This document shows, piece by piece, positions 1 through 37,962 of a DNA stretch of 37,962 nucleotides. The DNA is taken from positions 1 to 37,962 of the forward strand of contig JAJXYT010000128.1 of assembly GCA_021780375.1 (NCBI GenBank), written 5' to 3'. Origin of the DNA: a bacterium (GTDB taxonomy: Bacteria > Verrucomicrobiota > Verrucomicrobiia > Limisphaerales > UBA11358). Every line of letters starts with the position of its first letter. The stretch's first letter is position 1. The notes under the pieces were generated by a model. That model did not search any database. It saw only the letters and a list, made by a program, of their open reading frames with translations, and was not told the DNA's origin. The translations under genes were made by a program, and so were the position numbers.

Positions 1-743
1 TCGGTTGATTTGCCCGACCTTAATCCGCGTTCATCTGCGTTTATCTGCGGTTCAAATTCTTCCTTTCTCCAGACGGTTTTCATCTGTTTCCCTTTCACCT
101 TCCGCATTTCCTGATAATTGAAGACGTGTTTGCTTTTCTCGCTTTTCGCGGCCCAGAGAATGGTTTCGGTCGAGTGCGTGAAGTAACGGCAGCTCAGATT
201 CGGGGGCGGGTTGGGCTTTTCCCAGGCGATGTCGTTCAGAATCTTGAACCCGAGCTGTTGCAGGGCGTAGCCGACGCTGAAAATGACGTGGTGCGTGCCG
301 GTCACCCAAATCGTGCCGTTGGGTTTGAGCACACGCTGACAGCGACGCAGCCATTCGGTGTTGAACTCGTGGTTCAGTTCCGGTCCGCGCGAGACGTCCC
401 AGTCGCCCTTGTCCACCTTGACCATTTTGCCGGCGTGACAGGTGATGCCGCCATTCGAGAGAAAGTAAGGCGGGTCGGCGAAGATGGCGTCGAAGCGGCC
501 GTCGGGATATTTGGCGGCGATGGCGTCGAGGAGTTCGAGACAATTGCCGTGGTACAGCCACAACCTGTGGCTGGCATCGTGGAAAATCAGGTTGGGGCTG
601 GTGGGGCGAGCGTCCCCGCGAGCCGCCGCTTTACTTTGGCGCGCTGAAGCCGGCTCGTCAGTAGCCTCGCCCCACCGGTTGTCAATTGTTCCGTCTTCGC
701 GCAGGGTGAACGGCGCAGAGGGAATCAGATGAGCACGGGGCAT
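1..743 (-). CDS. Site-specific DNA adenine methyltransferase, 3' end outside the window
   Basis: The reverse strand is open from an ATG at 743 through the window edge, giving about 247 codons with no stop. The body shows the amino-methyltransferase catalytic motif ADPPYFLSNGG near residue 98. It also has a start like MboII/DpnA-type enzymes (LYHGNCLELLDAI), the tract VKVDKGDWD, a later GTIWVTGTHH strand and WEKPNPPPN. These enzymes transfer a methyl group from S-adenosylmethionine to a base in duplex DNA, as part of restriction-modification or as orphans; no restriction gene is visible in the window. The first ~55 residues are atypical, because a 77-bp palindromic repeat (600..676) is translated in frame. 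The last visible codons (about 19..60) come from a phrase repeat and give EPQINADERG. An internal TTG just after the repeat could be the ancestral start. Family call firm, N-terminus uncertain. Confidence 0.85.
   Translation of the reverse strand, partial: MPRAHLIPSAPFTLREDGTIDNRWGEATDEPASARQSKAAARGDARPTSPNLIFHDASHRLWLYHGNCLELLDAIAAKYPDGRFDAIFADPPYFLSNGGITCHAGKMVKVDKGDWDVSRGPELNHEFNTEWLRRCQRVLKPNGTIWVTGTHHVIFSVGYALQQLGFKILNDIAWEKPNPPPNLSCRYFTHSTETILWAAKSEKSKHVFNYQEMRKVKGKQMKTVWRKEEFEPQINADERGLRSGKST
600..676. repeat. REPIN-like palindromic element inside the methyltransferase gene
   Basis: The ends are the inverted 10-mers GGTGGGGCGA (600-609) and TCGCCCCACC (667-676). The inner arms (CGAGCCG and CGGCTCG) are also inverted, around a variable centre. 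The same left and right ends recur at 22871..22937 with a different centre, and the left end alone recurs at 880..905. This is the architecture of two inverted REP sequences. The element lies wholly within the open frame of the methyltransferase. Confidence 0.8.
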
Positions 744-749
744 GTCGTT

Positions 750-800
750 GGTAGGGCTGACCTGCTGGTCAACCTGGCGGCGCGGCAGGGCCGCCCTACC
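750..800. repeat. Palindromic repeat upstream of the methyltransferase
   Basis: A 51-bp element begins GGTAGGGC and ends GCCCTACC, with further partly complementary GC-rich arms between. It ends 6 bases before the methyltransferase ATG on the minus strand, so it would lie in the promoter or 5' leader. It is a different family from the GGTGGGGCGA element. Confidence 0.6.
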
Positions 801-879
801 TTCTAATTTGGGCCCTCGTCTCCCGACCTTCGACTCTCGACCGGGCTCGGGCGGTTTACGGCTGTAGAATGGTTTTTGT

Positions 880-905
880 CGGCTCGCGGGGACGCTCGCC
901 CCACC
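880..905. repeat. Solo REP end of the GGTGGGGCGA family
   Basis: Read on the minus strand, these 26 bases equal the left end of the element at 600..676 (GGTGGGGCGAGCGTCC followed by CCGCGAGCCG). No partner end is present nearby, so it is a single REP unit. Confidence 0.7.
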
Positions 906-1071
906 TTTTAATTTAACTGGCGCGGACTTGGACTTTTTCGACACGCCCAGATCAATTGATCAGATCGCGGATCAGGATCAAGAGGTTTTTTTACGCGAAT
1001 TACGCTGATGGCCGCTATTTTTTTTACCAGATTGAATTCGCGTAAAATTCGTGAAATTCGTGTCACGGACT

Positions 1072-1923
1072 TCAGTTCTTCGTGTGGCTGGGGTTATGCG
1101 CAGTTTGGTCCGGCGGATAATGGAAGACGGTTTCGGCATCCAGATATTTCCAGGCACCGCCTTTCTGGATGCGCGGCGTGGTGCGCCCGAGGTAGGACAG
1201 GATGCGGTGCGGGCTGGCCTTTTCCACGGTAAAGATCAGCGGGTCCACAAAGGGGGCGAGGAGCATGCTGGTGGGTTGCATCGTGATCTGGACGACGGGC
1301 TGGTTGTGCTGCACGGATTCGCCGGTCTTCGTGAACTGAAACATAAAGGTCCGCTCCCATTCAAAGGAAATAAAGTGGAACTTGACGGTGTCGCCCCGCA
1401 TCAGGGCGTCCCAGTGGGCCATCATGAACGGATACACCGTGTCGTCGTACACGATGTCGGAGGGGAGATCCTGAGCTTTGCCTTTGGGGGGAATCAGGCC
1501 GGGTCCGTAACTGATGAAAATCTGTGGCCGGGCCGGGTCCTGCGGGTCGGGCGCAACCCGGACGGCGCCGGAAACCCGGGCCTGGAAATCCTGCATCCGA
1601 TAGGACTCGAGCCGGTTGGATTCATAGGTGACTTTGTCCACGGCGGCCAGCAGACCGTTGGTGCGGTAGAATTGGCGCTCGACGTGAACGACAGCCCCGG
1701 ACTGCACGGCGATCCGCCGGAAGGTGTAGAGAACCTTCTGCCGATGCGACCCGATTTCATAGAGGGTGCCGGTGAGCAGTTTGGGCTCGGCATAGTCATA
1801 CGCGGCGGTGGTGGCCGGGCGCGCGGCGTCGCCGGCCCGGCCCGCGGGGATGACGGACAGCCACAGTGCGACCAGCACCATCCGGCGCGCGGTCAAAATG
1901 AATCCGGCAGGATATCTTGTCAT
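1072..1923 (-). CDS. Secreted protein of unknown function, paralogue 1
   Basis: This 283-residue protein has an N-terminal hydrophobic signal segment (about residues 15-31, ending near AGDAA) and no recognised catalytic motif. The mature part looks beta-rich, with conserved blocks KLLTGTLY, ARVSGA, DDTVYPFM, HRILSYLGRTTPRI and WKYLDAETVFHYPP. It aligns along its whole length with the minus-strand gene at 6461..7279. The start was chosen by that alignment: MTRYPAGF here matches MKKYFAGS there, so the ATG at 1923 is preferred over one five codons upstream. It is transcribed divergently from the CHRD gene at 2226. A DUF3108-like periplasmic fold is possible, but I cannot assign it. Confidence 0.8.
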   Translation of the reverse strand: MTRYPAGFILTARRMVLVALWLSVIPAGRAGDAARPATTAAYDYAEPKLLTGTLYEIGSHRQKVLYTFRRIAVQSGAVVHVERQFYRTNGLLAAVDKVTYESNRLESYRMQDFQARVSGAVRVAPDPQDPARPQIFISYGPGLIPPKGKAQDLPSDIVYDDTVYPFMMAHWDALMRGDTVKFHFISFEWERTFMFQFTKTGESVQHNQPVVQITMQPTSMLLAPFVDPLIFTVEKASPHRILSYLGRTTPRIQKGGAWKYLDAETVFHYPPDQTAHNPSHTKN

Positions 1924-1940
1924 CGGAGGACATATCATGG

Positions 1941-1992
1941 CCGACCCGGCGTGCCGCAGGCAAGCTGTGTCGGCGGCGGGCGGCAGAAATTT
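1941..1992 (-). promoter_or_regulatory. Conserved upstream block of the duplicated secreted-protein gene
   Basis: These 52 bases lie 18 bases upstream of the start of the minus-strand gene. They match 7310..7361, which lies upstream of its paralogue, at 45 of 52 positions by my count. The rest of the two intergenic regions does not align well. The block may hold promoter or leader elements kept after duplication, or may be another dispersed repeat. Confidence 0.45.
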
Positions 1993-2225
1993 TTATTGCG
2001 GATGGACGCGGACTTTTTACTCAACCCTCAACCTTCCCCAAAAGCGGCACGTCCGGGTCGGCTCCGGGAATCTTCGCAATTCGACCGTCAGGGACACCCC
2101 GCCGCGACCTATAATTTGAACTTGACCTTTTCGAGGCGGTCTATATCATCATGCAAGATGAGTAATCCTCGTCCAGTTTAGAAAGAACTTTAAATTGTAA
2201 ACTGATTCCAACCAGAAAGGTTATT

Positions 2226-3347
2226 ATGAAACGCACATTTGCACTTCTTTTGGCTTCCGGCGTGGTCTGTCAGGCGGCCTTGATTCCCTTCGGCATTTCC
2301 CCGGCCGGCACCGATGCGGCCATCGGCCTTAGCCCGAGCAACGAGGTCCCGGCGGTGCTCAACAGCACCGGTTCGGGCGGCCCCATTTCCGGCGGCCTGG
2401 CCTTCGACACCGACACGCTCACTTTGATGGTGAGTGTCGGTTACGGTTCGGCGGCCGGTTTCACGGATTTAACGGGCCCGGCCGCGAGCATGACGCTCAA
2501 CGGTCCGGCCGGGACGAATCAAACGGCGGCGGTGCTGGATGATTTGACGACGCTGAGTTTTCCGGCGGTCAACCCCGCCCAAGGCGGCATTATTTTTGGC
2601 AGTGTGACCATTCCCACCAACGCGGTGGCGGATCTGCTGGCCGGCTCGGATTACCTCAACATCGGCACGGCCACCAACTCCGAGGGCGAGATCCGGGGAC
2701 AACTCATTCCGCTCGGGCCCACCATCAGTTGCCCGGAGCCCAGCACGGTGGAGTGCGGCACGCCCGCGGTGGTGTCGGTGCAGGCGGGCAGCCCGGTGGG
2801 TAACGCGATGGCGGTGGTTTGGTCCTTGAACGGGGTGACGGTGCAAACCAATCAGGTTCCGGCAGGCAGCGCGCCGACGTCCGCGAATGCTGTGTTTTCC
2901 GCCGAACTGCCGTTGGGAACAAACCTCATCCAGGTCGCGGTCACCGATGCGGCAGGCCTTTCCGCGTCTTGCGGGACCACGGTCACGGTAGTGGATACGA
3001 CTCCGCCGGTGATCCACAGCGCGAACGCCACGCCCAATTCCCTTTGGCCGCCCAATCACAAGATGGTGACGGTGACCATCAGAGCCGTGGTGACGGACAA
3101 TTGCGGCCGGACCACCTGGAAAATCATCAAAGTGCAGAGCAATGAGCCGGTGAACGGTCGCGGCGACGGCAACACCTCGCCGGACTGGCAGATTTTGGGA
3201 AACCATGCGGTATCGTTGCGCGCCGAGCGGTCGGGCACCGGCTCGGGCCGGATTTACACCATCACCGTGCAAGCGAAGGATGAGGCGGGCAACCTGTCAG
3301 CCCCGGTCACGGTTACGGTCAAGGTGCCTAAAAGCATGGGAAAATAG
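2226..3347 (+). CDS. Secreted CHRD-domain protein with C-terminal HYR-like module
   Basis: This 373-residue protein starts at an ATG preceded by AGAAAGG with good spacing. A signal peptide covers residues 1-18. Residues about 28-165 are a CHRD domain: LSPSNEVPAV at the start, a series of TGPAA/LNGPAG turns, and the closing GEIRGQL. Residues about 170-258 form an Ig-like segment beginning SCPEPSTVECGTPA. The rest carries VDTTPPVI, LWPPNHKM, DNCG, SNEPVNG and a final AKDEAGNLS, as in HYR-like extracellular modules. From residue about 170 it is homologous to the LamG protein at 7580..8998. CHRD domains are extracellular; the ligand is unknown. It is divergent from the gene at 1072..1923. Confidence 0.85.
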   Translation: MKRTFALLLASGVVCQAALIPFGISPAGTDAAIGLSPSNEVPAVLNSTGSGGPISGGLAFDTDTLTLMVSVGYGSAAGFTDLTGPAASMTLNGPAGTNQTAAVLDDLTTLSFPAVNPAQGGIIFGSVTIPTNAVADLLAGSDYLNIGTATNSEGEIRGQLIPLGPTISCPEPSTVECGTPAVVSVQAGSPVGNAMAVVWSLNGVTVQTNQVPAGSAPTSANAVFSAELPLGTNLIQVAVTDAAGLSASCGTTVTVVDTTPPVIHSANATPNSLWPPNHKMVTVTIRAVVTDNCGRTTWKIIKVQSNEPVNGRGDGNTSPDWQILGNHAVSLRAERSGTGSGRIYTITVQAKDEAGNLSAPVTVTVKVPKSMGK

Positions 3348-3884
3348 CAGCACGGCTCGGACGCAAAATGGGTGTGCCGGGAGAGCGGGCGACAGCAGGC
3401 GGTTTTGGCTTGCCAGTGGCTTAGTGAACTTCTCCGGCACGCCCGGATCCCTGATAATCATCGGGGCGGATCCGGAACGTTTTCGGGGCCGGTCGATCAC
3501 ATAGCCCGATCCGGATTAAGCCATTTCAGCGGCAACGTCGGCGAGCGTCTCTTCGCCGGAACGGGCTGACGATTTACCAATGCTGGCAGCCATCGTGTCG
3601 CCGGCCGGACCTCGCGGTGCCGCGGCGGCTGTGGAACGTGATCGGCCTGGTGACCAACACGCCGCCATCGGCGGATAGCACGGATTCCTTTTTCATCCTG
3701 GCAGGGTCGGCGCGCTGCGCCGTCCGGTCATCGCAGTGCGATGACCCTGCCGGTTCTTCCCGGGGTTCTAATCCGTGTTTATCCGTGCGAATCCGTGATT
3801 GAAGTTTATGCGCTTTTTGCGCTTTTGGGCAGCCAAAAAATTCCGGGTGATAAAAACCGGGGCTCAGGTAGAATTTTGCCGCCG
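3348..3884. other. Long intergenic stretch with palindromes and phrase repeats
   Basis: No supported gene lies in these 537 bases. GGACGCAAAA just after the CHRD stop recurs after the paralogue's stop at 8998, so the downstream flank is also part of the duplication. Possible inverted arms GTGCCGG/CCGGCAC at 3373..3440 enclose a long loop. A palindromic element sits at 3700..3752 and a phrase repeat (TAATCCGTGTTTATCCGTG and variants) at about 3767..3800. Confidence 0.5.
3700..3752. repeat. Palindromic element with two inner hairpins
   Basis: Outer arms GGCAGGGTC and GACCCTGCC are perfectly inverted. Inside are a GGCGCGCTGCGCC hairpin and a CATCGCAGTGCGATG hairpin. The cloverleaf-like layout fits a REP/REPIN-type element rather than a terminator, as no T-tract follows. 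Confidence 0.6.
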
Positions 3885-4829
3885 ATGAAAACCATTGCAT
3901 ACCTTCGCCTCGTCCTCGCGGTGATGTTGTTGCCGGCTTCGGGAGCGTTGGCGCAACCGGCGTCGGCCAATGCTCCCGCGGTTGAAACATTGCCCGCCTC
4001 GAGTCCTTACGGTGAAGCCACGGTCAAAAGAAACATTCCCTACGTCAGCCATCCGACGACGAATCAGAACTTCGATCTTTACCTGCCCCGGAACCCGGGC
4101 GTCCGGCCCTTCCCGCTCGTCATCTGGATCCATGGCGGCGCGTGGATGATGGGGAGCAAGGAATGGGACAACGTCAAATATCTGGTCCGGCGCGGTTACG
4201 CGATTGCCAGCATTGATTATCGCTTCAGCCCGGAGGCGCCGTTTCCGGCGCAGATTCAGGATTGCAACGCGGCGCTGAATTTCATCCTGGCGCATGCGGC
4301 CGATTACGGGGTGGACGCCCGGCGATTCGTGGTGGGGGGCGGGTCCGCCGGCGGACATCTGGCGCTGCTTTTGGGTCTGGCCCGCCAGGAGCGGGAATTT
4401 GGCGCCAATCCCGCCGTCAAACCGCTGGCGATACTGGATTTTTTCGGGCCGACGGATTTGAACGGCATGACGGCCGATCTCCAGGCGATTCATTCCCGGA
4501 AGGGTATTGAGTTGTGGCAGGATGCCGGGCCCAAGCTGTTGGGGGTGCCGTTGGACCAGGCCGCCGCCCAGGCCAAAGCCGCCAGCCCCATCACTTATGT
4601 GAGCGCCGCCGCTCCGCCCGTCTTGATCCTTCAAGGCGACGAAGACGATCTCGTGCCCGTGGCCCAGAGCCAGCGTTTGCATGTCGCGTTGAACCGGGCG
4701 GGCGTGGACAATGAGCTCATCATGGTGCATGACGCCGGCCATGACGGCCCGATGTTTTCGACGCCGAGGATACAGCCGGGCATAATTGATTTTTTGAACG
4801 GAATTTTTAAGAGCGCGGGCAGCCCATAA
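3885..4829 (+). CDS. Secreted alpha/beta-hydrolase, esterase of the HSL/BD-FAE type
   Basis: This 314-residue protein has a signal peptide (MKTIAYLRLV to about ALAQ at residue 24). The alpha/beta-hydrolase features are clear: oxyanion-hole HGGAW at 83-87, nucleophile elbow GGSAG with Ser154, a GDEDDLVPV segment giving the likely catalytic Asp255, and HDAGHDG giving His286. DYRFSPEAPFPAQ is typical of the hormone-sensitive-lipase-like family (COG0657), which hydrolyses carboxyl esters, including acetyl or feruloyl esters on polysaccharides. Substrate is not determined. The ATG at 3885 was chosen because it opens directly on the signal peptide; the frame is open further upstream through phrase repeats, which are unlikely to be translated. 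Confidence 0.88.
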   Translation: MKTIAYLRLVLAVMLLPASGALAQPASANAPAVETLPASSPYGEATVKRNIPYVSHPTTNQNFDLYLPRNPGVRPFPLVIWIHGGAWMMGSKEWDNVKYLVRRGYAIASIDYRFSPEAPFPAQIQDCNAALNFILAHAADYGVDARRFVVGGGSAGGHLALLLGLARQEREFGANPAVKPLAILDFFGPTDLNGMTADLQAIHSRKGIELWQDAGPKLLGVPLDQAAAQAKAASPITYVSAAAPPVLILQGDEDDLVPVAQSQRLHVALNRAGVDNELIMVHDAGHDGPMFSTPRIQPGIIDFLNGIFKSAGSP

Positions 4830-5053
4830 CTTCCCAGGGGGTTTGACCGCAGACTCCGACAAACTCCGAACCAGACATCGCGAGCGCAGGCATTGCGAGC
4901 AGGTGAACCCAGATGGACACAGATTTTTGCCGCAAAAAGGCGCAAAAAGCGCATCGGTTTTTAACCGCAAGCCATACAGAGAACGCAAAGGCGGTGACCA
5001 CCGAAACAGCACTTCGGGCGTGAAAGCGGCGCGCGGTTCACGGTTCAGGTTCG

Positions 5054-5872
5054 TTATCCGTTCAGCAGGGCCTGAAGATTTTGGATGCCCTGGTCCAAAT
5101 TCCTGGTCTGGGAAGCTATTTGCTGATCGCGGTTGGCCGCGGTCGCTGCATTTTCCTGCTTCACGGGCGCCAGAATGTAGGTGTGCCCCAGTTCGACCAA
5201 CCGGTCCACCGGGCCGAGTCCGCCGAGGTCCACAAATGTATTGTATCGGGTCCGGGCCTCCTGAGTCCGTGCCTGCATTTGCCGGTCGGCGGTTTCCCAG
5301 AGGCTGTCAATTTGCGTAAACCGGGCCAGGACGGCCGCAATCTGGCGCCGGATCCGGGACTCGGGCAGTGCGGCCAGCGAAGTGTTCACGGCCGATTGGG
5401 TGGCCAGATAATTCTGATGGTAGCCGTCGAGCCTGGCCGTTTGGCCGCCCAGGGCGCTGCGCAGCGCCTGGAATTGTTTGAGCGCCGCGCCCGCCTTGTC
5501 CTGGTAGAGCTGCAAGGCCTGCTCGGCTTTTTGCCGCGCCTGCTGGGCATCGTTGAGTTGCTGCGTCAGTTGATCAATCTTCTGCTTCAAGCCGTCCACC
5601 TGGCCGCTGAGAGACTTCAATTCATCGGCGGCCGACTCGGCCTTCTTTTGCGCTGCCGCCAACTGGCTTTGCACGCCCTGGGCGGCAGCCAACGATGGCG
5701 CGGCGGCTGCCGTTTCGCCCTTGGACGCCTGGAGTTGCTGTTCGAGCTGTTGCACGCGCGCCTTGAGGCCGGCATTCTCCGACTGCAAATTCGCATCCGT
5801 TTTTTGGCAACCGGACACCAGAGCCGTGATGGTTATCAACAACGCAAAGGAGAGGAGGCTTGTGGTTTTCAT
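5054..5872 (-). CDS. Coiled-coil lipoprotein
   Basis: This 272-residue protein has a lipoprotein signal peptide ending in LVSGC, with Cys22 as the likely lipidated residue. Residues about 28-150 are a long Gln/Ala/Leu-rich coiled coil of heptad type (ENAGLKARVQQLEQQLQ and similar). This is followed by a helical region (PESRIRRQIAAVLARF, TRYNTFVDLGG). It has no catalytic motif. Such proteins are structural or scaffold components of the envelope. It is convergent with the esterase gene and divergent from the small membrane protein at 6118. Confidence 0.8.
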   Translation of the reverse strand: MKTTSLLSFALLITITALVSGCQKTDANLQSENAGLKARVQQLEQQLQASKGETAAAAPSLAAAQGVQSQLAAAQKKAESAADELKSLSGQVDGLKQKIDQLTQQLNDAQQARQKAEQALQLYQDKAGAALKQFQALRSALGGQTARLDGYHQNYLATQSAVNTSLAALPESRIRRQIAAVLARFTQIDSLWETADRQMQARTQEARTRYNTFVDLGGLGPVDRLVELGHTYILAPVKQENAATAANRDQQIASQTRNLDQGIQNLQALLNG

Positions 5873-6032
5873 AATTTTGACATTGCTCCGTACCGGGTCA
5901 GGTGTCCAGAGGAAAATTACCCCGGTCGCGGAGTCAGGGCTTGGCGTCTCTGGCGTTGCTTGTCGGAACCGGCGATTTCAATTCGCCGTGCGCCTGGCCG
6001 GCGCGGTGCGGAATTTCAGGTGGTGGTGTTGG

Positions 6033-6061
6033 TTGACAGCGCTGTCCTTCCCGGTCATGCT
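6033..6061 (+). promoter_or_regulatory. Possible sigma-70 promoter for the small membrane protein
   Basis: A perfect TTGACA (6033-6038) is followed after 17 bases by a weak -10 candidate, CATGCT (6056-6061), about 57 bases before the ATG at 6118. The -10 match is poor, so this is tentative. Confidence 0.25.
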
Positions 6062-6117
6062 CGAAAAAGAAACTCAGTAAAGACGCAAGCATCGCGCGGG
6101 TTCAAATCGTTGAAGAT

Positions 6118-6246
6118 ATGAATACCAAACAGCCCGATTGGCTGCGAAAAAAGCAGAGAAGAATCATGTTGTGGGTCGTATTGTCGGCAGTCCTTATGGC
6201 CGGCATTATGGGAGCGCTCATGTATTACCTGAACTCACAAAACTGA
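6118..6246 (+). CDS. Small single-pass membrane protein, 42 residues
   Basis: ATG at 6118, with a GAAG element just upstream, opens 42 codons to TGA at 6246. The sequence begins MNTKQPDWLRKKQRR, a strongly basic N-terminus. One hydrophobic helix follows (about residues 16-37, LWVVLSAVLMAGIMGALMYY), and the protein ends YLNSQN. The topology predicted by the positive-inside rule is N-terminus in the cytoplasm. There is no known family that I recognise. It lies alone between the lipoprotein and the second secreted-protein paralogue. Confidence 0.6.
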   Translation: MNTKQPDWLRKKQRRIMLWVVLSAVLMAGIMGALMYYLNSQN

Positions 6247-6373
6247 ACCTGGTAAATTCAAGTCGGGACATTCTTGATCGGGGAATTCAGAAAAAAACAA
6301 AGGAAGATTTGATAAGGAGCATAGATGGCGGGGCGATGACTTCCAGTTACAAACCGGTGACAATGTGGGAACG

Positions 6374-6455
6374 GATTTGTATCCGCGAATGACGCGGATT
6401 GTTTTCCGGGAGAATCCTTCGCCGGCGATTCGCAAAATTCGCGGATTACCATTTC
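6374..6455. repeat. Phrase-type repeat beside the second cassette
   Basis: Reworded copies of GCGAATGACGCGGATTG, GGCGATTCGCAAAATTCG and GCGGATTACCATTTCGCG follow one another. This resembles the phrase repeat at about 992..1064, next to the other paralogue's stop. Both occupy the same place, directly downstream of the minus-strand gene. Confidence 0.5.
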
Positions 6456-6460
6456 GCGGT

Positions 6461-7279
6461 TTATTCCGGCGGATAATGGAAGACGGTTTCGGCATCCAGA
6501 TATTTCCAGGATTTACCCTTCAGGATGCGGGGAGTGGTGCGCCCGGTGTAGGACAGGATGCGGTGCGGGTCATGCTCTTGCACGGTAAACAGGAGCGGCT
6601 TTACCAGGGCGGCGACAAACATGCTGGCGGGTTTCATCGTGAGCTGTACGACCGGCTGGCCGTGCCGCATGGATTCACCGGTCTTTACCAGCTCGAACTC
6701 AAAGGTGCGTTCCCAATCCAGGGAAACGAAGTGGAACTCGACGGCTTTGCCCCGCAGCAAGTCGTCCCAGTGGGCCAGCATGAAGGGATACAAGGTGTCG
6801 TCAATCACGGTGTCCGGTTGGAGCGTCCGGGCGCGGCCTTTGGGCGGAGTGAGGCCGTGGGCGTAGCTGATAAAGATGTCCTGCCGGGCCGGGTTTTCGG
6901 AATCCGGCTCGATGTGAATCGCGCCGGAGACCCGGGCCTGGTAATCCCGCATTTCATAAGAGACGAGCCGGTTGGATTCATAGCGGATTTTTTCCACGGC
7001 GGCCACGGTCCCGTTGGTGGTGAGGAACTGCCGCTCGACGTGGACGGTGGCGCCGGAGCGCGTGGCGGTCCGCCGGAAGGTGAACAAAACCGTTTTCCGA
7101 TCCGAACGCATGGCATAAAGAGTGCCGGTGAGCAGTTTGGGTTTGGCGTAGTCGTACGCCTCTGCCGTGGCCGGGTTCGAGGCGTCGCCGGCCAGGCCCG
7201 ACGGGATGACAGCCAGCCAGAGCGCAACCAACACCACCCGGCAGGCGATCCATGCAGAACCTGCGAAGTATTTTTTCAT
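6461..7279 (-). CDS. Secreted protein of unknown function, paralogue 2
   Basis: This 272-residue protein aligns along its length with the gene at 1072..1923. It shares KLLTGTLY, HVERQF, YESNRL, QARVSGA, DDTLYPFM, HRILSY, GRTTPRI and WKYLDAETVFHYPP. The signal segment is KKYFAGSAWIACRVVLVALWL, with likely cleavage after AGDA or nearby. Near the 3' end, 45 consecutive bases (6466..6510) are identical to 1110..1154, including synonymous sites. That suggests recent duplication or gene conversion. It is divergent from the LamG gene at 7580. Function unknown. Confidence 0.8.
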   Translation of the reverse strand: MKKYFAGSAWIACRVVLVALWLAVIPSGLAGDASNPATAEAYDYAKPKLLTGTLYAMRSDRKTVLFTFRRTATRSGATVHVERQFLTTNGTVAAVEKIRYESNRLVSYEMRDYQARVSGAIHIEPDSENPARQDIFISYAHGLTPPKGRARTLQPDTVIDDTLYPFMLAHWDDLLRGKAVEFHFVSLDWERTFEFELVKTGESMRHGQPVVQLTMKPASMFVAALVKPLLFTVQEHDPHRILSYTGRTTPRILKGKSWKYLDAETVFHYPPE

Positions 7280-7309
7280 CAGAATTTCAAAACGAACGGT
7301 TCATGATGC

Positions 7310-7361
7310 CCAATCCGGCGGGTCGCAGGCAAGCCGTGTCGCCGGCGGGCAGCAGAAATTT
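7310..7361 (-). promoter_or_regulatory. Conserved upstream block, second copy
   Basis: This matches 1941..1992 at 45 of 52 positions by my count. It lies 31 bases upstream of the start of the minus-strand paralogue, in the region shared with the divergent LamG gene. Confidence 0.45.
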
Positions 7362-7579
7362 CGACCGCCCGTATGCAAAAGCGTCCGGTGGATGTTGAAC
7401 CACCCGCTCTTGACTGAAATGGGGGGATGTAGTAGAGTTGGAAATCATAGAAGGCTTTGAGCGACGCTGGTTGGTCCGGCTCAAGGCGCCGGCGAACCTG
7501 GCCGCGCATCCGTTCCGGCACGCTTCCGTGGCATGACAACCTGAACATTGCAAGCAACCTCTTTCCTTCCATCCGTTTT

Positions 7580-8998
7580 ATGAAGACTGTGTCCGCTTTG
7601 GGAATCATCGCCGTCCTCGTTTGCCTGGCGGCCGGCCCCGTTTCCGCCGACCTCATCAACGGCTTGGACGGCTACTGGACGTTCGACGAAACGAACGGGG
7701 GAATCCTGCATGACTCCAGCGGTCACGCATTCAATGGAACCCTGGTCAATTACCCCGATGGGCAGGGGAATTGGACATCCGGACTATTCGGGGGTGCATT
7801 GCAATTTGGTGGATATAGCACACATGAATATGTGCGTGTGCCCAACTTTGCCATGCCGACCAATTCCATGACTTTGACCGCCTGGGTCTGGGCCGATGCG
7901 ACTCCGTACTGGGCGACCGTTGCGGCCAATTGGAATGGCACCTGGGGTGCGTTCAACTATTCGACGTTTGGAGGCACGCCCAGTATGAGTTTGTACACCG
8001 CGGATGCCAATGTTCAGGGCGGCATTAACATAGATTACGGGGTGTCTTCGGCCAGACTGTCCGTGAACCAGTGGCATTTCGTGGCGTTTGTGGCCAACAG
8101 CCAGCCCGGTTACGGCCAGCCCGGCAACGTCACGTTCACGCAGGATGGGGTTGCTGCGGGTGGTTTTTGGTATCGCGGACGATTGTTGGCTTCCTCGTCA
8201 CAGTTGAACATCGGCGATGACCCGTCGGACACCAGTCCGGGCCAGGGCAATTGGGATGGCAAGATCGAGGATCTGGCCATCTGGAACCGCGCGTTAAGTA
8301 CCCGGGAATTGGCGACCATCTACCACGCGGGCTTGGCCGGGCAGTCCCTCTTAACGCTGATAACCCCCAGCCTCGGTTGTTCAGGTGCGCAAACGGTGGA
8401 ATGCGGCACACCGGCCACAGTGACGGCCCAGGTCGGTGAACCGGACGGGGCCGCGTTGATGGTGGTTTGGGCGATGGACGGGACGATTGTGCAAACAAAC
8501 ATGATCTCCGCCGGCAACCCGCCCACGACCACCAATGTTTCGTTCACGGCCGAGTTGCCGTTGGGCACAAATCTGGTCGAGATTGCGGCAGCCAACAGCC
8601 TGACCAATACCGCGTATTGTTCGACGACGGTCACGGTGGTGGATACGACTCCGCCAGTGATTGACAGCGCGAGCGTTTCACCCCGCATCCTTTGGCCCCC
8701 GAATCACAAGATGGTGGCCGTTGCGGTCAACGCCGTGGCGAACGATAACTGCGGCGCGGCAACGTGGAAAATTATCGCGGTGCAGAGCAACGAACCGGTC
8801 AATGGAACAGGCGACGGCAATACGGCTCCCGACTGGCAGATTTTAGGAGACCATGGCGTGGCGCTGCGCGCCGAGCGGTCCGGCACCGGCTCAGGCCGGA
8901 TCTATACCATCACCCTGCAGGCGGAAGACGTGGCCGGCAACCTTTCCGCCCCGTACCCGGTCACCGTCACGGTGCCCAAGAGCATGGGGGAACGGTAA
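7580..8998 (+). CDS. Secreted LamG-domain protein with C-terminal HYR-like module
   Basis: This 472-residue protein has a signal peptide (MKTVSALGIIAVLVCLAAGPVSA). Residues about 26-235 are a LamG/concanavalin-A-like domain: GYWTFDE, LHDSSGHAFNGTL, GGALQFGG, MTLTAWVWAD and the closing IEDLAIWNRALSTRE. This fold usually binds carbohydrate or matrix. After a linker, ECGTPA, VVWAMDG, AELPLGTNL, VDTTPPVI, LWPPNHKM, DNCG and SNEPVNG repeat the C-terminal module of the CHRD protein at 2226..3347. The ATG at 7580 opens directly on the signal peptide; the upstream open frame is not protein-like. A strong terminator follows. Confidence 0.87.
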   Translation: MKTVSALGIIAVLVCLAAGPVSADLINGLDGYWTFDETNGGILHDSSGHAFNGTLVNYPDGQGNWTSGLFGGALQFGGYSTHEYVRVPNFAMPTNSMTLTAWVWADATPYWATVAANWNGTWGAFNYSTFGGTPSMSLYTADANVQGGINIDYGVSSARLSVNQWHFVAFVANSQPGYGQPGNVTFTQDGVAAGGFWYRGRLLASSSQLNIGDDPSDTSPGQGNWDGKIEDLAIWNRALSTRELATIYHAGLAGQSLLTLITPSLGCSGAQTVECGTPATVTAQVGEPDGAALMVVWAMDGTIVQTNMISAGNPPTTTNVSFTAELPLGTNLVEIAAANSLTNTAYCSTTVTVVDTTPPVIDSASVSPRILWPPNHKMVAVAVNAVANDNCGAATWKIIAVQSNEPVNGTGDGNTAPDWQILGDHGVALRAERSGTGSGRIYTITLQAEDVAGNLSAPYPVTVTVPKSMGER

Positions 8999-9029
8999 TC
9001 AGGCTTCAGGACGCAAAACAGACTTGCAC

Positions 9030-9056
9030 GGGGGGGCCAGCGGCCCCCTTTTGTTT
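9030..9056 (+). terminator. Intrinsic terminator after the LamG gene
   Basis: GGGGGCC and GGCCCCC form a 7-bp GC stem with an AGC loop, followed at once by TTTTGTTT. It starts 31 bases after the stop at 8998. Confidence 0.85.
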
Positions 9057-9220
9057 CCGGCAACGACGTTCCGCCCGACAGACCCGGGGGCACCCTGCGG
9101 CAGAGGAATGGAAACAGAGTGGATGGAGCAAAGATGCCAAGACGCCAGGGTTTGATGGCAAAACACAGTACCTCCCCCATGTTCATGCGGTGGCAGTGGC
9201 GCCGGCCATGCATTATTATC

Positions 9221-11377
9221 ATGAAGATGTTCCCAAGCAGTTCGAGCCTGGTGAATGGCCGGGATTCCGCAGGTTCAATATTTCGTGCCTTACGTACCGC
9301 GCCGTTGACCCTGGTCTTTGCCGCGATGGTGATGGCCGCTGCGGCGCCGGCGCAATCCACCCGCCCGGGCTGGGGTTCCACGCCTTATCACGACGCGTCC
9401 GGCACGGGCGTCACTTTCCGGGTCTGGGCGCCCAATGCCACCAGTGTCTATGTTCCAGGAACATTTAACAGTTGGTCAACCTCGGCCACGCCGCTGGCGA
9501 AGGAGCTGACCAACGGCGTTTGGAACGGCGTGTGGTCGGCGGACGTGACCAGCGCATCGCCAGGCCAGCAGTACAAGTACTACCTCAGTTACAACGGCAG
9601 CGGCAATTGGAAGCATGATCCCCGGTCGCGCTGGGTGACCGCGGCCGGTTCGGCGTCCGGCGCGAATGACATCATTTACGATCCCACCACTTTCAACTGG
9701 AACGGCGACCATTTCACAGCCCCGGCCTTGAATGACTTGTTCATTTACGAACTGCACATGGGCACGTTTCCGTCCAGTTCAATCCCCAGCCGGTTTGTGG
9801 CCGCGACCAACAAGCTGGATTACCTGAAGAATCTCGGCGTCAATGCCGTTGAGCTCATGCCGATTATGGAGTTCGGCAACAGCGGCAGCAGTTGGGGTTA
9901 CGACCCGGTTCAATTGTTCGCGGCGGACAACACCCAATACGGCGGACCGGATGCGCTCAAGACCTTTGTCCAGGCCTGCCATGCCCGGGGCATCGCCGTG
10001 CTGCTGGATATGGTGCATAACCATTACGGACCGGGTCTCCTGGACATGTGGAACTTCGACGGCTGGGCGGGCGCCAATTCAGTCGGTGGCGGCGGCATTT
10101 ACTTTTTCCAGACCAACGCCAATCTGCAAATCACCGGTTGGGGCGATACCCGGCCCAACGTCAGCAGCAATCAGGTGGCCGGTTTCATTCAGGACAACTT
10201 CGCCCTGTGGCTGGGCGAATGTCACGTGGACGGGTTCCGCTGGGACTCGGTCTATACCCTGACGCACGGCAACGACGGCAGTTACATCCCCGCCGCCGGC
10301 AATCTGGTCAACGCCATCAACGCCATGATTCACGCCAACTACCCCGGCAAAATCAGCATTGCCGAAGACGTGTATAATTACTGGGGTTTCGACAGCTCCT
10401 GGGATACCGGCTACCCGTACACGGTCACGCCGGTGCTGACCAATATGTTGGATGCGAACCGCAACATAAGCACGATTGCCAACGCGGTGCAGAACAACGT
10501 CAGTTACGGCGGCACGGCCAGCCTGTTGCGGGTGGTCTATCTGGAATCGCACGACGTGGTCGGCGATTTGAACGGCGCCACCCACGTCCGGCTGGTCACG
10601 GCCATTGACCCCGTCACGCCCAACAGTTACCGGGCGAGAAAACTTTCCACCCTCGGCGCCGCCGTCACGCTCACGGCGCCGGGCGTGCCGATGATTTTCC
10701 AGGGCCAGGAGATGCTCGAAAACCAGCAGTTCGATTCCGGCCGGAACGTGGATTGGAGCAAGACAAACACGTACAGCTACATCGTCCGGTTCTACCACGA
10801 TCTCATCAGCGCCCGGCGGAATTTGCAGGGATTGACGCCGGGGCTGGAAGGCGACCGGTGCACCATGCTGGCCGTGGACAACGTCAAAAAGCTGATCGCT
10901 TTTAATCGCTGGAGTTCCGCTAATCCGACCCAGAGCGCGGTTGTGGTGGGCAACTTCACCAGTAACACCATCAATAATTACTCCCTGACCTTCCCGTCGG
11001 CCGGCAACTGGTATGTTCAATTGAATAGCGACTCCACCACGTATGGCCCGGACTATGGAAACATCGGCAGTTCGGTGGTAACCGCCAGTGGCAGTCCGGC
11101 CACGGGCAACATCACCCTCGGGCCCTACAGCGCCCTCATCCTGTCGCAGGTTCCATCCATCCCGCCGCTCTCCATCACGCAAACCAACAATGGACTGACG
11201 GTGTCGTGGCCGATCTCGCCGCCGGGCTGGCTGCTGCAAAGCAGTTCCTCCTTGACCGGCGGTCTGCTGGCTTGGAGCCAGGTCCCGGTTTCGCAATACC
11301 AGACCAACGGAACCACCGTCTCCATCAATGTCAGTTCGCCGGCCGATACGGTCTTCTATCGGCTGCAAAAACCATGA
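9221..11377 (+). CDS. Secreted GH13 alpha-glucan enzyme with CBM48-like N-terminal domain
   Basis: This is about 718 residues from the chosen start. After a signal segment ending near APAQS, a CBM48-like domain appears (GVTFRVWAPNATSVYV, GTFNSWS), then YELHMGTF as in branching enzymes and trehalohydrolases. The four GH13 regions are present: DMVHNH, DGFRWDS with nucleophile Asp342, SIAEDVY with acid/base Glu382, and YLESHDVVGD with Asp445. A C-terminal beta domain follows, then a segment resembling secreted glycosidase tails (LSITQTNNGLTVSWP). It probably cleaves or rearranges alpha-1,4/1,6 glucans outside the cytoplasm; exact specificity is unknown. The start is uncertain: the frame is open from 9119, and a GTG at 9251 is also possible. 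Confidence 0.85.
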   Translation: MKMFPSSSSLVNGRDSAGSIFRALRTAPLTLVFAAMVMAAAAPAQSTRPGWGSTPYHDASGTGVTFRVWAPNATSVYVPGTFNSWSTSATPLAKELTNGVWNGVWSADVTSASPGQQYKYYLSYNGSGNWKHDPRSRWVTAAGSASGANDIIYDPTTFNWNGDHFTAPALNDLFIYELHMGTFPSSSIPSRFVAATNKLDYLKNLGVNAVELMPIMEFGNSGSSWGYDPVQLFAADNTQYGGPDALKTFVQACHARGIAVLLDMVHNHYGPGLLDMWNFDGWAGANSVGGGGIYFFQTNANLQITGWGDTRPNVSSNQVAGFIQDNFALWLGECHVDGFRWDSVYTLTHGNDGSYIPAAGNLVNAINAMIHANYPGKISIAEDVYNYWGFDSSWDTGYPYTVTPVLTNMLDANRNISTIANAVQNNVSYGGTASLLRVVYLESHDVVGDLNGATHVRLVTAIDPVTPNSYRARKLSTLGAAVTLTAPGVPMIFQGQEMLENQQFDSGRNVDWSKTNTYSYIVRFYHDLISARRNLQGLTPGLEGDRCTMLAVDNVKKLIAFNRWSSANPTQSAVVVGNFTSNTINNYSLTFPSAGNWYVQLNSDSTTYGPDYGNIGSSVVTASGSPATGNITLGPYSALILSQVPSIPPLSITQTNNGLTVSWPISPPGWLLQSSSSLTGGLLAWSQVPVSQYQTNGTTVSINVSSPADTVFYRLQKP

Positions 11378-11390
11378 GGAACCGGCCGAG

Positions 11391-11418
11391 GCGGGGACGC
11401 GTTGCAGCGCGTTCCCGC
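11391..11418. repeat. Palindromic GC-rich hairpin after the GH13 gene
   Basis: Arms GCGGGGACGCGTTG and CAGCGCGTTCCCGC are inverted, with only two G:T-type mismatches, 13 bases after the GH13 stop. No T-tract follows. It may stabilise the mRNA end or be another REP unit. Confidence 0.55.
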
Positions 11419-11521
11419 TTGGAAGGTTGCTTTGCCCGGGGCGGCTGGCACGTGGGCGGTTTCGGCCATCGTTTTTGATTCGATTGCGGATGCGAGCTGC
11501 GGCATTTTTGTGGTTCTGAAA

Positions 11522-13441
11522 ATGCCTGAAACCGTCAACCACGCGTCGGCCGACGAACGCTATCCCACACGGGAACTCGTTCGCCGGCTGATGGCCCTGG
11601 CCTGGCGGTTTCGCAAGGATTGCCTGTGGTCGCTGGGGTTGAGCGTCGTGTTGCTGCTGCTCGGGATCGTGGGACTCAAGTTGTTGGGCGTGGTGATTGA
11701 CGTGATCCGGCACGCGCTCGATTCGTCGCTGCCGCTGCCGGTGTATCCGTTCGGCTGGCAGCCGCCGGCGGGCTGGACCCCGTTGCGGATTGTCACGGCG
11801 CTGGCGCTGGCCATTGTCGCCCAGGCATTGTTGCGGGCGGCGCTCACTTACGCCTACAACATGGTCACCGCGCGGTTGACGCAGGGGGAAATCGTGCCGG
11901 AACTGCGCGCGCAGCTTTACGCCAAACTGCAACGCCTGAGCTTCAGTTTCTTCGACGTTCACGGTTCCAACTCGATTTTCAACCGGGTGACGGGCGACGT
12001 GCAGAACACGCGGCTGTTCGTGGACGGGGTGCTGTTGCAGGGCGCGACCATGATTCTGACGCTGGCAGCCTACGCGGTTTTCATGTGGCGGATTCAGCCG
12101 GCGCTGACGCTCGCGTGCCTGTGCGTGTCGCTGCCGTTGTGGTGGCTGGCGCATTTTTATTCCGCCCGGCTGCGGCCCGGCTACCTGCGCAACCGTGAAC
12201 TCTCCGACCACATGGTGTTGCTGTTCAGCGAAAGCGTGCGCGGGATGCAGACGGTGAAAGGCTTCGCCGCCGAACCGCACCAGGTCCGGCGGTTTGAGGA
12301 GGCGAACGACACGGTATCGTCGCAGCAGCGGAAAATTTTCCAGGATTTGTCCGTGTTCACGCCCGGCACGCAGATGCTGTCGCAGTTGAGCCTGGTGATT
12401 TTGTTCGCCTACGGCGGCTGGCTGTATGTGCAGGGCAGAATTCCGCTGGGCAGCGGGCTGGTGGTGTTCGCCGGCTTGCTCCAGCAATTCACCGGACAGG
12501 TGGCGACCATTTCCACCATTGCGAACTCGGTACAGCAAAGCCTGGCGGCGGCGCGGCGGGTGTTTGAGGTGATGGACACGCCGCTCGACGTGCAAAACAA
12601 GCCCGGCGCCATGGCCCCGGCGCGGCTCACGGGCCGGATGATTTTCGAAAACGTGACCTTCGGCTATCACCCGGACAAACCGGCGCTGACGGACGTGTCC
12701 TTCGCAGCGAAGCCGGGGCAAATCATCGGCATTTTCGGCATGACGGGCGCGGGCAAGAGCACGTTGCTGGGATTGGTTCCGCGCTTTTATGATCCACAAG
12801 GGGGCCGGATTCTGGCGGACGGACAGGATTTGCGGGACCTCGACCTGGACACGTTCCGGCGGCAGATCGGGATTGTGTACCAGGACAGTTTTCTGTTTTC
12901 GAACACCGTGTCGGCCAACATCGCCTTCGGGCATCCGCACGCAACGATGGAGCAAATTGAGCGCGCGGCGCGGATTGCGTCGGCGCACGAGTTCATCACG
13001 GCGCTGCCGCTGGGGTACGAGACGGTGCTGGGCGAATCGGGCGTGGATTTGTCGGGCGGGCAGCGCCAGCGGCTGGCGCTGGCGCGGGCGTTGTTGCTGC
13101 AACCGCCGATTCTCATCCTGGACGACCCGACGGCGTCGGTGGACGCACGGACGGAGAATGAAATTGTGTCGGCATTGCGTGAAGCGATGGCGGGCCGGAC
13201 GACCTTTGTGGTGTCGAGCCGGCTGAGTTTGCTGCGCCGGGCGGATTTGATTCTGGTGCTCGAGGACGGGCAATTGACGCTGACCGGCACGCACGCGGAA
13301 CTGGTGCGTTGGCCCGGGGCATATCGCGAAACGGCTTTGCTGCAAATCATGGACCTGGATGAAGGGCAAAGTGAAAAAGAAATGGGAACGTCGAACATTC
13401 AACATTCAACTGCGAACACCGAAGTAACGGATCGGAAATGA
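11522..13441 (+). CDS. ABC exporter half-transporter with degenerate ATP site
   Basis: This 639-residue protein has an N-terminal six-helix exporter domain (about 35-330) and a C-terminal nucleotide-binding domain. Walker A is GMTGAGKST (406-414), the Q-loop is Gln454 and the signature LSGGQ (510-514) is intact. The Walker B end reads LILDD, so the catalytic glutamate position is Asp535, and the switch histidine position is Ser566 (VVSSRLS). These changes mark the degenerate subunit of a heterodimeric exporter such as TM287/288 or BmrCD. The start at 11522 opens the folded protein; the frame continues upstream without support. The last ~18 residues (GTSNIQHSTANTEVTDRK) derive from a phrase repeat. 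The stop overlaps the next start as ATGA. Confidence 0.9.
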   Translation: MPETVNHASADERYPTRELVRRLMALAWRFRKDCLWSLGLSVVLLLLGIVGLKLLGVVIDVIRHALDSSLPLPVYPFGWQPPAGWTPLRIVTALALAIVAQALLRAALTYAYNMVTARLTQGEIVPELRAQLYAKLQRLSFSFFDVHGSNSIFNRVTGDVQNTRLFVDGVLLQGATMILTLAAYAVFMWRIQPALTLACLCVSLPLWWLAHFYSARLRPGYLRNRELSDHMVLLFSESVRGMQTVKGFAAEPHQVRRFEEANDTVSSQQRKIFQDLSVFTPGTQMLSQLSLVILFAYGGWLYVQGRIPLGSGLVVFAGLLQQFTGQVATISTIANSVQQSLAAARRVFEVMDTPLDVQNKPGAMAPARLTGRMIFENVTFGYHPDKPALTDVSFAAKPGQIIGIFGMTGAGKSTLLGLVPRFYDPQGGRILADGQDLRDLDLDTFRRQIGIVYQDSFLFSNTVSANIAFGHPHATMEQIERAARIASAHEFITALPLGYETVLGESGVDLSGGQRQRLALARALLLQPPILILDDPTASVDARTENEIVSALREAMAGRTTFVVSSRLSLLRRADLILVLEDGQLTLTGTHAELVRWPGAYRETALLQIMDLDEGQSEKEMGTSNIQHSTANTEVTDRK

Positions 13442-15306
13442 GCGCGCGAACAAACATCAAATCGCCGGTGGATGACGCCACGAAGGACGGCCTTTCCGCG
13501 CGGGAATCGCTCACGTTTTACGATCCGATGGAGGAGCGCGAGGCGGACAAGGCCCCGTTGCAACTGGCGCTCATCCGCCGGATTTTCCGTTACACCAGGC
13601 CTTACGCGGCGAAACGGAACTGGCTTTTCGTTTTGACGTTCACGCGCGGTCTGCAATTGCCGGCGCTGGCGTGGTTGATCGGCCGCACCATCAACGGCCC
13701 GATTGCCGGCCGGGATTTGCCGGGCATTTACTGGTCGGCCGCGGCTTATTTCCTTTTGGCGCTGTTCACCGTGGGGGCATTTCATTTCCGCCAGCGGTTC
13801 GCGCTCGAACTCGGCGAAGCGGTCGTGCATGACATGCGGTCGGATTTGTTCGCCAAACTGATGACGATGCCGATGTCGTTTTTCAACCAGACCAAGTTCG
13901 GACGCATCATCAGCCGGTTGACCTCGGATATTGACAGTGTCCGGGCCGGGGTGCAGGACGTCGCGTTTGTGCTGGTGGTGCAATGCCTGCAAATGGCGGG
14001 TTCGGCGGCGCTCATGGCGTGGTATAACTGGAAACTCTTGTCCCTGATGCTCCTGATGGCGCCGGTCATCTGGGTGGTGAACGAAAGATATCGCAGCGAA
14101 ATGAGCCGCCGCCTGCGGATGGTGCAGCAATCGTGGAGCCGGGTCGCGTCCACGCTGGCCGAGTCGGTGAGCGGCATCCGGGTGACGCAGGCGTTTGTGC
14201 GGCAGGACATCAACGCCGGCTTTTTCCGCAAATTAATCAACGTGCACGGCGAGAACAACGTCGGCGTGGCCCAGGCCTCGGCGGTGTTCGTGCCGTTGCT
14301 GCAATTGAAAAGCCAGTTGTTCCTCGGGGCGATGGCGTTGTTGAGCGCGTATGGGGCGTTGAGCTGGCACGGCTGGCTGCACATGGAGGTGGGCGACCTG
14401 GTGATGTTCTTTTTCCTCGCCAATCTGTTCTTCGACCCGGTGCAGGTCATCGGCAATCAATTAAACCAGGCCTTGATGGCGATGGCCGGCGCGGAACGGT
14501 TGTACCGGATGCTGGATCAGAAACCTGAATGGCAGGACGCGGCGGACGCGAAACCGTTGCCGGCCATCCAGGGCCGGGTGGAGTTTCAGGCGGTGCAATT
14601 TGAGTATCAACCGGGCCGGCCGGTGCTGCGGGACATTTCCTTCACCATCGAGCCGGGGCAGACCGTGGCGCTGGTGGGTCACACCGGCAGCGGCAAGACG
14701 ACCCTGGTGGCGTTGTTGCAGAAATTTTATCTGCCGTCGGGTGGACGGGTGCGGGTGGACGGCATGGATTTGAACACGGTCACCAGCGATTCATTGCGTT
14801 CGCAGATGGGCAGTGTGCAGCAGAACAATTTCCTGTTCTCCGGCACGGTGCTGGACAACATCCGGTTCGCCCGGCCCGGCGCAACGGAAGCCGGCGTGCG
14901 GGCGACACTGGCAGTCCTGGACTGCGCCGATCTCATTGACGCGCTCCCGCAGGGATTGCATTCACCGGTGGCCGAGCGCGGCGCGGCACTGTCGTTCGGC
15001 CAGCGGCAACTGGTGTGTTTCGCGCGGGCGATGCTGGCCAACCCGCGCATTGTGGTGCTCGACGAGGCGACCAGTGCGATTGACACCGTCACCGAAGCGC
15101 GGTTGCAGCGGGCGTTGGAAATTTTGCTGCGCGGCCGGACGGCGTTTGTGGTGGCGCACCGCCTGAGCACCATCCGCAAGGCCGATCTGGTGCTGGTGGT
15201 GGACCAAGGCCGGATTGTCGAGCGCGGCACCCATGAAAGTTTGTTGCGGCAGGAAGGCGTTTACGCCCGGCTGCATCGGGAATTCGTCAGCGCCCGGCCG
15301 GAGTAA
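13438..15306 (+). CDS. ABC exporter half-transporter, catalytic partner
   Basis: This 622-residue protein has six membrane helices in about 55-345 and a C-terminal ATPase domain. Walker A is GHTGSGKTT (414-422), Walker B IVVLDE has catalytic Glu543, and the switch is His574 in VVAHRLS. The signature motif is LSFGQ (518-522) instead of LSGGQ. That deviation belongs to the same composite site in which the upstream subunit lost its Glu and His. The two proteins therefore fit one heterodimer with one working and one degenerate site. The start overlaps the upstream stop by ATGA, so translation is probably coupled. Substrate unknown; lipids or drugs are typical. Confidence 0.92.
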   Translation: MSARTNIKSPVDDATKDGLSARESLTFYDPMEEREADKAPLQLALIRRIFRYTRPYAAKRNWLFVLTFTRGLQLPALAWLIGRTINGPIAGRDLPGIYWSAAAYFLLALFTVGAFHFRQRFALELGEAVVHDMRSDLFAKLMTMPMSFFNQTKFGRIISRLTSDIDSVRAGVQDVAFVLVVQCLQMAGSAALMAWYNWKLLSLMLLMAPVIWVVNERYRSEMSRRLRMVQQSWSRVASTLAESVSGIRVTQAFVRQDINAGFFRKLINVHGENNVGVAQASAVFVPLLQLKSQLFLGAMALLSAYGALSWHGWLHMEVGDLVMFFFLANLFFDPVQVIGNQLNQALMAMAGAERLYRMLDQKPEWQDAADAKPLPAIQGRVEFQAVQFEYQPGRPVLRDISFTIEPGQTVALVGHTGSGKTTLVALLQKFYLPSGGRVRVDGMDLNTVTSDSLRSQMGSVQQNNFLFSGTVLDNIRFARPGATEAGVRATLAVLDCADLIDALPQGLHSPVAERGAALSFGQRQLVCFARAMLANPRIVVLDEATSAIDTVTEARLQRALEILLRGRTAFVVAHRLSTIRKADLVLVVDQGRIVERGTHESLLRQEGVYARLHREFVSARPE

Positions 15307-15333
15307 CGAGGTAGCGGCGCTCGGCGTACGCCC

Positions 15334-15360
15334 GAAAAAACGGCGGTCATAGACCGCCGC
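15334..15360 (-). terminator. Intrinsic terminator of the Gly/Trp/His-rich gene
   Basis: On the minus strand, GCGGCGGTC, a TAT loop and GACCGCCG form a stem followed by TTTTTTC. It lies 39 bases beyond the stop of the gene at 15399..16133. Confidence 0.75.
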
Positions 15361-15398
15361 AACAATGTGGGATAAACGTTTTCAGTGGCCCAGCATCG

Positions 15399-16133
15399 TC
15401 AATGATGCCAGCCGCCGCTGCCATGCCAGCCGCCGCCGCCATGCCAGCCGCCGCCGCCATGCCAGCCGCCGTGGAAATTATCGCGGTCCACGTGCCAGCC
15501 GCCACGATAGCCACCCCGATAACCTCCCCATCCGCCGCCCCAACCAAAGGAAACTGACAACGCAGGGTAGGACCAATAATTGCCGTAATACGGATAATAG
15601 CCGTAATAGGATGGGCTGCGGGAATAAAGCCAGTTGTTGTAATAATAGGTTTGCGTATCCGGAACGACATACACCGTCGAGGTCGGAACCGTTTGCACAT
15701 AAGTCACCGTCGGCGGCGCCGTGGCGGTTGAAGTCTGGGTGCTGTACGCGCCCGAATTGTCCGACGCTGAAGTCGTCGCGGTGGGCATGGTCTGGGCCGA
15801 TTGCGAACGCTGATTCAGCATGGTGTTGATAACGGTATCGGAGACACCTTGCTGCCGCAGATAAATGATTTGGGCGGCGTTCAGCCCGTAATTGTTTCCG
15901 GAGTTCTGGATGTAATTAACGATGACACTGTCGCCGACTTTCGCCTGCGAAAGCTGTAAAACCTCCGGCACCCCGTAGGACAACTGCGGCGCAGCCGGGC
16001 TGGCGGCCGCCGTTTGGGCGGTGGTGGCAGTGGTGGTTGTGGAATCTTGCGCCACGGCACGGCCCGTCGCCAGAGCCAGCGCCGCCAGGGTCACGATGGT
16101 CAGTGGCAGCCTTTGAAAGTTTCGAGTTTTCAT
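15399..16133 (-). CDS. Exported protein with Gly/Trp/His-rich tail
   Basis: This 244-residue protein has a signal peptide (residues 1-29, ending AVAQ). A Thr/Ala-rich linker is followed by a helical domain of about 55 residues beginning SYGVPEVLQLSQAKVGD and ending VINTMLNQR, apparently a helix-turn-helix-like extracellular module. Then come Tyr-rich stretches (YYYNNWLY, YYGYYPYYGNYW) and a C-terminus of tandem HGGWHGGG units ending GWHH. The DNA under the tail consists of four 18-bp units (15403..15474). The ATG at 16133 was chosen because it opens on the signal peptide. The tail could bind metal through its histidines or act as a surface adhesive; that is inference. Confidence 0.75.
   Translation of the reverse strand: MKTRNFQRLPLTIVTLAALALATGRAVAQDSTTTTATTAQTAAASPAAPQLSYGVPEVLQLSQAKVGDSVIVNYIQNSGNNYGLNAAQIIYLRQQGVSDTVINTMLNQRSQSAQTMPTATTSASDNSGAYSTQTSTATAPPTVTYVQTVPTSTVYVVPDTQTYYYNNWLYSRSPSYYGYYPYYGNYWSYPALSVSFGWGGGWGGYRGGYRGGWHVDRDNFHGGWHGGGGWHGGGGWHGSGGWHH
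15403..15474. repeat. Four 18-bp tandem repeats coding the C-terminal tail
   Basis: Units of CCATGCCAGCCGCCGCCG (plus strand) occur at 15403, 15421, 15439 and 15457. The middle two are identical and the outer two differ by two or three bases. On the minus strand they encode the hexapeptide GGGWHG-type repeat. Such arrays change copy number by slippage. Confidence 0.8.
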
Positions 16134-16299
16134 AGAATTGACACCTATTCGGTTCAACACCGCAAGGTGGTACGAGTTGCCCGGCCTGTCAAATGCATCC
16201 GGTGAACCGGTTAAGGCACAAAACAATTAAAGAACCGGGAATTTTTGTCCGCCCAGACCCGGAAAACGCCAAGGTTCCAGCCGCGAAATAAACCAAACC

Positions 16300-16350
16300 T
16301 GCGAAAGAGGTTTTATTGAAAACGTTCGCGTATTTGGCGTGGTTCGCGGT
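16300..16350. repeat. Phrase-type repeat between mazG and the exported-protein gene
   Basis: Reworded segments of TTCGCGTATTTGGCGTGG and TTCGCGGTTTGAAG follow one another. There is no coding potential. The remaining bases of the 16134..16402 gap show nothing further. Confidence 0.35.
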
Positions 16351-16402
16351 TTGAAGAATTCTTCATCGCTTGGTGCCCGTGGCGCCCTGGCGGTATCCCG
16401 AA

Positions 16403-17116
16403 TCAGGCCTTTTCCCGGTGACGCAACCGGCGTTCCTGTCTTTTAACTTCGCCGCTTAACAGTTCTTCCGCCGACCAGCCATGGCGCTGCGCCAGTTCCG
16501 CCAGTCCAAAAAGCTCCCGGGCCAAAGCTGTTTTGCTGGTTTTTTTCCGGTAGGGACGCGTCCGGTCCCGAAAGCTTTCGGGGTGAACTGCGCGTCCGGC
16601 GGCGCGGCAGCGCCGCCCGGCCGCCGGCTGGCCGTCGGCAAAGACCTTGCGCGCTTTCTTGACGAGTTTTTCGGCGCGCAACAGCGCGGGCAGATATTTC
16701 GGGATGCCGTCGAATGCCGAAGCGCGTTCGTGCCGCGTTCCTTTTTTTTCCGCGCGTTTGATCTTTTCCCAGTTCGCCCACACTTCGTCCACGCCCTTGA
16801 CTTTCGTTTTGCCAAAGACGTGCGGATGCCGGCGCACCAGTTTTTCCACGATCAACCGGCCGACCTTTTCGAAATCAAACGCACCGCGTTCGCGCGCCAA
16901 CTGGCAATGGAAAACCACCTGCAACAGCAGGTCGCCGAGTTCCTCCGCCATTTCGTGATCGTCCCCGGCCTCGATGGCGTCAATCAGTTCATAGACCTCC
17001 TCGATGGCATGGCGCCGGAGCGTCATATGGCTCTGCTCGCGGTCCCACGGACAGCCCGTCGGCGAGCGCAGCCGGGCCATGACTTTGATCAAATCTTCAA
17101 TGGCAGAAGTTTTCAT
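16403..17116 (-). CDS. mazG: MazG-type nucleoside triphosphate pyrophosphohydrolase with disrupted C-terminal domain
   Basis: This 237-residue protein hydrolyses NTPs to NMP and pyrophosphate as a house-cleaning or stress enzyme. The N-terminal MazG domain is intact: LRSPTGCPWD, metal-binding IEEVYEL (Glu39, Glu40, Glu43) and EELGD (Glu58/59, Asp62), RRHPHVFG and WEKIKRAEK. After AEKLVKKARKVF the usual second domain is replaced by an Arg-rich stretch (about 162-191), coded by palindromic repeats at 16546..16624. The frame then returns to ARELFGLAELAQRHGWSAEELL, resembling the family's last helices. The ATG at 17116 is preferred; the upstream in-frame extension is phrase-repeat sequence. It is likely co-transcribed with proB upstream. 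Confidence 0.85.
   Translation of the reverse strand: MKTSAIEDLIKVMARLRSPTGCPWDREQSHMTLRRHAIEEVYELIDAIEAGDDHEMAEELGDLLLQVVFHCQLARERGAFDFEKVGRLIVEKLVRRHPHVFGKTKVKGVDEVWANWEKIKRAEKKGTRHERASAFDGIPKYLPALLRAEKLVKKARKVFADGQPAAGRRCRAAGRAVHPESFRDRTRPYRKKTSKTALARELFGLAELAQRHGWSAEELLSGEVKRQERRLRHREKA
16546..16624. repeat. Palindromic repeat block inside mazG
   Basis: It contains a perfect 16-bp palindrome CCCGAAAGCTTTCGGG (16567-16582). It also contains a hairpin with arms GGCGGCGC and GCGCCGCC and a GGCA loop (16598-16617). Together with a flanking GGTAGGGACGCGTCC motif this looks like an inserted REP-type element read through in frame. Confidence 0.65.
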
Positions 17117-17119
17117 TCG

Positions 17120-17236
17120 GAAACATTCAACATCCAACATCCAAAGCTCAACATTCAACGCTCGACATTCAAGAAAACCAAATCAACATCCGCGAGCAGC
17201 CAAATTGGACGTTGGCAGTTGAATGTTGAGCGTTTT
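17120..17236. repeat. Phrase-type repeat between proB and mazG
   Basis: It consists of variants of CAACATTCAAC, CATCCAACATCC, CTCAACATTCAACG and TTGAATGTTGAGCG, the last in inverted orientation. The same family appears at 13384..13425, where it codes the tail of an ABC transporter. Confidence 0.7.
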
Positions 17237-17241
17237 CAAAT

Positions 17242-18318
17242 TCACAAAATCACCAGGTCATCCCGGTGCACGAGTTCCTCCTTGGGCAGTTTGCGGGCGC
17301 GGACGGCGGCGGAATCGAACCGCGCAATGCCGCGCGCAAATTCCGTCCCGTTCAAATCGCAAATCCGCACCACGTCGCCGCCGGCGAAATCGCCTTCGCA
17401 GCGCGCGACCCCCGGCGGCAGCAGGCTCTTGCCTTTCTCGCGCAACGCCAGTTTCGCGCCGTCATCCACAAATAACGCCCCTTTGGGATGATGAAAGAAC
17501 GCAATCCAGCGCTTCCGTCCCTGGAGCCGTTTTTCCGGCGCCACAAACAACGTGCCTTCGTCTCCCCCGGCGAGAATTTGCGCCAGCACGTTTTTCTTCC
17601 GGCCGGAGGCGATGACCAGCGGGATGCCGGAACGCACCACGATTTTCGCGGCTTCAATCTTCGATCTCATGCCGCCCACGGCGGTTTCGCTGTCGGTGCC
17701 GCGCGCGATTTTTTCCAGGACGGAATCAATTTTTTCAATGACGGAAATGGTTTTGGGATTGGCTTTGCCGAAATTTTCGAGGACGCCGTCCACGGTGGTG
17801 AGAATCACCAGCAAATCGGCGGGCAGCAAGGACGCGACCAGGGCGGACAATTTGTCGTTGTCGCCGAATTTCAACTCGGTGGTGGAGACGGCGTCGTTTT
17901 CGTTGATCACCGGCACGATGCCGCGGCCCAGCAGGGTGACGAGGGTGTTGCGGGCGTTGAGGTGGCGCTCATGGTGTTCGAGGTCGTCGTGGGTGAGCAG
18001 CACTTGCGCGACGTGCAGGTGGTGCTGCGCGAACAGTTCCGCGTAGGTGGCCATGAGCCGCGACTGGCCGATGGCCGCGCAGGCCTGCAATTCGGCGAGT
18101 TCGGTCGGGCGTTTGTCCAAGCTCAGCACGCCCATGCCCGCGCCGACGGCGCCGGAGGTGACCAGCACGATTTCCCGTCCGGCCTGGCGTTGTCCGGCGA
18201 TTTGCGCGACGAGCTGCGCCAACTGCGCCGGATCGGGCTGCTTGCGGCTGTCCGTAAGCACACCCGTGCCGAATTTCACGACGATGCGGGCGGCGAACTG
18301 GAGCGATTCACGATGCAC
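17242..18318 (-). CDS. proB: Glutamate 5-kinase
   Basis: This 358-residue protein phosphorylates glutamate with ATP, the first step of proline synthesis, in the cytoplasm. The amino-acid-kinase domain shows VVKFGTGVLT near residue 13, VTSGAVGAGM near 54, GIVPVINENDAVS near 133, FGDNDKLSA near 150, TTVDGV near 172 and GGMRSKIEAAKI near 217. The last ~85 residues (HPKGALFVDDGAKLAL through GIARF) form a PUA domain, as in the long form of ProB. Length is normal. proA is not in the window. Confidence 0.95.
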   Translation of the reverse strand: MHRESLQFAARIVVKFGTGVLTDSRKQPDPAQLAQLVAQIAGQRQAGREIVLVTSGAVGAGMGVLSLDKRPTELAELQACAAIGQSRLMATYAELFAQHHLHVAQVLLTHDDLEHHERHLNARNTLVTLLGRGIVPVINENDAVSTTELKFGDNDKLSALVASLLPADLLVILTTVDGVLENFGKANPKTISVIEKIDSVLEKIARGTDSETAVGGMRSKIEAAKIVVRSGIPLVIASGRKKNVLAQILAGGDEGTLFVAPEKRLQGRKRWIAFFHHPKGALFVDDGAKLALREKGKSLLPPGVARCEGDFAGGDVVRICDLNGTEFARGIARFDSAAVRARKLPKEELVHRDDLVIL

Positions 18319-18586
18319 GCGCTGAGATTAGAAAAAAATTGGCGCTCGGAAAATGTTAAAATGGCGGACGACTTGGTTTGAGTGCGTCTTATTTTCTTGC
18401 CGGGGTGTGGCGGGTTTCTCCGCTCGTATCCCGGATTCCCCCCGTCCGCTGGCGCCCGGAGACTTTGGGCGCCGCCGATTTATCTTTGGAGCACACTTTG
18501 CAAAGTGTGCTCTGGCGACAAACCGGACGATCAAACAGGTTTGGGAACTGCTCGGGACTACGTCTGCAACCGCAAGAGACGCCCTC
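18319..18586. other. Intergenic region with a perfect palindrome
   Basis: No supported gene is visible. The notable element is the 24-bp perfect palindrome at 18489..18512. The rest is unremarkable GC-rich sequence. Confidence 0.5.
18489..18512. repeat. 24-bp perfect palindrome
   Basis: GAGCACACTTTG is immediately followed by its exact reverse complement CAAAGTGTGCTC. It lies between the AsmA-like gene and proB, 77 bases past the stop of the former on the minus strand. It could be a regulator site or a REP-type cruciform unit. Confidence 0.75.
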
Positions 18587-19279
18587 TCAGCGTCCGAGCA
18601 GTTTGAGAATGCCCGGCCCCGAATTTTTCCGGTCGGACAATGAACTGAAAAAATCGCCGCTGCGCAGAGCAATGAATGCCGCCAGCCCCCCCAGGTCGGC
18701 CGGTGACTTCACGTTTTTGAGCACGCAATTCTGGATGCCGATGGTTTGGGTGCGATTGTTCCGCTGATTGTTCAAATCAATGTATCGGGCGGTGCCGATG
18801 GAGACGTTCAACACGTCAATGCCCGTGAATTTGAGGCCGGTCTGCCTGGTGAACGATTCGCCGGCGCGGCCACTGGTTTTTTTCGGGGACGCGGACAGGC
18901 CGAGGGAAAAGATATTGGTCTGCCCCGCCTGATTTTTGACGACGTCCAGCTCGCCCAGATTGAAACGCAGCAGCGTGATATGCAATTCGTGCCGGGCCAA
19001 CGCGGCGGGGTCGTATTCCGCATGAATTTCCCGGATATCGAGAAACGGTGTGCCGGCAAAAGCCGGCGGATTGTAAAGCCGGAAGTTCCGGATCGTTACC
19101 GTCGGTTTGGCCAGGCCAACGGAAAAACTTCCAATCTCGGCATCCATGCCGGTCTGGGCACGAATCTGGTGTTCGAGATAAACCCGCAGAATCGCGTTGC
19201 GCGCCAACAGCAGGATGACCACCAGCGCCGCCGCCAGAATGGCGAGGCGGAGCAGCCATTTGAAAAGCCACTTAATCAT
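18587..19279 (-). CDS. AsmA-like membrane-anchored protein
   Basis: This 230-residue protein has a basic N-terminus and one membrane helix (about residues 10-29, LLRLAILAAALVVILLL). It then has the typical AsmA start: a short helix (RVYLEHQIRAQTGMDAEIGSFSVGL, split over about 32-56), PTVTIRNFRLYNPP, FLDIREIHAEYD and LGELDVVKN. AsmA-family proteins sit in the inner membrane with a periplasmic beta-rich part and affect lipid or outer-membrane homeostasis. This one is short, essentially the N-terminal AsmA module alone. It is flanked by phrase repeats. Confidence 0.75.
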   Translation of the reverse strand: MIKWLFKWLLRLAILAAALVVILLLARNAILRVYLEHQIRAQTGMDAEIGSFSVGLAKPTVTIRNFRLYNPPAFAGTPFLDIREIHAEYDPAALARHELHITLLRFNLGELDVVKNQAGQTNIFSLGLSASPKKTSGRAGESFTRQTGLKFTGIDVLNVSIGTARYIDLNNQRNNRTQTIGIQNCVLKNVKSPADLGGLAAFIALRSGDFFSSLSDRKNSGPGILKLLGR

Positions 19280-19356
19280 TTACAATTGACGATATACGAT
19301 TGACGCGCCGCATCGAATGACGAACCAATCGTAAATCGCAAATCCCGAATCGTAAA
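19280..19356. repeat. Phrase-type repeat between AsmA-like and zinc-ribbon genes
   Basis: Variants of CAATTGACGATATACGATTG, CAATCGTAAATCGCAAATC and GAATCGTAAATCAT follow one another. The same family occurs at 25624..25656 and 26655..26724. Confidence 0.7.
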
Positions 19357-19965
19357 TCATATTGCCACGTCTTCGGGCCGCACTTCGAGGCATTCGTCCT
19401 GGTCTTCCCAGATGATGGCCGGATAAAGATTCAACAATTGCGGCGCCAGGTCGCGGCCCGCGCGCGAGAGGAATTGCTCGGCCTCTTTGGCCGCGTTCTC
19501 ATACGCCGCATCGTAATTGCTGACGCGGTGGCGCTGGCGGTCATCCCAATGTGCGACCGCGTGGACGGGTTCGTATTGTTTGGCCCACGCATCGAGCCCG
19601 GGCCGGGCCTCGGCGGCAATTTCGTCAAACGGCACGAGCGTTTCGTTGCAATGCTGGCAGATGAGGCCGGATTCCCGCACGTCGCGGGTGAGCAGCGGCA
19701 GAAACGGCGCGCGGCAGCAGGGTGATTCCGTGTAGGCGACCGGCGGTGTGGCCAGCCGCTTGAACCAGATTTGCCGGTTGTGGGCCAGTTGCGCCCCCAG
19801 CCGGTACGCGCCGACGAGCGGATGCGACAATCGCCACGCCCGGCCTTCCAGTTGGCCCAGCGTTTGGGCCAGCCAGCGCGCCAGGGTGAGGTCGTCCCAT
19901 TGCTCAAACAGCCGGCCGTATTCCTGCCAGAGGCGGTCGAGCGGTGAATCTGATTCAAATGCCAT
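19357..19965 (-). CDS. Conserved hypothetical protein with a zinc-ribbon-like segment
   Basis: This 202-residue protein begins MAFESDSPLDRLWQEYG. The N-terminal half is helical and rich in Trp/Leu. A Cys-pair segment in the middle (PCCRAPFLP and, 20 residues on, LICQHCNETL) could bind one zinc. The C-terminal half contains HWDDRQRHRVSNYD and ends DECLEVRPEDVAI. There is no signal peptide or membrane segment, so it is probably cytoplasmic. I recognise no catalytic motif. The frame is open far upstream, but only from this ATG does the sequence look protein-like. It is divergent from the Bat operon. Confidence 0.7.
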   Translation of the reverse strand: MAFESDSPLDRLWQEYGRLFEQWDDLTLARWLAQTLGQLEGRAWRLSHPLVGAYRLGAQLAHNRQIWFKRLATPPVAYTESPCCRAPFLPLLTRDVRESGLICQHCNETLVPFDEIAAEARPGLDAWAKQYEPVHAVAHWDDRQRHRVSNYDAAYENAAKEAEQFLSRAGRDLAPQLLNLYPAIIWEDQDECLEVRPEDVAI

Positions 19966-20200
19966 GCCGCAGCAGGATGACGCGGGAAAAAAGTTTTGTC
20001 GAGCGGCGTTGCAATCTACACTGTGTCGACCGGCGTAAAAGGTTAATGCTGATGAAGTCGGAAGGCCGGTTGGCGATGAACTCGCGCCGATTGTGAACAT
20101 TTTGGGATGCGAATTGTCTTTTCTATTGTCTGAGATGAACCATTGTGCACGACCGATTGCGAAATGGGGACAGGTGGACCAGGAACGTAAAGTGTTTGGA

Positions 20201-22048
20201 ATGGAACGTTTACGATGGAAAAGTTTTCTCCGTTGGCGCGACCGCAGATCAAGTTTGATGCCGGTCGCCGCCGTTTTTTGCCTGCTCCTGTGGTGGCTCG
20301 GCGCCACCCCGGCGCATGCGGCCAGTTTCACCGCGTCGCTGGACAACGATACGCTGACCTTGGGCCAAAGCGCGACCTTGTCGCTGACCTTTGAAGGCGG
20401 CTCGCCCAAGAATACGCCGGTGCTGCCCGACATTCCCGGCCTGCAAATTTCCTACGTCGGCCCTTCGAGCCAGTTCAGCTTCATCAACGGCCAGACGAGT
20501 TCGACGGTGACGCACCATTTCACCGTCACCCCGCAACGGACCGGCGACTTTGTGATTCCTGCGCTCACCGCCGAGGTGGATGGAGTGCGGCTGACCAGCC
20601 AGCCGCTGCAATTGAGGGTGGTTCAACCCAGCGTGGCGTCAACGTCGCAAATCAATTCCGGTTCGCAGATCGCCTTCATGAAACTCATGGTGCCCGAGGA
20701 CAAGGTTTACGTGGGCGAAGCCCTCACCGCCAGACTGGAGATTTATCTGCGCGATGATGTGCGTAATTTTGGCAATTTTCAATTGACCGGCGCGCCCGCC
20801 GATGGCTTTACCGTGGGCAAGCTGCGCGAGGAACCGGCCCAGCGCGCACAAATCGGCAACCGGGTTTACACCGTCGTGCCGGTTTCCATGGCCTTGACCG
20901 CCACCCGGACCGGCACGTTGAGCGTGGGTCCGTTGACGGCCAACCTGGTCCTGGTGGTTGCCTCCCCGAATCGATCCAGTGATCCGTTTTTTCAGCAATT
21001 CGGCATTCGTGATCCCTTCGGAAATCCCGGCGGGGCGCAACAGCAAATCTCGCTGGCCACCGAAATGGTAAACGTTCCCTCTCTGCCGCTGCCCACGCAA
21101 AACGTGCCGCCGGGTTTCAACGGTGCGATTGGCCAATACACGATGGCCGTTACCGCCGGGCCGACCAACGTGGCCGTCGGCGATCCCATCACCGTGCGCA
21201 TCCAGATTTCCGGCCGGGGCGATCTGGGTTCGCTCACGTTGCCCAATCAGCCGGCCTGGCATGACTTTACCATTTATCCGGCCACCTCAAAGGTGGCGAC
21301 GGCCAATCCACTCGGTTTGCAGGGCACCAAGACCTTTGAAGAAATTGTCGCGCCGCAAAACTCGGATGTCCACGAGCTGCCGTCTTTTGCCTTCAGCTAC
21401 TTTGATCCGGACACGGGCAATTATCGTACGCTCACGGAGCCGCCGGTGGCGTTGGCAGTCCGTTCCGCCGGGGCTACGCCCGTGCCCACCCTCGCTGCCA
21501 CTCAAACCGCCAATCCGCAAAGCCCGGCCCGGCCGGAGGACATTTTGCCAATCAAGGATGACTTGGGCGCGCTGGCTCACGCCGGGCCGCCGTTGATCAC
21601 CCGGCCGGCATTTCTCGCCCTGCAAACCGTGCCGGTTCTGGCGTGGCTGGCCGCTTTCGTCTGGCGCAAACGCACGGATCGTCTGGCAAACAATCCACGG
21701 CTGCGCCGGCAACGGCAGGTCGCGCAACGGGTCCGCGACGGCCTGAGCGACTTGCGCCGGCTGGCAACGGAGAACCATTCCGACGAATTTTTCGCGGCGT
21801 TGTTTCGTCTGTTGCAGGAACAACTGGGCGAACGGCTGGATCTGCCGGCATCTTCCATCACCGAAGCCGTGGTTGAAGAGCGGTTGGTGCCCCTCGATCT
21901 GCCGGAGCCGGCATTGAACGGCTTGCGCGACCTGTTCCAGCTTTGCAACCAGGCGCGCTATGCGCCGATTCGCGGGAGTGCGGAATTGAATTCGGTCGTC
22001 GGGCGGTTTGAAAAAGTCATCGGCGAACTCCAGGAGTTGAAGGCATGA
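20201..22048 (+). CDS. batD: BatD-type membrane protein, first gene of the Bat operon
   Basis: This 615-residue protein has a signal segment (about residues 20-40, ending AHAAS). Repeated beta-sandwich domains of the oxygen-tolerance/BatD family follow: SFTASLDNDTLTLGQSATL, VPEDKVYVGEALTARLEIYL, TAGPTNVAVGDPITVRIQISG. A transmembrane helix lies near ALQTVPVLAWLAAFVW. A cytoplasmic helical tail of ~125 residues follows (RLRRQRQVAQRVRDGLSDL, EFFAALFRLLQEQLGERL). BatD proteins act in the envelope together with VWA-domain Bat proteins and a MoxR ATPase. Placing it before moxR is unusual. ATG at 20201 was chosen as the nearest start before the signal segment; others lie upstream. Confidence 0.85.
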   Translation: MERLRWKSFLRWRDRRSSLMPVAAVFCLLLWWLGATPAHAASFTASLDNDTLTLGQSATLSLTFEGGSPKNTPVLPDIPGLQISYVGPSSQFSFINGQTSSTVTHHFTVTPQRTGDFVIPALTAEVDGVRLTSQPLQLRVVQPSVASTSQINSGSQIAFMKLMVPEDKVYVGEALTARLEIYLRDDVRNFGNFQLTGAPADGFTVGKLREEPAQRAQIGNRVYTVVPVSMALTATRTGTLSVGPLTANLVLVVASPNRSSDPFFQQFGIRDPFGNPGGAQQQISLATEMVNVPSLPLPTQNVPPGFNGAIGQYTMAVTAGPTNVAVGDPITVRIQISGRGDLGSLTLPNQPAWHDFTIYPATSKVATANPLGLQGTKTFEEIVAPQNSDVHELPSFAFSYFDPDTGNYRTLTEPPVALAVRSAGATPVPTLAATQTANPQSPARPEDILPIKDDLGALAHAGPPLITRPAFLALQTVPVLAWLAAFVWRKRTDRLANNPRLRRQRQVAQRVRDGLSDLRRLATENHSDEFFAALFRLLQEQLGERLDLPASSITEAVVEERLVPLDLPEPALNGLRDLFQLCNQARYAPIRGSAELNSVVGRFEKVIGELQELKA

Positions 22049-22860
22049 AATTCCGATCCTGCAGCAGCGAACGTCAGTTCGCTCTAATTAAGACAAAGCA
22101 TGAGCCGACTCACGTCGGCTGCTCCAAAATTTTCATTTTACTGTTTGCGCTGTTTTTTGCCGGAAACCTTCTCGCGGCGGACGTTCCGGCTGATTTCAAC
22201 GCGGCGAACAAACTTTACGCCGAAGGCAAGTTCGGCCCGGCGGCCGGCGCCTACGAAAAGATCCTGCAGTCCGGCGTCGCTTCACCGGCGCTGTGGTTCA
22301 ATTACGGCAACGCGGAATTCAAGCTGGGACAACCGGGCCGCGCCATCGCCGCCTATCGGCGGGCGGAATTGCTGGCGCCGCGGGATGCGGAAGTGCGGGC
22401 CAATCTGGCGTTCGTGCGCAATCAGGTTGCTGGTCCGACGTTGCGCCAAAGCCGCTGGGAAGATTGGCTTGGCGCCTTGTCGCTCGATGAATGGACCATG
22501 CTGGCGGCCGGGGCGTTCTGGCTGGCGTTCGTCCTCCTGGCTTTGAGGCAAATGCAGCCTGCCTGGCGCCCGCGGCTGCGCGGGCTGACGTCGGGTATTA
22601 TCCTCCTGACGATTTTGTCCTGCGCCGGTCTGGGTACGGCAGCGACGACACATTATTCAAAGCCAACCGCGGTCGTCATTGAAGCGGAAGCCACGGCGCG
22701 CAGCGGGCCATTTGCCGAGGCGCAGGACGCATTCAAAGCGCAGAATGGCGCGGAATTGGCCGTGCTCGGCCGGCGCAACGACTGGCTGCAAGTGGCCGAC
22801 GGTTCGGGACGCATCGGCTGGTTGCCGGTAAAGCAGGTGGAGATTCTACCGGGTGCGTAA
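22045..22860 (+). CDS. BatE-like protein with TPR and SH3-like domains
   Basis: This 271-residue protein has its start overlapping the batD stop as ATGA. A signal-like helix (KIFILLFALFFAGNLLAA) begins only at residue 29; the preceding residues are coded by two palindromes (22066..22120). TPR-like repeats cover about 45-125 (NAANKLYAEGKFGPAAGAYEKI, WFNYGNAEFKLGQ). Two membrane helices follow (TMLAAGAFWLAFVLLAL; SGIILLTILSCAGLG). The C-terminal ~65 residues resemble a bacterial SH3 domain (ATARSGP, GAELAVLGRRNDWLQV, GRIGWLP). The domain order matches BatE of aerotolerance operons. An alternative start nearer residue 25 is possible but has no obvious codon. Confidence 0.8.
   Translation: MKFRSCSSERQFALIKTKHEPTHVGCSKIFILLFALFFAGNLLAADVPADFNAANKLYAEGKFGPAAGAYEKILQSGVASPALWFNYGNAEFKLGQPGRAIAAYRRAELLAPRDAEVRANLAFVRNQVAGPTLRQSRWEDWLGALSLDEWTMLAAGAFWLAFVLLALRQMQPAWRPRLRGLTSGIILLTILSCAGLGTAATTHYSKPTAVVIEAEATARSGPFAEAQDAFKAQNGAELAVLGRRNDWLQVADGSGRIGWLPVKQVEILPGA
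22066..22120. repeat. Double-hairpin repeat coding the N-terminus of the BatE-like protein
   Basis: The first perfect hairpin has arms AGCGAAC and GTTCGCT around GTCA (22066-22083). The second has arms AGCCGAC and GTCGGCT around TCAC (22103-22120). They are 19 bases apart and lie in the first 26 codons. Confidence 0.7.
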
Positions 22861-22870
22861 AGTTTTTCAT

Positions 22871-22937
22871 GGTGGGGCGAGCGTCCTCGCGAGCCGGAGC
22901 AATTATCAAGACGGCTCGCCAGTAGTCTCGCCCCACC
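22871..22937. repeat. REPIN-like palindromic element before moxR
   Basis: Ends GGTGGGGCGA and TCGCCCCACC are perfectly inverted. Both 26-base ends match the element at 600..676 with about one or two differences each, while the centre (about 15 bases, AATTATCAAGA and flanks) is unrelated. It lies 11 bases after the BatE-like stop and may separate two transcript segments of the operon. Confidence 0.8.
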
Positions 22938-23009
22938 GGATAAAGTTCGGTTGAACGCACTGAACAACTTGTTGTCACATTTTCGTTCACTGGAAAAATT
23001 AAGAAAAAA

Positions 23010-23999
23010 ATGAATACAGGAATCTCTGCCATCAACGAAACCGTCAAAGAAGCCAGCGCCTTCACCCATCCCCTGTTCAACGAACTGGGCAAAGTCATTG
23101 TCGGCCAGCAATATCTGGTCGAGCGGCTGGTCATCGGCCTGCTTGCCAACGGCCACGTGCTGCTGGAAGGCGTGCCCGGTCTGGCCAAGACCCTCTCGGT
23201 CAAATCGCTCGCCGCCTGCATCAACGTCAAGTTCGCACGGCTGCAATTCACGCCCGACATGCTGCCCGCCGACGTCATCGGCACGCAGATTTATAATCCG
23301 CAATCCGGCGGTTTCAGCACCCGCAAGGGACCGATCTTTGCCAATCTGATTCTGGCCGACGAAATCAACCGTGCGCCGGCCAAGGTGCAAAGCGCACTCC
23401 TTGAAGCGATGCAGGAGAAACAGGTTACCATTGGCGAACAGACGTTCAAACTGGAGGAACCGTTCCTCGTTTTGGCGACGCAAAATCCCATTGAACAGGA
23501 AGGCACGTATCCGTTGCCCGAGGCGCAGGTGGACCGGTTCATGTTGAAATTGAAAATCGGCTATCCGACGCGTGACGAAGAGCGGCACATTCTCGACCTG
23601 ATGGCCAGGACTTCCGGCACGCCCACCGCGAGCGTGGTCGTTGATCCGAAGGACATTCTCCGGGCGCGCGCCGTCATCAACGACATTTACGTGGACGACA
23701 AGGTGAAGGATTACATCGTGGATTTGGTTTGCGCCACGCGCGATCCCGACCACTACAAAATTGCCGTGAAGGATTTCATCCAGCTCGGCGCGTCGCCACG
23801 CGCGACCATCAACCTGACGCTGGCGGCGAAGGCATACGCCTTTCTCAAAGGCCGCGGCTACGTGACGCCGCAGGATGTGAAGAGCATCGGCATGGACGTG
23901 CTGCGTCACCGTGTGGCCATCACCTACGAAGCCGAGGCCGAGGAAAAAACCAGCGAAACGGTCGTACAGAAGATTTTTGATGAACTGCCGGTGCCATGA
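23010..23999 (+). CDS. moxR: MoxR-family AAA+ ATPase
   Basis: This 329-residue protein is a chaperone-like ATPase that acts with VWA-domain partners. Walker A is GVPGLAKT (about 58-65), Walker B is LILADEIN (about 112-119) and sensor-1 is ATQNPIEQEGTYPLPEAQVDRF (about 155-176). A C-terminal helical lid (LGASPRATINL, YVTPQDVK) is as in the AAA_3/AAA_lid_2 pair. Length is typical. A REPIN-like element separates it from batD and batE, and it is followed by a DUF58 gene, the usual MoxR partner. Confidence 0.95.
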   Translation: MNTGISAINETVKEASAFTHPLFNELGKVIVGQQYLVERLVIGLLANGHVLLEGVPGLAKTLSVKSLAACINVKFARLQFTPDMLPADVIGTQIYNPQSGGFSTRKGPIFANLILADEINRAPAKVQSALLEAMQEKQVTIGEQTFKLEEPFLVLATQNPIEQEGTYPLPEAQVDRFMLKLKIGYPTRDEERHILDLMARTSGTPTASVVVDPKDILRARAVINDIYVDDKVKDYIVDLVCATRDPDHYKIAVKDFIQLGASPRATINLTLAAKAYAFLKGRGYVTPQDVKSIGMDVLRHRVAITYEAEAEEKTSETVVQKIFDELPVP

Positions 24000-24002
24000 A
24001 CG

Positions 24003-24108
24003 AAGGCAGAAGGAAGAAGGAAGAATGAAGAGACAAATCGGCGACTTGGGTTCTGATTCAGGCGACGAAGCACGATTCTTCATTCTGCATTCTTACGTCT
24101 TCTTTTCC
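24003..24108. repeat. Phrase-type repeat between moxR and the DUF58 gene
   Basis: GAAGGCAGAAGGAAGAAGG and GAAGAATGAAGAG are followed, after a short centre, by ATTCTTCATTCTGCATTC and TTACGTCTTC. This is a reworded, roughly inverted pattern of A/G-rich and T/C-rich words, and it fills the whole gap between the two genes. Confidence 0.6.
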
Positions 24109-24110
24109 CC

Positions 24111-25016
24111 ATGATTCCCCGCGAGATTCTCAAAAAAATCCGGCAGATCGAGCTGCGCACGAACCGGCTCGTGACCGAGACGCTTGCGGGCCAGTACCAC
24201 AGCGTCTTCAAGGGCCAGGGCATGAATTTCGACGAGGTGCGCGAATACCAGCCCGGCGACGACGTGCGCGCGATTGACTGGAACGTCACCGCGCGGATGA
24301 ATCATCCGTTCATCAAGAAGTTCGTCGAGGAACGCGAACTGACGGTGATGCTGGTGGTGGACTTGAGCGGCTCGGGTCTCTTCGGGTCGCGCGAGCAATC
24401 CAAACGCGAACTGGCCGCCGAAATTGCGTCCGTGCTCGCCTTTTCCGCCATCCGCAACAATGACAAGGTCGGCCTGCTGCTGTTTACCGACGACGTGGAA
24501 AAGTTCATTCCGCCGCGAAAGGGCCGCGGCCATGTGTTGCGCGTCATCCGGGAGGTTTTGTATTTCGAGCCGAAACGGCGTGGGACAGATCTGGTGCAGG
24601 CGCTCGAATTCATGGGCCAGGTACTGCCGCACAAGGCCATTGTGGTGGTGATATCGGACTTTATCTCGCCCGACGGCAGTGTTTTGACGCCGCCGACGCA
24701 AACCGCCTTGCGTGTCGCCAACCGCCGTCACGACGTCGTAGCCGTGCACGTGACGGACCGTTACGAGCTGGAGTTGCCCGCGCTGGGCCGGTTGATTCTG
24801 GAAGACGCTGAAACCGGCGAGATTGTCGAGCTCAATTCCGCTCACGCCGCCAGCCGCGACGCCTTCGCGTTGCGTCAGGAAAAACAATACGCCGAGGTCG
24901 CACGGCAACTGCGGTCGTCGGGCATTGACGCCATTCAATTGCGCACGGACGAACCGTATGCGGCGGCGCTGGGGCGGTTCTTCGAAGCGCGGGAGAAGCG
25001 GAGGTTGCGAGGATGA
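24111..25016 (+). CDS. DUF58-family VWA-like protein
   Basis: This 301-residue protein has the hallmark DUF58 block EYQPGDDVRAIDWNVTAR (about 44-61). A VWA-like core follows with VVDLSGSG (a MIDAS-type DxSxS, about 79-87), KVGLLLFTDDVE and VVVISDFISP. There is no membrane segment, so it is probably cytoplasmic or peripheral. DUF58 proteins pair with MoxR ATPases and are thought to help assemble or activate partner complexes. The neighbours (moxR before, VWA genes after) support that role. Confidence 0.9.
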   Translation: MIPREILKKIRQIELRTNRLVTETLAGQYHSVFKGQGMNFDEVREYQPGDDVRAIDWNVTARMNHPFIKKFVEERELTVMLVVDLSGSGLFGSREQSKRELAAEIASVLAFSAIRNNDKVGLLLFTDDVEKFIPPRKGRGHVLRVIREVLYFEPKRRGTDLVQALEFMGQVLPHKAIVVVISDFISPDGSVLTPPTQTALRVANRRHDVVAVHVTDRYELELPALGRLILEDAETGEIVELNSAHAASRDAFALRQEKQYAEVARQLRSSGIDAIQLRTDEPYAAALGRFFEAREKRRLRG

Positions 25017-25041
25017 AGGTAATGAGCGTGACCACTGACTT

Positions 25042-25647
25042 ATGATCACGAACCAACCGGCCCCAGCCCCGCAGGACATCCGCGACATCAAGCCGCCGGT
25101 GCCGATCCCGAACGTCTGGGAATGGGTCTGGTGGGCGCTGGGCCTGTTGGCGGTTCTGGCGATTTTGTATCTGGCCTGGCGATACTGGCAAAAGCGGCGT
25201 TCGCAAATTCCGGTGGAACCGCCGGTGCCGGCGCCTCTTCGCGCGAAACAGAAATTGGAGGAAGCACTCGCCCTGATCACGCAGCCCAAACCGTTTTGCA
25301 TTCTGGTTTCCGATACGATTCGTGCTTATCTCGAAGAGCAATTTGATTTTCGCGCCCCGGAACGCACCACCGATGAATTTCTGCGGGAACTAAGCACAAC
25401 GGATTTGCTGGCGCCGGAACAAAAGGACAGCCTCGGCCAATTTCTGGAGAGCTGCGACCTCGTGAAATTCGCCAGATACGAACCGGGCGAGCCGGAACTG
25501 CGGGAGTTGCACCATTCGGCGGTCCAACTGGTCGAAGAAACGGAGCCGAAAGACACATTAAATTCTGAATCAGGACTTTCGAATTATGGATCGGAAAGGC
25601 CGCCGGAGCCTGCCGAACCGGGACAAATCGTAAAGCGAAAATCGTAA
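25042..25647 (+). CDS. DUF4381-like membrane protein of the Bat operon
   Basis: This 201-residue protein has a Pro-rich N-terminus (DIKPPVPIPNVWEW), one membrane helix (about 28-46, WALGLLAVLAILYLAW) and a basic stop-transfer segment. A cytoplasmic helical domain follows (KQKLEEALALI, VSDTIRAYLEEQFDFRAPERTTDEFLREL, LGQFLESCDLVKFARYEP). This arrangement matches the DUF4381 family found between DUF58 and VWA genes in such operons. The final residues (GQIVKRKS) and the stop codon come from an AAATCGTAAAGC-type phrase repeat, so the native C-terminus may have been longer. Confidence 0.8.
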   Translation: MITNQPAPAPQDIRDIKPPVPIPNVWEWVWWALGLLAVLAILYLAWRYWQKRRSQIPVEPPVPAPLRAKQKLEEALALITQPKPFCILVSDTIRAYLEEQFDFRAPERTTDEFLRELSTTDLLAPEQKDSLGQFLESCDLVKFARYEPGEPELRELHHSAVQLVEETEPKDTLNSESGLSNYGSERPPEPAEPGQIVKRKS

Positions 25648-25656
25648 ATCACAAAT
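25624..25656. repeat. Phrase-type repeat at the DUF4381/batA junction
   Basis: AAATCGTAAAGCG, AAAATCGTAAATC and ACAAATG are reworded copies of one unit. They code the last residues of the upstream gene, supply its stop and lead into the next ATG. Confidence 0.6.
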
Positions 25657-26659
25657 GCAGTTTGCCCATCCCTATCTTTTGCTGTTGTTGTTGCTGCTGC
25701 CGCTGCTGGCGTGGTTGAAGGGGCGGCGCGGTTCGCCGCCGGCATTCCTTTATTCGTCGGTGCGGCTGGTGGAAGGGTTGACCCGCGTGCGCCGGTCGCG
25801 GACGGGTGCGTTTCTGGCGGCGTTGCGCTGGCTGGTGCTGGCGCTCTTCGTCATCGCGCTGGCGCAACCGCGTTTGATGAAAAGCCGGACGACGGTCAAA
25901 GCCAGCGGCATTGACATCATGGTGGCGCTCGACATGTCCGGCAGCATGGTCTCGGAGGATTTCGTCGTGGATGGCCGGCGCGTCAATCGTTTCAACATGG
26001 CGCGTTCCATTCTGGAAAGCTTCATTGACCAGCGGCCCGACGATCGCATCGGACTGGTCCTGTTCGCCGCGCAGGCGTACATCGGCACGCCCTTGACGCT
26101 GGATCACGATTTTCTGATCGAAGATTTGAACCGGTTGAGCATCGGCGCCATCAATCCCAACGCGACGGCCATCGGCGACGGCTTGACCACGGCGCTCAAC
26201 CAACTGCGCGGCGTACCGGCCAAGAGCAAAATCGTCATTCTCATGACCGACGGCCAGAACAATGCGGGCAATATTGACCCGCTCACGGCGGCGCAGGCGG
26301 CGCGGGCCCTGGGCGTGAAGGTCTATACCATCGGCGTCAGCAAGAACGGCATCGCGCCGATGCCGGTCGGCAAAAATCCCTTCACGGGTGAAACCATTTA
26401 TCAGAATGAACCGGTGGACGTGGATGAGACCACGCTGAAACAAATCGCGCAGATCACCGGCGGGAAGTACTACCGGGCCGACACGGCGGAACGGTTTCAG
26501 CAGATCTACGCCGAAATCAACAAGCTCGAAAAAACGGAGGAAGTCATCAACAAATTCACGGAATACCGGGAATTGTTTCCGTGGTTCGTGGCGTGCGGCC
26601 TCGGGTTGCTGATCCTGGAAATCACGCTGGGCGAGACCGTATTCAGGAAATTGCCATGA
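25655..26659 (+). CDS. batA: BatA-type VWA membrane protein
   Basis: This 334-residue protein has two N-terminal hydrophobic helices (about 5-21 and 54-71). A VWA domain follows with a complete MIDAS: DMSGS at 93-97, a Thr in the PNATAIGDGL loop, and MTDGQNN. A C-terminal membrane helix (FPWFVACGLGLLILEITLG) anchors it again. The VWA domain binds a divalent metal and partner proteins, probably on the periplasmic side. The metal-site residues are all present, unlike in degenerate VWA paralogues. The start lies 8 bases after the DUF4381 stop. Confidence 0.9.
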   Translation: MQFAHPYLLLLLLLLPLLAWLKGRRGSPPAFLYSSVRLVEGLTRVRRSRTGAFLAALRWLVLALFVIALAQPRLMKSRTTVKASGIDIMVALDMSGSMVSEDFVVDGRRVNRFNMARSILESFIDQRPDDRIGLVLFAAQAYIGTPLTLDHDFLIEDLNRLSIGAINPNATAIGDGLTTALNQLRGVPAKSKIVILMTDGQNNAGNIDPLTAAQAARALGVKVYTIGVSKNGIAPMPVGKNPFTGETIYQNEPVDVDETTLKQIAQITGGKYYRADTAERFQQIYAEINKLEKTEEVINKFTEYRELFPWFVACGLGLLILEITLGETVFRKLP

Positions 26660-26726
26660 AATTGACGATTGACGATTTACCCGCCTGCGCTGCGCTGCGG
26701 CGCGGCCGGCGATTTACGATCTGAAG
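26655..26726. repeat. Phrase-type repeat between batA and batB
   Basis: AATTGACGATTGACGATTTAC is broken by a GC-rich word (CTGCGCTGCGCTGCGGCGCG, itself partly tandem). It then resumes as GGCGATTTACGATCTGAAG just before the ATG at 26727. Confidence 0.6.
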
Positions 26727-28403
26727 ATGCAATTTGCTGCTCCACATTGGCTCTGGCTGCTGCTGGTGATTCCGCCGGCGCTGGGACTGTTTTTCTGGTG
26801 GGCGTCGCGGACGCGGCAACGGTTGCTGACGCAATTCATTCAGATGCGGTTGTTGTTTGCGCTGACCGTTGGGGTTTCCCCGGCCCGCCGCAAGATGCGG
26901 TTCGGTGGTTTGATCTTGTCCGTGGCGCTGCTGCTGGTGGCGCTGGCGCGGCCACAGTACGGATTCGATCTGCAAAAGATTGAACGGCGCGGCCTGGACA
27001 TCGTGGTGGCGATTGACACGTCCAAAAGCATGCTGGCCGAGGACATTGCGCCCGACCGGCTCGAACGCGCCAAACTCGCCGCGCTGGATTTGATGCAGCG
27101 GGCGAAAACGGACCGGCTCGGCCTGGTGGCGTTTGCCGGTGACGCCTTTCTGGAATGCCCGCTGACGTTCGACAACACGGCCTTTCAACAATGTGTGCAG
27201 AATTTGAACGTAAACACCCTGCCCCTCGGCGGCACGTCCCTGGCCGCCGCCATCCAGACCGCGCAAGCGGCATTCAAAGAAGGCAATCACTTCAAGGTAT
27301 TGGTGCTGTTTACGGATGGCGAGGACAACGTCAATTCCGGCGAGGCGCTTGCCGCCGCGCAGGCGGCGGCCAAGACGGGTTTGAAGATCTTCACCATCGG
27401 CATTGGCACGGCGGAAGGCGCCCTGTTGCGGATAACCGACGCGAACGGCAATTCGGATTATATCCGGGACCCGGATGGCAACGTGGTGAAATCGCATTTA
27501 GACGAAGCGCTGCTCCGGCAAATTGCCGCCGCCACGGGAGGTTTTTATCTGCCGTTGCGGGGAGCGAACACGATGAAAATACTCTACGACCGCGGCCTGG
27601 CCCCGTTGCCGAAATCGGAAGGTGAAGAACGGCTCGTGCGCCGTTATCACGAGCAGTACCAGTGGCCGTTGGCGCTGGCCGCGCTGTTGTTGCTCGCGGA
27701 AATGTTTTTGCCGGAACGAAAAAAGCCCGCCGGCCAGAGTTCACCGGCCAAAGCCGCAGCCCCGGCCGTGGCGGTGCTCGTTGGAGTATTGTGGCTGCCC
27801 ACGGTCACGAACGGTTCGCCGTCGTCAGCGTTGCGCGAATACAACGCCGGTAACTACACAAACGCCTTGCAGGAATTTGAGCGGCTGGCCCAAAGCCGCA
27901 CGAACGATCTGCGGCTGGTCTTCAACGCGGGTGCCGCGGCGTATCGCGCCACCAATTACGACGCGGCGCTGAACGATTTCCAGAGGGCAACCTTGTCGCC
28001 GGATTTGAAGCTGCAGGAGATGGCGTTTTACAATCTGGGTAATACACTCTATCGCCTCGGTGAATCAAAGTTTGAGCCGGACACGGAAGGCTTGAACGCG
28101 ATCCAGACGCGCTGGCAGGAGGCGCTCAAGAGTTATGAGCACGCCGCGGAATTGAACGCCAACGACGCGGACGTTGCCTACAATCTGGCGTTCGTGAAGC
28201 AACAGATTGGTTTGATTGCCCGGCTGCGCGAAGTGATGCGCCGGGCCAAGCTGGCGGCCGACGACGCGGTCCGGCGCAATGAATATCACCGCGCCTTGGA
28301 AATCATGGAAAGCTTGAACAATCCGATTGCGGCCAAAAAATTCCAGGATTACACCAAGAAACTGAAGAACATTGATGCGATTGTCACTCCTCCTCAGCGT
28401 TAG
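26727..28403 (+). CDS. batB: BatB-type VWA protein fused to a TPR region
   Basis: This 558-residue protein has N-terminal membrane helices at about 8-25 and 59-74. A VWA domain follows with MIDAS residues DTSKS (97-101), the Thr of LPLGGTSLA and FTDGEDN. Further helices lie near 313-328 and 345-360, and then TPR-like repeats to about 520 (REYNAGNYTNALQEFERLA, AFYNLGNTLYRLGESKF, ADVAYNLAFVKQQI). In many Bat operons the VWA and TPR parts are separate genes (BatB and BatC); here they are one protein. The 3' end overlaps the next gene by 29 bases. Confidence 0.88.
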   Translation: MQFAAPHWLWLLLVIPPALGLFFWWASRTRQRLLTQFIQMRLLFALTVGVSPARRKMRFGGLILSVALLLVALARPQYGFDLQKIERRGLDIVVAIDTSKSMLAEDIAPDRLERAKLAALDLMQRAKTDRLGLVAFAGDAFLECPLTFDNTAFQQCVQNLNVNTLPLGGTSLAAAIQTAQAAFKEGNHFKVLVLFTDGEDNVNSGEALAAAQAAAKTGLKIFTIGIGTAEGALLRITDANGNSDYIRDPDGNVVKSHLDEALLRQIAAATGGFYLPLRGANTMKILYDRGLAPLPKSEGEERLVRRYHEQYQWPLALAALLLLAEMFLPERKKPAGQSSPAKAAAPAVAVLVGVLWLPTVTNGSPSSALREYNAGNYTNALQEFERLAQSRTNDLRLVFNAGAAAYRATNYDAALNDFQRATLSPDLKLQEMAFYNLGNTLYRLGESKFEPDTEGLNAIQTRWQEALKSYEHAAELNANDADVAYNLAFVKQQIGLIARLREVMRRAKLAADDAVRRNEYHRALEIMESLNNPIAAKKFQDYTKKLKNIDAIVTPPQR

Positions 28404-28977
28404 CCTGCTGTTGCCGGTCTGGCAAACAGCCCGCGCCCAATCCGCCGATGATTTTTTCAACAGCGGCGCGCACGCCTATATTTCCAACAACATCCCCCAG
28501 GCGCTGGCATCGGTGGAAACCGGCTTGAAACAGTATCCGGCGGATGAGAAGTTGAAAAAACTGTATGAGTTGTTGAAGCAGCAGAGCCAGCAACAATCGC
28601 AAAACAACCGGTCGCAACAAAATCAGAACCAGCAATCGCAGCAGAATCAATCGCAACCAAAGCAATCGCAGAACAACCAGCAGAATCAGCAATCTGCGCA
28701 ACCAAATTCGCAGTCGCAAAACCAGAACCAACAGAACCCGTCCGGCCAGCAAAACGCCAGGCCGCAGAATCAGCAGCCACCTCCGGCTGCGGGCGGGAAA
28801 CCAGGCGGCGAAAAGCAGGGGAATCAGAACCAAGCGGGCCAGCCATTGTCGGCCGGACAAATGACGCCGGCAGCGGCGAAGCGATTGTTGGACGCCCAGA
28901 AAGGCGATGAACAGTTCCTCCAACTGAAACCGCCAACCCCGCCGCCCCGGGATCAACGCCCCATCAAAGACTGGTGA
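28375..28977 (+). CDS. BatC-like TPR protein with Gln/Asn-rich low-complexity region
   Basis: This 200-residue protein has a signal peptide (about 1-21, ending ARAQS), then one TPR-like helix pair (DDFFNSGAHAYISNNIPQALASVETGL). A stretch from about residue 67 to 135 is composed almost only of Gln, Asn and Ser. The C-terminus (AAAKRLLDAQKGDEQFL to KDW) fits the conserved tail of Bat-operon TPR proteins. The low-complexity part is prion-like in composition, coded by mixed CAA/CAG and AAC/AAT codons, so it is not a simple triplet expansion. It overlaps batB by 29 bases, which suggests coupled translation. The ATG at 28375 is chosen over the TTG just before it. Confidence 0.8.
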   Translation: MRLSLLLSVSLLLPVWQTARAQSADDFFNSGAHAYISNNIPQALASVETGLKQYPADEKLKKLYELLKQQSQQQSQNNRSQQNQNQQSQQNQSQPKQSQNNQQNQQSAQPNSQSQNQNQQNPSGQQNARPQNQQPPPAAGGKPGGEKQGNQNQAGQPLSAGQMTPAAAKRLLDAQKGDEQFLQLKPPTPPPRDQRPIKDW

Positions 28978-29215
28978 CGGATTTCAGCGGGGCTGCGCGC
29001 ACTGGCTTTAATCGTTCCACCTTGGCCAATCCCATGCCAGGGGAGGACTCCCATCAGGGAGAAGACCGGCGGCGGGAGCGCGGCAGCTCCAGATTTTCGA
29101 AATAATCGAGCGCCCGTCCTTGACAGCCCTCCATGGAACGGTCAGGGCTCTAATCTCTAAGATTAGATTTGTGGGCTTTCATTTATTCCATCCGTTTTCG
29201 TAGCTGAGCGACGGG

Positions 29216-29325
29216 GTGCCGGCGGCGGCGATCGTCGCGGTCGCGAAACGGGAGGCGCAAATGCGGGTGGATGATTTGGCCAGGGGCCGGATGCCGCTCG
29301 AGGGGGAAGTCCATAATCATCATTG
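29216..29325 (+). CDS. Possible short frame or gene remnant
   Basis: From GTG at 29216 the frame reads about 36 residues to TGA at 29325. The composition is protein-like in part (AIVAVAKREAQMRVDDLAR). An internal ATG at 29260 has a good GGGAGG ribosome site. A TAG lies four codons before the GTG. It could be a small protein, the tail of a decayed gene, or chance. I recognise no family. Confidence 0.2.
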
Positions 29326-29331
29326 ACAGGT

Positions 29332-29348
29332 GTAATCACTGCGGTTAC
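29332..29348. promoter_or_regulatory. Operator candidate over the Rrf2 promoter
   Basis: The imperfect palindrome GTAATCACTGCGGTTAC starts 3 bases after a perfect TTGACA (29323-29328) and ends 16 bases before the Rrf2 ATG. It has the same 17-base GTAA...GTTAC spacing as the site at 29830..29846, which fits autoregulation. Confidence 0.45.
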
Positions 29349-29364
29349 TTATTAATCGCAGGTT

Positions 29365-29805
29365 ATGAGAACCAGTTGTCGTTTTGGCATGGCGGTTCAC
29401 GTGCTGGCCGTCCTCGCTTACAAGGAGGGCGACCGGGTCACGTCCGCGTTTCTGGCCGGCAGTGTCAACACCAACCCCGTCATCATTCGGCGGCTGCTGT
29501 TGACCCTGCAACGGGCCAAACTGGTGGACACGTGCAAAGGAGCCGGCTCCGGTTCCCGCCTGAACCGCTCTCCTGGCCGCATTAATCTAGCTGAAATATA
29601 CCGGGCGGTTGAAGAAGCCGAACCGTTCGCCACGCCCGCGCGCAAGCCCAATACCGCCTGTCCGGTAGGCCATTGTATTCGCAAGGAGTTGGACCGGATT
29701 TTTGAGTCGGCGCAGAAGGCCATGGAGCGCGACCTGGAAAAGACGAGCCTGGCGGATGTGATCAACGCGGTAAAGGCCTCCTGCGCTGCCAAACAAGCCG
29801 TTTGA
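29365..29805 (+). CDS. Rrf2-family transcriptional regulator
   Basis: This 146-residue protein has an N-terminal winged helix-turn-helix of Rrf2 type: GMAVHVLAVLAYKEG, VTSAFLAGSVNTNPVIIRRLLLTLQRAKLV with the recognition helix, and a wing near GAGSGSRL. A dimerisation helix follows, with INLAEIYRAVE and CPVGHCIRKELDRIF. Two cysteines (NTACPVGHC) lie where some Rrf2 members sense redox state or bind a metal cluster. Only two are close together, so an iron-sulphur cluster is not assured. It is most like the YwnA branch. Palindromes with shared spacing lie on both sides of the gene. Confidence 0.88.
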   Translation: MRTSCRFGMAVHVLAVLAYKEGDRVTSAFLAGSVNTNPVIIRRLLLTLQRAKLVDTCKGAGSGSRLNRSPGRINLAEIYRAVEEAEPFATPARKPNTACPVGHCIRKELDRIFESAQKAMERDLEKTSLADVINAVKASCAAKQAV

Positions 29806-29827
29806 CATCCTCTTTTTTTGAACGATT

Positions 29828-29848
29828 ATGTAACAGTAGTTGTTACAT
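29828..29848. promoter_or_regulatory. Strong palindromic operator candidate before the sigma-factor gene
   Basis: ATGTAACA and TGTTACAT are perfectly inverted around a 5-base spacer (GTAGT), 23 bases after the Rrf2 stop. The inner GTAA...GTTAC spacing equals that of 29332..29348. It is probably the Rrf2 protein's site controlling the downstream genes. Confidence 0.6.
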
Positions 29849-29870
29849 CTGGTGGAAAGGACAGGAAGCG

Positions 29871-29930
29871 ATGAAAAGGAACAGGACGAACCAACGGCAA
29901 GCCTGGCCGCGCGCCCGGCCGGCGTTTTGA
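29871..29930 (+). CDS. Possible 19-residue leader peptide
   Basis: ATG at 29871 follows a strong purine ribosome site (AGGACAGGAAGCG). It codes MKRNRTNQRQ and a Pro/Arg-rich tail ending in PAF. Its TGA falls in the loop of the hairpin at 29915..29943. It lies between the operator and the sigma-factor gene. The placement suits a regulatory leader, but an accidental frame cannot be excluded. Confidence 0.3.
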   Translation: MKRNRTNQRQAWPRARPAF

Positions 29931-29943
29931 ACTGCCCGGCCGG
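29915..29943 (+). promoter_or_regulatory. GC-rich hairpin in the sigma-factor leader
   Basis: CCGGCCGG occurs twice (29915-29922 and 29936-29943). Because it is self-complementary, the copies can pair as an 8-bp stem around a 13-base loop. There is no T-tract directly after, so it is not a standard terminator. Confidence 0.4.
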
Positions 29944-29980
29944 CCAAAAGCCAGAACCCTCATCAATCCAGAGTGGCAAA

Positions 29981-30061
29981 ATGAAACCGACGATTGAAAT
30001 CAACGAAGCCAATTCTGCAAGGGCTGGGGATCAAAGCGCAAGCACAAGGAGAAACAGATGA
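29981..30061 (+). CDS. Possible 26-residue upstream frame coupled to the sigma factor
   Basis: ATG at 29981 opens MKPTIEINEANSARAG and ends STRRNR, with TGA overlapping the sigma-factor ATG as ATGA. The sigma gene's own ribosome site (AAGGAG) lies inside this frame, so translation through it could tune sigma synthesis. There is no homology that I recognise. Confidence 0.3.
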   Translation: MKPTIEINEANSARAGDQSASTRRNR

Positions 30062-31101
30062 AGACAACATTTAAGCGAACCCATCGGCGTGGGACAACGC
30101 GGCCTGCGTCACGCGGTCTCCGGGCGATCGTGCCGCCGCTGCCGCCGCGGCTGGCCGGCGACCCGGTGCTGTCGAAAGCGGCCATGCTTCCCCAGCCGGC
30201 GCAACCGGCGCGGGAATGGATGGCGGCGGAGCCGGCGTCAACCGATTTGCCGCACGGCGACGTGCTCCAGCTTTATCTCCGTGAAATCGGCCAGGTCAAG
30301 TTGCTCACGCCGCAGGAGGAAATCGTGCTGGGGAAACGGATTCGGCGGGGTGACAAGCGGGCGCGGGAACAAATGATCAAGGCCAACCTGCGACTGGTGG
30401 TGAAGATTGCCCATGGCTATGAAGGCATGGGCCTGCCGCTGCTGGACCTCATCAATGAAGGCAACATCGGTCTGATGAAAGGGGTCGAACGTTTCGACCC
30501 CCGGAAAGGCGCCAAGCTTTCCACTTATGCTTCATGGTGGATCAAGCAGAGCATCAAACGCGCGCTGGCCAATCAGGGGAAGACCATCCGTCTGCCCGTG
30601 CACGTGGTGGATAAAGTGGCCCATATCCGCCGGGCCGAGGTGAAGTTGCGCGTAGCCTTCGACCGTGATCCGACCGACGAAGAACTGGCGCATGAACTGG
30701 ACCTCGATCCCCGGCGCATACGGCAGTATCGCCAGGCCGCCCGGGCGCCGGTTTCGCTCGACGCTCCGATGGGTGACGACACGTCGGAACGCGTTTCGGA
30801 AACGGTGGCGGACCCCAATGCCGCGGCGCCTTTTGACCGGCTCGTTCAGGAAACCGACACCGAGTTGGTGCGGGAAATTCTGGGCACACTGGATCAGCGT
30901 GAAAACAAGATTCTCGCCATGCGTTTTGGATTGAAGGACGGGACGCAGAGAACCCTGGAAGAAGTCGGCGCGCATTTGGGAGTAACGCGCGAACGCATCC
31001 GGCAGATTCAGGATCAGGCGCTGAAGAAATTGCGGGCCAAGATGGAGGAGCGGGACCGGCCGGCCACGGAAGAGAACGCTGCCCTGGCGGTTGCCGTGTA
31101 A
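30058..31101 (+). CDS. RNA polymerase sigma-70 factor, RpoD/SigA-like
   Basis: This 347-residue protein has a strong AAGGAG ribosome site 6 bases before the ATG. After a basic, Pro-rich N-terminus of ~65 residues without region 1.1, it shows region 1.2 (DVLQLYLREIGQVKLLTPQEE), region 2 (ANLRLVVKIAHGYEGMGLPLLDLINEGN, SWWIKQSIKRAL), region 3 (IRLPVHVVDK, RDPTDEELA) and region 4 (TLEEVGAHLGVTRERIRQIQ). Region 2.4/4.2 residues are those of primary or group-2 factors, so it should read standard -10/-35 promoters. The lack of 1.1 and the position behind an Rrf2 operator suggest an alternative factor rather than the main one. Confidence 0.9.
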   Translation: MKTTFKRTHRRGTTRPASRGLRAIVPPLPPRLAGDPVLSKAAMLPQPAQPAREWMAAEPASTDLPHGDVLQLYLREIGQVKLLTPQEEIVLGKRIRRGDKRAREQMIKANLRLVVKIAHGYEGMGLPLLDLINEGNIGLMKGVERFDPRKGAKLSTYASWWIKQSIKRALANQGKTIRLPVHVVDKVAHIRRAEVKLRVAFDRDPTDEELAHELDLDPRRIRQYRQAARAPVSLDAPMGDDTSERVSETVADPNAAAPFDRLVQETDTELVREILGTLDQRENKILAMRFGLKDGTQRTLEEVGAHLGVTRERIRQIQDQALKKLRAKMEERDRPATEENAALAVAV

Positions 31102-31131
31102 GTGGTTGACTGACGCAAGCATTGCCACGAG

Positions 31132-31154
31132 CTTCAAAGGCGACCGCTTTGAAG
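31132..31154. terminator. Hairpin after the sigma-factor gene
   Basis: CTTCAAAG and CTTTGAAG are perfectly inverted around 7 bases, 30 bases after the sigma stop, with outer GAG/CTC pairs. No T-tract follows, so termination is only possible. Confidence 0.35.
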
Positions 31155-31291
31155 GAACTCCCCCGCTGATAAAGCAACCCGATGTCCGATTTCGGGCAGC
31201 TGGTATTAAGGGCTTCATGGCTGTTTGGCCCGATAACAGGGCTTCCCATTCTCAGTTTTTGGCAATCCGACCGGACAGTATTGCCTTGGGA

Positions 31292-31307
31292 CGGCACAGG
31301 TTTTGCT
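31292..31307 (+). promoter_or_regulatory. Sigma-54-like promoter candidate
   Basis: GGCAC, 5 bases, then TTGCT gives the GG-N10-GC spacing of -24/-12 promoters; only the first T of TGGCAC is changed to C. It lies about 147 bases before the kinase start. No sigma-54 activator gene is in the window. Confidence 0.35.
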
Positions 31308-31453
31308 AAAGTTGCCTGCATGGATTGCGGAATTATAGCCTTAAAACGACATAAATCCGGCATCCCGTCGGACCGGAATTGTGATCCGTATGGGCATTGG
31401 CAAGGCCGTCCTGGCGCCGTCCTGGGCTTCAGCCCGTTTGCCGGGAGATGGCC

Positions 31454-32743
31454 ATGAACTATGCCACCGTTACCAACCTGACCTCCGGGCTTCTCCAATG
31501 CGCGGTGCTCGGTTACGGGTTGTGGCTGACCCATCGCTTTGGCGCGTTGCGCGTGGGTTGGTCGCTCGTCGGCGCCTTTTCCGTGTTGGCACTGCTGCGC
31601 GTGTTTCTTTTCCAGACCAGCTTTGCGTTCGGGGTCAAGGTTGACATCATTTTCAGCGTGATTGCCTTGATGCTGCTCGCGGGCATGGTGCAACTGGAAA
31701 TCCTGTCACGGGAACGCCTGCGGGCGGAATCGGTCCGCGAAGAGGCCCGGTTGGAACTGGAAACCAGAATCCGGGAACAGACGGCGGAATTGACCAAGGT
31801 GAACAAAGAATTGCAGCGGACAGCCGAGCGTCTCAAGGCCGAAGTGGAGGAACGGACGCGGATGCAGCGGGAGGCAGAGAAGACTCACAAGGAAATGCTG
31901 ATCGTCTCCCGGCAGGCCGGCATGTCCGACGTGGCCACCGGCGTGCTCCACAATGTCGGCAACGTGCTGAACAGCGTTAATGTCTCCGCCAACCTGGTGG
32001 CCAGCCATCTGCAGGAACTCAAAATCAACCGCCTGAATGACGCCGTCCGGCTCCTGCAACAAAACGGCCCCGATCTGGGGAATTTTATCACCAACGATCC
32101 CCGGGGGAAACAGTTGCCGAATTTCCTCATGCAACTCGGGAAATATCTTTCCAAAGAACAGGGCCTGTTGTTGCAGGAAATGGATTTCGTCAAGACCAAG
32201 ATCGAACACATCAAGGAAATCGTGGCGACCCAACAGGACTACGGGCGGGTTTCAGGTGTGGCGGAAAAGGTCCGGGTCATCGATCTGGTCGAGGATTTGT
32301 TGCGCATCCACAAAGCCGATCTGGATGAACATGGCGTCAGTATCCAGCGCGAATACCAACCCGACCTGCCGGAGATTTCCGTAGACAAGCACAAGGTGCT
32401 GCAAATCCTGCTCAACCTGACCTCCAATGCCAAACATGCCTGCATGGATTCCGGCCGGGAAAAACGGCTGGTGACCGTGCGGGTGTCCAACGGCGACGAT
32501 CGCATCCGCGTCGCCGTCGGCGACAATGGCGTCGGCATCTCCGCGGAGAACATCAAAAAAATTTTTAATCACGGTTTCACCACCCGGAAAAAAGGCGGAC
32601 ACGGTTTTGGGCTGCACAGCGGCGCCCTGGCCGCCCGGGAACTGGGCGGCGCCTTGCTGGCGCACAGCGACGGGCCGGACCAAGGCGCGACCTTTACCCT
32701 GGAATTGCCATTGAAACCCAGGCGCCAAACTTATGAAAGTTGA
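31454..32743 (+). CDS. Membrane sensor histidine kinase
   Basis: This 429-residue protein starts at an ATG 6 bases after GGGAG. Three membrane helices cover about residues 5-85. A coiled coil (about 85-145) leads to the phosphoacceptor segment ATGVLHNVGNVLNSVNVSANL with His166, the HNVGN variant of the kinase dimerisation helix. The ATPase domain shows the N-box LLNLTSNAKHA, DNGVGIS, and FNHGFTTRKKGGHGFGLH. There is no extracytoplasmic sensor domain and no receiver domain, so it needs a partner receiver. The next gene starts 11 bases before its stop and begins with a receiver domain, which is the likely target. Confidence 0.9.
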   Translation: MNYATVTNLTSGLLQCAVLGYGLWLTHRFGALRVGWSLVGAFSVLALLRVFLFQTSFAFGVKVDIIFSVIALMLLAGMVQLEILSRERLRAESVREEARLELETRIREQTAELTKVNKELQRTAERLKAEVEERTRMQREAEKTHKEMLIVSRQAGMSDVATGVLHNVGNVLNSVNVSANLVASHLQELKINRLNDAVRLLQQNGPDLGNFITNDPRGKQLPNFLMQLGKYLSKEQGLLLQEMDFVKTKIEHIKEIVATQQDYGRVSGVAEKVRVIDLVEDLLRIHKADLDEHGVSIQREYQPDLPEISVDKHKVLQILLNLTSNAKHACMDSGREKRLVTVRVSNGDDRIRVAVGDNGVGISAENIKKIFNHGFTTRKKGGHGFGLHSGALAARELGGALLAHSDGPDQGATFTLELPLKPRRQTYES

Positions 32744-34889
32744 ATCCCCGGCTCGCAATCGCCGCATCCTGATCGTGGACGACAGTCCGGCGATTCACGA
32801 TGATTTCAAAAAAATTCTGGTGCGAAGCAACCCGGCCGGCAGCGACCTGGAAAGCGCCGAAGCCAGCCTTTTCGGGCCTTCGGAAACCGGGGGCGGTGAC
32901 GAAGAGGATTTTGAACTGACGTCCGCCTTCCAGGGCGAGGAGGCGCTGGCCATGGTGCGAGCCGCTGTGCAGGCCGGCCACTCCTTTGCGATGGCGTTCG
33001 TGGACGTGCGGATGCCACCGGGTTGGGACGGCATTGAAACCATTGTCCAGCTCTGGCGGGTCGATCCCGACCTGCAGATCATCCTCTGCACCGCTTACTC
33101 GGATTATTCCTGGAAAGAGCTGTGCGCCCGGATTGGCGCCACGGACCAGATGGTCATTCTCAAAAAACCCTTCGACGCCATCGAAGTGTTGCAGTTGGCC
33201 AACGCGCTGGCGAAAAAATGGAGTCTGTTGCAGCAGACGCGATCGAAAGTCCAGGACCTGGAGTGTGCCATCAGCGAGCGCACCCGGGAGCTGCAAACCT
33301 CCAACGAACAATTGCGCGGCGCGCAGGAAAAGCTCAGGCATTTCCTTTCCAAAAGCCCGGCGGTTTTGTATTCCCTCAAATTTGAGGCCGGCCGCCTCAT
33401 CCCGTCGTGGATCAGCGACAACTTCGCCGATTTTACCGGCCGCAAAATCCAGGACTGGTATCAGCAAACGCCCGAAGGCAATTGCGTTGAGGAGTCCGAC
33501 CGTTCCCTCGTGTCGGACAGCCTGAAAACCCTGCTCGCGCAAAATCATGTGAGCCTGCAATATCGCATCCGCCGCGCGGACAACACCGTCCGCTGGGTGC
33601 GCGATGACTTTCAACTGTTGCGCGATGACGCCCGGCAGCCGGTTGAAATTATCGGTTGCTGGACCGACATCACCGGGCGCAAACAGCTGGAAGAACAGCT
33701 CCGCCAATCGCAAAAGATGGAAGCGTTCGGCCAGTTGGCCGGCGGCGTGGCGCACGATTTTAATAATCTGCTCACCATCATCAAAGGCTATGTTTGTGTG
33801 TTGTCGGACGAGGACTGCCCGGCTGAAAAACACGCGCCCGGTCTGAACGCGATTGCCAAGGCCACGGACCGCGCTGCCCAGCTTACCCGGCAATTGCTCG
33901 CGTTCAGCCGGCGCCAGCTGTTCCAACCCCGGCCGCTTGACCTGAATGAAGCCGTCGGCGGCACCGGCCCCATGCTGCAACAATTGGTCGGGGAAAGCAT
34001 CACGCTGAAAACACAATGCCGGCCGGGTCCTGTGTCCATCACGGCCGACCCGAACATGCTGGAGCAGGTTCTGATTAACCTCGCGGCCAACGCGCGGGAT
34101 GCCATGCCCCACGGTGGCCAGCTCACCCTCACCACGACGACAGGCGACGTTGACAGCGCGCAAATCCGCCAGCACCCCGAGGCCCGGCCCGGCCCGCATG
34201 TTTGTTTGTCTGTCACCGATACGGGTTGCGGCATTGCCGCCGAACACATGCCGCGCCTCTTTGAGCCGTTTTTCACCACCAAAGACGTCGGCAAAGGCAC
34301 GGGACTGGGACTGGCCAGCGTTTATGGCATTGTCAAACAGCATGAAGGCTGGATTGAGGTCTCCAGCCGCGTTGGCAAAGGCACTTCGTTCAGGATTTAT
34401 TTTCCGGCGTCTCCGCTCCCGGCCGTTCCCGTCGCCTCGCCGCCCCCCGTCCGGCCGGCGCGCGGTGGCGGCGAAACCATTCTGGTCGTGGAGGATGAGG
34501 CGGGTTTGCGCGAACTGTTCTGTCTCTCGCTGCAACAGCTCGGCTACCGGGTTTTTGCGGAATGTTCCGGTGCCAAAGCCCTCCGTGCCTGGTCGGCCCG
34601 CCTGGATCAGATTGACCTGCTGCTGACCGACCTCGTCATGCCTGACGGTGTTTCCGGCTGGAAACTGGCCAGCGCGTTACAGGCCGAAAAGCCGGATTTG
34701 AAGGCCATTTACATGAGCGGTCACAGCGCCGATGCCAATGGCCTCGTCTCGGGTGCCGCCAAAAACATCCGGTTTCTCGCCAAACCCTTCAGTGTTGAAA
34801 CGCTGGCCGAAACGGTGCGCACCTGCCTGGATGAGGCGAAACAATTCGTCAAAGGCAATGCCAAGGCACGTCCCGTCCTGCAAACCTGA
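32733..34889 (+). CDS. Hybrid histidine kinase, REC-PAS-HisKA-HATPase-REC
   Basis: This 718-residue cytoplasmic protein has, in order, several domains. First is an N-terminal receiver with the acidic pair VDDSPAIHDDF, an insertion of ~25 residues, phospho-acceptor Asp91 (FVDVRMPPGWDG), CTAYSDYSW and KKPFD. A coiled coil (165-200) and a PAS fold (about 205-315) follow. The HisKA box has GGVAHDFNNLL with His341. The ATPase domain has LINLAANARDAM, DTGCGI, FFTTKDVGKGTGLGL. A C-terminal receiver has Asp633 (LLLTDLVMPDG). The order suggests a phosphorelay in which the upstream kinase feeds the first receiver. No output DNA-binding domain is present. Translation is coupled to the upstream gene by an 11-base overlap. 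Confidence 0.92.
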   Translation: MKVESPARNRRILIVDDSPAIHDDFKKILVRSNPAGSDLESAEASLFGPSETGGGDEEDFELTSAFQGEEALAMVRAAVQAGHSFAMAFVDVRMPPGWDGIETIVQLWRVDPDLQIILCTAYSDYSWKELCARIGATDQMVILKKPFDAIEVLQLANALAKKWSLLQQTRSKVQDLECAISERTRELQTSNEQLRGAQEKLRHFLSKSPAVLYSLKFEAGRLIPSWISDNFADFTGRKIQDWYQQTPEGNCVEESDRSLVSDSLKTLLAQNHVSLQYRIRRADNTVRWVRDDFQLLRDDARQPVEIIGCWTDITGRKQLEEQLRQSQKMEAFGQLAGGVAHDFNNLLTIIKGYVCVLSDEDCPAEKHAPGLNAIAKATDRAAQLTRQLLAFSRRQLFQPRPLDLNEAVGGTGPMLQQLVGESITLKTQCRPGPVSITADPNMLEQVLINLAANARDAMPHGGQLTLTTTTGDVDSAQIRQHPEARPGPHVCLSVTDTGCGIAAEHMPRLFEPFFTTKDVGKGTGLGLASVYGIVKQHEGWIEVSSRVGKGTSFRIYFPASPLPAVPVASPPPVRPARGGGETILVVEDEAGLRELFCLSLQQLGYRVFAECSGAKALRAWSARLDQIDLLLTDLVMPDGVSGWKLASALQAEKPDLKAIYMSGHSADANGLVSGAAKNIRFLAKPFSVETLAETVRTCLDEAKQFVKGNAKARPVLQT

Positions 34890-34921
34890 CGCCGCTCGGG
34901 GCTTCCGGGCCACGGGAAATT

Positions 34922-37459
34922 TCACAGCCGGCTGGGGAGCTTTACCAGGCCAAGACGTTGGGCGTTGTCATCCAGCAAAGACGCAATGGCTGACTGGAAC
35001 TCATGGCCTTGCTCGGCGATGAACCAATAGAGCAGCGGCAAAGTCACCGGGAGCATCCATAGCCAGGGGATTTGTTCTGCGAATAAGGCCATTACCACCA
35101 GTTCACCGGCCAGGACAATCCCAAACAGCAGTTTGGTCCGCAATGGCCAGAACACTTCCAGTCGACACCGGAAATTCTTCCGCCCCAGCTCCAGTTCTTC
35201 CGTGACGGTCGTCAAACGCAGCCGGTCCCAATCATTCCCGGCGATTTCCAGATCATGTCCGCTCCAACCCGTATCCACCTCGATGCCGCAGCCGTGTTGC
35301 CCCAGGGTTTTCTGGACGGCGTGCAGGAACCGGTAACGGTCCACATCGCCCTGGGACCAATAACATAAAATTTCCGGGACTTCGGCGCCGGGGAGTCCGA
35401 TGTCAGGCAGTTGCGCCCGGCGGGTTCCGCGCACCCGTAACCGCCACTTGAACCGCGCCCATCCGCGCACGATGGGCTGCAGAAAAAACATCAGGGCGAT
35501 CAGGGGGCGCGACCAAAGACGTTGTTTGGGCCGCGGCAGCCGGGCTTGCGCCGCCGCGACAGCACAGGTTCCGAACACCAGGAACAGACTGGCCAGCGCG
35601 ACGGGCAGGAAAAAGTCCAAATACACCGACAGCAGCAGCAACGGCAGATTAATGAAGAGGTGATAGCCCAGCGTCGTACAAAGCATGGGCGGCAGGGTCG
35701 GTTTGGGTGTGTAGAGCCGTTGAAAAAATCCGCTGCCAAAAATCCCGTGATAGATCACGGACCGGCCCAGGATGACGCCGGATTGTCCCGCACTGTAAAT
35801 CCGGCCCCGCCAGACGCTGCCGCCGAGCGAATTGTAATATTCGGGGTGTTTTTGCGAGAGCAACGCCTCGGCTTCACCGTAGCCGGCCTGCTGTTTCAAG
35901 TAGGCCTTGATGGTAGAACGGCGGTAATGCCAGACGAAGCCGGCGGAGCTGAAACCAATTTTACGGTTCCGCTCCTGCAGCCGCCAGCAAACATCCACGT
36001 CGTCACCGGCCTTGCGAAACACCGGATCAAAACCGCGGATTTCATCCAGCGCCCATTTGTAGAACGCCATGTTGCACCCGGGAATATGCTCGGCTTCACG
36101 GTCGGTCAACATCACCTGGGCCGGGCCGCCGGGCGAAACCAGGACCGCGGCGGCAACGCACGCATCCTCGGGCGGCAGAAAATTATGGCCGCCCATGCCG
36201 ACAAAATCGCTGCGCAACAAATCGCCGGCCAGGTGGTAAAGCCAGTCCTCGTCCGCGCGGCAGTCGTCGTCGGTGAAGGCGACGATTTCGCCGGTGGCCG
36301 CGGCAATCCCGGCGTTGCGCGCGGCGGACAATCCGAGGTTTTCCTGGCGAACATAACGGACGGCGGGAAATTTTTTTGCGATTTCCGGCGTCCGGTCGGT
36401 GGAGCCATCGTCCACGAGGATGATTTCGTAATCCGGATAATTGAGCCGCTGCAATGAGGCCAGACAGGCGTTGAGCGTGCGCGCGCCGTTGTAAGTGGCC
36501 ACCACCACCGAAACCCTGGCGTGGCGCGGCAGGGGAAAATGCGGCGCGAGCTGATACTGTTTTTGAACGGCCGGGAAGGATTCCTTCGGTTGCCGGTCGC
36601 GCGTCGTCAAGCCAAAGGCCCAGTCTTCGATCTGCATTCCCCCGCGGAACCAGTCGTCGGTGTAACTGAACACCACCGTGCCGGCCAAACCGTTGCGGAA
36701 CGCGCCTTCGATTTGCCACGCCAGAAATTCGCTCTGGTGCGGTTCGCCTTCGCGAAGCGAGTCCATGCCGAATTCGCCGAGGACCAGCGGCCGGGCGTCC
36801 GCGAGCGTTTGCAGCCGGGCCAGGTACGCATCATGCGCCCCGGGGTCATGGAGATAAACGTTGAAGCAGACAAAATCCGGATTTTGCGGTTGGAGAAATT
36901 CCGTTGGCGGATACGACGTGAACGTGCACAGGCAATGCGGGTCAATGGACCTGGCCTCGTCGATCAAATCGTCAATGAACCGCTCCACCCGGCCGACCCC
37001 GCTCCACCGCACGATTTCGGCGGAGATTTCGTTAACCACGCTGTAAGCAAAAATGGCGGGATGGCCTTTCGTCGTTGCGAGGGCCTGGCGGACGGCGCCC
37101 CGGGCGGCCGCCTGCACCTCCTTCAAATCCAGAAAACAGAGATGTTTCGGCCACGGAATATCCAGCAGAATCTTGAGTTCATGCTTCGCCGCCAAATCCA
37201 GCAACCACAACGGCGGCACGTAATAGACGCGAAGCACGTTGGCGCCGAGCCCGCCAATTTGCGCGAAGTCGCGCGCCGCCTGGTCCGGTTCGGGAAACAT
37301 TTCGCCGCGGGCGTTGGGCGCAAACGGTCCGTAGGTGACGCCTTTGACGTAAAACTTTTTTCCATTCAGCCGGAAAAATTTTCCGTCCACAACGACACGC
37401 GGTGGGGCCGCCGGGTCGGAGACCGGCGCTCCGGCTGGCCTGGCCGGGGAAGCGTTCAT
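34922..37459 (-). CDS. Fusion of a glycoside-hydrolase-like barrel and a GT2 glycosyltransferase
   Basis: This 845-residue protein has residues about 22-300 resembling GH2/GH5-type TIM barrels: FFRLNGKKFYVKGVTYGPF, an acid/base motif VVNE with Glu144, and VLGEFGMDS with nucleophile Glu229. Residues about 315-560 are a family 2 glycosyltransferase: VSVVVATYNGARTL, VDDGSTDRT, TDDDC (397-400), and GDDVDVCWR (485-493). Membrane helices follow at about 598-640 and 655-672, then a soluble segment, then two more near 785-825. No signal peptide precedes the barrel, so both enzyme domains probably face the cytoplasm. It likely makes an exported polysaccharide; product unknown. Its ATG overlaps the stop of the small gene upstream. 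Confidence 0.88.
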   Translation of the reverse strand: MNASPARPAGAPVSDPAAPPRVVVDGKFFRLNGKKFYVKGVTYGPFAPNARGEMFPEPDQAARDFAQIGGLGANVLRVYYVPPLWLLDLAAKHELKILLDIPWPKHLCFLDLKEVQAAARGAVRQALATTKGHPAIFAYSVVNEISAEIVRWSGVGRVERFIDDLIDEARSIDPHCLCTFTSYPPTEFLQPQNPDFVCFNVYLHDPGAHDAYLARLQTLADARPLVLGEFGMDSLREGEPHQSEFLAWQIEGAFRNGLAGTVVFSYTDDWFRGGMQIEDWAFGLTTRDRQPKESFPAVQKQYQLAPHFPLPRHARVSVVVATYNGARTLNACLASLQRLNYPDYEIILVDDGSTDRTPEIAKKFPAVRYVRQENLGLSAARNAGIAAATGEIVAFTDDDCRADEDWLYHLAGDLLRSDFVGMGGHNFLPPEDACVAAAVLVSPGGPAQVMLTDREAEHIPGCNMAFYKWALDEIRGFDPVFRKAGDDVDVCWRLQERNRKIGFSSAGFVWHYRRSTIKAYLKQQAGYGEAEALLSQKHPEYYNSLGGSVWRGRIYSAGQSGVILGRSVIYHGIFGSGFFQRLYTPKPTLPPMLCTTLGYHLFINLPLLLLSVYLDFFLPVALASLFLVFGTCAVAAAQARLPRPKQRLWSRPLIALMFFLQPIVRGWARFKWRLRVRGTRRAQLPDIGLPGAEVPEILCYWSQGDVDRYRFLHAVQKTLGQHGCGIEVDTGWSGHDLEIAGNDWDRLRLTTVTEELELGRKNFRCRLEVFWPLRTKLLFGIVLAGELVVMALFAEQIPWLWMLPVTLPLLYWFIAEQGHEFQSAIASLLDDNAQRLGLVKLPSRL

Positions 37460-37830
37460 TGGACTCCGGCGTGTTTCAGTGCACGCGCCACCCGTTCGTC
37501 CGTGCGGCGTTGGAGTTCGTTCTGGACACTGACGTAGTATTTCCAGAGCAAGTCTTCGGGTGGCGGCTTTTGAGACAGGAAAAGCACGGTCAGGCGTTGC
37601 TGGTCGGCGATTAATGCGCGATCCGGAAGCTGCGGCAGTTCCTGGATGAGCATTTGATAAAGCCGCTCGGCGCCCCTGGCTTGTCCCTGGTCATGAAGCA
37701 AAATGAAATCCTCGCGCAGGTCAACATGCTCCCATTGATCGACCTGATATTGCCGGATGACCAGGACGCTGCAGAGGACCAGCGAGGCCAGGAAGACCAG
37801 GAAAAATTTATTGTGCCTCACAAAACACAT
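37456..37830 (-). CDS. Small membrane protein coupled to the GH-GT2 gene
   Basis: This 124-residue protein starts at ATG 37830, 12 codons inside a longer open frame, because MCFVRHNKFFLVFLASLVLCSVLV then forms a clean N-terminal helix. The rest is a soluble helical segment (HVDLREDFILLHDQGQARGAERLYQML, LLWKYYVSVQNELQRR). The stop overlaps the next start as ATGA, so it is probably a partner or chaperone of the glycosyltransferase. I recognise no family. Confidence 0.7.
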   Translation of the reverse strand: MCFVRHNKFFLVFLASLVLCSVLVIRQYQVDQWEHVDLREDFILLHDQGQARGAERLYQMLIQELPQLPDRALIADQQRLTVLFLSQKPPPEDLLWKYYVSVQNELQRRTDERVARALKHAGVQ

Positions 37831-37866
37831 AAGGATTTTATACGCGCCCGGAGGGGGCCCTGCCAA

Positions 37867-37962
37867 TTCAATAAAATAAATCGATTATAAATAATTTTTT
37901 TAAATTTATATCCCTCACAGCGTCAGCGCCTGGCCGGCGGGCAGGCGCTTGAAGCATCCATC
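37867..37962. other. AT-rich promoter region and palindrome
   Basis: About 37869-37912 is far richer in A/T than the rest of the window, suiting a promoter for the minus-strand unit. Beyond it, AGCGCCTG (37925-37932) and CAGGCGCT (37942-37949) form a perfect 8-bp stem around 9 bases. This may be the terminator or REP unit of a gene outside the window. Confidence 0.4.

Follow-up and report, generated by a model that had tools for sequence, protein, structure and literature searches.

The Rrf2-family gene and the accessory sigma-factor gene downstream of it probably form a local, autoregulated stress switch, in which the Rrf2 protein acts on two operators and thereby on the operon that holds the sigma gene; we give this reading a probability of roughly 0.78. 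The window (the whole 37,962-nt stretch of DNA analysed) carries one operator on each side of the Rrf2 gene. In the proposed mechanism an Rrf2 dimer would bind TGTAA-N9-TTACA in the spacer of its own promoter and at the start of a second promoter, and in the resting cell would keep both promoters repressed. Modification of Cys99 by a quinone, another electrophile or a strong oxidant, a signal carried over from the streptococcal relative SifR, would then release the repressor and permit transcription of the downstream operon. In relatives the predicted output comprises an accessory RpoD-family sigma factor together with thioredoxin and a small protein. In the window sigma alone would be the direct output, and it would take part of the RNA polymerase to a wider gene set. 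That Rrf2 controls itself and the downstream sigma factor had been proposed in a first-pass annotation of this DNA, and the proposal gains comparative support from the SifR/HypR-type operator, its conservation on both sides of the gene and the presence of sigma in 12 loci.

Operators and proposed promoters of the rrf2 locus

Both candidate sites of the first-pass annotation lie where it had placed them, either side of the Rrf2 gene, with GTAATCACTGCGGTTAC at 29332-29348 and ATGTAACAGTAGTTGTTACAT at 29828-29848 (Table 1). The similar ends it had pointed to are borne out, as GTAA-N8-GTTAC is exact at both sites and nowhere else in the window (8 matches with at most one mismatch versus 1.85 expected, a number reached in 0 of 100 shuffles), although the 19-nt TGTAA-N9-TTACA is the better motif. 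The downstream site, described as a perfect palindrome, is perfect in its 8-bp arms, counted with one flanking base added per side, but not in its 5-nt centre, and the pattern suggested for a genome search, GTAAC-N7-GTTAC, misses the upstream site. Both sites correspond to the operator published for SifR/HypR-type Rrf2 proteins: SifR of S. pneumoniae binds TGTAA-N9-TTACA, which was traced from the HypR motif TGTAA-x9-TTACA (PMC9218516).

Table 1. Positions of the regulatory sites, genes and gene remnants of the rrf2-sigma locus in the window
Feature	Position	Strand	Description
Proposed rrf2 promoter	29323..29351	+	TTGACA 29323-29328, 17-nt spacer, TACTTA 29346-29351; inferred
Operator 1	29331..29349	.	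TGTAATCACTGCGGTTACT; occupies rrf2 promoter spacer; one mismatch to TGTAA-N9-TTACA; conserved in orthologues
rrf2 gene	29365..29805	+	146 aa; YwnA/SifR-type Rrf2 repressor; Cys99 of CPVG the only invariant cysteine
Proposed second promoter	29802..29829	+	TTGACA-N16-GATTAT; overlaps rrf2 stop codon; 10/12 consensus matches
Operator 2	29829..29847	.	TGTAACAGTAGTTGTTACA; exact TGTAA-N9-TTACA; position conserved in relatives
Small-protein gene scar	29871..29930	+	MKRNRTNQRQAWPRARPAF; aligned with intact G022 gene
Thioredoxin gene scar	29981..30061	+	MKPTIEINEANSARAGDQSASTRRNR; TGA overlaps sigma ATG; aligned with intact G022 and G024 thioredoxin genes
Sigma gene	30058..31101	+	Accessory RpoD-family factor, 347 aa; AGGAG ribosome-binding site upstream

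The 19-nt motif is highly specific for this locus. Its exact form has one copy in the 4.01 Mb genome, which is operator 2, and with at most one mismatch it is found at 35 places genome-wide (34 besides operator 2, operator 1 among them), a density at which ~0.0009 sites are expected per 100 bp upstream of a gene. In 11 genomes that carry an orthologue, every copy of the strict form TGTAAY-N7-RTTACA is at this locus: ten genomes have a single copy and one has two. We also counted the motif (at most one mismatch) at 87 YwnA-type Rrf2 loci, taken mostly from a GTDB scan across many phyla and including some near relatives, so that the counts are not independent. Upstream copies are present at 69 of these loci and downstream copies at 52, with 46 having both. 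The best of 29 control motifs with permuted half-sites reach 2 upstream, 5 downstream and 1 on both sides at these loci, and spacings other than 9 come nowhere near the N9 count. The contrast between motif and controls is very large despite the non-independence of the loci, and a chance origin of the two sites is ruled out by their conservation in relatives. As the TGTAA-N9-TTACA rule holds at most sampled YwnA-type Rrf2 genes across many phyla, it offers a simple means of target prediction. In the genome searched for a regulon, two matches besides the locus were read in context and neither was retained as a further target, one (C118:69705) sitting within a coding frame and the other (C108:11085) in an ambiguous, probably coding region.

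The positions of the sites relative to the proposed promoters suit a repressor. TTGACA is conserved in 14 aligned rrf2 upstream regions and stands two bases ahead of operator 1, which takes up the 17-nt spacer and reaches into the proposed –10, a weak hexamer picked by its spacing. The second promoter is conserved in most relatives, and its last base (29829) is the first base of operator 2, which adjoins this –10 and spans the likely transcription start. From this geometry and the analogy to SifR we infer that Rrf2 represses, rather than activates, both promoters.

Operator 2 can also form an 8-bp stem and follows the rrf2 stop codon and a T-run, as would be expected if it were an RNA hairpin (a terminator or attenuator) ending rrf2, with operator 1 a chance resemblance. 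In the aligned sequences, however, the outer five positions are fully paired and the inner arm positions are paired in 25–58% of sequences, a pattern that is operator-like and unlike a stem, and on these unpaired inner arms we reject the hairpin. A T-run is absent after the site, the scan calls no terminator there, and the frequent occurrence of the motif upstream of rrf2 genes at the sampled loci likewise makes a hairpin exceedingly improbable.

Class and probable signal of the Rrf2 protein

By its fold, its CPV cysteine and its operator we class the Rrf2 protein as a YwnA/SifR-type monothiol repressor. It scores 103 bits against Pfam PF02082, and among solved structures its closest relative is YwnA of B. 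subtilis (PDB 1xd7, 98 bits over 131 residues). Within the CPVGHC motif Cys99 is invariant across 18 aligned homologues; Cys103 varies and is absent in two of them (L011 and L016). In SifR quinones modify the one reactive cysteine, which lies in a CPV motif, and the DNA is released; the known targets are genes for a catechol dioxygenase, for quinone and ferric reductases, and others related to them (PMC9218516). The window protein shares the monothiol class, the CPV cysteine and the 19-bp operator with SifR (Streptococcus pneumoniae) and YwnA (Bacillus subtilis) but differs from them in its adjacent target, an operon with a sigma gene, and in having no second exact operator in the genome. HypR of Staphylococcus aureus is alike in family and operator, yet it senses hypochlorite through two widely spaced cysteines, C33 and C99 (as cited in PMC9218516), and the window protein scores 54.6 bits with the HypR equivalog model (NCBIfam NF041852) against a cut-off of 180. 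A quinone- or oxidant-sensing repressor is the probable identity suggested by the protein sequence.

The first-pass annotation had left the sensor as redox or metal type. The thiol/electrophile side of this fits the single invariant cysteine; the metal or Fe-S side does not. If the protein were of the IscR/NsrR/RirA kind and reported iron or nitric oxide to sigma, its membership of PF02082, the superfamily it shares with these regulators, and its weak NCBIfam matches to IscR and RirA, far below cut-off, would be accounted for, and a true NsrR-like three-cysteine Rrf2 does adjoin a related sigma gene in G022:C101. However, the three conserved cysteine ligands of that type were not found among the 18 homologues, which have one invariant Cys and in two cases lack Cys103; the best structural relative, YwnA, belongs to the monothiol class (PMC9218516), and the operator is that of SifR/HypR and differs from those of the Fe-S regulators. 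Fe-S or metal sensing, rejected on the cysteine pattern, is accordingly very unlikely.

A second Rrf2 clade, 35–40% identical and from the same genus or order (L046-L052), has an altered operator, TGTTAC-N7-GTAACA, flanking its gene on both sides, and a recognition helix reading NTSxSFVRR instead of NTNPVVIRR, which looks like a natural change of specificity. The rrf2 neighbour in this clade is an SDR gene, followed in L046 by thioredoxin, HtrA and sigma.

The downstream operon and its probable erosion in the window

In relatives (Limisphaerales/Verrucomicrobia subdivision 3) operator 2 is followed by the small-protein gene, the thioredoxin gene, sometimes a gene for an HtrA protease or an SDR, and sigma. 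Twelve Limisphaerales loci have a sigma gene after the operator (the window, L033-L039, L080, L210, L211 and L219), and in all 12 the site downstream of rrf2 is exact and the upstream one has no more than one mismatch. The sigma gene at these loci usually comes behind those for the small protein and thioredoxin. Sigma is not an obligatory target, as some orthologues head operons without it: a lysine-2,3-aminomutase-like gene takes its place behind the operator in L041-L044 and L084, the operon in L042-L044 and L084 consisting of htrA and this gene. Outside the phylum, an Acidobacteria locus (L147, gp4) has a similar Rrf2 with operators on both sides and HtrA and thioredoxin genes 469-1961 after the rrf2 start.

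The small protein has 100–115 aa, no Pfam or NCBIfam match, and the motif NEAEALAWQTxYPHLVFPxLAxEKV. Its family occurs in 85 of 146 genomes of the order, some of the 85 being weak matches, and its gene often comes directly after that of an Rrf2 or TetR repressor.

Only 210 bp separate operator 2 from the sigma ATG in the window, and they hold the scars of both the small-protein and the thioredoxin gene, each with its start and end retained and its middle deleted. Sigma thus comes right after the operator here because the leading genes are gone, and by the alignments it is what survives of a longer ancestral redox operon and so was not the only ancestral target. The scars may be an assembly fault rather than real decay. 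With two broken genes and a 210-bp gap the locus could also be decaying as a whole, and control by Rrf2 might then be limited to its own gene and the former operon of thioredoxin and small protein, leaving sigma as a passenger that is expressed from elsewhere or functionless. The two broken genes between operator 2 and sigma, and the relatives whose target operon is without sigma, are what such a history would leave. However, the sigma frame is intact and 83–90% identical to the G022 and G024 copies, operator 2 and its promoter are undamaged, and a consensus scan between operator 2 and the sigma start found no other promoter-like site and no terminator-like site. Thioredoxin is absent also in G045, G031 and G030, and there too sigma is retained. 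We therefore consider a passenger sigma unlikely and keep the switch, in which Rrf2 would govern the sigma gene from operator 2, as the preferred reading.

Accessory sigma factors and their cassettes

The sigma protein has Pfam regions 1.2, 2, 3 and 4, all above cut-off, and by sequence is an accessory (group-2-like) RpoD-family factor, additional to the primary RpoD. The genome encodes four RpoD-family factors: besides the one in the window there are two in long frames, of 634 and 592 aa, and a short factor on C149. Almost all genomes of the order have relatives of the C149 factor; the tree, in which several forks are unresolved, places the window factor outside the clade of this ubiquitous type and among other accessory factors. 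Its patchy occurrence in relatives suggests that it is not essential for growth. The window factor resembles group-2-like (RpoD/RpoS-type) sigmas in its RpoD-type regions 1.2 to 4 and short N-terminus and differs from them in lying outside the ubiquitous Limisphaerales clade and in being the final gene of operons that have a local repressor of their own.

Related accessory sigmas elsewhere stand in cassettes with HlyD and RND efflux genes, sometimes thioredoxin, and a PIG3-like quinone reductase, and several of these cassettes are headed by TetR. The small protein often follows the TetR gene and in one case is itself followed by thioredoxin and an N-ethylmaleimide-reductase-like (NemA-like) enzyme. 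These partners would fit a role in electrophile or quinone stress. HlyD-RND pump-(thioredoxin)-accessory sigma cassettes are seen in L192, L193, L195/L202 and L196/L203, several of them opening with TetR and the small protein, and some having a quinone-reductase-like gene after them. In L194 (G022:C101, 5513-7176) the NsrR-like three-cysteine Rrf2 gene is divergent from another accessory sigma gene.

It is about an even chance that the accessory RpoD-family sigmas of the Limisphaerales, with the small protein and thioredoxin, are a portable stress output placed under different local repressors (SifR-type Rrf2, the TGTTAC-N7-GTAACA variant Rrf2, NsrR-like Rrf2 or TetR), such that each sensor of chemical stress would raise its own sigma. 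Rrf2 thiol sensors are known to turn on detoxification genes directly. If an Rrf2 protein does switch an RpoD-family sigma here, a local chemical sensor would be coupled to a wider transcriptional response. The regulator and its operator are of a known kind; as far as we searched, what is new is that an accessory RpoD-family sigma is coupled to them, and that such coupling recurs under different local repressors. A search of the open-licence literature found nothing relevant on an Rrf2 protein governing a sigma factor in such a context, and no regulatory work of this kind in Verrucomicrobia subdivision 3.

On the other side of the locus, directly upstream of rrf2, window positions 24111-28977 hold genes resembling a Bat (aerotolerance-type) operon, which we named by eye as a DUF58-like gene, genes for two von Willebrand-like proteins and a TPR gene, and part of this gene set also precedes rrf2 in two of the sigma-bearing loci (L033 and L034).
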